This document shows positions 1-64,000 of a DNA stretch of 64,000 nucleotides, in pieces. The stretch is taken from NCBI GenBank assembly GCA_019115125.1, contig DXEG01000037.1, positions 124,001-188,000 of the forward strand, in the 5' to 3' direction. The translations under genes were made by a program, and so were the position numbers. This DNA is from Candidatus Blautia faecipullorum (lineage in GTDB: Bacteria > Bacillota > Clostridia > Lachnospirales > Lachnospiraceae). Within the stretch, counting starts at the first letter, position 1. Each line of letters opens with the position of its first letter. The notes beneath the pieces are model-generated. The model saw only the letters and a program-made list of their open reading frames with translations, made no database searches and was not told the origin of the DNA.

Positions 1-140
1 AAGGAGCTGATATTTGTCCGAAAATGCACAATATATGACTGGATATAGGCACTTGAGAGAGAATATATATGGTAAAATTCATTAATAGAAAAGTAAACTT
101 TGTGCACAAAATAAACAAAAATTTTTCTGACTAATTTATG

Positions 141-180
141 AAAAAAGTGACTTCCTGTATGGACAGTTTGTGACTTTTTT
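141..180 (+). terminator. A/T-rich stem-loop, probable terminator of an upstream gene
   Basis: AAAAAAGT at 141-148 pairs with ACTTTTTT at 173-180, with a short inner CTGT/ACAG helix. It ends in a T-run, as an intrinsic terminator would, but the gene it would end lies outside the window. The rest of 1-229 is A/T-rich and shows no gene; it also carries a perfect 12-bp palindrome TTTGTGCACAAA at 99-110 that could be a regulator site. Confidence 0.45.
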
Positions 181-229
181 AAAGGACAGAAATTACATTT
201 CATCATGAAAGAATATGGAGGACAGAACG

Positions 230-847
230 ATGAGCATGAAAGAAAAAATGCACACAGGAGATTTGTATCTTCCCAATGATCCGCAGATTGTGGAGGAACA
301 GACGAAAAAGCTGGAAATGCTTTATGATTTTAACCAGACCCGGCCCGGCGAGATGGAAAAGCGGGAAGCGATGCTGAAGGAGATGCTGGCGGAAATAGGG
401 GAGAACTGTTATGTGGAGCCTCCCTTCCATGCGAATTTCGGAGGCGCTCACCTTCACTTCGGAAAAGGCGTTTACGCTAACTTTAATTTTACTGTGGTGG
501 ACGACACACATATTTATGTGGGCGATTATACGATGTTCGGCCCAAACGTCGTGCTTGCCACGGCGGGACATCCGATTCTGCCGGAGCTGAGGCAGCAGGC
601 CTATCAGTACAACATGCCGGTGCATATTGGAAAGAACTGCTGGCTGGGAGCCGGGGTGGTCGTTCTTCCGGGAGTGACCATCGGAGACAATACGGTGATC
701 GGAGCGGGAAGCGTGGTGACGAAGGACATCCCTTCCAACGTGGTGGCGGTGGGAAATCCCTGCAGAGTCCTCAGGGAAGTCAACAGTCATGACCGGGAAT
801 TTTATTTCCGGGACAGGAGGATCGATCTGGAGAAGAAAGAGGACTGA
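230..847 (+). CDS. Maltose/galactoside O-acetyltransferase family protein
   Basis: Sugar O-acetyltransferase of the LacA/Maa type (left-handed beta-helix, hexapeptide repeats), which moves acetyl from acetyl-CoA to a sugar hydroxyl in the cytoplasm. The N-terminal maltose-acetyltransferase cap (MKEKMHTGDLY...) is followed by hexapeptide turns and the family signature around NCWLGAGVVVLPGVTIGD and GAGSVVTKDIP. At 205 residues it is full length for the family. I place the start at 230 because GGAGG at 217-221 is 8 nt upstream; an ATG at 215 overlaps that ribosome site. The true sugar is unknown; activity of this family on free sugars is usually seen as detoxification. It is followed by a divergently unrelated LacI regulator and seems to be a single-gene unit. 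Confidence 0.9.
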   Translation: MSMKEKMHTGDLYLPNDPQIVEEQTKKLEMLYDFNQTRPGEMEKREAMLKEMLAEIGENCYVEPPFHANFGGAHLHFGKGVYANFNFTVVDDTHIYVGDYTMFGPNVVLATAGHPILPELRQQAYQYNMPVHIGKNCWLGAGVVVLPGVTIGDNTVIGAGSVVTKDIPSNVVAVGNPCRVLREVNSHDREFYFRDRRIDLEKKED

Positions 848-883
848 TTCCTGTCTCAGAATCACAAGAATATAGACAGAAAA

Positions 884-907
884 ACAGGCCTGGGAGACCG
901 GGCCTGT
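884..907 (+). terminator. Weak stem-loop after the acetyltransferase gene
   Basis: ACAGGCC (884-890) pairs perfectly with GGCCTGT (901-907). No clear T-run follows, so termination efficiency is doubtful. Confidence 0.4.
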
Positions 908-977
908 GCGATTTGCATAAAATTTGTATAGTGAGTTGTGAAAATTATACAAATAATGATTTTTTGATAGAAAGTAA

Positions 978-1006
978 TTGACGATTACTACTGAAAATGA
1001 TACTAT
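978..1006 (+). promoter_or_regulatory. Promoter of the LacI-type regulator
   Basis: TTGACG (978-983), a 17-bp spacer and TACTAT (1001-1006) fit a sigma-A promoter. Transcription would begin near 1013, just before the palindrome at 1018-1031, which suggests self-repression. Confidence 0.6.
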
Positions 1007-1017
1007 TAGACCCATAA

Positions 1018-1031
1018 GGAAAACCTTTTCC
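1018..1031 (+). promoter_or_regulatory. Palindromic operator before the LacI-type gene
   Basis: GGAAAACCTTTTCC is an exact inverted repeat except for its central CC. Its half-site GGAAAA/TTTTCC recurs at 2148-2161 and, on one side, at 2257-2270 upstream of the importer genes. LacI-family proteins bind such 14-bp dyads; the position just after the predicted start of transcription suits autoregulation. Confidence 0.5.
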
Positions 1032-1056
1032 CACTAACGCAGCAAGGAGATCAGTT

Positions 1057-2073
1057 ATGGCAGTAACCATCGAGGACATTGCCCGGGAAGCCGGCGTATC
1101 GATTGCCACGGTATCAAGGGTGATCAATAAAACGAAGCCTGTAAGCGCCCAGCTTCGGGACAGAGTTTACGAGGTCATAGAGCGCAATCATTTCAAGCCC
1201 AACAGCCTCGCCCAGGGACTGATCACCAAGAAGACCAACACCATAGGGATTATTGTACCCGATATCTCCAACGCCGTATTCGGCAAGCTGACCAAGGGAA
1301 TGAACAGTATCTTCGCGAAGCAGGGATATACGGTTGTCCTGTGCGAGTCCCAGGGGAAGCTGGAGAAGGAGCTTCAGCTTTTGGGGATCCTGGAGGAAAA
1401 GCAGATAGAGGGGCTTCTTTTCGCGGGTGTGGATGTGAATCATACGCTGGTAAACGCCATGCTCCAGAGAGATTATCCGGTGGTGCTTGTAACTCAGGAG
1501 GCCTCGGAGGACGAGGGCGTGATCAACACCGTGATACACAATAATGTAGAGGCTATGTACGACGCGGTTCGTTTCCTTCTGGACAACGGCCACAGAAGGA
1601 TCGCCTATCTGGGCGGCCCCAGGAACGATTTTTCTTCCGGGAAAAAGAGACTGAAGGGATACCGCAGAGCCCTGGAGGAGGTGGGAATTCCCGTCAACGA
1701 GTCCTACATTGTGCAGGGAGAGTTTTCTTTTGAAGCAGGATACCAGGGAATGAAGACCCTGTACGAGGAGAACAGCAAGCTTCCCACCGCGGTGGTGACC
1801 GGAAGCGACGTGATCGCCGTAGGCGCCATGCAGTATCTTGATAATATGCGGGTGCGTATCCCGGACGATATTTCCATACTGGGATTTGACGATTCGGAAT
1901 TTGCCACCTATATTAAGCCGGAGCTTTCCACAGTGAGAATCTCTTACTACGACGAGGGAGTAAAGGCTGCGAAAATGCTGCTGCGGATGATGAAGGGGGA
2001 AACAGATCTTCCCGTTACGGAATATGTATCCCACAAGATCATACGGAGAAGCACCACCAAAAGTCTGAATTGA
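1057..2073 (+). CDS. LacI family transcriptional regulator
   Basis: DNA-binding repressor of the LacI/GalR family, 338 residues. The N-terminus MAVTIEDIAREAGVSIATVS is the typical helix-turn-helix and is followed by the hinge helix (residues about 45-60) and a periplasmic-binding-protein-like sensor domain (GIIVPDISN..., FDDSEFATY...). AAGGAG lies 10 nt before the ATG. The gene directly precedes a CUT1 sugar importer and similar 14-bp palindromes lie before both units, so it most likely controls that importer in response to its sugar. The ligand cannot be told from sequence. A CcpA role is not excluded, but the local position argues for a pathway-specific regulator. Confidence 0.9.
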   Translation: MAVTIEDIAREAGVSIATVSRVINKTKPVSAQLRDRVYEVIERNHFKPNSLAQGLITKKTNTIGIIVPDISNAVFGKLTKGMNSIFAKQGYTVVLCESQGKLEKELQLLGILEEKQIEGLLFAGVDVNHTLVNAMLQRDYPVVLVTQEASEDEGVINTVIHNNVEAMYDAVRFLLDNGHRRIAYLGGPRNDFSSGKKRLKGYRRALEEVGIPVNESYIVQGEFSFEAGYQGMKTLYEENSKLPTAVVTGSDVIAVGAMQYLDNMRVRIPDDISILGFDDSEFATYIKPELSTVRISYYDEGVKAAKMLLRMMKGETDLPVTEYVSHKIIRRSTTKSLN

Positions 2074-2111
2074 TTAATATGCCCAACATCATTTACATAG
2101 AGTAACTATGC

Positions 2112-2131
2112 GGAGCTGTAAATACAGCTCC
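2112..2131 (+). terminator. Stem-loop after the LacI-type gene
   Basis: GGAGCTGTA (2112-2120) and TACAGCTCC (2123-2131) form a perfect helix, followed by AGCTTTTCC. It probably ends the regulator transcript, although the T-run is short. Confidence 0.5.
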
Positions 2132-2147
2132 AGCTTTTCCGGGAAAA

Positions 2148-2161
2148 GGAAAGCGTTTTCC
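2148..2161 (+). promoter_or_regulatory. LacI-type operator upstream of the sugar importer
   Basis: GGAAAGCGTTTTCC is a near-perfect dyad matching the general LacI/cre pattern with a central CG. A possible promoter (TTGTAC 2169-2174, 16 bp, TATACA 2191-2196) starts 8 bp downstream. Confidence 0.55.
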
Positions 2162-2256
2162 CATCTACTTGTACAAAATATATAAAAATTTATACAAAAA
2201 ATTGGTAGAATAATCCAATAAATAAGAAATAAAACACTTATTTTTTTAAAGAAAAA

Positions 2257-2270
2257 TGTAAACGTTTTCC
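2257..2270 (+). promoter_or_regulatory. cre-like / LacI-type site before the importer
   Basis: TGTAAACGTTTTCC matches 13 of 14 positions of the Gram-positive catabolite-responsive element consensus TGWAARCGYTWNCW and shares the TTTTCC half-site of the two sites upstream. It lies about 100 bp before the binding-protein start, downstream of the likely promoter, where CcpA or the local LacI protein could block transcription. Which protein binds is not decidable here. Confidence 0.55.
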
Positions 2271-2371
2271 TATTCAATCAAAATATATGTATAAAACACA
2301 CGCAATCAAAACGTACCTTTTTGCTGCACAGCAGTATGAAAGAATATAAACATTTAAAGGAGGGAACAAAC

Positions 2372-3646
2372 ATGGCAACAAAACATTGGAAACAGGCGGC
2401 GTCTCTTTTATCAGCAGGCGCGATGGCGGCATCCCTTTTTGCGGTACCTCTCACGGTAAAGGCGGACGACGCGGTAACGATCAGTTTCTCTTTTGATCAG
2501 GGCGTGGGCGAAGCCACCCAGCAAATGGTAGACGCTTACAACGAAAGCCAGGACAAGGTGAGGGTAGAAACTGTGATCCTGCCCCAGGACGCTAACACCG
2601 TACATGACGATTTCGTGAATAAGCTTGCTTCCGGAGATACCAGCGTGGATGTAATGGGACTGGACGTTACTTATATCAGTGAGTTCGGCTCCGCGGGATG
2701 GCTGGCGGATCTTACGGATCTGGTTGATCCTTCTCTGACGGAAGGAATGCTGACAGGTCCGGTAGAGGGCGCTACCATTGACGGAAAGCTTGTGGCAATG
2801 CCCTGGTTTACAAACTCCAGCGTACTGTTCTACCGCTCCGATGTTCTGGAAGAGCTGGGCGCGGAGGTTCCAACTACCTGGGAAGGCTGGATGGAACTGG
2901 CGGACAAGGCTGTGGGCGTAAACGGCGTGGAGTACGGCGCTGATTTCCAGGCCGCGCAGTCGGAAGCTCTTGTATGCAACTGGGTAGAACATGTGTGGAG
3001 CAACGGCGGGGATATTCTGGATGCGGACGGAAATCCTGTGGTAAATTCCGAGAACAACATTGAAGCCACAGAGCTTATGAAAAAGCTGGTGGACGAATAC
3101 GCTCCGGAAGGGGTTACCACCTATACGGAGACAGAAAGCGAGCAGGTGTTTAAGGAAGGCAAATGCCTCTTCATCCGCGACTGGTCAGGCTTCTGGAGCA
3201 GCGGACAGGACGAGGGCTCCAAGGTGACCGGAAAGATCGCCGCTACAAAGCTTCCTGTAGGACCCAGCGGAACAGAATCCCATACCTGCCTTGGCGGTCT
3301 GGATCTTGTGATCAACAATAACATTGACGACGAGCATAAAGCAGCGGCGGCTGATTTTATCTCTTATATGGCAAGTCCGGAAACTCAGAAGGAGATGACT
3401 TTGATCTCCTCCCAGCCTCCGGTTGTGGAATCTGTATATACGGATCCTGAGATCCTGGAAGCGATCCCGTTCTATGAAGAATTTGTGGATATTATCGCGA
3501 CAGGTAAGTCCAGACCTCTTTCTCCGCAGTACGCGAAGCTTTCCGACGCGATCCAGAGAAACATCCATCAGGCGCTCACCGGAGAAGCGGAGGTGGCGGC
3601 AGCCATCGAAACCCTGCAGGGTGAGCTGGAGGAACTGAACAAATAA
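2372..3646 (+). CDS. Sugar ABC transporter substrate-binding protein (CUT1)
   Basis: Extracellular solute-binding protein family 1 (MalE-like), 424 residues, delivering a sugar or oligosaccharide to the two permeases that follow. AAAGGAGGG at 2356-2363 fixes the start at 2372. A signal peptide is visible (KHWKQ, then a hydrophobic stretch to about residue 28, cleavage near VKA/DD). There is no cysteine at the cleavage site, so this is not a standard lipoprotein, which is odd for a Gram-positive binding protein. The body has the usual family motifs (MPWFTNSSVLFYRSDVLEEL, KGKCLFIRDW-type segment). A strong stem-loop follows the gene before the permease gene. No ATPase gene is in this operon, so a shared MsmX-type ATPase encoded elsewhere is expected. 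Confidence 0.9.
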   Translation: MATKHWKQAASLLSAGAMAASLFAVPLTVKADDAVTISFSFDQGVGEATQQMVDAYNESQDKVRVETVILPQDANTVHDDFVNKLASGDTSVDVMGLDVTYISEFGSAGWLADLTDLVDPSLTEGMLTGPVEGATIDGKLVAMPWFTNSSVLFYRSDVLEELGAEVPTTWEGWMELADKAVGVNGVEYGADFQAAQSEALVCNWVEHVWSNGGDILDADGNPVVNSENNIEATELMKKLVDEYAPEGVTTYTETESEQVFKEGKCLFIRDWSGFWSSGQDEGSKVTGKIAATKLPVGPSGTESHTCLGGLDLVINNNIDDEHKAAAADFISYMASPETQKEMTLISSQPPVVESVYTDPEILEAIPFYEEFVDIIATGKSRPLSPQYAKLSDAIQRNIHQALTGEAEVAAAIETLQGELEELNK

Positions 3647-3686
3647 TACGGGGTTAGCTGGAATAAAGCGAAAAGAAAACAATCAG

Positions 3687-3718
3687 GGAGCCAGACAGGT
3701 AGCGTCCGGTCTGGCTCC
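3687..3718 (+). terminator. Intercistronic stem-loop between binding protein and permease
   Basis: GGAGCCAGAC (3687-3696) pairs perfectly with GTCTGGCTCC (3709-3718). With GGTTTCTGC behind it, it may end part of the transcripts or protect the 3' end, giving more binding protein than permease, as in maltose operons. Confidence 0.65.
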
Positions 3719-3759
3719 GGTTTCTGCAAAAAAGAATTGTCCGGAAAAGGAGGGAAATA

Positions 3760-4668
3760 ATGAGTAAAAGGAAAAAGGCGCGCGGCTCGCTGGAAAAGAC
3801 GGAGACCAGAGACGCATGGATCATGATGACTCCGGCGCTGATCTGCCTTGGGGTAGTGGCCGTTTATCCGATCCTGCGCACGTTCTGGCTGAGTCTTCAT
3901 GAGATGGTTCTGACAGATCCGCTGAGCGGGTATCCGTTCATTGGTCTGAGCAATTACGCAAAAATTTTCCAGGATAGCCGCGCACTGGACGCAATATTGT
4001 TTACCCTGAAATTTACAGTGGTAACGGTTTTTTTTGAACTGCTGCTGGGATTCGCGTCGGCTCTGGTCATGAACCAGGGATTCCGGGCCAAGGGGCTCGT
4101 TCGGGCGGCTATCCTGATCCCCTGGGCGATCCCTACCTCTGTATCGGCGATGATGTGGAAGTTTATTTATAATGACCAGTACGGATTGTTCAACGACGTT
4201 CTGTACAGGCTGGGCGTTATCGACAGCTACAAGGCATGGCTCAGTACCGCCGACGGTTCCTTTATGGCTCTGGTGATCACGGACGTATGGAAAACAGCGC
4301 CTTATATGGCTCTTCTGATACTGGCAGGACTTCAGATGGTGCCCGACGAGATGTACGAGGCGGCGAAGATAGACGGGGCGAATGTATTTCAGAGATTCCG
4401 CTATGTGACGCTGCCTACGGTAAAGACTACTGTCCTGGTGGCCCTTTTGTTCCGTACGCTTGACGCTTTCCGGGTGTTCGACCTGATCTCCGTAATGACA
4501 GGAGGAGCCAACGGAACGGAAAGTATTTCCGTGTATGCTTACAATAACCTGATGAAATTCCTTGATTTTGGATATGGATCTTCCCTTGCGGTTTTGATCT
4601 TCGCGGTGGTATTTGTGATCAGCCTGATCTACATGAAGCTGATGGGAAATCGTCTGACAGAGATTTAG
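3760..4668 (+). CDS. Sugar ABC transporter permease, MalF type
   Basis: Inner-membrane permease of a CUT1 sugar importer, 302 residues with about six membrane segments. The EAA motif that docks the ATPase is present (YEAAKIDGANVFQRFRYVTLP). The start ATG follows AAGGAGG. Only 12 nt separate its stop from the next permease start, and the AGGAGG of the next gene follows directly on its TAG, so the two permeases are almost certainly co-translated and form a heterodimer. Confidence 0.93.
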   Translation: MSKRKKARGSLEKTETRDAWIMMTPALICLGVVAVYPILRTFWLSLHEMVLTDPLSGYPFIGLSNYAKIFQDSRALDAILFTLKFTVVTVFFELLLGFASALVMNQGFRAKGLVRAAILIPWAIPTSVSAMMWKFIYNDQYGLFNDVLYRLGVIDSYKAWLSTADGSFMALVITDVWKTAPYMALLILAGLQMVPDEMYEAAKIDGANVFQRFRYVTLPTVKTTVLVALLFRTLDAFRVFDLISVMTGGANGTESISVYAYNNLMKFLDFGYGSSLAVLIFAVVFVISLIYMKLMGNRLTEI

Positions 4669-4680
4669 GAGGTGGAAGTG

Positions 4681-5517
4681 ATGACAAAAGCAAGAAGTAT
4701 TCTGGGAAAAATCGCCTTCGTGATTTTTGTGGTTGTTTTTGTGGGAATCATTGTGCTCCCGTTTTTCTGGCAGTTTATGACCTCCGTCAAACCTTTGTCT
4801 GAGATCTCCGCGATTCCGGCAAAATGGATACCAAGCAGCGTGCATGGGGATTTTTATGTAAATGTATTTACCAAGCATCCTTTTGGAAGATATCTTCTGA
4901 ACAGCTTTATTGTAGCTCTGACGACTACTGTGTTAAGTATTCTGATCGGCGCGTCGGCGGCATACGCTCTGGCCAGGCTCCGGTTTAAAGGAAAGAAATT
5001 TATGCTTATGGCGATCCTGAGCATCTCCATGTTCCCGACTATCGCCACACTGAGTCCTATTTATCTGCTTTTGAAGAATCTGAGACTTTTAAATACATAC
5101 GCAGGTCTGATCCTGCCTTATATCACCTTCGCGCTGCCGCTGGCGATCTGGCTTCTGACGAATTTCTTCGCCCAGCTGCCAAAGGGCTTTGAGGAGGCGG
5201 CCGCCATCGACGGGTGCTCCAGAGGAAAAATTTTCTTTACGATCATGCTGCCGCTGATCAAACCGGCGATCTTCTCCGTGGCGCTGATCGTGTTTATCAA
5301 TGCATGGAACGAGTATCTTTACGCGCTGACGTTTATGACCAACGACAACATGAGAACGGTTCCTGTGGGGATCGCCCTTTTCCCAAGCAATTACGAGCTG
5401 CCCTGGGGAGATATGGCGGCGGCGACGGTGGTCGTTACAGTGCCTCTGATCATACTTGTATTGATCTTCCAGAAAAAAATCATTGCCGGACTGACTACGG
5501 GCGGCGTAAAAGAATAG
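4681..5517 (+). CDS. Sugar ABC transporter permease, MalG type
   Basis: Second permease of the CUT1 importer, 278 residues, about six membrane segments, with the EAA loop FEEAAAIDGCSRGKIFFTIM. The start at 4681 is set by AGGAGG at 4667-4672 with 8 nt spacing; an in-frame GTG at 4672 lies inside that ribosome site and is unlikely. The C-terminus (QKKIIAGLTTGGVKE) is the common ending of MalG-type proteins. Likely pairs with the MalF-type protein upstream and an ATPase encoded outside the window. Confidence 0.93.
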   Translation: MTKARSILGKIAFVIFVVVFVGIIVLPFFWQFMTSVKPLSEISAIPAKWIPSSVHGDFYVNVFTKHPFGRYLLNSFIVALTTTVLSILIGASAAYALARLRFKGKKFMLMAILSISMFPTIATLSPIYLLLKNLRLLNTYAGLILPYITFALPLAIWLLTNFFAQLPKGFEEAAAIDGCSRGKIFFTIMLPLIKPAIFSVALIVFINAWNEYLYALTFMTNDNMRTVPVGIALFPSNYELPWGDMAAATVVVTVPLIILVLIFQKKIIAGLTTGGVKE

Positions 5518-5541
5518 TAGACATGTAAAGGAGAACGAGAC

Positions 5542-6438
5542 ATGAAGAAAATCAAATTATCGGACCGTCTGGAATTGTCCCAGGTGGTTATGGGATGTAT
5601 GAGGATCGCGGACGCCGGGATTACGGAAAAAGAACTTCTCGCGCTGGTGGAAGCCTGCCTGGACATGGGAGTGACCTCTATCGACCACGCGCCGGTATAC
5701 GGAGGCTATACCTGCGAGAAAATCTTCGGGGACGCGGTTTTGAGAAAAAGACCTGAGCTTCGCGAAAAAATGCAGCTTATCACGAAAGCCGGGATCGTCT
5801 GCCCGGGGCACGAGGGAAACAGGACGATCTATTACAACAGCACGAAAGCGGAGATTTTAAAGGAGATGGATCAGTCCCTGGAAAAGCTGGGAACCGACCA
5901 TGTGGATCTGCTCCTGATCCACCGTCCCGATCCCCTGGCGGATCCTGCGGAAACGGCGGACGCCCTGGAAACCGTAGTAAAAGAAGGAAAGGCCCTTCAT
6001 GTGGGAGTGTCGAATTTTATGCCTTCCCAGACGGCGATGCTCCAGAGCTGTCTCAGCATCCCTCTTGTGACGAATCAGGTGGAGCTTTCTGTGAAAAATA
6101 CAGAGAACTTTTTTAACGGAGTAGTGGATGACGCGTTCACAAGGAGGATTCCTCTGATGGCCTGGTCTCCTCTGGGCGGCGGCGAGGTGTTCTGTAGCCA
6201 GGAGGAAAAGTTTGCCCGCCTGCGGAGCGTGCTGACGGAGATCGCCGAGGAGCATGGCGCTTCCATGGACGAGGTGATGTATGCCTGGTTGTTCCGGCAT
6301 CCGGTGAGGATCGCCGCTCTCACAGGAACAATGAACGTAAACAGGATCAGGGCCGCTGCGGATGCCGCGGATCTGGAGCTGTCCTATGACGAATGGTACC
6401 GGATACTGGAAGCCTCCCGTGGATTTTCCGTACCGTGA
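5542..6438 (+). CDS. Aldo/keto reductase (YdhF-like)
   Basis: NAD(P)H-dependent oxidoreductase of the aldo/keto reductase superfamily, 298 residues, a TIM barrel. Visible features are the substrate/catalytic segment TSIDHAPVYGGYTCE (Asp and Tyr of the tetrad), a lysine strand (LITKAG), LLLIHRPDPL with the catalytic His, and the cofactor-binding end ALTGTMNVNRIRAAADA. It resembles the YdhF group. It starts 25 nt after the permease gene with AAGGAG upstream, so it belongs to the importer operon and probably reduces or oxidises a carbohydrate intermediate. The exact substrate is not readable. Confidence 0.88.
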   Translation: MKKIKLSDRLELSQVVMGCMRIADAGITEKELLALVEACLDMGVTSIDHAPVYGGYTCEKIFGDAVLRKRPELREKMQLITKAGIVCPGHEGNRTIYYNSTKAEILKEMDQSLEKLGTDHVDLLLIHRPDPLADPAETADALETVVKEGKALHVGVSNFMPSQTAMLQSCLSIPLVTNQVELSVKNTENFFNGVVDDAFTRRIPLMAWSPLGGGEVFCSQEEKFARLRSVLTEIAEEHGASMDEVMYAWLFRHPVRIAALTGTMNVNRIRAAADAADLELSYDEWYRILEASRGFSVP

Positions 6439-6454
6439 TCAGGAGGGAGACACA

Positions 6455-7540
6455 ATGGGAAAAATACGATTTGGTCTGATCGGTTCCGGCTGGCGGGCGG
6501 AATTTTATATACGGATCGCCAAAGCCCTGCCGGAGATTTTTGAGCTGTCGTCGGTCCTTATCCGCAGCATCGATAAGGGAAGGTGCTTTTCTGACAAGTT
6601 TGCCGTTCCGGTGGTGAATTCCCTGGACGAGCTTGTGGAAACAAAACCAGAATTTGTAGTTCTGGCTATTAAGAGAGGAACGGTGACGGAATATCTTCTG
6701 GAACTGTTTCAAAGAGGAATTCCGGTATTGTCTGAGACGCCGCCGGGGGAGGATCTGGACGCTCTTCGCAGGCTCTGGGCGAAATATCTGGAATTTCAGC
6801 CAAAGATTCAGGTGGCGGAGCAGTATTTTCTCCAGCCCTTATATGAGTCCTGGCATAAGGTGCTCCTGAGCGGAAAGCTGGGAGAGGCGGAAAATATAAA
6901 TATCTCGGCGCTTCACGGCTATCACGGAGTCAGCATCATCCGCCGTTTTTTGAAAACGGGATTTGAGAACTGCAGGCTGTATGGAAAACGTTATTGGTTT
7001 GACGTGACGGAGACATACGGGCGGGACGGCATGATCTTTGACGGGGATGTGGTAAAATGCTCCCGGGACAGGATCACCATGGAATTTGACAACGGTAAAA
7101 CCGCCTTTTTTGATTTTTCGGATCCCGCCCAGTATCATTCCTTTATCCGGACAAGACAGTTAAATATTCAGGGTACCAGAGGCGAGATCGATGATCTTAC
7201 CATCCGTTATCTGAATCAGAAAAACATTCCGGTCACCCAGCAGCTTCACAGGATCGATCTTGGGGTTTACGGAAATCAGGAATGGTCCCATTACGGGGTG
7301 ATGCTGGGAGAAGAATTTCTTTTCCGCACGCCCTTCCCCAACGCCAGGTTCAACGATGACGAGATCGCGGTGGGCTCCTGTCTTTTGAGGATGCATGAAT
7401 ATCTGGAATCCGGACGGGAATTTTACGGGCTGGCGGACGCCCTGCAGGATATGTACCTCTGCCTGAAAATGGACGAGGCACTTGAGAACCCTCTGGCGGT
7501 CATAGAGACAGAGACTCAGCCGTGGGCGGGGGAATTGTAG
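6455..7540 (+). CDS. Gfo/Idh/MocA family oxidoreductase
   Basis: NAD(P)-dependent sugar oxidoreductase, 361 residues. The Rossmann start MGKIRFGLIGSGWRAEF gives the dinucleotide-binding GxGxxx pattern; the usual EKP motif at the catalytic lysine site reads SETPPGEDL, so the lysine expected there is not evident and activity may differ from the type enzymes. AGGAGGGAG at 6441 sets the start at 6455, only 16 nt after the aldo/keto reductase stop; a longer reading from 6362 would overlap that gene by 77 nt and has no ribosome site. Last gene of the importer operon; presumably handles the imported sugar. Confidence 0.87.
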   Translation: MGKIRFGLIGSGWRAEFYIRIAKALPEIFELSSVLIRSIDKGRCFSDKFAVPVVNSLDELVETKPEFVVLAIKRGTVTEYLLELFQRGIPVLSETPPGEDLDALRRLWAKYLEFQPKIQVAEQYFLQPLYESWHKVLLSGKLGEAENINISALHGYHGVSIIRRFLKTGFENCRLYGKRYWFDVTETYGRDGMIFDGDVVKCSRDRITMEFDNGKTAFFDFSDPAQYHSFIRTRQLNIQGTRGEIDDLTIRYLNQKNIPVTQQLHRIDLGVYGNQEWSHYGVMLGEEFLFRTPFPNARFNDDEIAVGSCLLRMHEYLESGREFYGLADALQDMYLCLKMDEALENPLAVIETETQPWAGEL

Positions 7541-7547
7541 AAAAATT

Positions 7548-7565
7548 CCTGGTATTGATACCAGG
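7548..7565 (+). terminator. Short stem-loop after the oxidoreductase gene
   Basis: CCTGGTAT (7548-7555) and ATACCAGG (7558-7565) form a perfect helix eight bases after the stop. No T-run follows; the much larger stem at 7662-7705 probably does the actual termination. Confidence 0.4.
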
Positions 7566-7661
7566 GGCAAAAGTCTGAAGCCACGCCATGCCTGTATGGC
7601 TGAGCACCGCGATGGTCTGCTGCGGAAAAGACTTTTCCAGTGGAGCTTCCGGCGAAAAAAC

Positions 7662-7705
7662 AGAGAGGCGCAGGTTCTTAGAAATGAAGGAACCTGCGCC
7701 TCTCT
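7662..7705 (-). terminator. Strong terminator between converging genes
   Basis: A perfect 16-bp stem (7662-7677 with 7690-7705, 12-nt loop). On the minus strand it is followed by GTTTTTTCGCC, so it ends the AraC gene six bases after its stop; on the plus strand only TTT follows, giving weaker termination of the sugar operon. Confidence 0.8.
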
Positions 7706-7711
7706 TTGCAG

Positions 7712-8539
7712 CTATATCTGTGTGGGCGGGCCTCCGAATTGTTTTTTGTAGGCGCGGACAAAAGAGGTGTAGTCCCGGAAACCGCTTTGGGCGGAGGCTT
7801 TCATCACAGGAAGGCCCTGGGTGATCAGAGAGCGGGCCAGAAGAAGCCTTTTGCTGACAATGTAATTGTGGACCGTATAGCCGGTTGCTTCCTTGAATTT
7901 CCGCATCATATGGTATTTGCTGAAGAAAAAATCCTCTGCCAGCCGGTCGATGGACAGATCTCCGTCCAGATGAAGGTTGATATAACGAAGGAGCGATTCT
8001 ATCTGGCTGTCAGAAGAATAGGAGGCTTTGTCCGTGATATAGGTTTTTTCCAGAAAGATCCTGTTTATGTAAATCATGAACTGGGTAAAAAGGGCAGTTT
8101 TTAAAAGGGAATCGCCGAAGGCGCTTCCGGAGAGAGAACGTTCCAGCTCAAAAAGAATGTCCTTCAGCCGCTCCAGAAGGCGGGAGTCCAGACGGATCAG
8201 ACTGAAGCTTCTGTCGTTGGCTTTTTGGAAGCAGGTATTCAGTTCCGTATTTCCGATATCCTCCCGTATCCACAAAACAAATCGCTCATATGGAACGGAA
8301 AAGTCTATCTCCGGCTTATGGATGGCTCCCCGGCTGACCAGCAGAATATCCCAGGGGCTTAAATGGTAGGTCTTTCCTTCAATATGATAGCTTACTTTTC
8401 CTGACAGAAAAATAATGATCTTGTGGAAATCGTGATAATGAAAGCTGTAATTTTTCTGTGCCTGATCCCGCAGATGAAAGAGACGGAAATCCTCATCCAG
8501 ATAACCGGATTTTTCGGAGGGATCCAGAGTATGCTCCAT
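7712..8539 (-). CDS. AraC family transcriptional regulator
   Basis: Transcription regulator with an N-terminal cupin sensor (FHYHDFHKIIIFLSGKVSYHIEGK, His-rich) and a C-terminal pair of helix-turn-helix motifs (LAEDFFFSKYHMMRKFKEATG and SGFRDYTSFVRAYKKQFG), about 275 residues. On the minus strand AAGGAGG stands 7 nt before the ATG at 8539 but only 1 nt before an ATG at 8545, so I use 8539. It converges on the sugar operon and may respond to its substrate, though no operator could be assigned. Target and ligand are unknown. Confidence 0.9.
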   Translation of the reverse strand: MEHTLDPSEKSGYLDEDFRLFHLRDQAQKNYSFHYHDFHKIIIFLSGKVSYHIEGKTYHLSPWDILLVSRGAIHKPEIDFSVPYERFVLWIREDIGNTELNTCFQKANDRSFSLIRLDSRLLERLKDILFELERSLSGSAFGDSLLKTALFTQFMIYINRIFLEKTYITDKASYSSDSQIESLLRYINLHLDGDLSIDRLAEDFFFSKYHMMRKFKEATGYTVHNYIVSKRLLLARSLITQGLPVMKASAQSGFRDYTSFVRAYKKQFGGPPTQI

Positions 8540-8752
8540 AGACATGCCTCCTTGTCCGAGTGTTGAATTGATTTCATACTATCACAGAGATATGAGCTCC
8601 GCAAGAGCGGGGTGGGGAAAACGGACAGTATAGCGGAAAAGACTGACGGTACAGCAGCGCGCTGTGGGAGTTTTAGTAGTTATTTTTTACTATATGTGGT
8701 AAACTATAAAATGAAAGGTATTATGAAATAAAAATAGTCAGGAGGGATGATG

Positions 8753-9007
8753 ATGTGCCAGATAGCATTTAGTGTACCAGATGAAGTCCTTTTCGATACC
8801 AAAATGAGCAAAGAGCAAGCGAACCAGTTTGCAAGGCGATATGTAGCATTGGGTTTTTACAAACAGCGAGGAGTATCCATTGGATATTGTGCACAGATTG
8901 CCGGAATGACAGAAGAAGAATTTATAAAATATTTAGGACAGAATGAAATCTCTATCTTTCAGTTTGCTGACAAGGAAGAATTCCTGGAGGAATTAGATCA
9001 TGCGTAA
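8753..9007 (+). CDS. UPF0175 family protein, probable antitoxin
   Basis: Small protein of 84 residues matching the UPF0175 pattern (FSVPDEVLF..., then ARRYVALGFYKQRGVSIGYCAQIAGMTEEEFIKYL), a helix-turn-helix-like fold that commonly precedes a DUF3368 PIN-domain gene. Three ATGs in a row occur at 8747, 8750 and 8753; GGAGG at 8741-8745 favours the third. It overlaps the next gene by 8 nt, as expected for a co-translated toxin-antitoxin pair. The pair is more A/T-rich than its neighbours, which suggests transfer. An inverted TTTAC/GTAAA repeat at 8686-8703 could be its own operator. Confidence 0.8.
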   Translation: MCQIAFSVPDEVLFDTKMSKEQANQFARRYVALGFYKQRGVSIGYCAQIAGMTEEEFIKYLGQNEISIFQFADKEEFLEELDHA

Positions 9008-9482
9008 AGTAATTGTCAATTCAACACCTTTGATCATTCTTTGCGGGAGTGGTAAATTAAATATTCTGAAAGAGATGTATGGGGAAATTATAATTCCGTC
9101 CGCAGTGTTTAGAGAAGTGACAGCGAAGGATGATTCTGCCTGTGTCCAGATCAGGTCAGCGGGAGATTGGATCCATGTAGAACAAATTAAGGATCATAGT
9201 GAAAAGAAAATGTATAAAGCGAAACTTCATGATGGAGAAGTAGAAGTAATGATCCTTGCCCAAGAGAGAAATGCAGATTTGGTGATTTTGGATGACAATG
9301 CCGCAAAGAAGACCGCTAAATATTTAGGTCTTACTGTTACAGGAACGCTGGGAGTTTTGGTGAAGGCAAAACATCGGGGAATCATAGAAGAAGTCCGCCC
9401 GCTTTTATCTGAGATGAGACAAAATGGTTTTTATATCAGCAAAGCAGTTGAGGATATGGTTTTAGAACAAGCAGGCGAGTAG
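9000..9482 (+). CDS. DUF3368 PIN-like domain protein, probable toxin
   Basis: 160-residue protein of the DUF3368 family, a PIN-like nuclease fold. The acidic residues expected of a PIN active site can be picked out: N/S near the start (VIVNSTPLI, where classical PIN proteins have Asp), LHDGEVEVMILA with Asp and Glu, and DLVILDDNAAKKTAKYLG with the Asp pair. The first Asp is thus Asn, which is common in DUF3368. It overlaps the UPF0175 gene by 8 nt. Inference: RNA-cleaving toxin neutralised by the UPF0175 partner. An accessory role other than toxin is possible, since few members have been tested. Confidence 0.8.
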   Translation: MRKVIVNSTPLIILCGSGKLNILKEMYGEIIIPSAVFREVTAKDDSACVQIRSAGDWIHVEQIKDHSEKKMYKAKLHDGEVEVMILAQERNADLVILDDNAAKKTAKYLGLTVTGTLGVLVKAKHRGIIEEVRPLLSEMRQNGFYISKAVEDMVLEQAGE

Positions 9483-9621
9483 TAATCTGAAACGGTGGTA
9501 TTATCTTCGTAAAGCATTTTTTGCAATATATTTCGCATTTTATCCTATATACATTGAAAAAATAATTGTTATAATAATTCTATACGGCCAGTGTAATGCA
9601 GAAGAAAGGAAGGGTGCGGGT

Positions 9622-10470
9622 ATGGCAGACTGTATGGTAATGATGAAATATCAGGGATTGGGGAATGATTATCTGGTGCTGGATCCCAACAAAAACGCGT
9701 CACATCTCCACGGGAAGAAAATTGCCCTGATGTGCCAGAGAGGATTTGGCCTGGGGGCGGACGGAGTGCTTTACGGCCCGGTGGATATAAATGGAAAAAT
9801 GGGAGTTCATATTTATAACGCGGACGGAAGCGAATCCGCCATCAGCGGCAACGGAGTCCGGATCTTTGCCAAATATCTGATGGATCAGGGATATATAAAA
9901 GAGAAGAAGTTCAGCATTGAAACTCTGTCCGGGCCTATTGAGGCGGAGTGCCTGAACAACCGGGCCACGGAATTCCGGGTGAATATGGGGAAGGCTTCTT
10001 TCCTTTCGAGAGAAATCCCTGTTACTGGGGAGATCCGTGAGGTTATCAATGAGGGCTTTACCTTTAATCATAAGGAATATCAGGCCACCTGCCTTACCGT
10101 GGGAAATCCTCACTGCATTATTTTTACAGATGAGGTAAATGCGGAGAAGGCGAAAGAACTTGGACCCTATGTGGAAAACGCGGAAGAATTTCCGGAGAGG
10201 ATGAATCTTCAGCTTTGCCGCCGGATCGATTCCGGAAACCTGGATATTGAGATCTGGGAGAGAGGCTCCGGCTATACCAAGGCGTCGGGAACAGGGAGCT
10301 GCGCGGCCGCGGCTGCGGCGTACCGTCTGGGCCTTGTGGAGAGCAGAGTTAACGTCAATCAGCCCGGCGGGATGATCCAGATCGATATCCAGGAGGACGG
10401 AATCATCTATATGACCGGAAGCGTAGGCTATGTGGCCGATATCAGTATTGCAGAAAGCTTTTTTGCCTGA
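9622..10470 (+). CDS. Diaminopimelate epimerase-like protein with Ser/Ser in place of the Cys/Cys dyad
   Basis: 282-residue member of the DapF fold. The family landmarks are present: QGLGNDYLVLD near the N-terminus, GLGADGVL, YNADGSE, GNPHCIIF, ERMNLQL and WERGSGYTKASGTGS, so the residues that hold the diaminopimelate carboxylates and amines (Asn, Asn, Glu-Arg) appear kept. The two catalytic cysteines of DapF (in E. coli AQCGNG and QACGSG) are both serine here: S75 in AISGNG (codon AGC, 9844) and S222 in KASGTG (codon TCG, 10285). Established enzymology says the two thiols act as acid and base, so ordinary epimerase activity is doubtful. It is a lone gene rather than part of a dap operon. It could be an enzyme with new chemistry, a slow epimerase or a binding protein. 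Confidence 0.85.
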   Translation: MADCMVMMKYQGLGNDYLVLDPNKNASHLHGKKIALMCQRGFGLGADGVLYGPVDINGKMGVHIYNADGSESAISGNGVRIFAKYLMDQGYIKEKKFSIETLSGPIEAECLNNRATEFRVNMGKASFLSREIPVTGEIREVINEGFTFNHKEYQATCLTVGNPHCIIFTDEVNAEKAKELGPYVENAEEFPERMNLQLCRRIDSGNLDIEIWERGSGYTKASGTGSCAAAAAAYRLGLVESRVNVNQPGGMIQIDIQEDGIIYMTGSVGYVADISIAESFFA

Positions 10471-10522
10471 TCCGGTAAGAAATAATGAAAGATAAATAAG
10501 CTTATTTGTAAAAGAGACGAGG

Positions 10523-10569
10523 AAAAGAGACGCGGCAGTGATGCATTTGCAAGCTGCCGCGTCTCTTTT
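10523..10569 (+). terminator. Strong intrinsic terminator after the DapF-like gene
   Basis: A perfect 16-bp stem (10523-10538 with 10554-10569, 15-nt loop) whose right arm ends in CTCTTTT. Its left arm begins AAAA, so it could work in both directions. Confidence 0.85.
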
Positions 10570-10725
10570 GTATGGCAATAAACCACTTGCGCTTCGGTAG
10601 TTACGATTTATCTAATAGTGCATAATTTGTCGAAAAACACAAATTTATGCTTTTGACAGCATTAAATTGATTGTTTGACGATCGGCTGAAAGGAAAACCC
10701 AAAATGACAGAGCATCTGGAAGAAC

Positions 10726-10834
10726 CTTGGTGCAGACGACTATCTGATCAAGCCGTTTAGTCACAGCGTTTGATAAGGAGAACCAGTCTCAGGAAAAGCT
10801 GGAAGAATTATATCAGCTCGGAAAACGTCTGTAA
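10726..10834 (+). pseudogene. Relic of a response-regulator receiver domain
   Basis: Reading from 10726 gives LGADDYLIKPF and then a stop at 10771. GADDYLxKPF is the conserved beta5/alpha5 segment of response-regulator receiver domains (the Lys being the conserved one). A second open piece in another frame (10778-10834) ends in SQEKLEELYQLGKRL and a stop. No start or remaining receiver motifs are present. This is a short, frame-broken remnant of a two-component regulator gene or its fusion partner. The rest of 10570-10725 shows nothing recognisable. Confidence 0.6.
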
Positions 10835-10838
10835 AAAG

Positions 10839-10882
10839 CTGTGGCTGACACATCAATCGTAGATGTGCAGCCACAGTTTTTT
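10839..10882 (+). terminator. Bidirectional terminator
   Basis: CTGTGGCTG (10839-10847) pairs with CAGCCACAG (10868-10876), extended by CACATC/GATGTG inside. T-runs flank both sides (TTTTTT at 10877-10882 on plus; CTTTTTAC on minus). The minus-strand LysR gene stops immediately beside it, so it mainly serves that gene. Confidence 0.8.
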
Positions 10883-11795
10883 ATGGTGTTTCAGCCATTG
10901 TTTCCGCTAACTCAAAAGAATCTGTAAGTACTTCGAGAAATTTCCGGGCCGGTTTCGAGAACACCTGGTATTTTTTCCATACAATATTCATTTTTACTTT
11001 CAGGTTTGGCTCAAAAGGCCGGAAACAAAGGTTGCTGTTGCCAGAAGTGTTGATAATTTTATCCAGACCAATCGCATAGCCCAGTCCCTCATCTACAAGC
11101 AGAGATGCATTAAAGATCAGGTTATAGGTCGCTATGATATTCAGCTTTTCCGGATCTCGTCCGAGCCACTGCGTGAGAGTACCACCTTGCGCTTCCTGCT
11201 GGGAAAGAATGAGAGGCTTGCTTCTCAGATCCTTTGGAGTAATATAATCTTTTTCTGCAAGTTCGGAATCTTTTCTCATCAGAACACCCCATGTGTCAAA
11301 ATATGGAGTGTCTAAGGCATTATATTTGGTAAGATCCAGATCGCCGAAAATCAGTCCAAAGTCGATGAGCCCTTTGTCCAGATGTTCAAATACAAAATCT
11401 GCGTTTCCACTGAAAATATGATAGTGGATACCGGGGGACTTGTTTTGCAAAAGGTGGGCGGCTTTCGCAATCAGACGGATTCCGTCAGTCTCACCGGTCC
11501 CGATATAGATATCCCCTACAAGGATGTCATCATTCATAGTGATTTCCTGTTCTGTGCGGCTGACCAGATCAAGGATTTCCTCTGCACGTTTCTTTAAGAT
11601 CATTCCTTCTTCGGTCAGTGTAACCTTCCGCGTACCGCGTGTACCGCGGATAAAGAGCTGCTTTCCCAGTTCCTCTTCAAGATTTTTGATCTGAGTAGAA
11701 AGAGTGGGCTGTGAAAGATGAAGAGACTCAGCGGCATGAACAATACTTTGTTCCCTTGCAATAGCAAGAAAATAGGTGAGAACTCGCAGATCCAT
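10881..11795 (-). CDS. LysR family transcriptional regulator
   Basis: 304-residue LysR-type regulator. The N-terminal winged helix (LTYFLAIAREQSIVHAAESLHLSQPTLS...) is followed by the LysR_substrate sensor domain. GGAGG lies 7 nt before its ATG. It is divergent from a flavodoxin-fold reductase and a decayed dehydrogenase, which are its likely targets. A dyad with the LysR T-N11-A form sits between them (11855-11869). The co-inducer is unknown. Confidence 0.92.
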   Translation of the reverse strand: MDLRVLTYFLAIAREQSIVHAAESLHLSQPTLSTQIKNLEEELGKQLFIRGTRGTRKVTLTEEGMILKKRAEEILDLVSRTEQEITMNDDILVGDIYIGTGETDGIRLIAKAAHLLQNKSPGIHYHIFSGNADFVFEHLDKGLIDFGLIFGDLDLTKYNALDTPYFDTWGVLMRKDSELAEKDYITPKDLRSKPLILSQQEAQGGTLTQWLGRDPEKLNIIATYNLIFNASLLVDEGLGYAIGLDKIINTSGNSNLCFRPFEPNLKVKMNIVWKKYQVFSKPARKFLEVLTDSFELAETMAETP

Positions 11796-11854
11796 AGTGA
11801 TACCTCCATTTCTTTTTCTTGTATTATAACGGAAGAAGTAAAAGAAAACAAGAA

Positions 11855-11869
11855 ATAAAATAGTTTTAT
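11855..11869. promoter_or_regulatory. LysR-type T-N11-A site in the divergent spacer
   Basis: ATAAAATAGTTTTAT: perfect 6-bp arms around TAG, with T at 11856 and A at 11868, the pattern bound by LysR-type proteins. It lies about 60 bp upstream of the LysR start and about 100 bp upstream of the reductase start. Confidence 0.5.
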
Positions 11870-11966
11870 CCTATGGAAATATATATAATATAAGTATTTG
11901 AAATGTTAATAGCTCTGGGATAGAATATAGATGAACAGAAAACAAGCAGAGAGAAGGACGATAATC

Positions 11967-12506
11967 ATGCAGAAATGTGTACTGATCATATCTTCCAGTA
12001 TGAGGAACAGAAGTAACTCTGACAAACTGGCACAACAGTTTGCAAAAGGAGCGGAAGAAGCAGGAAACAAGGTGGAAATTGTAAAGCTAAAAGGGAAAAA
12101 TCTGGCTTTTTGTCAAGGCTGTCTTGCCTGCGCTAAGACCGGGCATTGTGCGATCAATGATGATGGAAATGAAATCGCAGAAAAGATGAAACAGGCAGAT
12201 GTGCTCGTCTTTGCAACACCGATTTACTACTATGAGCTGAGCGGCCAGATGAAAACGATGCTGGATCGTGCGAACCCTTTGTATTTTGTAGATTATGCAT
12301 TCCGCGATGTCTATCTGCTGACAACAGCGGCGGATCAGGATGCCGTGACGCCGGAGCGGGCGGTAAATGGTCTGGAGGGCTGGATTTCATGCTTTGAGAA
12401 GGCGGGACTTGCCGGGACATTATTTGCCGGAGGAGTAGATGCAGCCGGAGAGATTGAAGAAAACCCGGCGGTGGAGAAAGCATACGAGATGGGAAGACGA
12501 GTATAG
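11967..12506 (+). CDS. NADPH-dependent FMN reductase / flavodoxin-fold oxidoreductase
   Basis: 179-residue flavodoxin-like protein that uses FMN to reduce quinones, nitro compounds or iron-type acceptors. The phosphate-binding loop SSSMRNRSNSDKLA is near the N-terminus, the flavin region ATPIYYYELSGQMKTMLDR is in the middle, and a CQGCLAC motif (about residue 50) is typical of the iron-sulphur-flavoprotein-like branch. I chose 11967 because AGAAGGA is 8 nt upstream; the in-frame ATG at 11931 has little ribosome site. Divergent from LysR and followed closely by a dehydrogenase remnant, suggesting a former two-gene redox operon. Confidence 0.85.
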   Translation: MQKCVLIISSSMRNRSNSDKLAQQFAKGAEEAGNKVEIVKLKGKNLAFCQGCLACAKTGHCAINDDGNEIAEKMKQADVLVFATPIYYYELSGQMKTMLDRANPLYFVDYAFRDVYLLTTAADQDAVTPERAVNGLEGWISCFEKAGLAGTLFAGGVDAAGEIEENPAVEKAYEMGRRV

Positions 12507-12561
12507 GACATAACAGGTATAGAGCATTTTAAAGCAGAGTGTGTAAAAGGAGGAGTACAAA

Positions 12562-13230
12562 ATGGATGCAAAAATGTAAGAAGGAAAAACAGCGATCATT
12601 ACAGGTGCAAGTTATGGTATGGGACAGACTATGGCGGAGCTCTTTGCGGAGGAAGGGGCAAATGTCGTCCTTACGGCCAGAGGGCAGGATAAGCTCGATG
12701 AGGCAGTGGAGCGCATCCGCGCAAAGGGCGGAAATGCGGTAGGCGTAATAGCAGATGTGTGTTCCACGGAAGATACAAGAAAGGTTATGGATACGGCATT
12801 AAGGGAATTCGGGGATCTGGATATCCTGATCAATAATGCGGGAATCGGAGAGCAGAAAATGATCGATGAGACAGAGGATGACTGGATGCGGTTTGTCATG
12901 GATACAAATTTAGGAGGGCCTATGAGATACATCCGGGAAGCGCTGAAGATTTTTCTTCCGAAAAATGTAGCTATGCGTCTTGTAGATACCAATATCCGCT
13001 GCAACGCAGTGGCTCCGGGAGCGACGGTAACGCCAGCGCATCTGGCAAATAAGGCAGGGGAGCAGCCGGGAGGAGCAAAGATGCTGGAATACAGCGGCCA
13101 TTATGTCTATTTCCCCGGACCGGAGTGTGATCCCATGGATCAGGCATATGCGTGTCTTTATCTTGCAAGCAAAATGGGACGGGCGGTACGCGGACAGGTG
13201 CTGCAGGTATGTAACGGGGCATTTTTGTAA
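12562..13230 (+). pseudogene. Decayed short-chain dehydrogenase/reductase
   Basis: The gene begins with a good site (AAAGGAGGAG) and ATG at 12562 but codon 6 is TAA (12577-12579). The frame then continues with SDR sequence: EGKTAIITGASYGMGQTMAE (Rossmann glycines), DLDILINNAGIG (NNAG), then RCNAVAPGATVTPAHL and the C-terminal end. Around 12960-12966 the sequence jumps from EALKIFLPKN to VAMRLVDTNIRCN, so about 40 residues including the catalytic Ser and YxxxK are missing without a frame change. Two separate lesions make it inactive. A start at 12619 would lack the cofactor glycines as well. The ancestral enzyme probably worked with the reductase upstream under LysR control. Confidence 0.85.
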
Positions 13231-13238
13231 GACATGTG

Positions 13239-13272
13239 AAAAAGAACGCTTAAAATCCGGCGTTCTTTTTCT
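13239..13272 (+). terminator. Intrinsic terminator after the dehydrogenase remnant
   Basis: AAAAAGAACGC (13239-13249) pairs perfectly with GCGTTCTTTTT (13260-13270), 10-nt loop, ending in a T-run. It separates the redox unit from the cluster that begins at 13425. Confidence 0.85.
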
Positions 13273-13424
13273 ATACAAGAATTTCTGAACAGGAATTTAT
13301 TTTTCTCATTTGGTTTAGAAATTGTTCATTTTTCTGTTAGCCGGATGTTATTTTGCCTCCTTAAAATAGCATCAGATGACAGGGGACAGCGACTGTCATA
13401 TATCAAGAGAAAGGACAGGACAAC

Positions 13425-14537
13425 ATGAAAAAAAGACAATATATCCTTTCCCTGACAGTTCTTGCGGCAGCCGGGCTTCTGATCACCGGATGCAGCCGTG
13501 CAGGCAGGGGAGAAGAAAATGGGACACAGGGAGAAGCGGGTATGACACATCAGACGGAGGAGCTGGGCAGCACGTTTATCGCTCCTACAGAAGATATTAC
13601 AGAACTGGAGGAAGGACTCTCCATCGTGCGCTATGAAGGGGATCACGGATTTGATGGATTTCTGGAGCAGGGAGGCGCAGATTCCGACGCAGGAGTCGTA
13701 TCGTATGTCAGTGACCGGATCATGGGCAATCTTCCGGGACTGATTTTTGGCGGGGATCCATTTGGCTGCAGTACCCTGTCCGTACAGGGGGCAGACGGTG
13801 GATATCTATTCGGAAGGAACTTTGACTGGGACACCTGTAACGGACTGATCATCAGCTCAAGACCGGAAAATGGATATGCGTCTGTTTCCACAGTGAATAT
13901 GGACTTTATTCAGGCGGGAGGCGCAGATATCTCCGGACTGCCGGACCGTGTACAGGCGGCGGTTGGGCTTTATGCGCCTCTTGATGGTATGAATGAGGAA
14001 GGGCTGGCTGTTTCTGTAAACATGATTCAGGATTCGGAAACAATTAACCAGAATACAGGGAAACCGGATCTGACGACCACAACAGCAGTTCGGCTGCTTC
14101 TTGACCGGGCGGCAGATGTGAATGAAGCAGTGGAGCTTCTTGGACAGTATGACCTGCATGCTTCTATGAACATGATGATTCATTTTGCATTGTCGGATGC
14201 TTCCGGCAGAAGTGTCGTAGTGGAATATGTGGATAACGAGATGACAGTGACAGAGACAAAGGTGGTAACAAACTTCTATCTGACAGAAGGAGAAAAATAC
14301 GGCATCGGCACTTCCCAGTCCCATGAGAGATACGACATCCTGCAGCAGATACTTGCCGGACAGGAAAGCATGACAGAAGCTGAGATCAGAGATGCATTAG
14401 ACAGTGTAAGTAAGGATAACTTCGGTGATGAGTTCGCCTCTACGGAGTGGAGCATTGTCATGAATCAGGAAACAAAGGAGCTGACTTATTTTCACAGAGA
14501 AAACTACGAGAACGGATATACCGTTTCCGTAGAGTAA
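13425..14537 (+). CDS. Lipoprotein Ntn-hydrolase, choloylglycine/linear amide C-N hydrolase family
   Basis: 370 residues. The N-terminus has a lipobox (LLITGC, Cys about residue 23), so the mature protein should be lipid-anchored outside the membrane. The catalytic domain resembles bile-salt/penicillin V hydrolases and C45-type peptidases: FGCSTLSVQGADGGYLFGRNFDWD supplies the candidate nucleophile Cys, the Arg of GRN and the Asp of FDW, and DGMNEEGLAVSVNM the conserved Asn. In most relatives the Cys becomes the N-terminus after self-cleavage; here it would mean removal of roughly 115 residues. It starts a co-directional run with an acyl-activating enzyme and an ABC exporter 10 nt downstream. 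Likely cleaves amide bonds of extracellular N-acyl compounds; bile-salt activity is possible but not shown. Confidence 0.8.
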   Translation: MKKRQYILSLTVLAAAGLLITGCSRAGRGEENGTQGEAGMTHQTEELGSTFIAPTEDITELEEGLSIVRYEGDHGFDGFLEQGGADSDAGVVSYVSDRIMGNLPGLIFGGDPFGCSTLSVQGADGGYLFGRNFDWDTCNGLIISSRPENGYASVSTVNMDFIQAGGADISGLPDRVQAAVGLYAPLDGMNEEGLAVSVNMIQDSETINQNTGKPDLTTTTAVRLLLDRAADVNEAVELLGQYDLHASMNMMIHFALSDASGRSVVVEYVDNEMTVTETKVVTNFYLTEGEKYGIGTSQSHERYDILQQILAGQESMTEAEIRDALDSVSKDNFGDEFASTEWSIVMNQETKELTYFHRENYENGYTVSVE

Positions 14538-14547
14538 GGAGGAAAAC

Positions 14548-15930
14548 ATGAATTATCTGAACACACTGCTGGAATTAAACCGATTGAGGAAACAAGCAAA
14601 ATTCAGTCCTGAGAGAATCAAAGAGTTACAGGACCAGAAACTGAGAAGGCTTCTGCATTACGCGTGGGAACATTCGGCGTATTACCGGAGGACATTTGAG
14701 CATGCCGGGATCACGGAAGACCAGCTTGACACACTGCCGCTGTCCTGTTTTCCCACAATAGATAAACAGGTTCTTCTCGCACATTTTGATGAACTGATCA
14801 CACTGCCGGATGTGACACAGGACGAATTAAGAAAATTTGATGAGGAGACAGCAGCCGACCGAAAACCTTATGACGGAAAATATCATGTGGTCCATTCTTC
14901 CGGAAGTACCGGGACACCGGGATACTTTTTGTATGACGAAAAAGCATGGAACAATATGCTGATGGGAATCATCCGGGCAGCCTTGTGGAATATGACCATG
15001 CCGCAGATTTTAAAACTGCTTCTGAAACGGCCGAGAATTGTGTATATAGCGGCTACCGACGGAAGATACGGCGGAGCAATGGCCGTGGGAGACGGCATAG
15101 ACGGAGTCGGAGCGAAGCAGATGTATCTGGATATTAAGACACCTTTGAAGCAGTGGGTGGAAAAATTATCTGAATTCCGACCTAATATTGTGATCGGTTA
15201 TCCTTCCGCCGTGAAGATTATGGCGGAGCTTGTGGAACGAGGGGAAGTAAAGGCAGACGTAGAGAAAGTCATTTCCTGCGGAGAACCTTTGGGCACGGGA
15301 CTTCGGAATTATCTGGAACAGGTATTCCATACAGAAGTGGTCAATGTCTATGGGGCAAGCGAGTCTCTTGCTTTGGGTGTGGAGATGGATCCGAAAGAGG
15401 GGATGATCCTTTTTGATGATCTGAATGTGATCGAGATGGAAAGCGGAGTCATGTATCTTACCTCCCTTTATAATTTCGCCCAGCCCCTGATCCGTTATCG
15501 GCTGTCAGACCATCTGACACTGAAGGCGGCGGATGAAACAGACCGATATCCTTTTACCAGAGCAGTAGGGCTTCTGGGAAGAAATGAAGATATCCTCTGG
15601 TTTGAAGATGGATCGGGACACCGGGAATTTTTACATCCTCTTGCTATCGAAGGATTTTGTATAGAAGGACTCAAAGATTATCAGTTCCGGCAGATCACGC
15701 AGGACTCCTTTGAGATGTATGCGGAAATTACAGCGGAAGCATCGAAAAGCATGATCCGCTCTGAAATGATGCGGCAGATGGGGCGTATCCTGGCAGAAAA
15801 ACACTTAGATTATGTACAGTTCTATGTGAATTTCGTGGATGAGATCCTGCCGGATCCGAAAACCGGGAAGAAACCATTAATCCTTACAGAAGGAAAGGAA
15901 GAAAACCATGAATACAATCTTGCAGGGTAA
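14548..15930 (+). CDS. Phenylacetate-CoA ligase / CapK family adenylate-forming enzyme
   Basis: 460-residue member of the ANL superfamily, PaaK/CapK branch. The P-loop is VVHSSGSTGTPGYFLYDE, followed by YPSAVKIMAEL, VISCGEPL, NVYGASE and PLIRYRLSDHLTL, the usual adenylation motifs. These enzymes activate a carboxylic acid as acyl-AMP; CapK-like members act in cell-surface polymer or natural-product pathways. The start is 10 nt after the lipoprotein gene with AAGGAGG upstream, and its 3' end overlaps the ABC ATPase gene by 23 nt, so translation is coupled. Acid substrate and acceptor are unknown; no carrier-protein gene is nearby. Confidence 0.82.
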   Translation: MNYLNTLLELNRLRKQAKFSPERIKELQDQKLRRLLHYAWEHSAYYRRTFEHAGITEDQLDTLPLSCFPTIDKQVLLAHFDELITLPDVTQDELRKFDEETAADRKPYDGKYHVVHSSGSTGTPGYFLYDEKAWNNMLMGIIRAALWNMTMPQILKLLLKRPRIVYIAATDGRYGGAMAVGDGIDGVGAKQMYLDIKTPLKQWVEKLSEFRPNIVIGYPSAVKIMAELVERGEVKADVEKVISCGEPLGTGLRNYLEQVFHTEVVNVYGASESLALGVEMDPKEGMILFDDLNVIEMESGVMYLTSLYNFAQPLIRYRLSDHLTLKAADETDRYPFTRAVGLLGRNEDILWFEDGSGHREFLHPLAIEGFCIEGLKDYQFRQITQDSFEMYAEITAEASKSMIRSEMMRQMGRILAEKHLDYVQFYVNFVDEILPDPKTGKKPLILTEGKEENHEYNLAG

Positions 15931-16666
15931 AAAGGTGAGCCGTATATTCCGGCAGGGCTCCATGAGAAATACGGTACTTGATCAGGTGGATATCTCTATC
16001 TATAAAGGGGACTTCACAGTGATCATGGGTTCTTCCGGGGCAGGAAAATCGACACTCCTCTATGCCCTCAGCGGTATGGATCCTGTTTCCGGGGGAAAGG
16101 TCTTTTACAAAGATAGAGAGATCACTTCCTTAAAAGAAAAGCAGATGGCTGATCTGCGGGCAAAGGAATTCGGTTTTGTATTCCAGCAGACCAATCTGGT
16201 GAGCAATCTTACTTTGTTTGAAAATGTGGCTGTGGCTGGGTATGTGGGAAAAAAGGGAAGTACGGAGGAAATACGGGACAGGGCTGGGAGGCTGTTAAGG
16301 CAAATGAAAATTGACAAAGCACAGAACCGGTTTCCCTCTCAGGTATCAGGCGGGGAAGCACAGCGGGCTGCGATCGCGCGGGCTATGGTTGGAAAGCCGG
16401 GACTTTTGTTTGCCGATGAGCCTACCGGAGCGCTGAACCGGTCTAATACGACGGAAGTGCTGAATCTTCTGACAGACTTAAACCGTTCCGGTCAGAGTAT
16501 CCTTATGGTCACCCACGACATGAGAGCAGCGGCAAGGGGAAACCGCATTCTGTATCTGGAGGACGGGAAGGTTCTGGATGAACTGAGGCTTCCGCCATAC
16601 AATGAGATCAGAGAGCAGAACAGAGAGAGCCAAGTGAGCGGCTGGCTGTCCGGGCTGCGGTGGTAA
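15908..16666 (+). CDS. ABC transporter ATP-binding protein, MacB/LolD type
   Basis: 252-residue ATPase with Walker A GSSGAGKST, Q-loop QQTNLV, signature VSGGEAQR, Walker B LLFADEPTG and the switch His (VTHDMR). This subfamily drives FtsX-like permeases that move lipids, peptides or lipoproteins out of, rather than into, the cell. It overlaps the adenylating enzyme by 23 nt and is followed after 14 nt by its permease gene, so the two form one exporter. Confidence 0.93.
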   Translation: MNTILQGKKVSRIFRQGSMRNTVLDQVDISIYKGDFTVIMGSSGAGKSTLLYALSGMDPVSGGKVFYKDREITSLKEKQMADLRAKEFGFVFQQTNLVSNLTLFENVAVAGYVGKKGSTEEIRDRAGRLLRQMKIDKAQNRFPSQVSGGEAQRAAIARAMVGKPGLLFADEPTGALNRSNTTEVLNLLTDLNRSGQSILMVTHDMRAAARGNRILYLEDGKVLDELRLPPYNEIREQNRESQVSGWLSGLRW

Positions 16667-16680
16667 AAGGAGGCAAAGCG

Positions 16681-19059
16681 TTGGAAAAGAATATTCTCTT
16701 TCGCAGAGGAATAAAGAGGCAAAAAGGGAGCCTTATCGGGATCAGTCTGCTGGTATTTTTCACAGTGCTTTCCCTGTTTACAGTTCTTGCTGTTTCCCTG
16801 AATGGAAATGCTTATATCCGAAGCGAGATGGAGCGTGCAGGCTTCGGTCAGCTTACGGCATGGGTATCTGATGTGCCGGATGTGGGAGACTTGCTGCAGG
16901 AAATATCATCTCAGGAGGGAATTGGGGAGGTGCAGAGCCAGAATATTATTTTCTCCGAATATGAAGGGAATGGCATCGAGTCGGACAGTGAAGGACAACT
17001 GATCCTATGGCAGCCGGGAGAGACAAGATACCGATTCTTGAACGATGATATGGACGGTTACAGGCAGGCGCCGGAGGAAATCCGGCAGGGAGAGGTGTAT
17101 GTCTCACCGTCCATGGTCTCCATCATGGATCTGCAGGTTGGGGATACTATTACCTTCCCTGTTGCGAGAGGAGGAATGAATGTAGACCTGACAGTTGCCG
17201 GCTACTATGAAGATCCGTTCATGGGCAGTTCGATGATCGGGATGAAAGGATTCCTTATCTCCGGGGCGGACTATGGACAGATCATAGAAACCGTGGAGCA
17301 GGAAGGGGCAGACGCCCTTGCCCGAAGCGGTGCGATGCTTCATATTTTTGTTCAGGCAGATGGAGAAGCTGAGATTGACCAGATCAATCAGCTTTTGAAC
17401 AGCCAGACATCGCTCCCGGAATATATAGTGGAAATACACAGTGCCTATACGATCGGGAGTTTCATGATGATTCTGCAAAATGCATTCTGCGCGATCCTTG
17501 CGGCATTTGCATTGATCTTATTGCTGGTGGCAATGGTCGTTCTGGGGCACAGTATCTCAGGGATCGTGGAACAGGAACAAAAGAACATGGGAATCTTAAA
17601 GACATTGGGCGTGACCGGGCGTACACTGGTTTTGGTTCAGGAAATGGAATATCTGGCGGCAATTATTCTGGGGAGTATCATGGGAACTTTTGCAGTGATC
17701 CCATTTACTCGCGTGATATCTGCTATGACAGTTACAACTACCGGACTTCTCATCCCATCAGGGATCCCGGTGCTCCCGTGTCTGGGTGTGTTTTCGGCAA
17801 TCCTGCTGTTGCTTGGAGGATATGCGGCGCTGCGGATGCAGAGGATCCTGCATATATCACCGATGGAAGCGATCCATGATACAGCGGTTTTTATGAGAAT
17901 CGAAAGCAGAAGAAAAGCAAAGAAAAAATCAACATCTGTAAGCAGAGGCATACAGAAAAACGGGCTGGTATTCCATCTGGCGGTACGGCAGTTATTATCG
18001 GGAAGAAAAAGGTATTTAAGCGCCTGCCTTGTGGCCTGCTTCCTTGTCTTTTTTGCCTCCCTCGCGGGGCGTATGAACAGCTGGCTGGGAACGGACGGGC
18101 AGGGAATGATGGATGCTTTCAATCCGGCGGATCTGGATCTGGGAGTTCAGGCAATGGGAGAACTCAGCGAGGAAGAGATGGAAGCGGTGGTGCGCTCTTA
18201 CAGCACGATTACGGACAGTTATGATCTGGCTATGCCCACGGTTTCTGTAAACGGAACGAACTATACGGCAAATGTGATCACAGAACCGGAACGCTTTCAT
18301 ATCAGCAGAGGAGAGACTTGCATGGATCCGGACCAGGTGGTGCTGACAGAAGTCACTGCGGCAGATCTTGGCGTGGACGTAGGCAGTACCGTGATGATCC
18401 GGGGAGATATGGGAAGCAGAGAATACACTGTTTCCGGTATTTATCACTGTGCCAATGATATGGGCGCAAATCTGGGAATGCGCAGGGAAGGATATCTTTC
18501 CATCGGTCAGGATGAGCCAAGGATCTGGTGCCATCATTATTTTCTGGAAGATCCGTCCCAGAAGGAAGCAATCACAAGCGCTCTGGAGACAGCTTACGGC
18601 GGAGATGTCCATGTACACCAGAATACATGGCCGGGATTATCCGGGATCATTACGGCAATGCATCTGTCATTGGCGTTCATGTATGGGATGATCACAGTAT
18701 TTATTGCCATTGTTACCGTGATGGCAGGAAAAAAGATCCTCAATGCAGAGCAGAGAGATCTGGCGATCTACCGTTCTATCGGATGTTCAGCAGGAATGCT
18801 GCAGGTTTCATTTGCAATCCGGTTTGGAATCACCGCTTTTGCCGGAGCTGTGGCGGGAACCATCTGTGCCGCGGTTCTTACAGATCCTTTCGTATCAGCG
18901 GTAATGAGATTGGCCGGGATCAGCAATTTTGCATCCCATCCTGCGATCAGCAATCTTCTTGTGCCCGGCGCGGCAGTGACACTGCTCTTTTTCGCGTCAG
19001 CATGGCTTCTGGCAGTGAAAATACGAAGAACAGATATGAATGTGCTGACAGCGGAATAA
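16681..19059 (+). CDS. ABC transporter permease, FtsX/MacB-like
   Basis: 792-residue membrane protein with two FtsX-type halves: an N-terminal membrane segment (about 15-40), a large outside domain, three membrane segments (about 260-390), then a second such set ending with three segments (about 660-790). The start is a TTG at 16681, since AAAAGGAGG at 16665-16673 lies 7 nt upstream; an in-frame GTG at 16660 overlaps the ATPase stop and the ribosome site. Partner of the ATPase just upstream. Substrate unknown; bacitracin-type peptide sensing/export and lipid export are both known for this architecture. No BceRS-like two-component genes are present next to it. Confidence 0.88.
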   Translation: MEKNILFRRGIKRQKGSLIGISLLVFFTVLSLFTVLAVSLNGNAYIRSEMERAGFGQLTAWVSDVPDVGDLLQEISSQEGIGEVQSQNIIFSEYEGNGIESDSEGQLILWQPGETRYRFLNDDMDGYRQAPEEIRQGEVYVSPSMVSIMDLQVGDTITFPVARGGMNVDLTVAGYYEDPFMGSSMIGMKGFLISGADYGQIIETVEQEGADALARSGAMLHIFVQADGEAEIDQINQLLNSQTSLPEYIVEIHSAYTIGSFMMILQNAFCAILAAFALILLLVAMVVLGHSISGIVEQEQKNMGILKTLGVTGRTLVLVQEMEYLAAIILGSIMGTFAVIPFTRVISAMTVTTTGLLIPSGIPVLPCLGVFSAILLLLGGYAALRMQRILHISPMEAIHDTAVFMRIESRRKAKKKSTSVSRGIQKNGLVFHLAVRQLLSGRKRYLSACLVACFLVFFASLAGRMNSWLGTDGQGMMDAFNPADLDLGVQAMGELSEEEMEAVVRSYSTITDSYDLAMPTVSVNGTNYTANVITEPERFHISRGETCMDPDQVVLTEVTAADLGVDVGSTVMIRGDMGSREYTVSGIYHCANDMGANLGMRREGYLSIGQDEPRIWCHHYFLEDPSQKEAITSALETAYGGDVHVHQNTWPGLSGIITAMHLSLAFMYGMITVFIAIVTVMAGKKILNAEQRDLAIYRSIGCSAGMLQVSFAIRFGITAFAGAVAGTICAAVLTDPFVSAVMRLAGISNFASHPAISNLLVPGAAVTLLFFASAWLLAVKIRRTDMNVLTAE

Positions 19060-19091
19060 TACAAATCAGAACAAAGAAAGTGAGGAAAACC

Positions 19092-19697
19092 ATGAAAAAC
19101 AAATTTGTAAAAAGAATGATCACAATGACTGCAGCCACGATGATTTCCATAGGACTTCTTGCCGGCTGTGGACAGGAGGAAGCGTCAGATCCGGGAAATA
19201 CACCGGCAGATACGAATGTTTTCTCCGATACAGATACAATCGTACAAGGCGGAGATGGAGAAACACAGGCAGTACAGGCCGGGGCAGACGTAAGTGAACT
19301 GGAGGTGCATTTCGGAGACAACGGTGATGCGTTCATGATGCGGTTGGAGGATAACGATACGGCAAGGGCGATCGCCGGATATGTAGGTACATCAGACTGG
19401 AGGCTTCCGATCTATGAGCGTGATGACGATGCGGACTACAGCGTACTGCAGTATTATGACATTCCAAGCCGTTACGAGATTCCTTCCGGGCCGCAGACCG
19501 TAACAGAGGCAAAGGCAGGAGACGTCTACTATTCTGATCCGAACCGGATCGTACTGTACTATCAGGATGCGGAAATTTCTGAAGAGTATACAAAGATCGG
19601 AACTTTTGACGCGACCGAAGAATTTGTAACAGCGGTGGCGGAGAACCCTGAACTGGAGGGATGGGGAAATAAAATCATTCTGATCAGCCGGCCATAG
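19092..19697 (+). CDS. Cyclophilin-like fold lipoprotein (first copy)
   Basis: 201-residue lipoprotein with lipobox LLAGC (Cys about 26), an acidic linker, and a C-terminal cyclophilin-like domain: MRLEDNDTARAIAGYV, IPSRYEIPSGPQTVTEAKAGDVYYSDPNRIVLYYQD, YTKIGTFDATEEFVTAV. This fold (seen in DUF-type 'cyclophilin-like' proteins of gut Firmicutes) has no proven isomerase role. The ATG follows GTGAGGA, 32 nt after the permease gene. A second protein of the same family is encoded at 22924 in the same run, so duplicates within one cluster. Function is unknown; an extracytoplasmic partner of the exporter or of the hydrolases is conceivable. Confidence 0.78.
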   Translation: MKNKFVKRMITMTAATMISIGLLAGCGQEEASDPGNTPADTNVFSDTDTIVQGGDGETQAVQAGADVSELEVHFGDNGDAFMMRLEDNDTARAIAGYVGTSDWRLPIYERDDDADYSVLQYYDIPSRYEIPSGPQTVTEAKAGDVYYSDPNRIVLYYQDAEISEEYTKIGTFDATEEFVTAVAENPELEGWGNKIILISRP

Positions 19698-19791
19698 AGC
19701 TTGGCGGGGAAAGAAACTATTCAGAGCTTCTGCTATAAACGAGTAAACAAAAAGGACATTTATAATATAGAAATCAGGAGGATGTTAACTG

Positions 19792-20673
19792 ATGAAAAAA
19801 GAGATAAAAGAAATCAGACAGCAGTTTTTAAGAGGAGAACGGGCTTTATTTCAGGGGAGAGATCTGAAGATCTACGATACGATCTTTGATGACGGCGAGT
19901 CTCCTTTGAAGGAGAGTCAGGATATTGAACTGTACGGCAGTATGTTTAAATGGAAATATCCGCTCTGGTACAGCAGGAATATCCTTGCAGAAAACTGTAC
20001 ATGGTTTGAGATGGGGCGCGCAGGCGTCTGGTATACGGACAATATCACCGTGAGAAATGCGTTGATCGAGGCTCCGAAGAATTTCAGGAGATGTCAGGGA
20101 GTAACGTTAGAGCATGTTGAGTTCCCCAATGCATCCGAGACATTATGGCACTGCAGCGATGTGAAGATGGAGCATGTGACTGCCAGAGGCGACTATTTCG
20201 CCATGAATTCGCGGGATATGGTAATCAGGGATTTTCAGCTTGTGGGTAATTATTCCTTTGACGGGGCAAAAAATGTGGAGATACATAACGCAAAAATGCT
20301 TTCCAAAGATGCGTTCTGGAACAGTGAGAATGTAACCGTATATGATTCTTTTATTTCCGGGGAATACCTTGGCTGGAATGCGAAAAATCTGACGCTGATC
20401 AACTGTACGGTTGAGAGTCTTCAGGGAATGTGCTATATCGAGAACCTGACCATGAAGAACTGCCGTCTGCTGAATACGACGCTTGCTTTTGAGTATTCCA
20501 CGGTAGATGCAGAAATTAACGGGAAGATCGACAGCGTTATGAATCCGGCCGGCGGTGTGATCCGCGCTGATGAAATTGGAGAATTGATCATGGAAAAAGA
20601 AAAGGTGGAGCCGGAAAAAACAGAAATTATATGCCCACAGATCGGAAGCAGATCAGAACGCTTTTGTGCATAG
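19792..20673 (+). CDS. DUF3737 family protein
   Basis: 293 residues matching the DUF3737 pattern: short repeated beta-strand turns such as LYGSMFKWKYPLWYS, NCTWFEMGRAGVWYT, WHCSDVKMEHVTARGDYF, DSFISGEYLGWNAKNLTLINC, typical of a right-handed beta-helix. No signal peptide, so cytoplasmic. Function unknown; many beta-helices bind or cut sugars but the family is uncharacterised. ATG at 19792 with AGGAGG 11 nt upstream. The 3' end is 35 nt before the LysE-type gene. Confidence 0.85.
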   Translation: MKKEIKEIRQQFLRGERALFQGRDLKIYDTIFDDGESPLKESQDIELYGSMFKWKYPLWYSRNILAENCTWFEMGRAGVWYTDNITVRNALIEAPKNFRRCQGVTLEHVEFPNASETLWHCSDVKMEHVTARGDYFAMNSRDMVIRDFQLVGNYSFDGAKNVEIHNAKMLSKDAFWNSENVTVYDSFISGEYLGWNAKNLTLINCTVESLQGMCYIENLTMKNCRLLNTTLAFEYSTVDAEINGKIDSVMNPAGGVIRADEIGELIMEKEKVEPEKTEIICPQIGSRSERFCA

Positions 20674-20708
20674 AAAACAGACATTCCGATGATTTGAGAG
20701 GTAAGAGG

Positions 20709-21320
20709 ATGACATTTTTTTTGCAGGGAATACTCATAGGTCTTCTGTTTGGCGTCCCTGCGGGAGCAGTGGGGGCGCTGACTGTCCACAGGACATTAAA
20801 GAAGGATATCCGTGCAGGACTTGTAACCGGACTGGGATCCTCCGTAGCAGACTGTTTCTATGCCTGTATCGGTGCCTTTGGCTTAACGATGATTTCGGAT
20901 TTTTTATCAGAATATGAGAATCCCATCACTTTCGCGGGAGGCTGTCTGATCATTGTTATGGGAATCTGTCTGCTGTTTAAAAAGGAGAAAGCGGTATCAG
21001 ATAAAGAAGACTCAGGTCTTCGCATGTTTTTTACATCGTTCGCGGTAGGAATTACCAATCCGGCGGCGGTCCTTACATTTTTATTTGCATTTTCATGGTT
21101 CGGGATATCGGGTAATCTGGGCATAAAAGAAGGAAGCCTGCTTGTCTTTGGCGTTTTTGTCGGCACCTATATCTGGTGGGGCATTTTGTCTTCCATGACG
21201 GCCCTTTTGAAAAGGAGAGCTGGAAATGTGCAAATAGAAAAGATGAACCGGATATTCGGAACAATACTCGTTGGATTTGGAATGATTATTTTTTCACGTT
21301 TAGCCGCTGATATATTGTAA
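20709..21320 (+). CDS. LysE family transporter
   Basis: 203-residue membrane protein with about six membrane segments and the LysE/RhtB start MTFFLQGILIGLLFGVPAGAVGALTV, where the N-terminal GxxPGA-like turn is typical. Such proteins export amino acids or small metabolites. I start at 20709 (GAGAGG upstream); an in-frame ATG at 20631 would overlap the DUF3737 gene and lack a membrane-type N-terminus. Its position between DUF3737 and a cysteine-sulphur-type lyase hints that it exports an amino acid made or degraded by the cluster. Substrate unknown. Confidence 0.85.
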   Translation: MTFFLQGILIGLLFGVPAGAVGALTVHRTLKKDIRAGLVTGLGSSVADCFYACIGAFGLTMISDFLSEYENPITFAGGCLIIVMGICLLFKKEKAVSDKEDSGLRMFFTSFAVGITNPAAVLTFLFAFSWFGISGNLGIKEGSLLVFGVFVGTYIWWGILSSMTALLKRRAGNVQIEKMNRIFGTILVGFGMIIFSRLAADIL

Positions 21321-21343
21321 AACACAGAGAAGGGAATAGAAAA

Positions 21344-22522
21344 ATGAAGTATGATTTTGACGAAATAACAGACAGAAGAAACACAGGCTCAATGAAATGG
21401 AATGTGGGCGAGGATGAACTTCCGATGTGGGTTGCTGACATGGATTTTCAGACCGCGCCGGAAATCATCCAGTGCTTGAGCGAGCGTGTGGCTCATGGCA
21501 TTTATGGGTATACAGAGCCGGATAACCGCTGGTATGAGGCGTACAGGGCATGGTGGCGGAAAAGACACGGATTTGAGATCAAGAAAGAATGGCTGCTCTT
21601 TTGCACGGGTGTAGTTCCGGCAATTTCGAGTATCGTCAGGAAAATGACGACACCGGCAGAAAATGTTGTGGTGATGACACCGGTATACAATATTTTCTTC
21701 AATTCCATTTTAAATAATGGCAGGAATGTGCTGGAGAACCGGCTTGTCCTGAAAGACGGTAATTATGAGATTGACTTTGAGGATCTGGAAAAGAAGCTGG
21801 CTGATCCGCAGACATCCATGTTGCTCCTGTGTAATCCGCATAACCCTGTCGGAAAAATATGGACCAGAGAGACTCTGGGGAAAATAGGGGAGCTTTGCAG
21901 GAAACATCATGTGCTTGTATTGTCGGATGAGATCCACTGCGATCTTACTGTGCCTGGGACGGAATATGTCCCGTTCGCTTCTGTCTCAGAGAAGTGCAGA
22001 GAAAACAGTATCACCTGTGTTGCCCCCACAAAAGCATTTAATCTGGCAGGGCTCCAGACGGCGGCGGTGATCGTCCCCAATGAAAATATCCGCCATAAGG
22101 TGAACCGGGGACTGAATACAGATGAAGTCGCTGAGCCAAATGTTTTCGCGGCAATCGCGCCCGCGGCTGCATTTGAAAAGGGAGAACCGTGGCTGGATGA
22201 ACTGCGGGAATATCTCTTTGAAAACAGAAGATATGCGGAAGATTTCATTACAGACCAGATAGAAGGAATCCGTCCGGTATCAGCGGATGCCACCTATCTG
22301 CTCTGGCTGGACTGTCGGGAACTCTTAGGGGATTCCTCTGAGCTGTGCGGATTTCTCAGGACACATACCGGACTCATTCTCTCAGATGGAAAGGAATACA
22401 GGGATGGAGGCGGATTCTTAAGGATGAACCTTGCCTGCCCCAGAGTCCGGCTGGAAGACGGATTAAAACGTCTGTCATCCGGCGTCAGAAAATATCAGGA
22501 ATGGATTAGTGAGCGCTGCTAA
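21344..22522 (+). CDS. MalY/PatB family PLP-dependent cystathionine beta-lyase / aminotransferase
   Basis: 392-residue fold-type I PLP enzyme. Marks are the MalY/PatB start (FDEITDRRNTGSMKWN, LPMWVADMDFQT), CNPHNPVGKIW, LSDEIHCDL and the Schiff-base lysine K230 in CVAPTKAFNLAGLQ. Members split cystathionine or other cysteine beta-conjugates to thiol, pyruvate and ammonia. It lies 23 nt downstream of the LysE-type exporter and shares the strand of the cluster. A stem AGCGCTGC/GCAGCGCT (22512-22534) spans its stop codon and may weakly end transcripts. Confidence 0.9.
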   Translation: MKYDFDEITDRRNTGSMKWNVGEDELPMWVADMDFQTAPEIIQCLSERVAHGIYGYTEPDNRWYEAYRAWWRKRHGFEIKKEWLLFCTGVVPAISSIVRKMTTPAENVVVMTPVYNIFFNSILNNGRNVLENRLVLKDGNYEIDFEDLEKKLADPQTSMLLLCNPHNPVGKIWTRETLGKIGELCRKHHVLVLSDEIHCDLTVPGTEYVPFASVSEKCRENSITCVAPTKAFNLAGLQTAAVIVPNENIRHKVNRGLNTDEVAEPNVFAAIAPAAAFEKGEPWLDELREYLFENRRYAEDFITDQIEGIRPVSADATYLLWLDCRELLGDSSELCGFLRTHTGLILSDGKEYRDGGGFLRMNLACPRVRLEDGLKRLSSGVRKYQEWISERC

Positions 22523-22689
22523 AGAGGCAGCGCTTGAGGTCTGTTCAGAATCCAGATAAAACAAAAAAATATATAATAAATAACTATGCAAATTTATAAA
22601 TTATAAGTATTTGCTATTCGTTGTGAGCCGACATATACTGGACATATAAACAGAAATAAAAAATTTAATGATGAAAGAGGGGATGAAAA

Positions 22690-22905
22690 TTGTTCAATGA
22701 ATTTTCTGTTCAGGCAGTCACCGAAAACCTGAAGGACGCTGGATGCGATTCGGAAATGATAACAGAATTTTTTGATAAAAGCAGAAAAAAGGACGAGCAG
22801 CTCAGGATTCTTAAAAGACATAGACAGCAGCTTTTGGACCGGGTTCATAAAGAGGAAAAACGGATTGACTGTCTGGACTACCTTGTTTATCAGATGACAA
22901 GATGA
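22690..22905 (+). CDS. Small conserved coiled-coil protein
   Basis: 71-residue protein starting at a TTG (22690) that is 7 nt after GAGGGG. The sequence runs EFSVQAVTENLKDAGCDSEM, then a charged helix (KKDEQLRILKRHRQQLLDRVHKEEKRIDCLDYLVYQ) predicted to coil. Proteins of this kind are common single-gene neighbours in Lachnospiraceae but I know of no function. It is 18 nt before the next lipoprotein start and very likely co-translated. Regions 22523-22689 upstream show no gene; it may hold a promoter. Confidence 0.65.
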   Translation: MFNEFSVQAVTENLKDAGCDSEMITEFFDKSRKKDEQLRILKRHRQQLLDRVHKEEKRIDCLDYLVYQMTR

Positions 22906-22923
22906 AAGAGGATGCATAATCCA

Positions 22924-23469
22924 ATGGATATCGTTAGGAAAATCAAGAGAACAGCTCTGTTTATCACTTGTATAGGGGCAATGATATTACTCGCGGCATG
23001 CGGCACAGCAGACGGACAAAGTGATTCCGGTCCGGACGAGGATGTTCCCGATATACAGGCAGCCGAAGAAGGATTGACGGATGGACAGGATGCAGAGATT
23101 TCAGAAGAGGATGCGGAAATGAAAATGAATGTGCAGGTCGGAACAGAAAATTTTACAGCCACACTGGAAGATAACGAGGCTGTGGCCGCTTTTGCTGAAA
23201 TGATGAAGGAAGAACCGGTGGTCATACAGATGAGTGACTACTCCGGTTTTGAAAAGGTGGGATCGCTTGGAACGAGCCTTCCGGCAAGCAACAGCCAGAT
23301 CACAACACAAGCCGGAGACATTGTCCTGTATAACAACAGCCAGATCGTTATCTTTTACGGCTCTAACTCGTGGAGCTATACAAGACTTGGCAGGATTGAT
23401 GATCTGACCGGTTGGGAAGAAGCGCTTGGAAGCGGTGATGTTACGGTTACGTTTTCAATCGGAGAATGA
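22924..23469 (+). CDS. Cyclophilin-like fold lipoprotein (second copy)
   Basis: 181 residues from the ATG at 22924 (AAAGAGG lies 12 nt upstream; an ATG at 22912 directly abuts it). Lipobox LLAAC gives a lipid-anchored exported protein. After an acidic linker (many Asp/Glu) comes a cyclophilin-like domain: NFTATLEDNEAVAAFAEMM, YSGFEKVGSLGTSLPASNSQ, AGDIVLYNNSQIVIFYGSNSWSYTRLGRI. Same family as the protein at 19092 but well diverged. Function unknown. Confidence 0.78.
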   Translation: MDIVRKIKRTALFITCIGAMILLAACGTADGQSDSGPDEDVPDIQAAEEGLTDGQDAEISEEDAEMKMNVQVGTENFTATLEDNEAVAAFAEMMKEEPVVIQMSDYSGFEKVGSLGTSLPASNSQITTQAGDIVLYNNSQIVIFYGSNSWSYTRLGRIDDLTGWEEALGSGDVTVTFSIGE

Positions 23470-23518
23470 AAGCGTTTGGTAAAAAAGAAATGATTCATGA
23501 TTATGGAGGGAATGTGTA

Positions 23519-24460
23519 ATGAGTAATTATATTTTTCGCTTAAATGAGAATGTAACAAGGGAACATGTACGGTATCAGAACCGTTACGGGATCATGATTG
23601 CAGGAGACCTGTATACCGCAAAAGATCTGGATGAGACACAGAAATATCCGGCATTGGTAGTGGGACCTCCCTATGGAGGAGTAAAAGAGCAGGGCCCCGG
23701 TGTCTATGCAAACGAGCTGGCGCAGAGAGGATTTGTTGTATTGGCTTTTGATCCATGCTACATGGGAGAGAGCGGCGGCGAGCCGAGACATATTTCCTCC
23801 CCGGATCTTTTTGCAGAGAATTTCAGCGCCGGAGTAGACTTTTTGGGAACGCTTGGTTACGTTGACAGGGAAAAGATCGGCGCCATAGGGATTTGTGGCA
23901 GCGGCGGCTTCGCGTTAAGTGCGGCGCAGACAGATGCCCGTATTAAAGCAGTTGCCACAAGCGCTATGTATGACATCAGCGGATTTGCGAGTATGCTGGA
24001 TCATGACCAGTGGAATGATGCGATCCAGAAGCTGGCACAGCAGAGATGGGCTGATGTGGATAATGGAAAACCATTGTATATCCCGTCTTTTCCGGAAGAA
24101 CCGGCGGAAGAAGTGCCTGCAGAACTTGCTGGTCCGGCGGAAGAATTTTATGAGTTTTACGGACTGAAGCGGGGGCACCATCCGAATGCGTCCGGAGGAT
24201 TCACTGTAACCAGTGAAATGGCGATGATGAACTTTCAGTCACTGAACCATATCGCAATGATTTCGCCGAGACCGATCCTGTTTATTACAGGGGATATCGC
24301 CCACTCCCGTATGTTCAGTGAAACTGCCTACGGAACTGCCGCAGAACCGAAAGAATTGTATGTCGTAGAGGGAGCGAGACACATTGATCTCTATGACGAT
24401 ACAGAAAAGATTCCATTTGATAAACTGGAGCAGTTTTTTAAGACCAGATTTTATGGATAA
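23519..24460 (+). CDS. Alpha/beta hydrolase (dienelactone hydrolase-like group)
   Basis: 313-residue alpha/beta-hydrolase without signal peptide. The oxyanion region PPYGGVKEQGPGVYA precedes the nucleophile elbow IGICGSGGFALSAAQ, where Ser is flanked by Gly on one side (C-G-S-G-G), a variant of GxSxG seen in the YcjY/DLH-like group. The acid and His are probably in DIAHSRMFSETAYG and GARHIDLYDD. Substrate unknown; an ester or thioester from the cluster is possible. AGGAGGGAA precedes the ATG; 49 nt follow the lipoprotein gene. Confidence 0.85.
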   Translation: MSNYIFRLNENVTREHVRYQNRYGIMIAGDLYTAKDLDETQKYPALVVGPPYGGVKEQGPGVYANELAQRGFVVLAFDPCYMGESGGEPRHISSPDLFAENFSAGVDFLGTLGYVDREKIGAIGICGSGGFALSAAQTDARIKAVATSAMYDISGFASMLDHDQWNDAIQKLAQQRWADVDNGKPLYIPSFPEEPAEEVPAELAGPAEEFYEFYGLKRGHHPNASGGFTVTSEMAMMNFQSLNHIAMISPRPILFITGDIAHSRMFSETAYGTAAEPKELYVVEGARHIDLYDDTEKIPFDKLEQFFKTRFYG

Positions 24461-24484
24461 ATCAAGTAAAGGAGGAGAAAAAAC

Positions 24485-27400
24485 ATGTTGGATTTTTTGA
24501 TTGATTTGCTGACGCCCGTTTTTACAAACCTGGGAGCAAGCGCATCAGATGTGGAGCTGTATGTACATACTTTGAGCGGATACATCTATGCGATTCTGAT
24601 CACATTTATCCTGGCGGTTGTGATTATGGTCGCTGCACACTGGATTGTGAAGAAAGGGACTCGTCATGTGGTACGCTGGGGAACAGGGATTGCATGGATT
24701 CTGATCGTGACGGTACTGGTCAATGTGATTTGCTTTGGCCCTATGTATAACAATATCGCTCCGCTGCTGAATGCAAGGGCATCTGTTTCGGAAGAATCTG
24801 TATCAGCGTCCAGAGATATTATCAAAGAGACAGGAGAAGAGGGAATCGCTCTTATTCAGAATGACGGAACACTTCCTCTGGAAGCTGACATGAACATTAA
24901 TGTATTCGGATGGGCGTCTACCGCTCCGATCTATGGAGGCACTGGTTCAGGATCAGCTTCCAGCGAAGGGAATGTAGATATTATTACTTCGCTGACGGAT
25001 GCAGGTTTCCATGTAAATGAAAGCCTTACTGATATGTATCGGGAGTACCGGCCGAGCAGAAATATCGGAGGAAATGTTGTCAGTGTATTCTATACAGACT
25101 GGACATTACCGGAACCGACAGTAGATTACTATACCGATGATCTTATGAATGACGCGAAGGAATTTTCAGACACATCGGTGATAGTGCTTGGACGTTCCGG
25201 CGGAGAAGGACAGGATGTTCCTACTGATATGAATGCGGTAATCCATGGAACCTACGATCCACGGGACGAAGTGGCCGGGGGCAACAGTGAATATAATTAC
25301 TATGCCTGCAGTTATGAAAATAACGGAGATTATGATGATTTTGATGAAGGAGAAAGCTATCTCGAATTATCAAATACAGAAGAGGCGATGATTGAGAAAG
25401 TCTGCTCTGAATTTGAAAATGTCGTGGTTGTCATTAATGCAAACAACCCGATGGAACTTGGCTGGGTGGAAGATTATGAGAATATCGGATCCGTTCTTTT
25501 AGTGCCGGGAACCGGAGCTACCGGTATGGCGGCGCTGGGAGAGATCCTGAATGGTTCTGTGAATCCATCCGGAAGAACGGTAGATACCTATGTGTATGAT
25601 CTGACGTCTACGCCGACCTACAATAATTACGGCAATTTTTCCTACACGAACGTAGATGACCTGAAAGATGCCATTTATGCAGCCGATGAATCCTATCAGG
25701 GCGGTATGGCCTTTGTAAATTATGTAGAAGATATTTACGTCGGATATAAGTTCTATGAGACAGCGGCAGAGGAAGGATTTCTGAATTACGAGGAACATGT
25801 TCAGTTCCCGTTCGGACACGGGCTTTCCTACACTACATTTTCTCAGGAGATGCAGAATTTCTCGGATAACGGAGACAGCATTTCTGTGGATGTGGAAGTG
25901 ACAAACACCGGTGAGACGGCGGGAAAAGATGTGGTAGAGCTTTACTATACACCACCGTATACAAACGGAGGGATTGAAAAGGCGTCTGTCAATCTAATCC
26001 AATTTGATAAGACGGAGCTGCTGGAGCCGGGACAGTCCCAGACGATTTCCTTTGAGATACCGAAAGAGGATATGGCGGCTTATGATTCAAGGGCGCTGAA
26101 AACAGAAAATGGAGGCTACATACTGGAGGCAGGGGAATATGTGCTTTCCCTGCGGTCAGATTCACACACAGTTCTGGATGAAGAGACTTTTTCTGTGGAA
26201 GAGGATATTGATTACAGCGTGGACGGAAGAGCGTCCGACGATGTCACGGCAGTCAACCAGTTTCAGGATTACGCTTCGGGCAATGTGACTTATCTTTCCA
26301 GAGCAGATCATTTTGCGAATTATGACGAAGCAACTGCCGCTCCTTCAGAAGAGATGTATCAGATGGACGATGAGACAAGAGAGCACATTGAAGAAAAGTC
26401 CATGGCAGGTTATGACTCCACAAAATATGACGATCCGGAAGATGAGATGCCGGTGACAGAGGCGGACAACGGTCTGACACTGGTCGACCTGACAGGAAAG
26501 GACTACGACGATCCCATGTGGGAAGATCTTCTTGACCAGTTGTCTGTGGAAGATATGGTTAGTATGGTAAATCTTGGCGGATTCCAGACGGTAGCTGTAG
26601 AGTCCATTGGGAAGATTGCTACATCGGATTCCGATGGAACATCCGGTTTAAATGACTGGTATATTCAGGTATATGGAACAGCGTTCTCCACAGAACTTCT
26701 GATCGCGCAAACCTGGAATAAAGATCTGGCCTATCGGATTGGCGAGGCGGAAGGACAGGAATTCGCGGACTGCCGGATTTTTGGAGCCTACGCGCCGGCA
26801 ATGAACATCCACCGATCGGCATTTACCGGACGTAATTTTGAGTATTACTCCGAAGACGGTGTGCTGTCCGGCTATATTGCTTCCAATACGGTAAACGGGA
26901 TGTCCTCAAAAGGAGTTTATCCATACATCAAGCATTTTGTACTGAACGATCAGGAAAGCAACCGGTGTACCTTCCTTCTGACATACAGCGATGAGCAGGC
27001 TATGCGTGAAATTTATCTGAAACCATTTGAAATTTGCGTGAAGAATTTCGAGGGTTCGTCCGTAGCTGTGATGTCATCCTTTAACTTCATCGGCTACAAG
27101 GCGGCAGGAGCGAACCCGGAACTGCTGAATACGGTCCTCCGGGATGAATGGGGATACCGCGGTATGGTGCTTTCTGACTGGAACGGTTCCTATGGTTATC
27201 AGATGACGGATGATTTTGTCAGAAACGGAAATGATGCCATGCTCGGATTTAACACCTATGAATCCAATCGGATTACCAATACGTCCGCGACTATGGTAAA
27301 GGCGATGCGTCAGGCGGCCAAAAATATCTGCTACACCATCGCGAACAGCGGCAATTATACCATCCCTGATCCGAATGCAGGAAAGATGCCGTTTATGAAT

Positions 27401-27532
27401 AAATTGTTCATCGGCGTTGACGTCGGAATTGGCGCTGCGGCGGCCGCAGTCATGATACTGGTGCTTCTGAGATGGAAGAAGAAAAGGGCAGCAGAGCCGA
27501 AGCTGACTGTGGAATCTGCGGATAAGAAATAA
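24485..27532 (+). CDS. Membrane-anchored, circularly permuted glycoside hydrolase family 3
   Basis: 1015-residue GH3 enzyme whose domains are in reversed order. Residues about 30-90 form two membrane helices; residues about 100-440 are the GH3 C-terminal alpha/beta sandwich; about 455-580 the fibronectin-III domain (DVEVTNTGETAGKDVVELYY); then about 660-960 is the GH3 barrel with the nucleophile D898 in GMVLSDWNG. A third membrane helix (about 975-997) and a Lys/Arg tail end the protein. With these helices the catalytic part should face outside. The reversed order is known from some rumen beta-glucosidases. A ten-bp stem after the gene (27549-27578) separates it from a second, canonical GH3. 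Probably trims beta-glucosides or related sugars at the cell surface. Confidence 0.88.
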   Translation: MLDFLIDLLTPVFTNLGASASDVELYVHTLSGYIYAILITFILAVVIMVAAHWIVKKGTRHVVRWGTGIAWILIVTVLVNVICFGPMYNNIAPLLNARASVSEESVSASRDIIKETGEEGIALIQNDGTLPLEADMNINVFGWASTAPIYGGTGSGSASSEGNVDIITSLTDAGFHVNESLTDMYREYRPSRNIGGNVVSVFYTDWTLPEPTVDYYTDDLMNDAKEFSDTSVIVLGRSGGEGQDVPTDMNAVIHGTYDPRDEVAGGNSEYNYYACSYENNGDYDDFDEGESYLELSNTEEAMIEKVCSEFENVVVVINANNPMELGWVEDYENIGSVLLVPGTGATGMAALGEILNGSVNPSGRTVDTYVYDLTSTPTYNNYGNFSYTNVDDLKDAIYAADESYQGGMAFVNYVEDIYVGYKFYETAAEEGFLNYEEHVQFPFGHGLSYTTFSQEMQNFSDNGDSISVDVEVTNTGETAGKDVVELYYTPPYTNGGIEKASVNLIQFDKTELLEPGQSQTISFEIPKEDMAAYDSRALKTENGGYILEAGEYVLSLRSDSHTVLDEETFSVEEDIDYSVDGRASDDVTAVNQFQDYASGNVTYLSRADHFANYDEATAAPSEEMYQMDDETREHIEEKSMAGYDSTKYDDPEDEMPVTEADNGLTLVDLTGKDYDDPMWEDLLDQLSVEDMVSMVNLGGFQTVAVESIGKIATSDSDGTSGLNDWYIQVYGTAFSTELLIAQTWNKDLAYRIGEAEGQEFADCRIFGAYAPAMNIHRSAFTGRNFEYYSEDGVLSGYIASNTVNGMSSKGVYPYIKHFVLNDQESNRCTFLLTYSDEQAMREIYLKPFEICVKNFEGSSVAVMSSFNFIGYKAAGANPELLNTVLRDEWGYRGMVLSDWNGSYGYQMTDDFVRNGNDAMLGFNTYESNRITNTSATMVKAMRQAAKNICYTIANSGNYTIPDPNAGKMPFMNKLFIGVDVGIGAAAAAVMILVLLRWKKKRAAEPKLTVESADKK

Positions 27533-27548
27533 GAAGACAGGCGGAATA

Positions 27549-27578
27549 GAAAGGGAACGGGACTTCCTGTTCCCTTTC
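27549..27578 (+). terminator. Intercistronic stem-loop between the two GH3 genes
   Basis: GAAAGGGAAC (27549-27558) pairs with GTTCCCTTTC (27569-27578), 10-nt loop. No long T-run, so it is more likely a partial stop or RNA-processing point. Confidence 0.6.
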
Positions 27579-27600
27579 GCGCGATAAGGAGCGTGGTATT

Positions 27601-30045
27601 GTGAAACATCAGGATCTTATCAATAAAATGACAATCGAAGAAAAAGCTGCCATTCTCAGCGGAAAAAGCGAGTGGGAGAGTCGTGATATTCCCAGACTTG
27701 GCATCCCCTCTATCTTTTTGTCAGACGGGCCTCACGGAATCCGAAAGCAGGAAGGGGCGGGAGACCATCTGGGCCTGAACGCCTCGGTTCCGGCAACCTG
27801 CTTCCCAACGGCGGCAGCCATAGCAAACAGCTGGAACGAGAAGCTGGGAGAACAGATCGGAGAGGCTCTGGGTGAAGAAGCCTTTGCGCTTGGGGTAAAT
27901 GTTCTCCTGGGTCCTGGCTTAAATATGAAGAGAAGCCCCCTGTGCGGAAGGAATTTCGAGTATTTTTCGGAAGACCCCTATCTGGCAGGCAAGATGGCTG
28001 CGGCCTATGTGCGGGGAATCCAGAGTCAGGGAGTATCTGCCTGCCCGAAACATTTTGCGGTAAATAGTCAGGAAGAACGGCGGATGGCGATGAATGCGGT
28101 GGTGGATGAGCGGACTCTTCGGGAAATTTACCTGACAGGCTTTGAGATCGCGGTCAAAGAGGGAAAGCCAAAATGTATCATGACCAGCTACAATGAGGTC
28201 AACGGAGTCTACGCCAATGAAAATAAACATTTATTGCAGGAAATTCTTAGAGACGAATGGGGATTCGACGGTTTTGTCGTGACAGACTGGGGAGCTTCCA
28301 ATGATCATGTAAAAGGCGTGGCGGCAGGTTCGAACCTTGAGATGCCAAATCCCGGACTTGACCCGGCAAGAGAAATCCTGAAAGCGATTGAAAACAAAAC
28401 CCTTACAATCGAAGAACTGGATAATTGTGTGGATCAGCTTCTGGATGTGATCCTGGCTTTGACAGGCAAAAATGAGGAACGGAAACATTCCTTTGATGAG
28501 AAGATGCATCATGAACTCGCTGGAAGAGCGGCGGCAGAAAGCGCAGTCCTTCTGAAAAACCAGGATCATATTCTGCCGTTAAAGCCAAAAACGAATGTGG
28601 CCGTCATAGGAGATTTTGCTTTTGAGCCAAGATATCAGGGTGCCGGCTCGTCTGTGGTAAATCCTACGTTTGTAGAGACGATGGAAAAACAGTTGGAACG
28701 CTATGATATCCAGGTGGTCGGGATGAGCCGCGGATATATCAGAACCGGAGGAGCCGATGCGGCTATGAGGAAGGGAGCACTGGATCTGGCAAAGGAGGCG
28801 GAAGTGGTCATTTACTGTTTTGGCCTGGACGAGATCAGCGAATCCGAAGGTCTGGACCGGACTCATATGAGGATTCCGCAGAACCAGATCGAGCTTCTGG
28901 AGGCAATTGCCCAGGTGAATCCGCATGTTGTCGGGGTGCTAAGCGCCGGATCTGCCGTGGAGATGCCATGGCAGGTGTCCTGTCAGGCAATCCTTCACGG
29001 ATATCTGGCGGGACAGGCAGGCGCAGGCGCTATGTTGGATATTCTCACCGGGAAGGTCAATCCGTCCGGGAGGCTGGCAGAGTCTTTCCCGATCCGGTAT
29101 GAAGATACTCCTGCTTATCGTAATTTTCCTGCGTCCCAGCGTAATTCAGAATACAGAGAAGCACTCTATATCGGCTACAGATATTATGACACAAGCAGAG
29201 TGAAGGTACAGTATCCTTTTGGATTCGGTCTGTCCTATACAGAATTTACTTACTCTGATTTAAAAGTAGATTCCCGGGGGATTTCCTGTAAAGTTGCCAA
29301 CACAGGAGATAAGGACGGCGCGGAGGTAGTCCAGATGTATGTGGGGCTTACAAATGCTATCGTTTTCCGGCCGGAAAAAGAGTTAAAAGGGTTTAAAAAA
29401 GTCTTTTTAAAGGCAGGGGAGAGCCGGGAAGTACAGATTCCGTTTGATGACAAAACATTCCGCTATTGGAATACGAAGACCGACAGATGGGAAGTCGAGA
29501 TGGGAACGTATCAGATCATGATCGGGGCAAGCTCTGCGGATATCCGTCTGCGGGCCGAATGGGAAGTGGAAGGAACGACGGAGGAATACCCGTATAATCC
29601 CGCTTCCATGCAGTATTATTATACCGGCATTGTTCAGAATATCTCAGATCAGGAATTTGAAAATCTGCTGGGATATCCCATTCCGTCAGGCCGATGGTCC
29701 GGAGACTTAACACTCAACGACGCGATCTGTCAGATGTATTACGCGAAAAGCGGCGTAGCCAGATTTATCTATAAACGTCTGACGGCATTGAAGAAAAAAA
29801 GTGAGGAGGAAGGAAAGCCTGATCTGAACGTTCTGTTTATTTATAATATGCCGTTCCGGGCCATTGCGAAGATGACGGGAGGCATGGTGAGCATGGAGAT
29901 GTCAGAAGGTATGGTGATGGTAGTAAATGGTCATTTCTTCCGTGGGATCGGGCGTGTAATCGGAGGTTTCTTCCGTAACCGGAGATTGAATAAACAGTAT
30001 GTAAAGAAACTAACTGTGAAAAAGGAGGGAACAAGCAATGGCTGA
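27601..30045 (+). CDS. Glycoside hydrolase family 3, canonical domain order
   Basis: 814-residue beta-glucosidase-like GH3 without signal peptide. The barrel starts at once (MTIEEKAAILSG, SDGPHGIRKQ, GPGLNMKRSPLCGRNFEYFSED) with the nucleophile D229 in FVVTDWGAS, followed by the alpha/beta sandwich and the fibronectin-III domain to about residue 660. About 120 residues of unclear origin follow, ending in a Lys-rich tail. The start is a GTG at 27601 with AAGGAG 9 nt upstream. It sits beside the permuted GH3 and overlaps the next gene by 8 nt. Probably hydrolyses the disaccharide-type products after uptake; substrate not known. Confidence 0.9.
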   Translation: MKHQDLINKMTIEEKAAILSGKSEWESRDIPRLGIPSIFLSDGPHGIRKQEGAGDHLGLNASVPATCFPTAAAIANSWNEKLGEQIGEALGEEAFALGVNVLLGPGLNMKRSPLCGRNFEYFSEDPYLAGKMAAAYVRGIQSQGVSACPKHFAVNSQEERRMAMNAVVDERTLREIYLTGFEIAVKEGKPKCIMTSYNEVNGVYANENKHLLQEILRDEWGFDGFVVTDWGASNDHVKGVAAGSNLEMPNPGLDPAREILKAIENKTLTIEELDNCVDQLLDVILALTGKNEERKHSFDEKMHHELAGRAAAESAVLLKNQDHILPLKPKTNVAVIGDFAFEPRYQGAGSSVVNPTFVETMEKQLERYDIQVVGMSRGYIRTGGADAAMRKGALDLAKEAEVVIYCFGLDEISESEGLDRTHMRIPQNQIELLEAIAQVNPHVVGVLSAGSAVEMPWQVSCQAILHGYLAGQAGAGAMLDILTGKVNPSGRLAESFPIRYEDTPAYRNFPASQRNSEYREALYIGYRYYDTSRVKVQYPFGFGLSYTEFTYSDLKVDSRGISCKVANTGDKDGAEVVQMYVGLTNAIVFRPEKELKGFKKVFLKAGESREVQIPFDDKTFRYWNTKTDRWEVEMGTYQIMIGASSADIRLRAEWEVEGTTEEYPYNPASMQYYYTGIVQNISDQEFENLLGYPIPSGRWSGDLTLNDAICQMYYAKSGVARFIYKRLTALKKKSEEEGKPDLNVLFIYNMPFRAIAKMTGGMVSMEMSEGMVMVVNGHFFRGIGRVIGGFFRNRRLNKQYVKKLTVKKEGTSNG

Positions 30046-30709
30046 TAATGGAAGAGACATGGAAAGAAACATCAATAAGACGGATGGAGCAAACGCAACA
30101 GGCGGCGTCAGAGAGAAGTGGACGGCAGGTTGGAAGAAGTTTGAAAGCGGACATCCGAAGCTGGCAAAATGGGTGTACCAGATCTTTTATTTCTTTGTGT
30201 TCAGTATGGGTGTGACTATATTCCAGTATCTTGTGTTTACATTCATGCCCCATCTTTTGGGAGAAAGAATGGCAGGGACAGAGTTCATGTGGCCGCAGGC
30301 AGAGATGGAATTGTTCGGGGTTCCCTTTACATGGAGTCTGTTGGGGTACGAAGTGCTGACAGATCCGGCAACCGGAGCGATTCTCATCGGCGGCGGGCTG
30401 GGATACTTTATCAGTTATGAAGTGGGTTCCTTCCTCGCCCAGTGTATCAACTTTCCTTTACAAAGGAACATCACTTTTAAAAGCAAAGGAAATCCAGTCT
30501 ATCAGGCAGTCTGGTATTTCATCGCATGGGTGGTGATCTCGCTGATCTGCAACGGATTCAATAACCTGTGGATGCCGATTGCGGCGGTATATGTAAGTCC
30601 GGCAGTATACAATATCCTTGTGACGTTCATTACCGGCGGAGTCTCCATGATTATCTTCTTCTTTGTATTTAAGATCATTTTCCCGGAAGGGGAGACAGGG
30701 AAGAAGTGA
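30038..30709 (+). CDS. GtrA-like membrane protein
   Basis: 223 residues with a polar N-terminus of about 45 residues and four membrane segments; GSFLAQCINFPLQRNITFKSKGNPVYQA is the GtrA-type loop (asparagine/arginine before F). GtrA proteins are thought to help flip polyprenol-linked sugars. The gene overlaps the GH3 by 8 nt, so it is co-translated and ends the co-directional run. Its pairing with two GH3 enzymes suggests a link to surface sugars, but that is inference. Confidence 0.7.
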   Translation: MADNGRDMERNINKTDGANATGGVREKWTAGWKKFESGHPKLAKWVYQIFYFFVFSMGVTIFQYLVFTFMPHLLGERMAGTEFMWPQAEMELFGVPFTWSLLGYEVLTDPATGAILIGGGLGYFISYEVGSFLAQCINFPLQRNITFKSKGNPVYQAVWYFIAWVVISLICNGFNNLWMPIAAVYVSPAVYNILVTFITGGVSMIIFFFVFKIIFPEGETGKK

Positions 30710-30752
30710 AAATTGTGATTTTCAGAAGAAAAAAGCATTTTTAAACAGCAAA

Positions 30753-30788
30753 GGCGGGAAAGCCCTGAAGCAGCTTCCCGCCTATTTT
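30753..30788 (+). terminator. Intrinsic terminator ending the cluster
   Basis: GGCGGGAA (30753-30760) pairs with TTCCCGCC (30775-30782), with GC/GC inside, followed by TATTTTATT. It closes the 17-kb run. Confidence 0.8.
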
Positions 30789-30792
30789 ATTC

Positions 30793-30821
30793 TTGTCCCT
30801 CAAAATAATTTACAGTATAAT
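30793..30821 (+). promoter_or_regulatory. Promoter of the MBL-fold hydrolase gene
   Basis: TTGTCC (30793-30798), 17 bp, TATAAT (30816-30821). Transcription should start near 30828, which argues against any translation start before that point. Confidence 0.65.
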
Positions 30822-30936
30822 TAGCATGAGCGCACAAAAGGAAAAACGCCTTAAGCCGTATTGCTTCTTGTACGCGGATACTCAGGCTGTACGAAAAACG
30901 AGAAATGAGCCGGACGGCAAAGAATTGGAGACGATT

Positions 30937-31737
30937 ATGAAAATTACCATGCTTGGAACAGGAAACGCCCTTGTGACGGAATGTTATAATACATGCTTTG
31001 TATTGGAGAATGAGAAGAAGTGTCTGCTGGTGGACGGAGGCGGCGGCAATACCGTCCTGCGTCAGCTGAAGCTGGCTGGCTATGACTGGATGGATATGCG
31101 GCAGATTTTTGTCACCCACAAGCATGTGGATCATTTGATGGGAATTGTCTGGATGATCCGCATGATCTGTCAGTATATGCGCCAGGGACAGTATCAGGGA
31201 GAAGCCTGGATATACGGACACGACGAGGTGATCGCTCTTCTGAAGGATATGGCGGGCAAGCTTTTGTCCGGAAAAGAGACCTGCTTCATCGGCAGCCGCC
31301 TGCATATGGAGACGGTGCGGGACGGTGAGAAGAAAACGCTTATCGGAAAAGAAACAACGTTTTTTGATATTGGTTCCACGAAGGCGAAGCAATACGGCTT
31401 CTGTATGGATATGGGAGACGGAGAAAAGCTGACCTGCTGCGGAGACGAGCCCTACAGTGACTGTGAGGAGATTTATGCCCGGAACAGCAAGTGGCTGCTC
31501 CACGAGGCATTCTGCCTTTATGACGAGGCGGAGCTGTTCCATCCTTATGAAAAACATCATTCCACCGCGAAGGACGCCGGTGAGCTGGCGGAGAAGCTGG
31601 GAGTAAAAAATCTGATCCTTTATCATACAGAGGATAAGAATATTTTAAAGCGCAGGGAGCTGTACACTGCGGAAGGAAAAAAATATTTTCATGGAAATAT
31701 TTATGTGCCGGAGGATCTGGAGACCATCGAACTGTAG
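30937..31737 (+). CDS. MBL-fold metallo-hydrolase (RNase Z/ElaC-like)
   Basis: 266 residues. The N-terminus MKITMLGTGNALVTECYNTCF and the metal motif THKHVDHLMG (HxHxDH) mark a metallo-beta-lactamase fold hydrolase; TCCGDEPY and KHHSTAKDAGELAEK, with LYHTED near the end, carry the other ligands. The group resembles tRNase Z and arylsulfatase-type enzymes but lacks the usual ElaC length, so substrate is open. GGAG precedes the ATG at 30937; a promoter at 30793-30821 rules out longer forms with earlier starts. Confidence 0.85.
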   Translation: MKITMLGTGNALVTECYNTCFVLENEKKCLLVDGGGGNTVLRQLKLAGYDWMDMRQIFVTHKHVDHLMGIVWMIRMICQYMRQGQYQGEAWIYGHDEVIALLKDMAGKLLSGKETCFIGSRLHMETVRDGEKKTLIGKETTFFDIGSTKAKQYGFCMDMGDGEKLTCCGDEPYSDCEEIYARNSKWLLHEAFCLYDEAELFHPYEKHHSTAKDAGELAEKLGVKNLILYHTEDKNILKRRELYTAEGKKYFHGNIYVPEDLETIEL

Positions 31738-31827
31738 GCGCCCTCATATCGCTTTTTCCCTTGCAGTTTTCGGGATGATATGGGGATTTAAGAGGATTTT
31801 TCTTTAAAATTAGATATGGTTTTAACG

Positions 31828-31887
31828 GCTCTGAAAGTCTTATAAACATAGTGTTGTCGGTGATTATAAGATTTTCAGAGCTTTTTA
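31828..31887 (+). terminator. Intrinsic terminator after the MBL hydrolase
   Basis: An 18-bp stem with one G-U pair (31828-31845 with 31864-31881, 18-nt loop) followed by TTTTT. Clear terminator. Confidence 0.9.
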
Positions 31888-32140
31888 TTACCTTAAAAGA
31901 TATGATAAAGATATCAGTTCAAACCGTCAAAAATTATTTCAAATTGAGTAATATTTACCTTTAAAATAATTGAAATCTTTTTTTAAAATAATCACAAAAA
32001 CTTTAATATTATAAAGTAGTAAAATGATACATAGAAGTTACGGTTGGTTAGCCGCACGAAAAGGTAAAAGAATGGATAACTCCTTATTGACGGTAAGGGA
32101 GATTAACCATAAATATTTTATAACAGGGAGGAGAGAAAGA
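31888..32140 (+). other. A/T-rich leader of the Ig-domain protein gene
   Basis: No gene is seen. The downstream half can fold: GGTTA (32046-32050) pairs with TAACC (32104-32108) and encloses a CTCCTTA/TAAGGGAG stem (32079-32101), making a 60-nt structure just before AGGGAGGAGAG. I could not match it to any riboswitch class I know, so its role is open. Confidence 0.35.
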
Positions 32141-34473
32141 ATGAGTATGAAAGAGTTACGAAGACGCTACATGGCTATGGGACTTTCCCTAGCTTTGATG
32201 TGTTTGCTACTGACACGTTGAAATTAAATTATATTGATTATTACCGCGTATTGCCGGGCAGCAGCGTCAGTCTCTCTGTGACGGCGGTGGCTCCGCATCC
32301 TCCAGTTACCTATCAGTGGTATCAGGTAGATGAAGAGAATGAACGGGAAGAGATACCTCTGGAGGGGGAAACAAACGCTGTGCTGGAGCTCTTGGATGTA
32401 CGGAAAGACGGAAGGTACCGCTGCATCGCCGAGGACGCTGCTGGTAATACGGCAGAGGCTTATATCTATGTTTATGCAGACAGCGGTCTCACTCTGGAAT
32501 ATGATGGCGTTAAGCGAGTGAAATTGGGAACAGATGTGACGCTGAAGGTGGAGGCCTCCAGCAAGATGGTGGATCAGGAGCAGATCACTTATCAATGGAG
32601 CCGTCAGATCGAGGGGGAGGATTATGAGGAAATTCCGGGAGAGACGACCAACACTTTAACCCTAAAGAATGTGCAGCGTACGGGACAATATAGGTGCAAA
32701 GTAAGCGATTCTTATATGGCGAAGACTGTCGAATTTTATGCGTGGATAGATACGGGGCTTTCCGCACAGGCGGAACAGTCTAAAATAGTGGTGGAACCAG
32801 GAGAAACGGTGACAGTAAAAGTCAATGCTTCCATAGATAAGGGCGTTCTGACGTACAAGTGGGAAAAAGTAAACTACGAGTGGGATGACTGGGGCCGTAA
32901 GTATGATATTCTGCCGGAAACAGGGAATACAGCTACGATTCATGACGTGACGGCGAATGTAAGGCTTCGCTGTACGGTAAGTGATGAATACGGAAATAGT
33001 AGAATTATATATGTGTCGATCATAGCCGTGGGAGAAACGGCGCCAGATATGGCCAGCGCGGTGGAATTAAAGGTCGGCGATACAAAGCTTGCCTCTGTGG
33101 CAGAGTCGGAAAAAAAGATGTACTTTAAGATCGTTCCGGAAACATCGGAAACATATGTCTTTTCTTCCATGTGTGGGGATGGGGATCCTGTCGGTTATCT
33201 TTACGATGCCGATGGAAAAGAGCTGGCATATAGCTATGACAGCGATGAAGGCTTTGACTTTCGTATTTCCAATTATCTGGAGGCGGGAAAAACCTACTAT
33301 CTTGCCGTGGGCTTTTCATGGTACGAGGAAATCGGAAGCTTCTATGTATTAATGACAAGAGAAGGGGAAACAGCATGTATCCATGAATGGGAGTACATTA
33401 ATGTGACGGAGCCCACCTGTACCGCAGCCGGAAGTCGCACGCCGAAATGCGCGAAATGCGGCGTGACCAAGGCGGCTGAAACATATGGAGCGGCTCTGGG
33501 ACATGCGGCTGGAGCATGGAAGGTGACGAAAAAGGCTTCCTGCACCGCAGCCGGACAGAAGGCGCAGATCTGCAGCAGATGCGGTAAGACAATGAAGACG
33601 GAGACGATCCCGGCTGCCGGCCATAAGTTCTCCGGTTGGACAGTGAAATCCAAGGCTACCGTATTCGCGGCGGAAACCCAGACGAGAAAGTGTACGGTCT
33701 GCGGCAATGTCCAGAACCGCACAGTAGGGTCGAAGCTGAAGCCCACCATAACCGTGAGTGCCACAACGATCCCGCTGAAGACGAAGCAGTCCACCACCAA
33801 GCTTAAGGTGACTGGTCTGGCAGCAGGGGACAAGGTAGTTTCATGGAAATCCAGCAATACAAAGATCGCCGCGGTAAACAGCAAAGGCAAGATCACAGCT
33901 AAGAATAAGACCGGAAAGGCCACGATCACCATTAAGCTTGCCAGCGGACTGAGCAAGAAGGTAACAGTGAAGGTACAGAAGACGGCGGTCAAAACAACGA
34001 AGATCTCCGATTTGAAGAAAAAGGTAAGTCTGGCTAAGGGCAAAAGCCTGACATTGAAGCCGGTGATCGCGCCGATCACCTCCGTAGAGAAGGTTACTTA
34101 CACTTCCTCGAATAAAAAGATAGCGACAGTGACAAGCAAGGGCGTGGTTAAGGCGAAAAAAGCTGGAACCGCCAAGATCACAGTGAAATCCGGTACAAAG
34201 AAATTTGTAGTGACGGTGACCGTGCCGAAGACTAAGACGAAGGCAATCACAGGAGTACGTTCCTCCCTAAGCCTGAAAAAGGGTAAGACCTATAATTTGA
34301 AGGCTAAGTGTTCGCCGGCTAACAGCGATGAGAAGATCACCTATAAGTCGTCCAACAGCAAGGTGGCTGCGGTGAACGCTTCTGGAAAGATTACCGCCAA
34401 GAAGAAGGGTACGGCAACGATCACCATAAAATCCGGCAAGGCCACAGTAAAATGCAAGGTGACAGTGAAATAA
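32141..34473 (+). CDS. Ig/BIG2-repeat surface protein with frameshifted signal peptide
   Basis: The ribosome site GGGAGGAGAG and ATG at 32141 begin a signal peptide (MSMKELRRRYMAMGLSLALM...), but this frame stops at 32219-32221. The rest of the protein is open in the frame from 32200 and starts VFATDTLKLNY, where FA/T looks like the cleavage site. Losing one base near ATG(G)TG at about 32200 explains both. The 757 downstream residues hold three Ig-like domains (YQWYQ..YRC, YQWSR..YRC, YKWEK..LRC), a PPC-like domain (residues about 290-390), three CxxC repeats (KCAKCG, ICSRCG, KCTVCG) and three Big_2 repeats rich in Lys. No sortase or membrane anchor is seen at the end. It may be a pseudogene, a phase-variable gene or a base-calling error. 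Confidence 0.75.
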
Positions 34474-34501
34474 AATAAAAAAGAAATAAAAGAGAAACAA
34501 G

Positions 34502-34540
34502 GACCGCGGCTCTTATTTTCATGGGAGGGCCGCGGTCTTC
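34502..34540 (+). terminator. Stem-loop after the Ig-domain gene
   Basis: GACCGCGGC (34502-34510) pairs with GCCGCGGTC (34529-34537), 18-nt loop, then TTCC. A G/C-rich terminator with a weak T-run. Confidence 0.65.
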
Positions 34541-34648
34541 CTATGTAACAGTAACGAACTATTGGCAAAAAAAATAAAAAATATCACTTTTAGCACTGTA
34601 GAAAGCGTGGTACAATAATCTTATCATTTTGACAAGGAGTGAAGCAGA

Positions 34649-35272
34649 GTGTCCGAGATACTGAAAAAAGACGGTTTATCCATAACTCTTTTGGGAAAAT
34701 TGTCTTATCGTTCAGAGCTAGGCGTTAATCTAAAGAAAAATCTTCACTATTTTGATAAAGAAGCTTTGTTTGCAGAATTGGAGAAAGTCAATACATGGTA
34801 TGACAGAACGGAACTTTTACCTGACTTGACGATTGATTACCGTATTAAAAGTATGCAGTCTGCGTATCTGAAATATTCAAGGTATTATCCCGACCACCAG
34901 ACAGGTAAAGTGTTTAATGATATGCTGGGATTTCGTACTTTATGTGATGATTATGCAGACGTGGTAAACTTGGGGTCTTTGAAACATATTCGTGTTGCAG
35001 ATATGTCGAAAGGAAAAGCAAATAACGACGGGTATCGTGGCGTACACATTTATTTTCAGTTAGATAATTTCCATTATCCGATTGAAATTCAATATAATAC
35101 TTATTATGACCGACAACTTAATAACTGGCTTCATAAGTATGTTTACAAAAAGGGGTATGATAACGAAATCGGCTGTTTCTTGCGTACTACCTACGAAAAT
35201 GGTATAATCAAGACAGAACAAGAATTTAAGGAGGTGTTGCACAGTGTGTTACTTGATAGCAAAAAGGTTTGA
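34649..35272 (+). CDS. RelA/SpoT-type nucleotidyltransferase domain protein (possible toxSAS)
   Basis: 207 residues. Alarmone-synthetase motifs are intact: R65/K67/S71/K75 in DYRIKSMQSAYLK, D91-G94-R96 in FNDMLGFRTL, Y129 and H133 in DGYRGVHIYF, and E146/Q148 in PIEIQYNT. No hydrolase, TGS or ACT domain is present, so it is a small, stand-alone synthetase. It starts at GTG (34649) with AAGGAG upstream. A 74-residue DUF6718 gene overlaps its 3' end by 29 nt. Known small synthetases can make (p)ppGpp, (p)ppApp or modify tRNA (toxSAS toxins); the partner arrangement looks like a toxin-antitoxin pair, but this is not proved by sequence. Confidence 0.75.
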   Translation: MSEILKKDGLSITLLGKLSYRSELGVNLKKNLHYFDKEALFAELEKVNTWYDRTELLPDLTIDYRIKSMQSAYLKYSRYYPDHQTGKVFNDMLGFRTLCDDYADVVNLGSLKHIRVADMSKGKANNDGYRGVHIYFQLDNFHYPIEIQYNTYYDRQLNNWLHKYVYKKGYDNEIGCFLRTTYENGIIKTEQEFKEVLHSVLLDSKKV

Positions 35273-35468
35273 TAAGACTGGTTGTCTTGCCTTACAGACT
35301 ACTCACGGGCAGCATTTGGCGGATTTCAAAAAGAAGCTGATACAAAAAGTGGGATATGATACCATTCAGCTCGTAACAATTAGCCGTCCCTCTGCTTATG
35401 GGGAATATGAACCCTATCATTTTGTAGATACGGAAGCTGAATTTGAACAGGAAGTTATTAAAATGTAG
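35244..35468 (+). CDS. DUF6718-like small protein, possible partner of the synthetase
   Basis: 74-residue protein starting at GTG (35244); AAGGAGGTG at 35228-35236 is 7 nt upstream although it lies inside the synthetase gene. Features are MCYLIAKRFDKTGCLALQT and QLVTISRPSAYGEYEPYHFVDTE, which I recognise as DUF6718. Small proteins of this family are often found with mobile DNA. The 29-nt overlap implies coupling to the RelA/SpoT-type gene, and it would be the antitoxin if the pair is a toxSAS module. No structure or test is known to me. Confidence 0.6.
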   Translation: MCYLIAKRFDKTGCLALQTTHGQHLADFKKKLIQKVGYDTIQLVTISRPSAYGEYEPYHFVDTEAEFEQEVIKM

Positions 35469-35507
35469 TCATGAAAAGTTGATAAAAAATTTCATACGTA
35501 CATTGTA

Positions 35508-35540
35508 AAGCGGTTAGTCTATATGATTGACCGCTTTTTT
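35508..35540 (+). terminator. Terminator of the synthetase/DUF6718 unit
   Basis: AAGCGGTTAGTC (35508-35519) pairs with GATTGACCGCTT (35525-35536) using two G-U pairs; TTTTTT follows. Strong intrinsic terminator. Confidence 0.85.
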
Positions 35541-35543
35541 CAT

Positions 35544-35773
35544 ACCTTGAACGGGTACATACGGCATTGAATCTTGCTGAAGACGCTGGACTTGCCGGAC
35601 GTGTCGAGGTATGGGATATTCAGCAGTTTCTTTCAGCCAACGTGTATGAGCATAGTCTTTTTGATGAGAGTAAAAGAAATTCTACGCTTTCAGATATTAT
35701 TGGTCGTTACAATAAAATCGTTCTTGAGGCGGAAACTGATCCGAGCCTCCGAATCGAATTTGAGGCGAGATGA
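35544..35773 (+). pseudogene. 3' remnant of a DUF4928-like (restriction-modification-associated) gene
   Basis: The frame reads HTALNLAEDAGLAGRVEVWD, then IQQFLSANVYEHSLFD and ends ETDPSLRIEFEAR before a TGA at 35771. The pattern 'VEVWDIEQFLxxNxYE ... YN.IVxEAETDPSLRI' recalls the C-terminus of DUF4928 proteins, found beside cytosine methyltransferases. No start or ribosome site exists and the frame runs back into the terminator of the preceding unit, so only the tail of a gene remains. The family call is from memory of the pattern and is not certain. Spacer 35774-35885 holds no gene. Confidence 0.5.
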
Positions 35774-35885
35774 TATCTTGCAGTTTCGCGGTTGATATGA
35801 TATGCTAACCAAAGACCCGGGACGGCCGCGCCGAAAAACGCGGAAAATCCCGGAGGATCTTAATATATAGAAAGAAGGTGAAGCT

Positions 35886-37008
35886 GTGGTTGAATTAGAT
35901 CAGTTCAAGAGTATTCTTGCGACTTACACAGAACCATTAGTGGAAGTGAGGGATTCACTTTGACCTCGCTAATAAGGAGCAGAGGGTCGAAGAATTAGAG
36001 CGCGAGATGGAAGCGCCTGATTTCTGGGACGACGCGGAGCAGTCTCAGAAGAAGATGAAGGAACTGAAAAGCCTCAAGGACGACATGGAAACCTATCAGA
36101 ATCTGGTGACGCAGATGGACGACATGGAGACCATGATCGAGATGGGCTATGAAGAAAACGATCCGGATCTGATACCGGAGATCCAGGAAATGCTGGATCA
36201 GTTCCAGACAGATTTTGACAATATCCGGGTAAAAACCCTGCTGTCCGGAGAATACGACAGTGAAAACGCCATCATTAAGCTCAACGCGGGAGCGGGCGGA
36301 ACAGAGGCCTGCGACTGGTGCGGGATGCTGTACCGTATGTACAGCCGCTGGGTGGACAGGAAGGGATTTTCTCTGGAGGTTCTCGACTATCTGGACGGAG
36401 ACGAGGCCGGCGTAAAATCTGTTACCTTCCAGGTAAACGGAGAGAACGCATATGGGTATCTGAAATCCGAAAAGGGCGTACACCGCCTTGTGAGGATCTC
36501 GCCCTTCAACGCGGCGGGCAAACGCCAGACGTCCTTTGTATCCTGCGATGTTATGCCGGATATCAAGAAGGATCTGGATGTGGAGATCAATGATGAGGAT
36601 ATCAGGATCGATACCTACCGAAGCAGCGGCGCGGGCGGACAGCACATCAATAAAACCTCATCTGCTATCCGTATTACGCATTTTCCCACGGGAATCGTGG
36701 TACAGTGCCAGAATGAGCGTTCCCAGCATATGAACAAGGACAAGGCCATGCAGATGCTGAAAGCGAAGCTTTATCTGCTGAAGCAGCAGGAGGCCGAGGA
36801 GAAGCTTTCCGGCATCCGGGGCGAGGTTACGGATATCGGATGGGGCAATCAGATCCGTTCCTATGTTATGCAGCCGTATACAATGGTGAAGGATCACCGG
36901 ACCAATGAAGAAACAGGAAATGTGGACGCGGTGCTGGACGGAGGCATTGACCTTTTTATCAACGCGTATCTGAAGTGGATCGCTCTTTCCAAAAAACAGG
37001 AGCAGTAA
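35886..37008 (+). CDS. prfB: Peptide chain release factor 2 (programmed +1 frameshift)
   Basis: RF2 recognises UGA/UAA stop codons and frees the peptide. The zero frame begins at GTG 35886 (VVELDQFKSIL...) and hits TGA at 35961 within the core CTT TGA C; shifting by +1 continues as DLANKEQRVEELE and runs to 37008, a full-length protein of 373 residues. The upstream Shine-Dalgarno-like element is GAGGGA, weaker than the classical AGGGGG. The SPF anticodon-like motif is RISPFNAAG and GGQ is in SSGAGGQHINKT. The frameshift is autoregulation: low RF2 favours the shift. Single-gene unit upstream of the threonine operon. Confidence 0.97.
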
Positions 37009-37089
37009 TCCCGCGGCAGCTCATATCATATGTGAACAGCGGCGTAACCCAGCCTGTTTGGAAGCCGTCGAAGGCGGCTGAAAAAAGAC

Positions 37090-37118
37090 TTGCACACTTT
37101 CGCCAGGTATGGTAACAT
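37090..37118 (+). promoter_or_regulatory. Promoter of the UPF0735-hom-apgM-lysC operon
   Basis: TTGCAC (37090-37095), 17 bp, TAACAT (37113-37118). It leads into a leader containing a terminator (37157-37177). A hairpin AGCCG/CGGCT (37063-37079) lies between prfB and this promoter. Confidence 0.6.
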
Positions 37119-37136
37119 ATCCCTCGTAGGAAAACA

Positions 37137-37177
37137 GGTGTCTTTTCTTAACGGACATCCCCTGCGGGGGATTTTTT
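37137..37177 (+). terminator. Leader terminator with a possible antiterminator (attenuator)
   Basis: ATCCCC (37157-37162) pairs with GGGGAT (37167-37172) around TGCG, then TTTTTT: an intrinsic terminator inside the leader, downstream of the promoter at 37090 and 49 nt before the first gene. GGTGTC (37137-37142) can pair with GACATC (37154-37159), which would break the terminator. This suggests transcription attenuation; the signal is unknown, and no T-box or leucine-type leader peptide is visible. Confidence 0.55.
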
Positions 37178-37225
37178 ATGAGCGCCTGTTTGTTGGTAGG
37201 AGTTTTCAGGAACAGGAAGAAGAAC

Positions 37226-37678
37226 ATGGGAAAAGCGGAAGAAAAAAAGAAGTATTTTGTAGTGAGGGAGCGGGCGGTGCCGGAGGTGCTTCTGAAAGTG
37301 GTGGAAGCCAAGCGCCTGCTGGATTCCGGAAGGGTGCAGACCGTGCAGGACGCGGCCGAACAGACGGGGATCAGCCGAAGCTCTTTTTATAAATACAAGG
37401 ACGATATTTTTCCTTTCCATGAGCAGGCAAAGGGAAAAACCATTACTTTTATCATTCAGATGGACGACGAACCGGGGCTTTTATCCGGCGTACTGAAGAC
37501 CATCGCGCATTTTCACGGCAATATACTGACCATACATCAGAGTATTCCCATCAACGGGATCGCCACGCTGACTCTCAGTGTGGATATTCTCCCGGGAGAA
37601 GGGGATGCGGAGGCGATGGTGGAGTTTATTGAGCAGAGCGAGGGGATTCATTACCTGAAGATCCTGGGAAGAGAATAG
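37226..37678 (+). CDS. UPF0735 ACT-domain protein (PheB-like)
   Basis: 150-residue protein with an N-terminal helix-turn-helix-like half (RERAVPEVLLKVVEAKRLL, TVQDAAEQTGISRSSFYKYK) and a C-terminal ACT domain (TFIIQMDDEPGLLSGVLKTIAHF, ILTIHQSIPINGIATLTLSV). Bacillus PheB is of this family. ATG at 37226, weak AGGAAG upstream. The gene is 36 nt ahead of hom, a common arrangement, and it probably senses an amino acid to control the threonine operon, though the mechanism is unproved. Confidence 0.85.
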   Translation: MGKAEEKKKYFVVRERAVPEVLLKVVEAKRLLDSGRVQTVQDAAEQTGISRSSFYKYKDDIFPFHEQAKGKTITFIIQMDDEPGLLSGVLKTIAHFHGNILTIHQSIPINGIATLTLSVDILPGEGDAEAMVEFIEQSEGIHYLKILGRE

Positions 37679-37714
37679 TGTACAAATGCGGCGGCAGGCA
37701 GCAAGGAGGATAAT

Positions 37715-38929
37715 ATGATAAACATAGCTGTTTTAGGATACGGTACTGTTGGAAGCGGCGTGGTGGAGGTCATCAACACCAACCACAAAAGCATCAATAA
37801 GCGGGCCGGAGCGGAGATCAATATTAAATATGTTCTGGATCTGAGAGAGTTTCCGGGGGATCCGGTGCAGGAGATCCTGGTGCATGATTATGAGATCATC
37901 GCCAACGACCCGGAGGTGGATATAGTTGTAGAGGTGATGGGCGGGATCGAACCGGCCTACACCTTTGTGAAGAGGGCTCTGGAAGCGGGAAAGAGCGTCT
38001 GCACCTCCAATAAGGCTCTGGTGGCCAAGCACGGGCCGGAGCTTATGGAGATCGCCCGGGAAAAAGACATTAATTTTCTGTTTGAGGCAAGCTGCGGGGG
38101 CGGAATTCCCATCATACGCGCGCTGAACTCTTCTCTGACCGCCGATGAGATCGACGAGATCACGGGGATCCTCAACGGAACCACCAATTATATGCTCTAC
38201 AAGATGAGTACGGAGGGCTCTGATTTTAACAGTGTTTTAAAAGAAGCTCAGGAAAAGGGCTATGCGGAGGCAGATCCCACCGCTGATGTGGAGGGCTATG
38301 ACGCCTGCAGGAAGATCGCGATCCTGTCCTCTCTTGCCTACGGGAAGTTCCTTAATTATGAGAATATCTATACAGAGGGAATCACGAAGATCACTCCGGA
38401 GGATATGGCTTATGCCGCCGACCTGGGAATGTCGGTGAAGCTTCTGGCTACCAGCCGTAAGGTGGGAAGCGACGCGTTTTACGCTATGGTGGCGCCTTTC
38501 CTGGTAGGAAAATCAAGTCCGCTCTACAGTGTGAATGATGTGTTTAACGCGGTCTTTGTACATGGAAACGTTTTAGGCGACGCGATGTTCTACGGCAGCG
38601 GGGCAGGCAAGCTGCCTACAGCCAGCGCGGTGGTGGCCGACGTGGTGGACGAGGCCAAGCATCTTCACAGAAATATCATGACCAACTGGACCAGCCGTCC
38701 CCTGGAGCTGATGGATCTGGACGAGGTAGAGGGAAGATTTTTCGTGAGAGTGAAGGGCGCGACTGTGGAGCAGGTGCAGGACATCTTCGGGGATACCCAG
38801 ATCGTGAACCTGAAGCAGCTTCCGGGAGAGTTTGCTTTTATTACTTCCAGTATGAAGCAGGGAGAATATCAGGCAAAGGTGGAGAAGCTCAATGGAAAGG
38901 TGATCACCATGATCCGTGTGAAGGATTGA
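37715..38929 (+). CDS. hom: Homoserine dehydrogenase
   Basis: 404 residues. NAD(P)-dependent reduction of aspartate semialdehyde to homoserine, third step to threonine and methionine. Features are the Rossmann start INIAVLGYGTVGSGV, GGIEPAYTFVKRALEAGKSVCTSNKAL, the catalytic region SCGGGIPIIRALN, GILNGTTNYMLYKM and EAQEKGYAEADPTADVEGYDA with catalytic Lys/Asp, and a C-terminal ACT domain (residues about 335-404). AAGGAGG precedes the ATG. Operon with the apgM-like gene and lysC. Confidence 0.97.
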   Translation: MINIAVLGYGTVGSGVVEVINTNHKSINKRAGAEINIKYVLDLREFPGDPVQEILVHDYEIIANDPEVDIVVEVMGGIEPAYTFVKRALEAGKSVCTSNKALVAKHGPELMEIAREKDINFLFEASCGGGIPIIRALNSSLTADEIDEITGILNGTTNYMLYKMSTEGSDFNSVLKEAQEKGYAEADPTADVEGYDACRKIAILSSLAYGKFLNYENIYTEGITKITPEDMAYAADLGMSVKLLATSRKVGSDAFYAMVAPFLVGKSSPLYSVNDVFNAVFVHGNVLGDAMFYGSGAGKLPTASAVVADVVDEAKHLHRNIMTNWTSRPLELMDLDEVEGRFFVRVKGATVEQVQDIFGDTQIVNLKQLPGEFAFITSSMKQGEYQAKVEKLNGKVITMIRVKD

Positions 38930-38963
38930 GAAAAGCCTGGTTCAGAAGAGGAGGCAGATGATT

Positions 38964-40163
38964 ATGAAATATGTAGTGATTTTGGGCGACGGAATGGCAG
39001 ATTGGCCGCTGGAATGCCTGGGCGGAGGGACGCCGCTTTCCTGCGCGGAAACTCCGGTCATGGACGCCCTCGCGAAGGTTTCTGAAATCGGGACGGTTCC
39101 CACTATTCCTCAGGGAATGGCTCCTGGAAGTGATACGGCGAACCTTTCCGTGATCGGATATGACCCAAGAAAATATTATACAGGGAGATCGCCGCTGGAG
39201 GCCCTGAGCATCGGCGTGGATATGAAAGACAGCGATGTGGTGTACAGGTGCAATCTTGTGACGCTTACGGAGGAGGACGCTCCTTACGAGGAACAGACCA
39301 TCCTGGATCACAGTTCAGATGAGATCAGCACCGAGGACGCGGAAATCCTTCTGAGAGATGTGTGCAGAGAGCTGGAAAACGAGAACTACCGTTTTTATAC
39401 AGGAACAAGCTACCGCCACTGTCTGGTGTGGGACAGGGGACAGGTACTTGAGCTGACGCCTCCCCACGATATTCTTACGAGAAGGATCGGGGAGTATCTT
39501 CCAAAAGACGAAACCCTGAAATATATGCAGAAAAGAAGCTATGAAATTTTGAAGGATCACCCTCTGAATATCCGCCGGAAGGAGCAGGGACTTCATCCGG
39601 CCAACAGCTTCTGGTTCTGGGGAGCGGGCACGAAGCCTATCCTTACGTCTTTTGAGGATATTTACCATAAAAAAGGCGTAATGATCTCAGCGGTGGATCT
39701 TCTCAAGGGGATCGCCGTGGGAGCGGAGATGGACCGGATCGAGGTGGAGGGAGCCAACGGCGGTCTTCATACCAATTATGAAGGGAAAGCAGAGGCGGCT
39801 GTGAAGGCTCTCACGGAGCAGGGCTATGATTTTGCTTATATCCATGTGGAGGCTCCAGATGAGATGGGGCATCAGGGAAGCGTGGAGAAAAAAATCCAGG
39901 CGATTGAATATCTGGATCAGCGGCTGATACGCCTGGTAAAAGAGGGACTGGACGCTTCCGGAGAGGACTACCGGATGCTGATCCTTCCGGATCACCCCAC
40001 GCCCATCAAGGTGCGTACCCATGTGGCGGAGCCGGTGCCGTACCTGCTTTATGACAGCACGGCGCTTCAGGCGCATACCTGGCGCTATAATGAAAAAGAA
40101 GCTGCTGAAAGCGGAAATACGGTAGCCCATGGATGGGATATGATGAGGTACCTGTTTTCATAA
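38964..40163 (+). CDS. ApgM-type phosphoglycerate mutase-like protein, candidate homoserine kinase
   Basis: 399-residue member of the alkaline-phosphatase superfamily, archaeal-type independent phosphoglycerate mutase branch. MKYVVILGDGMADWPLECL has the metal Asp, PGSDTANLSVIGYDP has the catalytic Ser, and the later metal ligands lie in IHVEAPDEMGHQG and LPDHPTPIKVRTH. Such genes between hom and lysC/thrC have been proposed to encode homoserine kinase where thrB is missing. The order hom, this gene, lysC and the lack of a thrB nearby support that. Start at 38964 since GGAGG is 9 nt upstream; an ATG at 38958 is too close. Confidence 0.85.
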   Translation: MKYVVILGDGMADWPLECLGGGTPLSCAETPVMDALAKVSEIGTVPTIPQGMAPGSDTANLSVIGYDPRKYYTGRSPLEALSIGVDMKDSDVVYRCNLVTLTEEDAPYEEQTILDHSSDEISTEDAEILLRDVCRELENENYRFYTGTSYRHCLVWDRGQVLELTPPHDILTRRIGEYLPKDETLKYMQKRSYEILKDHPLNIRRKEQGLHPANSFWFWGAGTKPILTSFEDIYHKKGVMISAVDLLKGIAVGAEMDRIEVEGANGGLHTNYEGKAEAAVKALTEQGYDFAYIHVEAPDEMGHQGSVEKKIQAIEYLDQRLIRLVKEGLDASGEDYRMLILPDHPTPIKVRTHVAEPVPYLLYDSTALQAHTWRYNEKEAAESGNTVAHGWDMMRYLFS

Positions 40164-40260
40164 AAAAGGGCCGGAAACAACGGAGGACGGAGCAGTGCCG
40201 GAATCCGGGAAATAAGATGCCGCTCCGGCACAGGCCGGCGCGGAACATCAGGAGGTAATG

Positions 40261-41469
40261 ATGTTAATTGTAAAGAAATTCGGCGGGACTTCCGTAGCGA
40301 ATAAAGAACGGATCTTTAACGTTGCCGGAAGATGCGTGGAAGAATACAAAAAAGGAAACAACGTGGTGGTGGTTCTTTCCGCCATGGGAAAATATACGGA
40401 CGAGCTGATCGCCATGGCTGAGGACATCAACCAGAAGCCCCCCAAGAGGGAAATGGATATGCTCTTCACCATCGGCGAGCAGATGTCGGTAGCTCTGATG
40501 AGCATGGCGCTGGACAGTATGGGCGTTCCGGCCATATCGCTGAACGCCTTTCAGGTGGCGATGCATACCACCAGCGTTCACGGCAGCGCGCGGCTGAAAA
40601 GAATTGATACAGAACGTATCCGGAGAGAGCTGGACAGCAGGAAAATAGTTGTGATCACCGGTTTCCAGGGAATCAATAAATATGACGATTATACAACGCT
40701 GGGAAGAGGTGGATCGGATACCACTGCGGTTGCCCTGGCGGCGGCGCTCCACGCGGATGCCTGTGAGATTTATACGGATGTGGACGGCGTTTATACGGCG
40801 GACCCGAGAAAGGTTCCTAACGCGAGAAAGCTGAAAGAGATCACTTATGACGAAATGCTGGATCTGGCCACCCTGGGAGCGGGAGTGCTCCATAACAGAT
40901 CCGTGGAGCTGGCGAAAAAATACGGAGTGCCTCTTGTGGTGCGCTCCAGTCTGAATAACAGTGAAGGAACCGTGGTAAAGGAGGAAGTTTCAGTGGAGAG
41001 AATGTTGATCAGCGGCGTGGCTCTTGATACAGATGCCGTGAGGATCGCGGTACTGGGCCTCAAGGATGTGCCGGGAATGGCTTTTAAGCTCTTTGATGTG
41101 CTTGCGGGAAAACACATCAATGTGGATGTGATCCTTCAGTCTATAGGCCGGGCCGGAACAAAGGATATTTCATTTACAGTAGATAAAAAGGACATGGACG
41201 ACGCGGTGGCCGCCCTGGAGGAGAACAGCGCGAGACTGGGGTACAAGGAGCTTCATTCCGAGCGGAATATCGCCAAGCTTTCCATCGTGGGCGCGGGAAT
41301 GGTGAGCAATCCCGGAGTGGCGGCGAAAATGTTTGAAAGCCTTTATAATGAGGGCGTGAACATTAAGATGATCTCCACCTCGGAGATCAGGGTGACTGTG
41401 CTGATAGACGAAAAGGACGGCGTCCGCGCCATGAACGCGGTGCACGACGCGTTTCATCTTGCCGAATAG
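40261..41469 (+). CDS. lysC: Aspartate kinase
   Basis: 402 residues. Phosphorylates aspartate, first step to lysine, threonine and methionine. Motifs: VKKFGGTSVANKER, GFQGINKYDDYTTLGRGGSDTTAV, YTDVDGVYTADPR, then two ACT domains (VAVLGLKDVPGMAFKLFDVL and LSIVGAGMVSNPGVAAKMFE) for feedback control. The start at 40261 follows AGGAGG by 5 nt; an ATG at 40258 is closer still. Ends the operon with UPF0735, hom and the apgM-like gene. Confidence 0.97.
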   Translation: MLIVKKFGGTSVANKERIFNVAGRCVEEYKKGNNVVVVLSAMGKYTDELIAMAEDINQKPPKREMDMLFTIGEQMSVALMSMALDSMGVPAISLNAFQVAMHTTSVHGSARLKRIDTERIRRELDSRKIVVITGFQGINKYDDYTTLGRGGSDTTAVALAAALHADACEIYTDVDGVYTADPRKVPNARKLKEITYDEMLDLATLGAGVLHNRSVELAKKYGVPLVVRSSLNNSEGTVVKEEVSVERMLISGVALDTDAVRIAVLGLKDVPGMAFKLFDVLAGKHINVDVILQSIGRAGTKDISFTVDKKDMDDAVAALEENSARLGYKELHSERNIAKLSIVGAGMVSNPGVAAKMFESLYNEGVNIKMISTSEIRVTVLIDEKDGVRAMNAVHDAFHLAE

Positions 41470-41508
41470 GGAATGATGGAGGAAATAACCTCTGGCAATA
41501 AATGACAA

Positions 41509-41542
41509 AAATCGGGACTTCTGAGGAAGCCCCGATTTTTTT
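41509..41542 (+). terminator. Terminator of the threonine operon
   Basis: AAATCGGGACTTC (41509-41521) pairs with GAAGCCCCGATTT (41526-41538) with one A/C mismatch; TTTTTTT follows. Confidence 0.9.
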
Positions 41543-41769
41543 GCGGGAGGGTACTGATGATGAAACAAGATTTTAGAACTTCCGCACAAAAATTATATGG
41601 AAGTATTTCCCTGATTCCGATATAATAAAGACGGAATCACAGGAACGTTGTTTTCCTGAAGATCTTGTACAGCCGGGATGACCCTGCGGAACAGGAGAAT
41701 GTTACAGTTCACGCCACATAAGAACTGCTGCAGGAGAATTCCAGAATAAAAAAGCAGGAGGTAGATTAC

Positions 41770-42954
41770 ATGAAAAAGAAATATTCAGCGGTTTTGGCGG
41801 CAGGTATAATGCTGCTGGCGGCGCCATCAGGGGTGTGGGCGGCGGAAGAGAGTTCCGCGGCGAATGGCCTGGGAGACGATATCTATAGCTTTCAGGTGGA
41901 GTTTGACGGCGATATTTTGTCTGTTCCTATGACCTATGAGGAGCTCACGGCGATGGGATGGGAGGCCAGCCATCCGGAACAACTGGAACAAATGGTGGAA
42001 GCCAACACCTATGTGTTTGGTATTGTTTTTGAAAAAGGGGATTATCGTCTTGAGGCGGACATGCTGAATCTGGGCATTAACGAGGCTCCGGTAAGCGAGT
42101 GCCTTGCGGCCGGAATCACTATTGACGCCTGTGATTTTGACAACGACCTTATCGGAAATCAGGTAGGACCGGATACGCTGATGCTTCCCGGCGGCATCGC
42201 GGTGGGAACGGCGGATATCGACGCCATCAAGGCCGCCTATGGAGAGCCCAGCGATATTTATGAAAATGAAACCTACAGTGAGCTTACCTACGAAAAGGAC
42301 ATCTACGAAAAGGTAGAGCTCACCGTATATAAAGAGACAAATACGCTGCTGGAGGTGGAAGTCACAAATTTTGTGGAGCCGGAGGGCTTCGACCCGGGGA
42401 CTGTCAGCACGGAGACTCCCGCTATTGTAGCGGAATATCAGGCGCCCTCCGCTCCGGGGGCGGATATTATGGATCCTGTTGTGGAGTTCATGGGAGATCT
42501 CTATCAGCTTCCCGCGCCGGTGTCGGCTTTTGAGGCAAACGGCTGGAAAATACAGGATATGGGCGAGGACGCGTTTGCCGAAGGCGGCGGTCTGGAATTT
42601 ATTGATATGATGAAGGATAATCAGACGGTACGCTTTTCTGTCTACAATTTTACAAAAGATGCCGTGACTCTCAGCAACTGCTTTGTGACAGAGCTGGATT
42701 ATGGAACCTATGATCCTGAGGTGCTTGCTCTGAAGCTTGCGGGGGACGTTACTCTTGGAGTGTCTAAGGATGAGCTGAAGGCGATGGCGGAAGAAAAAGG
42801 CTATATCTGCGAAGAGGATGAGGATTATCTGCAGATTTACAAGAATGAGGACTCCAGGCTTGACGATTATCTGAGTATCTGGTTTAATAAGGACGAAGAT
42901 CCGGACAAGGCCGCCAGCATTACCGTACATCATGAGGTGCTGGAAAATTCATAA
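41770..42954 (+). CDS. Secreted protein with a duplicated domain, function unknown
   Basis: 394 residues. Signal peptide MKKKYSAVLAAGIMLLAAPS...VWA/AE with no lipobox. The mature part has two related halves: residues about 40-130 (FDGDILSVPMTYEELTAMGW...) and about 235-320 (FMGDLYQLPAPVSAFEANGW...), each followed by an Asp/Glu-rich segment ending in a short alpha/beta tail (YGEPSDIYENETYSELTYEK; KDELKAMAEEKGYICEEDEDY). Highly acidic. No family recognised. Starts 18 nt after GAGGTAG-type site AGGAGGTAG. Spacer 41543-41769 has a TATAAT at 41621-41626, probably its promoter, but the -35 box is poor. Confidence 0.7.
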   Translation: MKKKYSAVLAAGIMLLAAPSGVWAAEESSAANGLGDDIYSFQVEFDGDILSVPMTYEELTAMGWEASHPEQLEQMVEANTYVFGIVFEKGDYRLEADMLNLGINEAPVSECLAAGITIDACDFDNDLIGNQVGPDTLMLPGGIAVGTADIDAIKAAYGEPSDIYENETYSELTYEKDIYEKVELTVYKETNTLLEVEVTNFVEPEGFDPGTVSTETPAIVAEYQAPSAPGADIMDPVVEFMGDLYQLPAPVSAFEANGWKIQDMGEDAFAEGGGLEFIDMMKDNQTVRFSVYNFTKDAVTLSNCFVTELDYGTYDPEVLALKLAGDVTLGVSKDELKAMAEEKGYICEEDEDYLQIYKNEDSRLDDYLSIWFNKDEDPDKAASITVHHEVLENS

Positions 42955-43017
42955 TAAAAAACTGCGCGGAGATTTAGAACTGACAGGAATATATCGCGGA
43001 AAAGATCGGAGAGAAAA

Positions 43018-43821
43018 ATGAGCAAAAATAGAAAATTCTGGAAATCACACGCAAAGGAAAGCTTAAGAGGAAGATGGGGACTGGCTATCCTGGGTATGCT
43101 GACCGCGTCGGCTATGAATTTTGCAGGAAACTATCTGGCTTCCGGATTATTTCCGGGGGAATCTGTTCCGGCACTGGTGCTGAGCCAGGTGTTCATGTTT
43201 ATCGTATCTCTGATCGGAATGATCCTGTCCACCGGGTATTGTTATATGCTGCTGAATATGTCCAGAGGCAGACGGGCGGTACTGGCCGATGTTTTTTACC
43301 TGTTCCGGAATCAGCCGGACAGAGTGCTTGTGGCGGGGCTTGTCGTTTCGCTGCTTGATACGGTTGTGATGCTTCCGCTCAATTACTGGACGATTATGAC
43401 AAACCCTGAGGCTCAGACATTCGAGGCCCAGCTCGCCTGGCTGCAGACAGCAATGCTCTTACTGGTCCTGGGGATGATCCTGGGGATTCTGATCAAGCTG
43501 CCGCTGGTCCTGACCTTTTATCTTCTGGCGGACAATCCGGAGATGGGCGGGGTGGAAGCCCTGAAAACAAGTATCCGTCTCATGCGCGGAAGAAAATGGA
43601 AATACGTTGTGCTTCAGCTCAGCTACCTGCCGTTGGTAGTTCTGTCTGTTTTTACTCTCTACATTGCTTTCCTTTGGCTGCTTCCCTATATGCAGGCGGT
43701 GGACACAGCCTTTTACATGGATATTCTGGGAGAATTCGACAGAACGGAGCCCGGATATGATGACGGCGGCGGATACCTTTCAGAGAGCAGCGCAGGAGAC
43801 GACTACAACGCGGAAGCGTAA
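43018..43821 (+). CDS. DUF975 family membrane protein
   Basis: 267 residues with about six membrane segments. MSKNRKFWKSHAKESLRGRWGLAILGML is the DUF975 start, and SIRLMRGRKWKYVVLQLSYLPLVVLS the conserved late segment; an acidic tail (EPGYDDGGGYLSESS...) ends it. Function unknown; DUF975 members are small membrane proteins in Firmicutes. GGAGAG is 5 nt before the ATG. It lies 63 nt after the duplicated secreted protein gene and could be transcribed with it. Confidence 0.85.
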   Translation: MSKNRKFWKSHAKESLRGRWGLAILGMLTASAMNFAGNYLASGLFPGESVPALVLSQVFMFIVSLIGMILSTGYCYMLLNMSRGRRAVLADVFYLFRNQPDRVLVAGLVVSLLDTVVMLPLNYWTIMTNPEAQTFEAQLAWLQTAMLLLVLGMILGILIKLPLVLTFYLLADNPEMGGVEALKTSIRLMRGRKWKYVVLQLSYLPLVVLSVFTLYIAFLWLLPYMQAVDTAFYMDILGEFDRTEPGYDDGGGYLSESSAGDDYNAEA

Positions 43822-43886
43822 TCAAATCCGGCCGCGGAGGCTGGCGGACATATATAAGACGGAAATATGAATTACTGGAGGATGTT

Positions 43887-46040
43887 ATGGATATTATTCT
43901 GGAAATCACAAAGGAGCTGTCAGCAGAGCGCTGGCAGGTGGAGGCTGCGGTAAAGCTCATCGATGAGGGATGTACGATTCCCTTCATTTCCCGCTACCGT
44001 AAGGAGGCCACCGGCTCTCTCAACGACGAGCAGCTTCGTTCTCTTCATGAACGGCTCCTTTATCTCAGAAATCTGGAGGAAAAAAAGACACAGGTTCTCA
44101 GCAGCATTGAGGAGCAGGGAAAGCTTACGCCGGAGCTGAAAAAGCAGATCCTGGACGCGCGGACTCTGGTGGCCGTGGAGGATCTGTACCGTCCCTACAG
44201 GCCCAAGCGCCGTACCCGGGCTACCATAGCCAAAGAAAAGGGGCTGGATCCTCTGGCGGGTATTCTGATGCTCCAGATGACGAAGAAATCACCTGAGGAG
44301 GAGGCGAAAGCCTTCCTGTCGGAGGAAAAGGGCGTGGAGACCATAGAGGACGCCCTGAACGGCGCCAGGGATATTCTTGCGGAGTATATCTCCGACGAGG
44401 CGGAGTACAGAACCTATATCCGTAAGCTGACAGCCTCCAAAGGAACTGTAGCGTCCGCGGCCAAAAAGCCGGAGGAGTCTTCTGTATATGAGATGTATTA
44501 TGATTTTGAGGAGCCTGTGAAAAAGCTTGCAGGACATCGTGTGCTGGCGCTGAACCGCGGAGAAAAGGAAAAGCTCCTTACCGTGAAGATCAACGCTCCG
44601 GAGGAGGAGATCATCGGCTGGCTGTGCCGTCAGGTTATCAAAAAGGACAACCCAAATACCTCGCCTGTCCTGAGAGAGGTGGCGGAAGACAGCTACAAGC
44701 GGCTGATCGCTCCGGCCATTGAACGGGAGATCCGCAATGACCTCACAGAAAAGGCGGAGGACGGAGCCATCCGTGTATTTGGCAAAAATCTGCAGCAACT
44801 TCTGATGCAGCCGCCCATTGCCGGAAAAGTAGTGCTGGGGTGGGATCCGGCTTTTCGTACAGGCTGCAAGCTGGCCGTGGTGGACGCCACCGGGAAGGTT
44901 CTGGACACTACGGTGATCTATCCTACCGCGCCTACCTCTGAGGCAAAGATACGGGCGGCCAAGGATACGCTGAAAAAGCTGATCAAAAAGTACGGCATAT
45001 CCCTGATCTCTCTTGGAAACGGTACGGCCTCCAGAGAATCCGAGCAGATCATTGTGGAGCTTCTGAAGGAAATCCCGGAGAAGGTATCCTATGTGATCAC
45101 CAATGAGGCGGGAGCCTCCGTGTATTCTGCCAGCAAGCTGGCTACGGAGGAATTTCCCAATTTTGACGTGGGACAGAGAAGCGCGGCGTCCATAGCGAGA
45201 AGAGTCCAGGATCCGCTGGCGGAGCTGGTGAAGATCGATCCCAAGTCCATCGGCGTAGGCCAGTATCAGCACGATATGAACCAGAAGAAGCTGGGAGAGG
45301 CTCTGACAGGCGTTGTGGAGGACTGTGTAAACAAAGTAGGAGTGGATCTCAATACAGCGTCCGCCTCCCTTTTGGAATATATTTCCGGCATCAGCAAGAC
45401 TATCGCGAAAAATATTGTAGTCTACCGTGAGGAAAACGGCAGGTTTGAGAGCCGTCAGGAGCTTCTCAAGGTGGCGAAGCTGGGGCCGAAGGCTTTCCAG
45501 CAGTGCGCGGGATTTATGAGGATCACGGGAGGCAAAAATCCTCTGGATTCCACAAGCGTTCACCCGGAGACCTATGAGGCGGCCTCCTGTCTTCTGAAGA
45601 AGCTTGGCTTTACCACAGAGGATGTGGCTCAGAGGAAGCTTTCCGGCATTTCCAGACAGATAAAGAATTATAAAAAACTGGCGGAGGAGCTGGGAATCGG
45701 GGAGATCACCCTGAGAGATATTGTGAAGGAGCTGGAAAAACCGGCCCGGGATCCCAGGGACGAAATGCCGAAGCCTGTGCTCCGGACGGACGTGCTGGAT
45801 ATGAAGGATCTGAAGGAAGGAATGATCCTGAAGGGAACGGTCCGCAATGTGATCGACTTCGGAGCTTTTGTGGATATCGGCGTCCATCAGGACGGCCTTG
45901 TGCATATCTCCGAGCTCAGCGACAAATTTATCAAACATCCGCTGGAGGCGGTCAGCGTAGGGGATGTGGTGGACGTCCGGGTGCTGGGCGTGGATATGAA
46001 GAAAAAGAGGATCAGCCTTTCTATGAAAGGGATCAAATAA
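43887..46040 (+). CDS. tex: Tex family S1 RNA-binding protein
   Basis: 717-residue transcription accessory protein. Full Tex layout: N-terminal helical domain, YqgF/RNase H-like domain (GWDPAFRTGCKLAVVDATG), two helix-hairpin-helix motifs (GVDLNTASASLLEYISGIS; RFESRQELLKVAKLGPKAFQQCAGF) and the C-terminal S1 domain (GMILKGTVRNVIDFGAFVDIGVHQDGLVHISELSD). It binds RNA/DNA and affects transcription. AGGAGG before the ATG. A long minus-strand reading frame (44289-46193) is a shadow of this gene. Confidence 0.97.
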   Translation: MDIILEITKELSAERWQVEAAVKLIDEGCTIPFISRYRKEATGSLNDEQLRSLHERLLYLRNLEEKKTQVLSSIEEQGKLTPELKKQILDARTLVAVEDLYRPYRPKRRTRATIAKEKGLDPLAGILMLQMTKKSPEEEAKAFLSEEKGVETIEDALNGARDILAEYISDEAEYRTYIRKLTASKGTVASAAKKPEESSVYEMYYDFEEPVKKLAGHRVLALNRGEKEKLLTVKINAPEEEIIGWLCRQVIKKDNPNTSPVLREVAEDSYKRLIAPAIEREIRNDLTEKAEDGAIRVFGKNLQQLLMQPPIAGKVVLGWDPAFRTGCKLAVVDATGKVLDTTVIYPTAPTSEAKIRAAKDTLKKLIKKYGISLISLGNGTASRESEQIIVELLKEIPEKVSYVITNEAGASVYSASKLATEEFPNFDVGQRSAASIARRVQDPLAELVKIDPKSIGVGQYQHDMNQKKLGEALTGVVEDCVNKVGVDLNTASASLLEYISGISKTIAKNIVVYREENGRFESRQELLKVAKLGPKAFQQCAGFMRITGGKNPLDSTSVHPETYEAASCLLKKLGFTTEDVAQRKLSGISRQIKNYKKLAEELGIGEITLRDIVKELEKPARDPRDEMPKPVLRTDVLDMKDLKEGMILKGTVRNVIDFGAFVDIGVHQDGLVHISELSDKFIKHPLEAVSVGDVVDVRVLGVDMKKKRISLSMKGIK

Positions 46041-46121
46041 AAACGGATAAGAGAGAACGCAAAAAGCACAAATTATAAAAAACAGATAAGAAAAGCAGAT
46101 AAAAGAAAACAGGCAAAGAAA

Positions 46122-46158
46122 AAAGGACCGGGGCGCTGGAAACAGCGCGCGGTCCTTT
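46122..46158. terminator. Bidirectional terminator between tex and the minus-strand ABC operon
   Basis: AAAGGACCG (46122-46130) pairs with CGGTCCTTT (46150-46158) with an inner GCGCTG/CAGCGC helix (46133-46148). Plus strand goes on GGGTTTTTA, minus strand CTTTTTTCT. A second hairpin (46169-46201, GGGAAGAAGAT/ATCTTCTCCC) stands next to the ABC ATPase stop. Confidence 0.85.
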
Positions 46159-46222
46159 GGGTTTTTACGGGAAGAAGATATATGCGCATACATCTTCTCC
46201 CAGAAAGCTTTGTCTTGAAAAC

Positions 46223-47017
46223 TCAGCTCAGCAGAGCGGCGTCATTGGAGAATTCCTGACCGCTTGCCTTTTCAAACTGATCCAGAAGATTGCGGACAGT
46301 CAGTTTTTTCTTTTCCTCGCCTTCGATGTCCAGAATGATCCGGCCCTCCATCATCATGATCAGACGGTTGCCGTGTACAATGGCGTCGTGCATATTGTGA
46401 GTGATCATCAGGGTGGTAAGATGGTCGCGGTTTACGATTTTTTCCGTGATATCAAGAACCTTGGCTGCGGTCTTGGGATCCAGAGCCGCCGTATGTTCGT
46501 CCAGCAGCAGCAGCTTGGGCTTCTTCAGAGTCGCCATCAGAAGCGTCAGCGCCTGACGCTGGCCGCCGGAGAGAAGGCCCACCTTGGAGGTCAGACGGTC
46601 CTCAAGGCCAAGATCCAGGATCTTGAGCAGCTCTCTGTATTCCTCCCGCTCCTTCCGGGTGATCCCGGCCCGGAGGGAGCGGATCTTGCCCCTCCGTTTT
46701 GCCAGAGCAAGATTTTCCTCGATCTCCATAGTCGCGGCCGTTCCGGTCATGGGATCCTGGAATACCCGTCCGAGATAAGCGGCTCTTTTATGTTCGGAAA
46801 GCTTGGTGACGTCATTTCCGTCAATGATGATCTGCCCCTCGTCCACCAGCCAGGTTCCGGCTACCGCGTTCAGCATAGTAGATTTTCCGGCGCCGTTTCC
46901 GCCGATCACCGTGACAAAATCCCCCTCCTTCAGCGTCAGGGAAAGACCGTTCAGGGCAAGCTTCTCATTTATAGTTCCAGGGTTAAAGGTCTTATAGATG
47001 TTTTTCAGCTCAAGCAT
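46223..47017 (-). CDS. ABC transporter ATP-binding protein (PF04392-type importer)
   Basis: 264 residues. Walker A GGNGAGKST, signature LSGGQRQALT, Walker B KLLLLDEHTAALDP and His switch MITHNMHD. Energises the permease encoded 8 nt upstream (overlap 47010-47017) with the binding protein two genes away. The ATG at 47017 has GGGGAGG 8 nt upstream; longer forms are unlikely. This ABC set (ATPase, TrpY/LivH-like permease, PF04392 binding protein) resembles Trp/Tyr-type or uncharacterised importers. Confidence 0.92.
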   Translation of the reverse strand: MLELKNIYKTFNPGTINEKLALNGLSLTLKEGDFVTVIGGNGAGKSTMLNAVAGTWLVDEGQIIIDGNDVTKLSEHKRAAYLGRVFQDPMTGTAATMEIEENLALAKRRGKIRSLRAGITRKEREEYRELLKILDLGLEDRLTSKVGLLSGGQRQALTLLMATLKKPKLLLLDEHTAALDPKTAAKVLDITEKIVNRDHLTTLMITHNMHDAIVHGNRLIMMMEGRIILDIEGEEKKKLTVRNLLDQFEKASGQEFSNDAALLS

Positions 47018-47936
47018 TTGTGTTTCCTCCCCGTTTGATTGGTTTTGAGAAATATTTCGCTTTCCAGTACGGAACTGCAAGGAAGACAGCTACAACGACA
47101 GCGGACAGCATCTTGAGAAGGTCGGTGTCAATGCCCAGCCAGATCACAGTCTGAAGCACCAGATAGTAAAGGATGGAGCCGATCACTACGCTGACCAGAC
47201 GGAGGGCAAAATTGCGGAAGATGCGGCTGAAAACAGCCTCTCCGATGATTACCGCGGCAAGGCCGATGACAATCGCCCCGCGCCCCATGTTGACGTCCGC
47301 GAAGCCCTGATACTGGGCCAGGAGGGCGCTGGAAAGAGCTACAAGTCCGTTGGAAAGCATCAGCCCCAGAACCTTGCTCACGTCTGTATTGATGCCCTGA
47401 GCCCGGGACATGTGGGGATTGCAGCCGGTGGACCGCAGAGAGCAGCCCAGCTCTGTGCCGAAAAACCAGTAAAGAAGAGCGATCAGCACAACGATAAAAA
47501 TCGCTACGATCAGAATGGTATTCTGATAAAAAGGAACGTCCTTAATATAGCGCAGTGAAACAAGAAGGTCATATTTATTTACATTGACAGCCTGATTTGC
47601 TTTTCCCATGATCTTCAGATTGACAGAGTAAAGGGAAAGCTGCGTCAGAATTCCGGCCAGGATCGCCGGGATTCCCATGACTGTGTGAAAAATTCCTGTG
47701 GCAAGTCCGGCCAGCATACCTGCGCCGGTGGCTGCCAGCATGGATATCCATATATTGTGGCCGCTCATCAGCATCATGATACAGACGGCGCCTCCGGTAC
47801 ACATGGTTCCGTCTACGGTGAGATCGGCAATATCCAGGATCCGGAAGGTAAGATAAACGCCGATAGCCATAATGCCCCAGATCAGACCCTGGGCAGCGGC
47901 TCCCGGCAGCGCGTTTACTAAGCTCATAATTTCCAT
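47010..47936 (-). CDS. ABC transporter permease (LivH/TrpY type)
   Basis: 308 residues with about eight membrane segments. MEIMSLVNALPGAAAQGLIWGIMAIGVYLTFRILDIADLT is typical of the branched-chain-type permease family, as is RSTGCNPHMSRAQGI. Start at 47936 with AGGAGG 8 nt upstream. It overlaps the ATPase gene and forms the membrane part of the importer with two copies per complex. Substrate unresolved: small organic such as tryptophan or tyrosine, or a nucleoside-like molecule. Confidence 0.9.
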   Translation of the reverse strand: MEIMSLVNALPGAAAQGLIWGIMAIGVYLTFRILDIADLTVDGTMCTGGAVCIMMLMSGHNIWISMLAATGAGMLAGLATGIFHTVMGIPAILAGILTQLSLYSVNLKIMGKANQAVNVNKYDLLVSLRYIKDVPFYQNTILIVAIFIVVLIALLYWFFGTELGCSLRSTGCNPHMSRAQGINTDVSKVLGLMLSNGLVALSSALLAQYQGFADVNMGRGAIVIGLAAVIIGEAVFSRIFRNFALRLVSVVIGSILYYLVLQTVIWLGIDTDLLKMLSAVVVAVFLAVPYWKAKYFSKPIKRGGNTNA

Positions 47937-47963
47937 GGGGATGTCCTCCTGAATGAACACAGA

Positions 47964-48092
47964 CAGCGAGAAAGGATAATCCTTTCCCGCTGAGAGTGGA
48001 CATATATATTTTTGTATGGTAATCATCGCGCCGAAAACGGCGGCTTATTCTGATCAGCTCCGGCAGTTTTCACGTAAGGGAACGCTGCCGGA
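47964..48092 (-). terminator. Two intercistronic stem-loops between binding protein and permease
   Basis: TCCGGCAG (48059-48066) with CTGCCGGA (48085-48092), and CAGCG-GAAAGGA (47964-47976) with TCCTTTC-CGCTG (47980-47992). They sit downstream of the binding-protein gene on the minus strand and lack long T-runs, so they probably stabilise or partly end the binding-protein RNA. Confidence 0.6.
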
Positions 48093-48100
48093 CCGTCTTT

Positions 48101-49228
48101 TTATTCTTCAGCAGCCTCTTCTTCTGCCGCGGTATCGTCGGCAGCTTCTGCTTCATCGGCAGCTTCTGCTTCATCGGCAGCCTCGTCTGTTTCAGCAGCT
48201 TCCTCTGTTCCATCCTCTTCCGCGTCTTCTGCTGCGGCCTCTTCCTCGCCGTCTTCAGCAGCCTCCGCGTCCTCGCCGATAGCTACATAGTCGTCCGGAA
48301 TCTCAATTCCAAGTTCCTCGCAAAGCTCTGCGTTATACTTTTTGGTAAAGCTCGGAGCGTATTCCACAGGCATTTCGGAAATATCCTCGCCGTCCTGAAG
48401 AATGCGGGCAGCCATTTCTCCAGTGGCAACGCCGAGATCATAGTAGCTGATAGAGAGTGTGGCAACGCCGCAGCCTCCGCAGATTCCTTCCTCACCGGCA
48501 ATGATCGGAACGCCTGCCGGAGCGCAGATATTATTGATGATCTCTGTATTGGAAGCCGCGGTATTATCGGTAGGAACATAAATCACGTCACATTCAGAGG
48601 ACGCGGTGGTGGCAACGGAGGAAAGATCGTTGGAATCTGAGAACGCATAATATTCGCAGGTATATCCCATTTCCTCAAGAGCCGCCTTCACGGTATCCAC
48701 CTGATACTGGGAGTTGGCTTCCGCGGAGCAGTAGAGAAGTCCTATGTTTTCAGCGTCCGGAAACAGCTCGTTGAGCATAGCCGCCTGCTGATCCAGTGGA
48801 GCGAGGTCGGAGGTACCGGAGATATTGCCCCCTACGGTGCCGTCAAAATCATCAAGATCCAGGGCTACGCCGTATTCTGTTACACAGGTTCCAAGAATCG
48901 GAATGTCGCTGGTTCCCGCCGCTGCTGCCTGGAGCGCCGCGGTGGCGTTGGCCAGGATCAGATCCACATCGTCAGCCACAAAGTCGTTGATGATCGTAGA
49001 GCAGGTATTGGAATCTCCCTGGGCGTTCTGCTCGTCAAATGTAACCTTGTCGCCCAAAGCCTCTGTAAGCGCGTCCTTAAATCCCTGAGTGGCGGCGTCC
49101 AGCGCTACATGCTGTACAAGCTGGCAGATGCCGACTGTGTATGTATCGTCTGCGGCGTAAACGCTGACTCCGCTTAATCCTGCAGCCATGGAAGCGGATA
49201 AGGCCACTGCTAAAATTTGCTTTTTCAT
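48101..49228 (-). CDS. PF04392-type ABC substrate-binding protein with an acidic tail
   Basis: 375 residues. Signal peptide MKKQILAVALSASMAAGLSG...VYA/AD without lipobox. Body: TYTVGICQLVQHVALDAATQG, IPILGTCVTEYGVALDL, GNISGTSDLAPLDQQ, LLYCSAEANSQYQ, IYVPTDNTAASN, PIIAGEEGICGGCGVATLSI and YDLGVATGEMAA, typical of the ABC_sub_bind family. Beyond IPDDYVAIG there are about 57 residues rich in Glu/Asp/Ala with no Lys or Arg, made partly by two exact 18-bp repeats at 48141-48176 (repeat DEAEAA). AGGAGG lies 8 nt before ATG 49228. Binds an unknown ligand. Confidence 0.9.
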   Translation of the reverse strand: MKKQILAVALSASMAAGLSGVSVYAADDTYTVGICQLVQHVALDAATQGFKDALTEALGDKVTFDEQNAQGDSNTCSTIINDFVADDVDLILANATAALQAAAAGTSDIPILGTCVTEYGVALDLDDFDGTVGGNISGTSDLAPLDQQAAMLNELFPDAENIGLLYCSAEANSQYQVDTVKAALEEMGYTCEYYAFSDSNDLSSVATTASSECDVIYVPTDNTAASNTEIINNICAPAGVPIIAGEEGICGGCGVATLSISYYDLGVATGEMAARILQDGEDISEMPVEYAPSFTKKYNAELCEELGIEIPDDYVAIGEDAEAAEDGEEEAAAEDAEEDGTEEAAETDEAADEAEAADEAEAADDTAAEEEAAEE

Positions 49229-49297
49229 GTTGAAATCCTCCTCTTTATATCTCGTTCTTATGTAATATTCAGCATAAGAATTCTCTCTGATTTTTGT

Positions 49298-49326
49298 AGT
49301 ATAACGCTTTAAAGCCCAAAAGTCAA
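49298..49326 (-). promoter_or_regulatory. Promoter of the minus-strand ABC operon
   Basis: Read on the minus strand: TTGACT, 17 bp, TATACT (49326 to 49298). It lies about 70 bp before the binding-protein ATG. Confidence 0.75.
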
Positions 49327-49400
49327 GGCGTAAAAAAATAATAATAGGTATACAAAAAAAATTAGCGCTGCTCAAAAATAGTAAGAATTTTCTAATTATA

Positions 49401-49429
49401 TTGACAATTTATGCTGTTTTCGGTATGAT
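49401..49429 (+). promoter_or_regulatory. Promoter of the BMP-family ABC operon
   Basis: TTGACA (49401-49406), 17 bp, TATGAT (49424-49429). Divergent from the promoter at 49298-49326 with about 75 bp between the -35 boxes. Confidence 0.8.
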
Positions 49430-49532
49430 AAAGGTACTTACAGAGAGGCGTAACGCGGCGGGTGTTGGGCCTCTTTTGTTTCATTATCCTAATGACTTTG
49501 CATTAAGACAAGAGAAGAAGGAGGAATCAGGA

Positions 49533-50711
49533 ATGAAAAAATTATTAGCAATCGGACTTGCGGCAGCGATGGCTGTGTCCATGACAGCCCCTGTATACGC
49601 GTCCGAAGGAGAAGGCGTTGCCAAGGAGGATCTGAAGATCGGAATCATCTATATCGGTGATGAGAACGAGGGATACAGCGCGGCCCACATGGCAGGTATT
49701 GACGAGATGGTGGAGAACCTGGGACTGGATGAATCACAGGTGATCGAGAAAACTCTGATCGGCGAGAACGAGGCCTGCTACGACGCAGCCTGCGACCTGG
49801 CTGACCAGGGAGCCCAGATCGTATTCGCCAACAGCTTCGGTCATGAGACCTATGTTCTGCAGGCGGCGGGAGAATATCCGGACGTGCAGTTCTGCCATGC
49901 CACAGGAACCCAGGCGGCGGCCAGCGGACTGTCCAATATGCACAACTATTTTACGAATATCTATGAATCCCGTTATGTTTCCGGCGTGGTAGCGGGAATG
50001 AAGCTCAGCGAGATGATCGAGGACGGAACGATCACAGAGGATGAAGCCAAGATCGGTTATGTAGGCGCTTATCCTTATGCAGAGGTTATTTCCGGATACA
50101 CCTCCTTCTACCTGGGCGCCAAGAGCGTATGCCCGTCCGTAACCATGGAAGTAAAATACACCAACAGCTGGGCAAGCTTTGACCTGGAAAAAGAATGTGC
50201 GGACGCTCTGATCTCCGACGGCTGCGTACTGATCAGCCAGCACGCGGATACTACCGGAGCTCCTACGGCATGTGAAGCGGCCGGCGTTCCCTGCGTTGGA
50301 TACAACATTGACATGATCTCTGTTGCTCCGAACACAGCTCTTACCTCCGCGTCTATCGACTGGGGCGTATACTACACCTACGCGGTACAGTGCATGATCG
50401 ACGGAACAGCCATCGATACAGACTGGTGCAGAGGCTTCGCGGAAGGCGCCAACAAACTGACCGCTCTCAACGAGGACGTTGTAGCGGAAGGCACGGCGGA
50501 GAAGGTTCAGGAAGTTGAGGACGCTATCATCGACGGTTCTCTTCATGTATTTGACACTTCCACATTTACCGTTGACGGTGAAGAGGTTACTACATATGAG
50601 AAGGACGGAACAGAATATATCTCTGACGGTTATTTCCATGAGTCAGAATTTGCTTCCGCCCCGGCATTTGATCTTGCCATTGACGGAATTACATCTATTG
50701 TAGAAGAATAA
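49533..50711 (+). CDS. BMP-family ABC substrate-binding protein (nucleoside type)
   Basis: 392 residues. Signal peptide MKKLLAIGLAAAMAVSMTA...VYA/SE lacking a lipobox, unlike usual BMP (Med/TmpC) lipoproteins. Family features: LKIGIIYIGDENEGYSAAHMAGI, VFANSFGHE, FCHATGTQAA, NYFTNIYESRYVSGVVAGM, KIGYVGAYPYAEVISGYTSFYLGAKSVCP, VLISQHADTTGAPTAC. Delivers purine or pyrimidine nucleosides to the ABC parts encoded downstream. Start fixed by AAGGAGG at 49518-49524. A terminator-like hairpin separates it from the ATPase gene. Confidence 0.92.
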   Translation: MKKLLAIGLAAAMAVSMTAPVYASEGEGVAKEDLKIGIIYIGDENEGYSAAHMAGIDEMVENLGLDESQVIEKTLIGENEACYDAACDLADQGAQIVFANSFGHETYVLQAAGEYPDVQFCHATGTQAAASGLSNMHNYFTNIYESRYVSGVVAGMKLSEMIEDGTITEDEAKIGYVGAYPYAEVISGYTSFYLGAKSVCPSVTMEVKYTNSWASFDLEKECADALISDGCVLISQHADTTGAPTACEAAGVPCVGYNIDMISVAPNTALTSASIDWGVYYTYAVQCMIDGTAIDTDWCRGFAEGANKLTALNEDVVAEGTAEKVQEVEDAIIDGSLHVFDTSTFTVDGEEVTTYEKDGTEYISDGYFHESEFASAPAFDLAIDGITSIVEE

Positions 50712-50723
50712 GCGTAAAAACAG

Positions 50724-50752
50724 CGGAGCTGCTTGCCAGCAGCTCCGTTTTT
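50724..50752 (+). terminator. Terminator-like stem-loop between BMP and ATPase genes
   Basis: CGGAGCTGCT (50724-50733) and AGCAGCTCCG (50738-50747) with loop TGCC and TTTTT behind: a strong intrinsic terminator, so the downstream genes need readthrough or another promoter. Confidence 0.85.
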
Positions 50753-50759
50753 CTGATAA

Positions 50760-50837
50760 AATTCAAATATCAGAGGATTTCCCGTAAGGAAAGCTTTTGA
50801 TATTTGAATTCTATCACAATTTTGATATATGAATTCT
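50760..50837 (+). repeat. Inverted and direct repeats before the nucleoside ABC ATPase
   Basis: AATTCAAATATCA (50760-50772) is the exact inverted copy of TGATATTTGAATT (50798-50810). An 18-bp direct repeat is TTTTGATATTTGAATTCT (50795-50812) and TTTTGATATATGAATTCT (50820-50837), 25 bp apart. They lie between the terminator at 50724 and the ATPase start and could be operator sites for a regulator of the permease genes. Confidence 0.65.
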
Positions 50838-50860
50838 GTGAAATAAAGGAGGGAATGGAA

Positions 50861-52393
50861 GTGGGAGACAATTATGCTCTTGAACTGCGGCAGATTACAA
50901 AAAGCTTCGGCTCTGTTCTGGCCAACGATCATGTGGATCTCACTCTGAAAAAATCAGAGATCCTTGCAATTCTGGGAGAGAACGGAAGCGGTAAGACTAC
51001 GCTGATGAATATGATCTACGGAATTTATTACCCGGATTCCGGTCAGATCCTGGTGGACGGCAAAGAAGTAACCATCCGTTCGCCGAAAGACTCATTTGAG
51101 CTCGGGATCGGTATGGTGCATCAGCATTTTAAGCTGGTGGACGTGCTGACGGCGGCGGAAAATATTATTCTCGGCCTGCCGGGAAAGAAAATGCTGAACA
51201 TGAAGAAGGTGACGGAGGAGATCCAGGTTCTTCTGGATAAATATGGATTTGATTTTGATCCGTCTGAGAAAATTTATCAGATGTCCGTTTCCCAGAAGCA
51301 GACGGTAGAGATCGTAAAAATGCTTTACAGAGGCGCCCGTATCCTGATCCTGGACGAGCCTACGGCAGTACTGACTCCCCAGGAGGCGGACCGGCTCTTT
51401 GAGATTCTCCGCAATATGAAAAAAGACGGATGCTCCATTATCATTATCACCCATAAGCTTCAGGAGGTGCTGGCGCTTTCTGACAGAGTCGCTATCCTGA
51501 GAAAGGGGCGGTACATAGACACGGTAGAAACCGCGGAAGCGGACGTGCAGAGCCTTTCAGAGATGATGGTGGGGGCGAAGGTGGATCTGGATATCGACCG
51601 CCCCGCGCCGGAAAACATGAAAAAACGTCTGGAGATCCAGGGACTGACCTGCCGGGATAAGGAAGGCGTCAAAACTCTTGACGACGTGGATGTAGAGGTG
51701 AACAGCGGCGAGATCCTGGGTATCGCGGGTATTTCCGGAAGCGGACAGAAGGAGCTTCTGGAAGCTGTGGCCGGTCTCCAGGCCTCTGAAAGCGGTAAGA
51801 TTCTGTTTTATGATAATGACGGCAGTACGAAGGATCTTGCGAAAATGAACTCCGTGGAGATTCAGGAGCTGGGCGTCAGCCTTGCCTTTGTGCCTGAGGA
51901 CCGTATCGGTATGGGACTCGTGGGCGACATGGATATGACAGACAATATGATGCTGAGAAGCTATCATGAGGGCAGGGGAGCTCTTCTTGACAGAAAAGCC
52001 CCAAGAAAGCTGGCCGCGGAGATCAAGGATCAGCTTGAGATCATGACGCCCAGTATTTCCGCTCCCGTGCGTCAGATGTCGGGAGGAAATGTGCAGAAGG
52101 TTCTGGTCGGAAGGGAGATCGCCCAGAACCCGAAGGTACTGATGGTGGCCTATCCCACCAGAGGAATTGATATCAATTCCTCACACACCATCTACCGCCT
52201 GCTGAACGAGCAGAAAAAGAACGGCGTCGCTGTGATCTGCGTGATCGAGGACCTGGATGTGTTGCTTGCCCTCTGCGACCGTATCGCGGTGCTCTGCGGC
52301 GGCAGGGTCAGCGGCGTGGTGGACGGACGAACCGCTACAAAAGAAGAAATCGGACTTCTTATGACGAAACATAAAAAAGGAGGGGAACAGTAA
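50861..52393 (+). CDS. ABC transporter ATP-binding protein, two ATPase domains (nucleoside type)
   Basis: 510-residue protein with two fused ABC domains, as in NupA/YufO and RbsA. First: GENGSGKTTLMNM, SVSQKQTVEIVKM, ILILDEPTAVLTP. Second: GISGSGQKELLEAVAG, MSGGNVQKVLVGRE, MVAYPTRGIDIN. The start is GTG 50861, 8 nt after AGGAGG; the ATG 50855 lies 2 nt after it. The stop TAA overlaps the next ATG (TAATG). Confidence 0.93.
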   Translation: MGDNYALELRQITKSFGSVLANDHVDLTLKKSEILAILGENGSGKTTLMNMIYGIYYPDSGQILVDGKEVTIRSPKDSFELGIGMVHQHFKLVDVLTAAENIILGLPGKKMLNMKKVTEEIQVLLDKYGFDFDPSEKIYQMSVSQKQTVEIVKMLYRGARILILDEPTAVLTPQEADRLFEILRNMKKDGCSIIIITHKLQEVLALSDRVAILRKGRYIDTVETAEADVQSLSEMMVGAKVDLDIDRPAPENMKKRLEIQGLTCRDKEGVKTLDDVDVEVNSGEILGIAGISGSGQKELLEAVAGLQASESGKILFYDNDGSTKDLAKMNSVEIQELGVSLAFVPEDRIGMGLVGDMDMTDNMMLRSYHEGRGALLDRKAPRKLAAEIKDQLEIMTPSISAPVRQMSGGNVQKVLVGREIAQNPKVLMVAYPTRGIDINSSHTIYRLLNEQKKNGVAVICVIEDLDVLLALCDRIAVLCGGRVSGVVDGRTATKEEIGLLMTKHKKGGEQ

Positions 52394-53469
52394 TGCATAA
52401 AGAACCTTTCTTGAAAATGTCCAAAAGAGACCACATTGGCTGGCAGAAGAGACTGCTGATCCGCATCGCGGCGCTGATACTGTCTCTGATCGTCTGCGCG
52501 GGCGTGATCTTTGCCCTGGTGAGAATGAATCCAATGGATGTCTATAAAGCGATCTGGGACGGGGCGCTGGGCTCGGAGCGCCGTATCTGGACGACCCTCA
52601 GAGACACTATGGTGCTTTTATGTATCTCTATCGGTCTCGCTCCGGCGTTTAAAATGCGTTTCTGGAATATCGGTGCGGAGGGGCAGATCCTGATCGGAGG
52701 AGCCTGCGCCGCGGCAGCCATGATCTATGCGGGCGACGCCATGTCCCCGGCTCTGCTCCTGATCGTCATGTTTGCGGTCAGCGCTGTGGGAGGCATGATC
52801 TGGGGGATGATCCCGGCGGTGTTCAAGGCGTACTGGAATACCAACGAGACGCTGTTTACGCTGATGCTGAACTATGTTGCCATGCAGGTAGTCACCTATT
52901 GTATCGTATTCTGGGAGAACCCCAAGGGCTCCAATACCGTGGGTATCATCAACCAGACTACGCAGGCGGGCTGGCTTCCTGAGTTGTTCGGCCAGAAATA
53001 CGGCTGGAACCTTTTGATCGTGCTGGTGCTTACGGTGGTGATGTTTATCTACCTGAAATACAGCAAGCAGGGATATGAGATCGCGGTTGTGGGCGAAAGT
53101 GAGAATACGGCCAAATACGCGGGAATCCACGTAAAAAGAGTTATCATCCGTACAATGGCTATTTCCGGCGCTATCTGCGGTATCGCGGGCTTTGTCATCG
53201 TCAGCGGCGCCAGCCATACTATTTCCACAATGACTGCGGACGGGAGAGGCTTTACGGCTATCATCGTCGCCTGGCTGTCAAAATTCAATACCTTTATCAT
53301 GCTGGCGGTATCCTTCGGTATTGTGTTTATGCAGCAGGGAGCCGTACAGATAGCGTCTCAGTACGGCCTCAACGAAAACGCCTCGGACGTTATCCTGGGA
53401 ATTATTCTGTTTTTCCTGATCGGGGCGGAATTCTTCATTAACTACAAATTAGAGCGTACAAAGAAATAG
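52393..53469 (+). CDS. ABC transporter permease (nucleoside type, first)
   Basis: 358 residues with about ten membrane segments. KMRFWNIGAEGQILIGGACAAAAM and NETLFTLMLNYVAMQ are typical of NupP/YufP, as are SENTAKYAGIHVKRVI and RGFTAIIVAWL. It starts in the overlap TAATG with the ATPase gene and is followed after 12 nt by the second permease. Confidence 0.93.
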   Translation: MHKEPFLKMSKRDHIGWQKRLLIRIAALILSLIVCAGVIFALVRMNPMDVYKAIWDGALGSERRIWTTLRDTMVLLCISIGLAPAFKMRFWNIGAEGQILIGGACAAAAMIYAGDAMSPALLLIVMFAVSAVGGMIWGMIPAVFKAYWNTNETLFTLMLNYVAMQVVTYCIVFWENPKGSNTVGIINQTTQAGWLPELFGQKYGWNLLIVLVLTVVMFIYLKYSKQGYEIAVVGESENTAKYAGIHVKRVIIRTMAISGAICGIAGFVIVSGASHTISTMTADGRGFTAIIVAWLSKFNTFIMLAVSFGIVFMQQGAVQIASQYGLNENASDVILGIILFFLIGAEFFINYKLERTKK

Positions 53470-53481
53470 GAGGAAGATGCG

Positions 53482-54462
53482 ATGAGCGTACTTATTATCT
53501 TTATTCAGAAGGCCATTGTACAGGGCATCTGTATCCTGTACGGCGCTCTTGGCGAGATCATGACGGAAAAATCCGGAAACCTGAATCTGGGGATTCCGGG
53601 AATCATGTATATGGGCGGTATCGCCGGACTGATGGGAGCTTTTCTCTATGAGAAGGACAATCCGGATCCCAATGCTCTGGCGGGCGTACTGATCTCATTT
53701 TTATGTGCTTTCGCCTGTGCGGCGGTGGGAGGACTGATCTACAGTGTCCTGACCATTACTCTCAGAGTAAACCAGAACGTGACCGGTCTTGCGCTGACGA
53801 TTTTCGGCACTGGCTTCGGCAACTTTTTCGGCGGATCTATCTCCAAGCTCGCAGGCGGTGTGGGGCAGATTTCCGTAAAGGTGACGGGAAGCGCTTACAC
53901 AGCTAAGATCCCGGGACTTTCCAAAATCCCGGTACTGGGCGACGTTCTGTTCAGCTATGGATTTATGACGTATCTGTGCGTTATCGCGGCGGTGATCCTC
54001 TCCGTTTTCCTGTTCCGCACCAGATTCGGGCTGAATCTCCGGGCCATCGGAGAAAGTCCGGCCACAGCGGACGCAGCCGGGATCAACGTCACGAAATATA
54101 AATATCTTGCTACCTGTATCGGAGCGGGGCTCGCGGGGCTGGGCGGCCTGTATTTTGTAATGGAATATTCCGGCGGTACCTGGACGGACAACGGCTTCGG
54201 CGACAGGGGATGGCTTGCGGTGGCTCTTGTTATCTTCGCTCTGTGGAAGCCCCTGAACGCGGTATGGGGCGCGTTCCTTTTCGGCGCGCTGTATATTCTG
54301 TATCTGTATATTCCCGGACTGGGAAGAAGTATGCAGGAGGTGTTCAAGGCGCTGCCCTATGTGGTAACGATCATTGTTCTGGTATTTACCAGCTTCCGTA
54401 AGAAGAAGGAGCATCAGCCTCCGGCCGGGCTGGGACTTCCTTATTTCCGGGAGGAGAGATAA
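53482..54462 (+). CDS. ABC transporter permease (nucleoside type, second)
   Basis: 326 residues, about nine membrane segments. EIMTEKSGNLNLGIPGIMYMGG, VNQNVTGLALTIFGTGF and GESPATADAAGINVTKYKY match NupQ/YufQ. Forms a heterodimer with the previous permease. AGGAGG 7 nt upstream. Last gene of the nucleoside importer operon. Confidence 0.93.
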   Translation: MSVLIIFIQKAIVQGICILYGALGEIMTEKSGNLNLGIPGIMYMGGIAGLMGAFLYEKDNPDPNALAGVLISFLCAFACAAVGGLIYSVLTITLRVNQNVTGLALTIFGTGFGNFFGGSISKLAGGVGQISVKVTGSAYTAKIPGLSKIPVLGDVLFSYGFMTYLCVIAAVILSVFLFRTRFGLNLRAIGESPATADAAGINVTKYKYLATCIGAGLAGLGGLYFVMEYSGGTWTDNGFGDRGWLAVALVIFALWKPLNAVWGAFLFGALYILYLYIPGLGRSMQEVFKALPYVVTIIVLVFTSFRKKKEHQPPAGLGLPYFREER

Positions 54463-54489
54463 GACTATACTGATTTTTGTAAAAAATTC

Positions 54490-54518
54490 TTGAAAATCTT
54501 TCTGACTGGGCTTATAAT
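54490..54518 (+). promoter_or_regulatory. Promoter of the FMN-riboswitch transcript
   Basis: TTGAAA (54490-54495), 17 bp, TATAAT (54513-54518), ending about 20 bp before the riboswitch. Confidence 0.8.
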
Positions 54519-54539
54519 ATTTCATGTAAAAGAAAATTC

Positions 54540-54710
54540 TTCGGGGCAGGGTGACTGTGAACCTCCGGTTTGCGAGGCTGACGGAATTCCCTACCGGCGG
54601 TAAAGTCCGCGACCCGCTTAGGCGGCTGATTTGGTGACCGGAACGCTGATTCGGCGAGAACACCGGAATTCCAAAACCGACAGTATAGTCTGGATGAGAG
54701 AAGAACACAG
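54540..54710 (+). ncRNA. FMN riboswitch (RFN element)
   Basis: The conserved RFN parts are present in order: GGGGCAGGGTGACTG, GAATTCCCTACCGGCGGTA, AGTCCGCGACCCGC, TTGGTGACCGGAA, GAATTCCAAAACCGACAGT and ATAGTCTGGATGAGAGAAGA. FMN binding would favour the terminator at 54731-54761, switching off the riboflavin importer downstream. Confidence 0.97.
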
Positions 54711-54730
54711 ATTGTTTTAAGTGCTCATTT

Positions 54731-54761
54731 CCCCGGGAATTATCCCGGGGATTTCTTTTTT
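54731..54761 (+). terminator. Riboswitch expression-platform terminator
   Basis: CCCCGGGA (54731-54738) pairs with TCCCGGGG (54743-54750); ATTTCTTTTTT follows. Sits between the aptamer and ribU. Confidence 0.9.
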
Positions 54762-54811
54762 GCAGGAATTTTCTTTTATAAGAATTTTTCAGAAAAAAGG
54801 AGAGGATAGTA

Positions 54812-55447
54812 ATGAGTGAACAGGTATTAAGAAGTGGAAACGCAATGGACAGGAGCCGGACGAGGACGATCACGCAGATCGCCATGCTGGGCGCGGTTGC
54901 CGGAGTGTTGATGAATTTTGAGTTTCCGATTCCCTTCCTGGCGCCGTCCTTCTATCAGTTGGATTTTTCGGAGATCCCGGTTCTGGTGGGAAGCTTTGCT
55001 ATGGGGCCGGTAGCCGGAGTGGTGATCGAGCTGGTTAAGATTCTGGTGCATCTGGTGACCAAGGGAACGATCACAGCGGGCGTGGGCGATCTGGCCAACT
55101 TTATTTTCGGCTGCACCTTCGTGGTTCCGGCAGGAATTCTGTACCGTCTTCACAATGTGAAGAGCAGGAGACATGCTGTGGAGGGAATGGCAGTGGGAAC
55201 TCTGCTCACAACGGCGGCAGCCTGCCTTATGAACGCCTTTGTTCTTCTTCCCGCTTACGGAAAGGCTTTCGGAATGCCCATCGAGGCGTTTATCGAGATG
55301 GGGGCGGCAGTACATTCATCTGTGGACAGCCTGCTTGGCTTTGTGGCGCTGATCATTGTTCCGTTTAATCTTTTTAAATACATTCTTACCTCGGTGATCG
55401 TATTCTTTATTTACAAGAGAATCCGCGTTATCCTGAAGGGAGACTGA
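54812..55447 (+). CDS. ribU: Riboflavin ECF transporter S component
   Basis: 211 residues with about six membrane segments. QIAMLGAVAGVLMNFEFPIPFLAPSFYQLDFSEIPVLVGSFAMGP is typical of RibU, which binds riboflavin for an ECF module whose other parts are encoded elsewhere. It is controlled by the FMN riboswitch upstream. AAGGAGAGG precedes the ATG. A terminator follows. Confidence 0.95.
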   Translation: MSEQVLRSGNAMDRSRTRTITQIAMLGAVAGVLMNFEFPIPFLAPSFYQLDFSEIPVLVGSFAMGPVAGVVIELVKILVHLVTKGTITAGVGDLANFIFGCTFVVPAGILYRLHNVKSRRHAVEGMAVGTLLTTAAACLMNAFVLLPAYGKAFGMPIEAFIEMGAAVHSSVDSLLGFVALIIVPFNLFKYILTSVIVFFIYKRIRVILKGD

Positions 55448-55487
55448 AACAGAAGAATAAGGTCCGTCCCGCATAAGGGATAAGCGG

Positions 55488-55530
55488 CCGTCGGATACGG
55501 ACTGGTACGGTTCGGATCCGGCGGTTTTTT
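55488..55530 (+). terminator. Terminator of ribU
   Basis: CCGTCGGAT (55488-55496) pairs with ATCCGGCGG (55516-55524) using one G-U pair; TTTTTT follows. Confidence 0.75.
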
Positions 55531-55570
55531 GTTTGATCCACAGTTTGAAAAACAAATATCTGCTTCGCAG

Positions 55571-55600
55571 TTGCCTGTTTTTCTGTTCGCATGGTATAAT
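55571..55600 (+). promoter_or_regulatory. Promoter of the NUDIX gene
   Basis: TTGCCT (55571-55576), 18 bp, TATAAT (55595-55600). Confidence 0.7.
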
Positions 55601-55674
55601 GTACTCGAAAATCCAGCCGCTTCGCGTCTGCTGCGCCGGAGCGCTGCAAAATGAGCAGAATACGGGAGAATATC

Positions 55675-56280
55675 ATGGGAAAAATAAATCATGTGGAAAA
55701 GCTTACAGACAACCGTTTTGTAAATCTGTATCATGTGGACGCCACAAGCGTGCATGATACGCCGGTATCCTATTATGTGGCTTCCAGGGCCAGGAGCGTC
55801 GGCGAGCTGAAGCTGAAAACAGGAAAGAACACGCCGGACGGTGTGATCATCTACAGCATTTATGGAGAACAGAGGGACAAGGTGGTTCTGATCCGCCAGT
55901 ACCGGTATACGCTTGGGGGATATATCTACGAATTTCCCGCTGGCCTGGTGGAGCCGGGGGAAGATTTCCGTCAGGGAGCCGTCCGGGAGATGTATGAGGA
56001 AACCGGGCTGAAGCTGGAGACCCTGAAGGTGGATGAGGCTTATGAAAAGCCATATTTTACCACAGTCGGAATGACAGACGAATCCTGCGCCACGGTATAC
56101 GGCTATGCCAGCGGGACGGTCAGCAGGGCCGCCCAGGAGGATTCTGAGGAGATTGAGGTGGTTTTTGCGGACCGGGATGAAGTCCGCCGGATTTTAAAGG
56201 AAGAAAGAGTGGCGATCATGTGCGCCTACATGCTGATGCACTTTCTCAACGATGAGGAGCCCTTCGCATTTTTAAAGTAG
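55675..56280 (+). CDS. NUDIX hydrolase (ADP-ribose pyrophosphatase-like)
   Basis: 201 residues. The Nudix box reads GLVEPGEDFRQGAVREMYEE followed by TGL, matching GX5EX7REUXEEXGU. The preceding RQYRYTLGGYIYEFPAG is the usual start of ADP-ribose pyrophosphatases (NudF-like). Cleaves nucleoside diphosphate-linked compounds, probably ADP-ribose. GGGAGAA precedes the ATG at 55675; no signal peptide. Single-gene unit. Confidence 0.9.
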   Translation: MGKINHVEKLTDNRFVNLYHVDATSVHDTPVSYYVASRARSVGELKLKTGKNTPDGVIIYSIYGEQRDKVVLIRQYRYTLGGYIYEFPAGLVEPGEDFRQGAVREMYEETGLKLETLKVDEAYEKPYFTTVGMTDESCATVYGYASGTVSRAAQEDSEEIEVVFADRDEVRRILKEERVAIMCAYMLMHFLNDEEPFAFLK

Positions 56281-56304
56281 CAGTTCAGCTCCTACAGATG
56301 TCCG

Positions 56305-56513
56305 CTCGCAAAAACATGCAAGCATGTTTTGTGCTTCCCGACCACTGTATGGCAGAATTGTAGCGAAATTGTTCTTGTTCAAATCTGGCATTTTCACTTG
56401 CTGAAAATGCACAGGCCAGTATGAAAAACAGCCAAAGAATCCAGCCCCTCGCCGTAGGCGATTTGAAATGGGCTGGATTCCGTTGCAGTTCACAGATACC
56501 TGTGAACTGCAAC
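56305..56513 (+). other. Intergenic region with a string of perfect stem-loops
   Basis: Four perfect inverted repeats follow each other: AAAACATGC/GCATGTTTT (56311-56330); GCATTTTCA/TGAAAATGC (56388-56410); GAATCCAGCCC/GGGCTGGATTC (56437-56480, enclosing CGCC/GGCG); GTTGCAGTTCACAG/CTGTGAACTGCAAC (56482-56513). The octamer GCAGTTCA also occurs at 56280. No T-runs, no reading frame of note. It may be a small RNA, a MITE-like element or a set of protein sites; no known family is recognised. Confidence 0.5.
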
Positions 56514-56525
56514 AAATTCTGCAAC

Positions 56526-56554
56526 TTGACAAATACCCTTGCCCGTGGTATATT
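56526..56554 (+). promoter_or_regulatory. Promoter of the PTS operon
   Basis: TTGACA (56526-56531), 17 bp, TATATT (56549-56554), near consensus. The transcript would start about 56561, just before the antiterminator site. Confidence 0.85.
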
Positions 56555-56565
56555 CAATTCAGTTG

Positions 56566-56638
56566 TAGTGTGTAACTCGCAGGGAGGCATTAACTATACA
56601 TAACAAGGAGTGTTTATGTGTATTAATGTCTCTTTTTT
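56566..56638 (+). promoter_or_regulatory. Ribonucleic antiterminator (RAT) overlapping a terminator
   Basis: A RAT-like stem 56566-56596: TAGT/ACTA, then TG/CA and CTC/GAG helices separated by unequal internal loops, as in BglG/GlcT targets. Its 3' half is also the left arm of a terminator, GAGGCATTAA (56584-56593) with TTAATGTCTC (56623-56632) and TTTTTT. The two folds exclude each other. The antiterminator encoded at 58915 would stabilise the first and permit expression. Confidence 0.75.
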
Positions 56639-56719
56639 GTACACAAACCGGTTGAAACGGGATTTTAACGCACATGCTCACTTCCGAAAATAAGAGGAAA
56701 AGAAGGAGTGAACAGTCGC

Positions 56720-58885
56720 ATGAAAGACAAGATTTTCAGTGTCCTGCAGCGTGTGGGACGAAGCTTTATGCTTCCTATCGCAATTCTTCCGGTCGCAGGT
56801 CTCCTGCTGGGTATAGGAAGCTCTTTTACAAACGCAACTACGATTGAGACCTATGGCCTGACGGCAATTCTGGGAGAAGGAACCCTTCTCCATAACCTTC
56901 TGGTTATCATGAACAAGGTGGGAAGCGCGGTATTTGACAATCTTCCCCTGATCTTCGCCATCGGCGTTGCCATCGGAATGGCCAAAAAAGAAAAAGAGGT
57001 ATCCGCTCTTTCCGCCGTGATCGCTTATTTTGTCATGAATACAGCCATCAACGCTATGCTTACCGTTACGGGACAGATCCTGGACAATGGTGAGATCGCG
57101 GACACGGTGCTGGAAGGAACTATCGCTTCTGTGTGCGGTATCCAGTCCCTTCAGATGGGTGTTTTCGGAGGTATTATCGTAGGACTGGGAGTGGCTGCGC
57201 TTCACAACAGATTCTACAGGATACAGCTTCCCAACGCCCTGTCATTTTTCGGGGGCACCAGATTTGTACCTATCATTTCCACCATCGTTTACATGTTTGT
57301 GGGAATTCTGATGTTTTTTGTATGGCCGGTGGTACAGAACGGCATTTACGCGCTGGGAGGCCTTGTGACAGGCTCCGGTTATGTAGGAACGCTGATCTTC
57401 GGCCTGATCAAGAGAGCGCTGATCCCCTTCGGCCTTCATCACGTATTTTACATGCCCTTCTGGCAGACGGCTGTGGGCGGCACCATGGAGGTGGCGGGCC
57501 AGATGGTTCAGGGCGGACAGAATATTTTCTTTGCCCAGCTTGCGGATTCAGCCAATATCGCGCATTTCAGCGCGGACGCCACAAGATATTTTTCCGGCGA
57601 ATTTATCTTTATGATTTTTGGTCTTCCGGGAGCTGCTCTTGCGATGTATCACTGCGCGAAGCCTGAGAAGAAAAAAGCGGCGGGCGGCCTGCTTCTGTCG
57701 GCGGCTCTGGCGTGTATGGCCACAGGCATTACCGAGCCTCTGGAATTTTCCTTCCTGTTTGTGGCTCCGGCGTTGTTCGTGGTACAGGTAGTGCTTGCCG
57801 GAAGCGCTTACATGCTGGCGCACATTATGAATGTGGCGGTGGGCCTGACATTTTCAGGAGGATTCCTGGATTTCTTCCTGTTCGGTATTCTCCAGGGAAA
57901 CGAAAAGACAAGCTGGATGAGAGTCATTCCGGCGGGAATTATTTATTTCCTGCTTTATTATTTCATCTTTAAATTCATGATCCGCAAATTTAATTTCAAG
58001 ACGCCGGGCCGGGAGGATGACGATACAGAGACGAAGCTCTACACAAAAGCGGACGTAAACGCCAGGAGAGAAAGCGCCGGAGCTGCCGGAGCCGCTTGCG
58101 CGGACCCTGTCAGCGAGGCCATCACCAGAGGGCTGGGCGGCAAGAAGAACATCAGCGATGTGGACTGCTGCGCCACAAGGCTGCGCTGCACGGTAAAAAA
58201 CGCGGAGCTGGTAAACGACAGCGTTCTGAAGGCTACGGGAGCGTCAGGAGTCGTTCATAAAGGAAACAGCGTTCAGGTGATCTACGGGCCAAATGTAACG
58301 GTGATCAAATCCAATCTGGAGGATTATCTGGAAACAGCGCCGGATACGCTGGAAGAGCCCGCGCAGACTCCAGGGGATGTCCGTGAAGAAAAGAAAACAG
58401 AGGAGACACAGAGAAAGGTAGTCAGCACGATCACAATCTCCAGCCCCATCACGGGAACAGCGGCGGATCTTTCCACAGCCCCTGACGAGGCCTTTGCGCA
58501 GAAGATGATGGGGGACGGCGTCGTGGTTACGCCGGAGGACGCGGTGGTGCGCGCGCCGGAGGACGGCGAAGTGGCCTTTGTGTTTGACACCAAACACGCC
58601 ATTGGCTTTGTCACAGACTCCGGGATCAGCCTGCTGATCCATGTAGGAATTGATACTGTAAAACTGAATGGAGAGGGCTTTGAGGCTCTGGTAGAGAGCG
58701 GACAGACAGTGAAAAAGGGAGATCCCATGCTGAAGCTGGATCTGGATTACCTGAAGAAATACGCTCCGTCTGTCACATCTCCGGTTCTCTGTACGGAACT
58801 GGAGGATAATCAGAGAATCCGCCTGCTGAAGGAAGGACCGGTGAAAGCAGGAGAAGCACTTTTTGAGGTGGAGATTCTCCAGTAA
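56720..58885 (+). CDS. PTS glucose/N-acetylglucosamine permease IICBA
   Basis: 721 residues with all three domains: IIC membrane domain (residues about 1-430, LPNALSFFGGTRFVPI and FGLHHVFYMPFWQ), IIB with active Cys 484 in DVDCCATRLRC, and IIA with active His 641 in LLIHVGIDTVKLNGEGF. Imports and phosphorylates glucose or N-acetylglucosamine; the sequence does not decide which. AGAAGGAG stands 11 nt before the ATG at 56720; an in-frame GTG at 56708 overlaps this site. Controlled by the RAT/terminator upstream. Confidence 0.93.
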   Translation: MKDKIFSVLQRVGRSFMLPIAILPVAGLLLGIGSSFTNATTIETYGLTAILGEGTLLHNLLVIMNKVGSAVFDNLPLIFAIGVAIGMAKKEKEVSALSAVIAYFVMNTAINAMLTVTGQILDNGEIADTVLEGTIASVCGIQSLQMGVFGGIIVGLGVAALHNRFYRIQLPNALSFFGGTRFVPIISTIVYMFVGILMFFVWPVVQNGIYALGGLVTGSGYVGTLIFGLIKRALIPFGLHHVFYMPFWQTAVGGTMEVAGQMVQGGQNIFFAQLADSANIAHFSADATRYFSGEFIFMIFGLPGAALAMYHCAKPEKKKAAGGLLLSAALACMATGITEPLEFSFLFVAPALFVVQVVLAGSAYMLAHIMNVAVGLTFSGGFLDFFLFGILQGNEKTSWMRVIPAGIIYFLLYYFIFKFMIRKFNFKTPGREDDDTETKLYTKADVNARRESAGAAGAACADPVSEAITRGLGGKKNISDVDCCATRLRCTVKNAELVNDSVLKATGASGVVHKGNSVQVIYGPNVTVIKSNLEDYLETAPDTLEEPAQTPGDVREEKKTEETQRKVVSTITISSPITGTAADLSTAPDEAFAQKMMGDGVVVTPEDAVVRAPEDGEVAFVFDTKHAIGFVTDSGISLLIHVGIDTVKLNGEGFEALVESGQTVKKGDPMLKLDLDYLKKYAPSVTSPVLCTELEDNQRIRLLKEGPVKAGEALFEVEILQ

Positions 58886-58914
58886 GCGCCGGTCCGGGAT
58901 GGGAAGAGATACGG

Positions 58915-59763
58915 ATGATTTTCAGGATAGCAAAAGTATTAAATCATAATTCTTTTATTGGGATTGAGAACGGCAGAAAAAAAGAATTTCTTGTGATGGG
59001 AAAGGGTATCGCGTTTGGCAAAAAGGTCACTCAGACGGTTGAGGCGGACTCAGGGACGCGGGTGTACTCTCTCGAGGAGCTGACAGAACGGGGAGACGCC
59101 AGAGAAATCATCCGGTCCGTGCCTCCGGAATGTCTGGAGCTTGCCGGGGAGGTGCTGGACCGGGCCGAGGCGGAGTTCGGAGAGCTGGACCGCTCCATCC
59201 TTTTTCCCATGGCGGATCACATTGCCTTTGCCGTCCGCAGGATCCGCAATAATGAGCAGATCAGCAATCCTCTCACGGAGGACATCCGTGTTCTCTTCCA
59301 CAAGGAATTTCAGGTGGCGCAGTGTATGGAGCAGCTTCTCCAGGAACGCTTTCAGCTTCAGATAGACGAGCATGAGGTGGGATATATCGCCCTGCATATT
59401 CATTCGGCGATTATGGACGAGAAGGTTTCCCAGGCCATGCAGATGGCCCGGTCTGTGCGGGACTGCATTTCTCTGGTGGAGAAGGAGACCGGAAAGAAGA
59501 TCGACGTGATGTCGCTTTCCTACAACCGCCTGATGAATCATGTGCGCTATATGGTGGCCCGGGCGGTGAGCGGGGAGAAGCTGAAGGTCAATATGAACGA
59601 TTATATGGCGGTGAAGTTTCCGGAGGCATTCAAAGCGGCGGAGCAGATCTGCGCGGAAATGGAGAAAAATCTCAGACTTCCGCTGTATGACGTGGAAATA
59701 GGATATCTCGCTATGCATTTGGAGCGGGTGCTGGATACAGAACTTTCCGAAAAAAATGCATAG
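58915..59763 (+). CDS. BglG/GlcT-family transcription antiterminator
   Basis: 282 residues. N-terminal RNA-binding domain (RIAKVLNHNSFIGIENGRKKEFLVMGKGIAFGKK) and two PRD modules with candidate phosphorylated histidines (MADHIAFAV and LHIHSAI in PRD1; LMNHVRYMV and MHLERVL in PRD2). It should bind the RAT at 56566 and be controlled by phosphorylation through IICBA and HPr. GGGAAGAG precedes the ATG. It lies 29 nt after the permease gene and 65 nt before ptsH. Confidence 0.93.
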   Translation: MIFRIAKVLNHNSFIGIENGRKKEFLVMGKGIAFGKKVTQTVEADSGTRVYSLEELTERGDAREIIRSVPPECLELAGEVLDRAEAEFGELDRSILFPMADHIAFAVRRIRNNEQISNPLTEDIRVLFHKEFQVAQCMEQLLQERFQLQIDEHEVGYIALHIHSAIMDEKVSQAMQMARSVRDCISLVEKETGKKIDVMSLSYNRLMNHVRYMVARAVSGEKLKVNMNDYMAVKFPEAFKAAEQICAEMEKNLRLPLYDVEIGYLAMHLERVLDTELSEKNA

Positions 59764-59828
59764 AAGAATTTACATAACGGGAAAAATGTATTATTATTAA
59801 GTAATAAAGAGTAAAGGAGAATACTATT

Positions 59829-60086
59829 ATGAAAACATTTGACTACACAATCAAGGATGAACTTGGTATCCACGCGAGACCGGCAGGCCTTCTGGTCAAA
59901 GAGGCAAAAAAATTCGCGTCTGAGTGCACGATCACCAAGGACGGCAAGAGCAAAAAACTGACCCAGTTAATGATGCTTATGTCCCTTGGCGTAAAACAGG
60001 GCGATACCGTTACAATTTCCGCGGAAGGCGCAGATGAAGATACGGCTATCGAGGCGCTGAAAGATTTCTTCGAAAAGAATCTGTAA
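59829..60086 (+). CDS. ptsH: Phosphocarrier protein HPr, Gln at position 46
   Basis: 85 residues. Carries phosphate from enzyme I to PTS permeases. The active His15 in LGIHARPAG is present. The second, regulatory site Ser46 (in B. subtilis NLKSIMGVMSLG) is replaced: the aligned segment here is KLTQLMMLMSLG with Gln at 46 and Met in place of the Gly at 49. HPr kinase could not phosphorylate this residue. AAGGAG precedes the ATG; 17 nt before ptsI. Confidence 0.95.
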   Translation: MKTFDYTIKDELGIHARPAGLLVKEAKKFASECTITKDGKSKKLTQLMMLMSLGVKQGDTVTISAEGADEDTAIEALKDFFEKNL

Positions 60087-60103
60087 TACAGGGGGGATAA
60101 GGT

Positions 60104-61735
60104 ATGCAGTGTTTCCAGGGGAAATCCGTATATAAAGGAATTGTTCTGGGGCCGGTGGTAGTTCTCCGCAAGAACGACTATCAGGTCAAAAGAACAAAAA
60201 CTGAGGATCCGGAAGCAGAGATTGGGCGTGTGCAGAAAGCCATTGAGGATTCCAAGGGACAGCTCCAGAAGCTGTATGATAAAGCCCTGAAAGAGGTAGG
60301 GGAAGCCAGCGCGGCGATCTTCGAGGTACATCAGATGATGCTGGAGGATGATGATTATGTGGACGCGATCCAGAACATGATCCGTACAGAATCGATCAAC
60401 GCGGAGTATGCCGTGGCTGTGACCGGAGATAATTTCTCCGAAATGTTCGCGTCCATGGACGATGATTACATGAAAGCGCGGGCGGCGGATATCAAGGATA
60501 TATCTGAAAGAATTGTCAGGAACCTGAGCGGTCAGGGCGATACAGATTTAAGCTCCATAGATCCCTCTGTGATCGTGGCGGATGATCTGACTCCCAGCGA
60601 GACGGTGCAGATGGATAAGGAAAAGATCCTTGCCTTTGTAACGGTTCACGGTTCCACGAACTCCCATACGGCCATCCTTGCCAGGATGATGAATATTCCG
60701 GCGCTGATCGGCGTGCCTCTTGATCTGGATAAGCTGGAGAACGGCATGACGGCCGTAGTGGACGGCTTCCAGGGCAAGGTAATTTTTGATCCGGACGAGG
60801 AAACCCGTGAGAAAACTCTTCAGAAGATGAATGAGGAGGCGGAGAAGCTGAAGCTTCTTCAGGAGCTGAAGGGCAAAGAAAATGTGACTCTCGACGGACG
60901 CAAGATCAATATTTACGCAAATATCGGCAGTGTGGGCGATATTGGCTATGTGCTTGAGAATGACGCGGGGGGCATCGGCCTTTTCCGCAGCGAGTTCCTT
61001 TATCTGGGAAGAGACGACTTCCCCACCGAGGAGGAGCAGTTTCAGGCGTACAGACAGGCTGTACAGATGATGGCGGGCAAAAAGGTGATCATCCGTACTC
61101 TGGATATCGGGGCCGATAAGCAGGTGGATTATTTCAACCTTGGAAAAGAGGATAATCCGGCGCTTGGATACCGTGCCATCCGTATCTGCCTGAAGCAGCC
61201 GGATATTTTCAAAACACAGCTCCGCGCCCTTCTGCGCGCCGCTGTTTACGGAAATCTTTCCATTATGTATCCGATGATCACCTCCACAGAGGAAGTGAAA
61301 CAGATTTACGCCATTGTAGACGAGGTGGAGGCTGAGCTGAAGGAGCAGGAGATCCAGTACAGGATTCCGGAGCAGGGAATTATGATCGAAACTCCGGCGT
61401 CTGTTATGATCAGCGACCGCCTTGCGGAGCTGGTGGACTTCTTCAGTATCGGAACCAACGATCTCACCCAGTATACGCTGGCTATAGACAGGCAGAATGA
61501 AAAGCTGGACGACTTCTATAATCCGCACCACGAAGCGATCCTGCGCATGATCCAGATGGTGACGGACAATGCCCATAAGCATGGCAAATGGGCGGGTATC
61601 TGCGGTGAGCTTGGCGCGGATACAGAGCTTACAGAGCAGTTTGTCCGCATGGGCCTGGACGAGCTGTCCGTAGCGCCTTCCATGATCCTCAAGCTTCGTA
61701 AGATCGTACGTGAGATGAAGGCGGAAGAAGAATAA
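60104..61735 (+). CDS. ptsI: PTS enzyme I
   Basis: 543 residues. Phosphoenolpyruvate-protein phosphotransferase. Active His 188 in HGSTNSHTAILARM, PEP-binding segments GIGLFRSEFLY, GTNDLTQYTLAIDR and AGICGELGAD. Phosphorylates HPr. Starts 17 nt after ptsH with GGGGGATAAGG-type site GGGGGA. Ends the PTS operon. Confidence 0.97.
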   Translation: MQCFQGKSVYKGIVLGPVVVLRKNDYQVKRTKTEDPEAEIGRVQKAIEDSKGQLQKLYDKALKEVGEASAAIFEVHQMMLEDDDYVDAIQNMIRTESINAEYAVAVTGDNFSEMFASMDDDYMKARAADIKDISERIVRNLSGQGDTDLSSIDPSVIVADDLTPSETVQMDKEKILAFVTVHGSTNSHTAILARMMNIPALIGVPLDLDKLENGMTAVVDGFQGKVIFDPDEETREKTLQKMNEEAEKLKLLQELKGKENVTLDGRKINIYANIGSVGDIGYVLENDAGGIGLFRSEFLYLGRDDFPTEEEQFQAYRQAVQMMAGKKVIIRTLDIGADKQVDYFNLGKEDNPALGYRAIRICLKQPDIFKTQLRALLRAAVYGNLSIMYPMITSTEEVKQIYAIVDEVEAELKEQEIQYRIPEQGIMIETPASVMISDRLAELVDFFSIGTNDLTQYTLAIDRQNEKLDDFYNPHHEAILRMIQMVTDNAHKHGKWAGICGELGADTELTEQFVRMGLDELSVAPSMILKLRKIVREMKAEEE

Positions 61736-61753
61736 AATTAAAAATAATCATAC

Positions 61754-61806
61754 AAAAACCTGCCGGAAGAGGAGAGCGAACCCCTCCTTCTTCCGGCAGG
61801 TTTTTT
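61754..61806. terminator. Bidirectional terminator between ptsI and the symporter gene
   Basis: AAAAACCTGCCGGAAGA (61754-61770) pairs with TCTTCCGGCAGG plus TTTTT (61789-61805), with inner GGAG/CTCC. T-runs on both strands serve both converging genes. Confidence 0.9.
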
Positions 61807-61817
61807 ATAGTAAAATT

Positions 61818-63245
61818 TTATTTTTCGTCCACATATGCGGAAGGAGCCGGGGCTACGCCGCGTCCCCACTCGATAAAGTTGACGATAAAGAATACCACAA
61901 CGCTGACTGCGCATCCAAATACCACAGGCAGGATACCGAACTTGAAGCCGCCGCCGCTGATGAACTGCCAGAAGCAGAAACCAATGGTACCGCCGATCAG
62001 AGATATGATGCCGGAGTTTCTGGTGGCCCTGGGAACGATCAGTCCAAGTCCGTAGGCCGCGAAAGGACCGGCGCAGCGGATACCGAAGGCGAAGGTGTTC
62101 ATAGTTACGATCGGAACGCCCGCCATGGAGATCAGCATTGCGATCACAGCCGATACAACGTTGCATGCCCTGGTGTATGTAATAACCTGTTTGTCGGTGA
62201 GCTTTTTGCCGCCGTATTTCAGATACAGGTCGTTCATGAGCATCGTGGACATACACAGCAGGTTGGAGTCCGCCGAGGACATTGTGGCGCAGATGATAGC
62301 CGCCGAAATAATTCCAACGATAACGCCGGGGGCATGGGTGGAGGTAACTGCCATCATAGCGTTGGCGCCGCCGTTTTCAAGATCAGGCATAGTGGCCAGC
62401 GCCGCCAGACCCAGCAGGGTCGGGAAGATGGACATTGCGGCCATAAGAACCGCGGAAAGCCATGCGGCCTGCTTGGCCGTTTTTTCGTCCTTGGCTGTTT
62501 CGAAACGGGATACCATTTCGGGACCGGCAAGGAAGGTACAGAAATAGTTAAATACATAGCCGATAATAGTTACCCAGCCGATCTTTGTGAAGCTGAGCTG
62601 TACGGGAGGCAGAGCCTCGGAGATCGCAGCCCATCCGCCGCAGCCGTTGATTACGAAGGGCGTGGCGATTGCCAGACCTACCAGGATAATGATGAACTGT
62701 ACCAGGTCTGAGATCTGGTCGGCGATCATGCCCCCGAAGGTGGTATATATAATAACCACGGCGCCGGCGATCACCAGAGCCACATTTGTGGGAATTCCGG
62801 TGAGGCTTGCCACTACCGTACCGGAAGCGGCGATCTGTGAAGAAGTCAGGCAGAAAAGAGACAGGACGCTCAGAACTGCGGTCAGCGTGCTGGATACATG
62901 TCCGAACCGGCGTCCGACGACCTCCGGGATCGTCACTGCCATAGTCTGGCGGATCTTCGGCGCGAAGTAAGCCAGCGGGATCATTGCGACGGATGCGGCA
63001 AGCACATACCAGATCGCGCTCATTCCCCATTCGCCGAAAGCCTTCTGCGCAAGACCAGTGGTCGAGCCTCCGCCGATATTATTTGCGGAGAGGGAGAATG
63101 CTACCATGAAGAGCCCCATCCGACGACCTGCAAGCATATAGTCGCTGCTGTCCTTGATCTGCAGCTTGCCCACGATGAAGCCTACCAGCAGCATACCTAC
63201 CAGATAGGCCACAACAATGATAAGAGCTTGGGTTTGAATAACCAT
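61818..63245 (-). CDS. Sodium:solute symporter family protein
   Basis: 475 residues with about 13 membrane segments. SSF features: LAGRRMGLFMVAFSLSANNIGGG, GLAQKAFGEWGMSAIWYVLA and TMSSADSNLLCMSTMLMNDLYLK, which includes the sodium-site serine. Imports an organic solute with sodium. Start at 63245 with AAGGAGG 8 nt upstream; a TTG at 63251 is less likely. Substrate unknown; resembles proline/pantothenate-type symporters of the family. Confidence 0.9.
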   Translation of the reverse strand: MVIQTQALIIVVAYLVGMLLVGFIVGKLQIKDSSDYMLAGRRMGLFMVAFSLSANNIGGGSTTGLAQKAFGEWGMSAIWYVLAASVAMIPLAYFAPKIRQTMAVTIPEVVGRRFGHVSSTLTAVLSVLSLFCLTSSQIAASGTVVASLTGIPTNVALVIAGAVVIIYTTFGGMIADQISDLVQFIIILVGLAIATPFVINGCGGWAAISEALPPVQLSFTKIGWVTIIGYVFNYFCTFLAGPEMVSRFETAKDEKTAKQAAWLSAVLMAAMSIFPTLLGLAALATMPDLENGGANAMMAVTSTHAPGVIVGIISAAIICATMSSADSNLLCMSTMLMNDLYLKYGGKKLTDKQVITYTRACNVVSAVIAMLISMAGVPIVTMNTFAFGIRCAGPFAAYGLGLIVPRATRNSGIISLIGGTIGFCFWQFISGGGFKFGILPVVFGCAVSVVVFFIVNFIEWGRGVAPAPSAYVDEK

Positions 63246-63293
63246 AAACAAGTCCTCCTTAAATTATAAAAAATTTATAAAAAATATAAGGAA

Positions 63294-63345
63294 ATTATAA
63301 CGTATTTTAGGGAAAAAGTAAATTATTTTGTGGAAAAAACGTTAT
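63294..63345 (-). promoter_or_regulatory. Promoter of the symporter with overlapping inverted repeat
   Basis: Minus strand: TTTACT (63322-63317), 17 bp, TATAAT (63299-63294). ATAACGT (63297-63303) and its inverse ACGTTAT (63339-63345) lie 42 bp apart, four DNA turns, one copy covering the -10 box. This fits a repressor binding two faces of the promoter. Otherwise 63246-63480 holds no gene. Confidence 0.5.
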
Positions 63346-63480
63346 ATTTTTGGGAAAGTATCTATTATTTTCTTCTATATGAAATTATTATTTATGTTCT
63401 GCAACAAAGCGGAGGACGATATAGTTTAATGATTCGTTGTTTTCGGGATCATCTGCTGAAATATGCGGCAGGAGGATTGT

Positions 63481-64000
63481 ATGGAAGATCAGAAAATGGA
63501 TAATCTGCTGAATCTGGCCCTGGATTCCACAAACCAGGAGCGTGAGAAATCCGGGAATCTTAATGTGGGCTACGAGGAGGAGAGCGGGCTGTGGGATGTG
63601 GTAGTGAAATACAGCGGCGATATCCGCGATTTATCCGGGGAAAGGATCCGGGCGGTTCCTCTTCTGGGAGGCTATGCGGTTGTGACGCTGCCGCAGGAGG
63701 AGCTGGAGCGCTTTTCTGACCGTCCCCAGGTTGAATTTATGGAAATGCCCAAGAGGCTTTATTTTCAGCTTCTTCAGGGAACGGAGGCGTCCTGCGTCCG
63801 GTCAGTGCAGGAGGAGATCGGCAGTGAGCCGGGTCTCAGCGGCAGAGGAGTGCTGATGGGAATTGTGGATTCCGGGGTGGATTACCGGCATCCGGATTTT
63901 TGCAATGAGGACGGAAGCAGTCGCATCCTCAGGCTGTGGGACCAGAGCGCCCGAGGGACGGAGGGAAGCCCGCCGGAGGGATATTTCCTGGGGGTGGAAT
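63481..64000 (+). CDS. Subtilisin-like S8 serine protease, partial (cut by window end)
   Basis: Only the first 173 codons are here. AGGAGG is 5 nt before the ATG at 63481. The N-terminal part (MEDQKMDNLLNLALDSTNQE..., VVKYSGDIRDLSGERIRAVP) resembles the prodomain of Csp-type germination proteases and their relatives; GVLMGIVDSGVDYRHPDF holds the catalytic Asp of the S8 triad (DSG). No signal peptide. The catalytic His and Ser would lie beyond the window. Csp germination protein or a cytoplasmic subtilisin cannot be told apart here. Confidence 0.85.
   Translation, partial: MEDQKMDNLLNLALDSTNQEREKSGNLNVGYEEESGLWDVVVKYSGDIRDLSGERIRAVPLLGGYAVVTLPQEELERFSDRPQVEFMEMPKRLYFQLLQGTEASCVRSVQEEIGSEPGLSGRGVLMGIVDSGVDYRHPDFCNEDGSSRILRLWDQSARGTEGSPPEGYFLGVE

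Follow-up and report, generated by a model that had tools for sequence, protein, structure and literature searches.

A conserved Ser/Ser branch of the DapF family in Blautia and other bacteria as a candidate thiol-free diaminopimelate epimerase

In the window analysed here, the whole 64,000-nucleotide stretch of a Candidatus Blautia faecipullorum contig, a gene of the diaminopimelate epimerase (DapF) family encodes a protein with serine at both catalytic cysteine positions, and sequence comparison indicates that such Ser-type proteins are one deep, ancient clade apart from Cys/Cys DapF. We regard it as a protein of the diaminopimelate (DAP) pathway, and the leading though tentative reading, held at just short of an even chance, is that of a putative thiol-free DAP epimerase with a Ser/Ser pair. 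According to this proposal, an ancient DapF subfamily would have retained the DAP pocket while its Cys/Cys acid-base pair was swapped for Ser/Ser, and Ser75 and Ser222 would remove and return the proton at the proximal α-carbon of L,L-DAP/meso-DAP. The protein occurs in Blautia and in many further Clostridia as an extra copy beside a Cys/Cys DapF, with an AraC-type regulator and operator-like site of its own, whereas in some other lineages it is the only DapF found; the benefit would be an active site proof against oxidation. The features of the window on which the argument draws are as follows.

7712..8545, minus strand: AraC-family regulator of 277 aa with AraC_binding cupin and HTH_18 domains, divergent partner of the Ser/Ser gene (Pfam)
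9000..9482, plus strand: ORF with DUF3368 (PF11848) between regulator and operator (Pfam), perhaps an insertion
9514..9537, plus strand: operator-like site GCATTTTTTGCAATATATTTCGCA, 24 bp, 84 bp upstream of the ATG, with 1 mismatch to the family consensus
9570..9575, plus strand: TATAAT between operator and gene, read directly and lying inside a conserved upstream block, likely a -10 element
9622..10470, plus strand: Ser/Ser DapF paralogue of 282 aa (ORF from ATG, DapF models, AF2, Foldseek)
9844..9846, plus strand: AGC codon of Ser75, at the first catalytic Cys position (read from the sequence)
10285..10287, plus strand: TCG codon of Ser222, at the second catalytic Cys position (read from the sequence)

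The motifs GLGNDY, NADGSE, GNPH and WERGSG, which the first-pass annotation had listed as DapF substrate-binding signatures, can all be read directly in the protein encoded at 9622-10470. Its description of serine at both catalytic positions also holds: the two cysteines of the MCGNG and ACGTG motifs are absent, and Ser75 and Ser222 align with the catalytic cysteines of solved DapFs. The protein scores 237.1 bits against NCBIfam TIGR00652 (DapF, cut-off 114.65) and 178.4 bits against Pfam PF01678 (DAP_epimerase, cut-off 34.7), so pipelines that use these models would name the gene diaminopimelate epimerase. An AF2 model built on an alignment of 42 Ser-type proteins (mean pLDDT 92.5, pTM 0.88) has Anabaena DapF 9mro as its top Foldseek match (E 1.2e-31, TM 0.89/0.90, 35% identity), the top 26 matches being DapFs and O-ureidoserine racemase, and Ser75 and Ser222 each sit in this model directly ahead of a helix N-terminus. 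What is shared with DapF (EC 5.1.1.7) is therefore the fold (TM about 0.9 to 9mro), the DAP-contact residues, the loops capping two helices and model scores far above cut-off, whereas the Ser/Ser clade lacks both thiols, has its own deep branch, carries Tyr10, Cys38, Gly52-Pro53 and Tyr218, and in many Clostridia has an AraC-type regulator beside the gene. Membership of the proline racemase superfamily (PF05544, 24.7 bits, under the cut-off of 27) and of the CntK/HisR histidine racemases (NF033599, 18.2 bits against a cut-off of 300) was considered and rejected. CntK and HisR (PMC11602996) have the DapF-like fold and two-base mechanism in common with the present protein and differ in being Cys/Cys.

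Within the genus the serine pair is present in every full-length orthologue that was read. Among 61 genomes searched, 37 of them of the genus (window genome included), a full-length orthologue was present in 24 of the 37 (window genome again included) at 66-100% identity, with an orthologue fragment only, at a contig end, in G003. All 24 are Ser/Ser, so the search of homologues that had been suggested at first pass turned up no close relative with Cys. In a larger draw the gene is present in 40 of 64 genus genomes, with residues read for 24. Compared with Blautia orthologues, the window gene has a dN/dS of 0.026-0.103 (11 of 14 pairs with a value; the figures are rough because dS exceeds 1 throughout), beside 0.060-0.119 for Cys/Cys copies (8 of 10 pairs with a value, equally rough with dS above 1 throughout). 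The Ser/Ser gene is under purifying selection.

Beyond the genus, 84,980 species genomes were scanned with alignment A2, and relatives were taken from the best 80 of 579 candidate loci encoding one. A tally of 113 rows from this set, with repeats and the window included, gave 100 Ser/Ser, 6 Cys/Cys, 5 Ser/Asn, 1 Thr/Ser and 1 Cys/Ser; the distinct proteins, with relatives likewise from the best 80 of 579 and with L095 omitted for a start motif outside the pattern, comprise 83 Ser/Ser, 25 Cys/Cys, 4 Ser/Asn, 1 Thr/Ser and 1 Cys/Ser. Among the matches listed, relatives occur in Clostridia, Negativicutes, Planctomycetota, Spirochaetota and Bacteroidota, the hosts including Lachnospiraceae, Sporomusa, Lucifera, Phycisphaerales and Sedimentisphaerales as well as a Spirochaetes MAG and two Tannerella MAGs, for which misbinning is possible. 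The clade is rare in even draws: 8 of 398 Bacillota genomes have a member above 400 bits with the A3 model, all eight Ser/Ser, the remaining 22 loci read being Cys/Cys, and a clade member is present in 3 of 199 Planctomycetota genomes (G079, G072 and G162), the other 27 of the best 30 loci there being Cys/Cys. Of the earlier suggestion of a widespread, misannotated paralogue, the spread is borne out, over several phyla, and annotation models do name these proteins DapF. None of 115 matching plasmid records held a match of at least 60% identity that would point to plasmid spread.

In two quick maximum-likelihood trees, of 69 and 83 rows, the Ser-type and Cys/Cys rows are split by one branch with an SH-aLRT of 100. 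The Ser/Ser protein of G162 (Planctomycetota), which has Glu at 218, is basal and long-branched in the trees. The Cys/Ser protein of G055, also on a long branch, lies inside the Ser clade in the 83-row tree and is outermost in the 69-row tree; its Cys75 would be a reversion if the protein belongs inside the clade, a placement of which we are unsure. The same genome encodes a 537-aa fusion (L179:4689-6302, contig C30) of a PALP (cysteine-synthase-like) domain and a degenerate DapF domain that has lost the GNG loop and kept the second Ser motif, an arrangement that presumably resembles the synthase/racemase pair of D-cycloserine biosynthesis.

The codons of the two serines had been taken at first pass as a sign that at least one change from Cys needed more than a single base step. 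In the 83 distinct Ser/Ser genes, codon 75 reads AGY in 82 and TCC in one (L087), and codon 222 is always TCN, in 52 of them TCC. A single base step from a TGY cysteine codon can therefore account for either change, which leaves the codon argument uninformative. The pattern would fit a single origin through two single-base changes from TGY. Because L087 is the sister of the Thr/Ser protein L061, its switch at codon 75 may have passed via Thr, with a hydroxyl kept throughout. L061 and L087, both from Lachnospiraceae, also have a GTG instead of a GNG loop, in genomes with Ddh and without DapL over cut-off, and further drift of the active site is possible there.

The pocket is the first line of evidence for DAP as the ligand. 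In Anabaena DapF, DAP is held by Asn13, Asn66, Gly76, Asn77 and Asn164, with further contacts from Asn197, Glu215, Arg216, Gly225 and Thr226 (PMC12039745); the corresponding residues of the window protein are N15, N66, G76, N77 and N162, and N195, E213, R214, G223 and T224. Among 88 distinct Ser-type proteins, N15, N66, G76, N195, E213, R214 and G223 are each present in all 88, N162 in 87, N77 in 85 and T224 in 68, the other 20 having Ser, while Ser75 is found in 87 and Ser222 in 84. Both ends of a DAP-like ligand are therefore still catered for, and among these groups only the two thiols have been swapped. The exceptions among the 88 are four Ser/Asn proteins, one Thr/Ser protein and three without Asn77. 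Tyr10, Cys38, Gly52-Pro53 and Tyr218 are each found in 88 of 88, and positions 10, 52 and 218 are mostly Met, Ile and Glu in the 25 Cys/Cys DapFs. Cys157 and Cys165 are likewise invariant in the Ser-type proteins, a figure biased by selection because one of the two peptide patterns used in the 84,980-genome scan contains both, and the idea of these two as new catalytic cysteines was dropped on that account; Cys38 is free of this bias.

Gene neighbours are the second line. One example is a cluster in G597 (L212:6243-10303), where genes for a TrmB-like regulator, lysA, the Ser/Ser dapF and an LL-DAP aminotransferase lie back to back with overlapping called ends. Its lysA scores 372.4 bits against TIGR01048 (cut-off 297.9) and its LL-DAP aminotransferase 657.1 bits against NF004937 (cut-off 585), and the genome has a Cys/Cys DapF (L219) and DapL elsewhere. 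L062, from Lacrimispora, has a ligase gene for D-Ala-D-Ala (NF002378, 313 bits, cut-off 243) that overlaps the Ser/Ser gene, and both L062:7983-10852 and L070:7980-10852 show the order regulator, operator-like site, D-Ala-D-Ala ligase and Ser/Ser dapF, the last two overlapping and the L070 ligase gene being named by likeness; a link to peptidoglycan rather than lysine is possible there. Further afield, dapB lies 5 kb from the Ser/Ser gene in G162, asd 1 kb from it in G636, and lysA about 1.3 kb ahead of the Cys/Ser gene in G055. Blautia and its close kin contribute 18 loci with hom 2.5-7 kb from the gene, 17 of which have lysC within 10 kb too (a single example of each family was verified); hom of the window lies 28 kb away. 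A lysine/DAP neighbour was matched in 24 of 90 loci, a set that includes a few not Ser/Ser: 19 of the 24 belong to Blautia and kin, one is the window itself, and the matches of L178, L180, L212 and L214 are self-matches, the LysA, DapB, DapL2 and Asd queries having been taken from these four. In most of the 90 loci no lysine/DAP neighbour was found. On the ligand, the first-pass annotation had left several activities side by side and mentioned neither the regulator and operator-like site nor the lysine and cell-wall links; these point to DAP, and pocket and gene neighbours together make DAP the likely ligand.

Some other neighbours are recorded for their own sake. In L109:9992-13835 and L110:1388-5178 a Ser/Ser and a Cys/Cys dapF gene lie 2.1 kb apart, separated in the Enterocloster locus of this pair by a GlnA glutamine synthetase gene (515.4 bits) and by another gene whose family is unknown. 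Downstream of the Ser/Ser gene in the window, positions 10723-10758, outside the called genes, read NLGADDYLIKPF in one frame, which we take to be a response-regulator receiver motif and probably the remnant of a lost gene. A short-chain dehydrogenase ORF at 12619-13230 has only 203 aa; model matches cover the first part of the ORF and begin near profile position 15, so it may be shortened. The product of 13425-14537 is a C45-family autoproteolytic acyltransferase/hydrolase (NF040521, 99.6 bits, cut-off 85) that also resembles choloylglycine hydrolases (PF02275, 56.8 bits, cut-off 20.4).

The Ser/Ser gene has a divergently encoded partner in the regulator at 7712-8545, which scores 48.5 bits against AraC_binding (cut-off 21.1) and 59.1 bits against HTH_18 (cut-off 33.6). 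Among relatives from the best 80 of 579 loci, which are not independent of one another, an AraC homologue accompanies the Ser-type gene at 47 of 74 loci; 46 of these 47 homologues are encoded on the opposite strand, and 38 are immediate neighbours of the gene. The 74 are those examined out of 81, leaving out L036, L037, L045, L101, L106, L111 and the window. With the regulator counted as present at E up to 1e-60, 32 of 64 genus genomes have regulator and Ser/Ser gene, 8 the Ser/Ser gene only, 2 the regulator only and 22 neither (Fisher p 1.4e-8, kinship ignored). One of the two regulator-only genomes, G097, has a contig that stops 0.2 kb beyond the regulator; the other, G093 (Blautia), retains next to its regulator a dapF paralogue reduced to a 173-aa remnant, and the site between them is kept with 1 mismatch. 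This remnant (L176:10721-11242) is an intact 173-aa ORF without catalytic loops or either Ser residue, and its end (ESFF) is similar to the C-terminus of genus orthologues. In a comparison of 39 genomes behind loci already found, kinship being ignored, the regulator adjoins the gene in 13 of 25 with a second DapF (Cys/Cys in 21 of the 25) but in none of the 11 that lack a second DapF and offer 3 kb or more of upstream sequence.

The operator-like site, GCATTWTTTGCAATATANNNNGCA, is conserved across genera. With up to 4 mismatches it occurs in 18 of 18 genus loci with the regulator (window included) and in 1 of 6 without it (L025), the best matches in 60 shuffled upstream regions having 5 to 9 mismatches. 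It lies within 450 bp upstream of the gene in 39 of 47 regulator-paired loci (best 80 of 579). Those without it at that distance are L062, L064, L069, L070, L096, L098, L109 and L110, and in L062 and L070 the site (3 mismatches) stands ahead of the D-Ala-D-Ala ligase gene between regulator and dapF. In the other loci it was found in 5 of 32, namely L036, L037 and L045, which fall outside the regulator survey, and L057 and L058, which start near a contig end. In the 64-kb window 9514-9537 is the sole site with up to 4 mismatches, and in G028, of which 1.6 of 3.3 Mb were scanned in 80 stretches of 20 kb, the one strong site (38.3) precedes the Ser/Ser gene, the next (20.8) lying inside an ORF; a wider operator regulon was accordingly rejected for the part of G028 that was scanned. 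Given these single sites, the AraC-type regulator looks dedicated to the Ser/Ser gene and would control it.

The window genome itself does not seem to need the Ser/Ser protein for DAP. The earlier proposal to look in this genome for a Cys/Cys DapF or DapL led to both and to Ddh besides: a second DapF with MCGNG/ACGTG, hence Cys/Cys, and 37% identity, encoded on a different contig (L005:5132-5986, minus strand), DapL at 593.8 bits (cut-off 364.7) and the dehydrogenase Ddh at 473.2 bits (cut-off 180.6). Because all three are present, DAP supply should not depend on the Ser/Ser gene.

Elsewhere the situation differs, since 14 genomes, judged by DapF-homology searches and many of them drafts, have a Ser-type protein as the only DapF, Ser/Ser in 13 and Thr/Ser in one (G063). 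Ten were recognised with the Pfam model (G040, G063, G070, G071, G078, G079, G080, G082, G083 and G085), and the A3 model, with stricter limits, added another four (G162, G390, G563 and G617); in G079 the Ser/Ser gene stands on a 6.5-Mb contig titled chromosome. Eight of the 14 (G040, G078, G079, G080, G082, G085, G390 and G617) have DapL and no Ddh over cut-off, two (G063 and G070) have Ddh without DapL over cut-off and also lack a LysA match, and in four (G071, G083, G162 and G563) no DapL or Ddh match reaches its cut-off. Of the 9 genomes tested for LysA, 3 exceed the cut-off (G078, G079 and G085); below it, G040 (267) and G082 (280) score similarly to the window genome's own 266, and G080 and G083 lower. 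DapL makes L,L-DAP, and by pathway logic cells with DapL and without Ddh would need an epimerase for meso-DAP. Another epimerase could serve in these genomes, for example the PLP-type DapF2 proposed in Staphylococcus and others (PMC9026213), which has in common with the present protein that it is a proposed non-canonical solution to the same step and differs in being homologous to alanine racemase, not to DapF.

Serine as a base has precedent in the wider fold. Structures are available for a Ser/Cys 4-hydroxyproline epimerase and a Ser/Thr trans-3-hydroxyproline dehydratase (PMC4113996); these enzymes have Ser at the first catalytic position and a related fold in common with the window protein, but their second residue is Cys or Thr where it has Ser, and their substrates differ. 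A possible advantage is suggested by the Cys/Cys DapF of C. glutamicum, which loses activity when its two cysteines join in a disulfide (PMC5296763); without thiols, a Ser/Ser site makes such an inactivating disulfide impossible, and an oxidation-proof spare copy under its own regulator is plausible in Blautia. Against a serine epimerase counts that replacing both cysteines by Ala inactivates E. coli DapF (PMC4227774) and that single Cys-to-Ser changes in HisR greatly cut turnover (PMC11602996), although such variants were made in the laboratory and lack the other differences of the clade. The Ser/Asn and Thr/Ser proteins, the losses of Asn77 and the G093 remnant also count against it, as do the DapL, Ddh and Cys/Cys DapF of the window genome, the Ddh without LysA match or DapL in G063 and G070, the four of 14 genomes with neither DapL nor Ddh, and the absence of lysine neighbours from most loci. 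The Ser-type protein may not have the same function where it is the sole DapF as where a second one is present. In the open literature searched, which leaves subscription papers mostly outside, no natural Ser/Ser DapF was described, and no kinetics of a C73S/C217S mutant of the H. influenzae enzyme were found.

Unlikely on the whole, but the best surviving alternative, is a DAP-binding pseudoenzyme or regulator that would bind DAP without turnover and sense or buffer it, or that would bind a protein partner independently of catalysis, as E. coli DapF binds RppH, with the AraC-type regulator tuning its amount. Retained DAP contacts with both thiols gone are what such a protein would show, and the RppH-binding role of E. 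coli DapF is a function independent of the cysteines, the variant with both changed to Ala still binding and stimulating RppH (PMC4227774). The dedicated-looking regulator, with its one site in the 64-kb window and a single strong one in the scanned part of G028 (1.6 of 3.3 Mb), fits as well, and the Ser/Asn versions of G074 and G088, in genomes with Cys/Cys DapF and Ddh, together with the regulator and site that G093 retains beside its remnant, make binding without turnover a serious rival for such lineages. A binder, however, needs no hydroxyls at the catalytic positions, yet Ser75 and Ser222 are kept in 87 and 84 of the 88 proteins, and both the genomes with DapL, without Ddh and with only a Ser-type DapF and the lysA-dapF-aminotransferase cluster would be left unexplained.

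A further alternative, which we consider more doubtful still, is other chemistry: a one-base dehydration, β-elimination or isomerisation of a DAP analogue that carries a hydroxyl group or sulfur. The proline racemase superfamily offers an analogy, since dehydration there is associated with a Ser/Thr pair (PMC4113996); the clade-specific Tyr10, Gly52-Pro53 and Tyr218 (88 of 88) could belong to a changed substrate, and a single-target regulator would suit a salvage step. Yet no recognised neighbour gene in the contexts read points to such a substrate, the G597 cluster fits DAP itself, and both positions remain Ser, not one. That the serines reflect a sequencing error or a decaying duplicate is so improbable as to be negligible, given 24 of 24 orthologues with Ser/Ser and dN/dS values not above those of the Cys/Cys copies.

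DapF is a model of the cofactor-free two-thiol epimerase and a drug target whose cysteines are the point of attack for covalent inhibitors, aziDAP among them. If our preferred reading of a thiol-free DAP epimerase is right, Ser/Ser proteins would carry out the same step without cysteines; in any case, the DapF label of current models also covers proteins whose DAP epimerase activity is putative. A conserved Ser/Ser branch with a kept pocket offers a natural test of the need for thiols in epimerase chemistry, and it predicts a DapF that thiol-directed inhibitors would be unable to trap.
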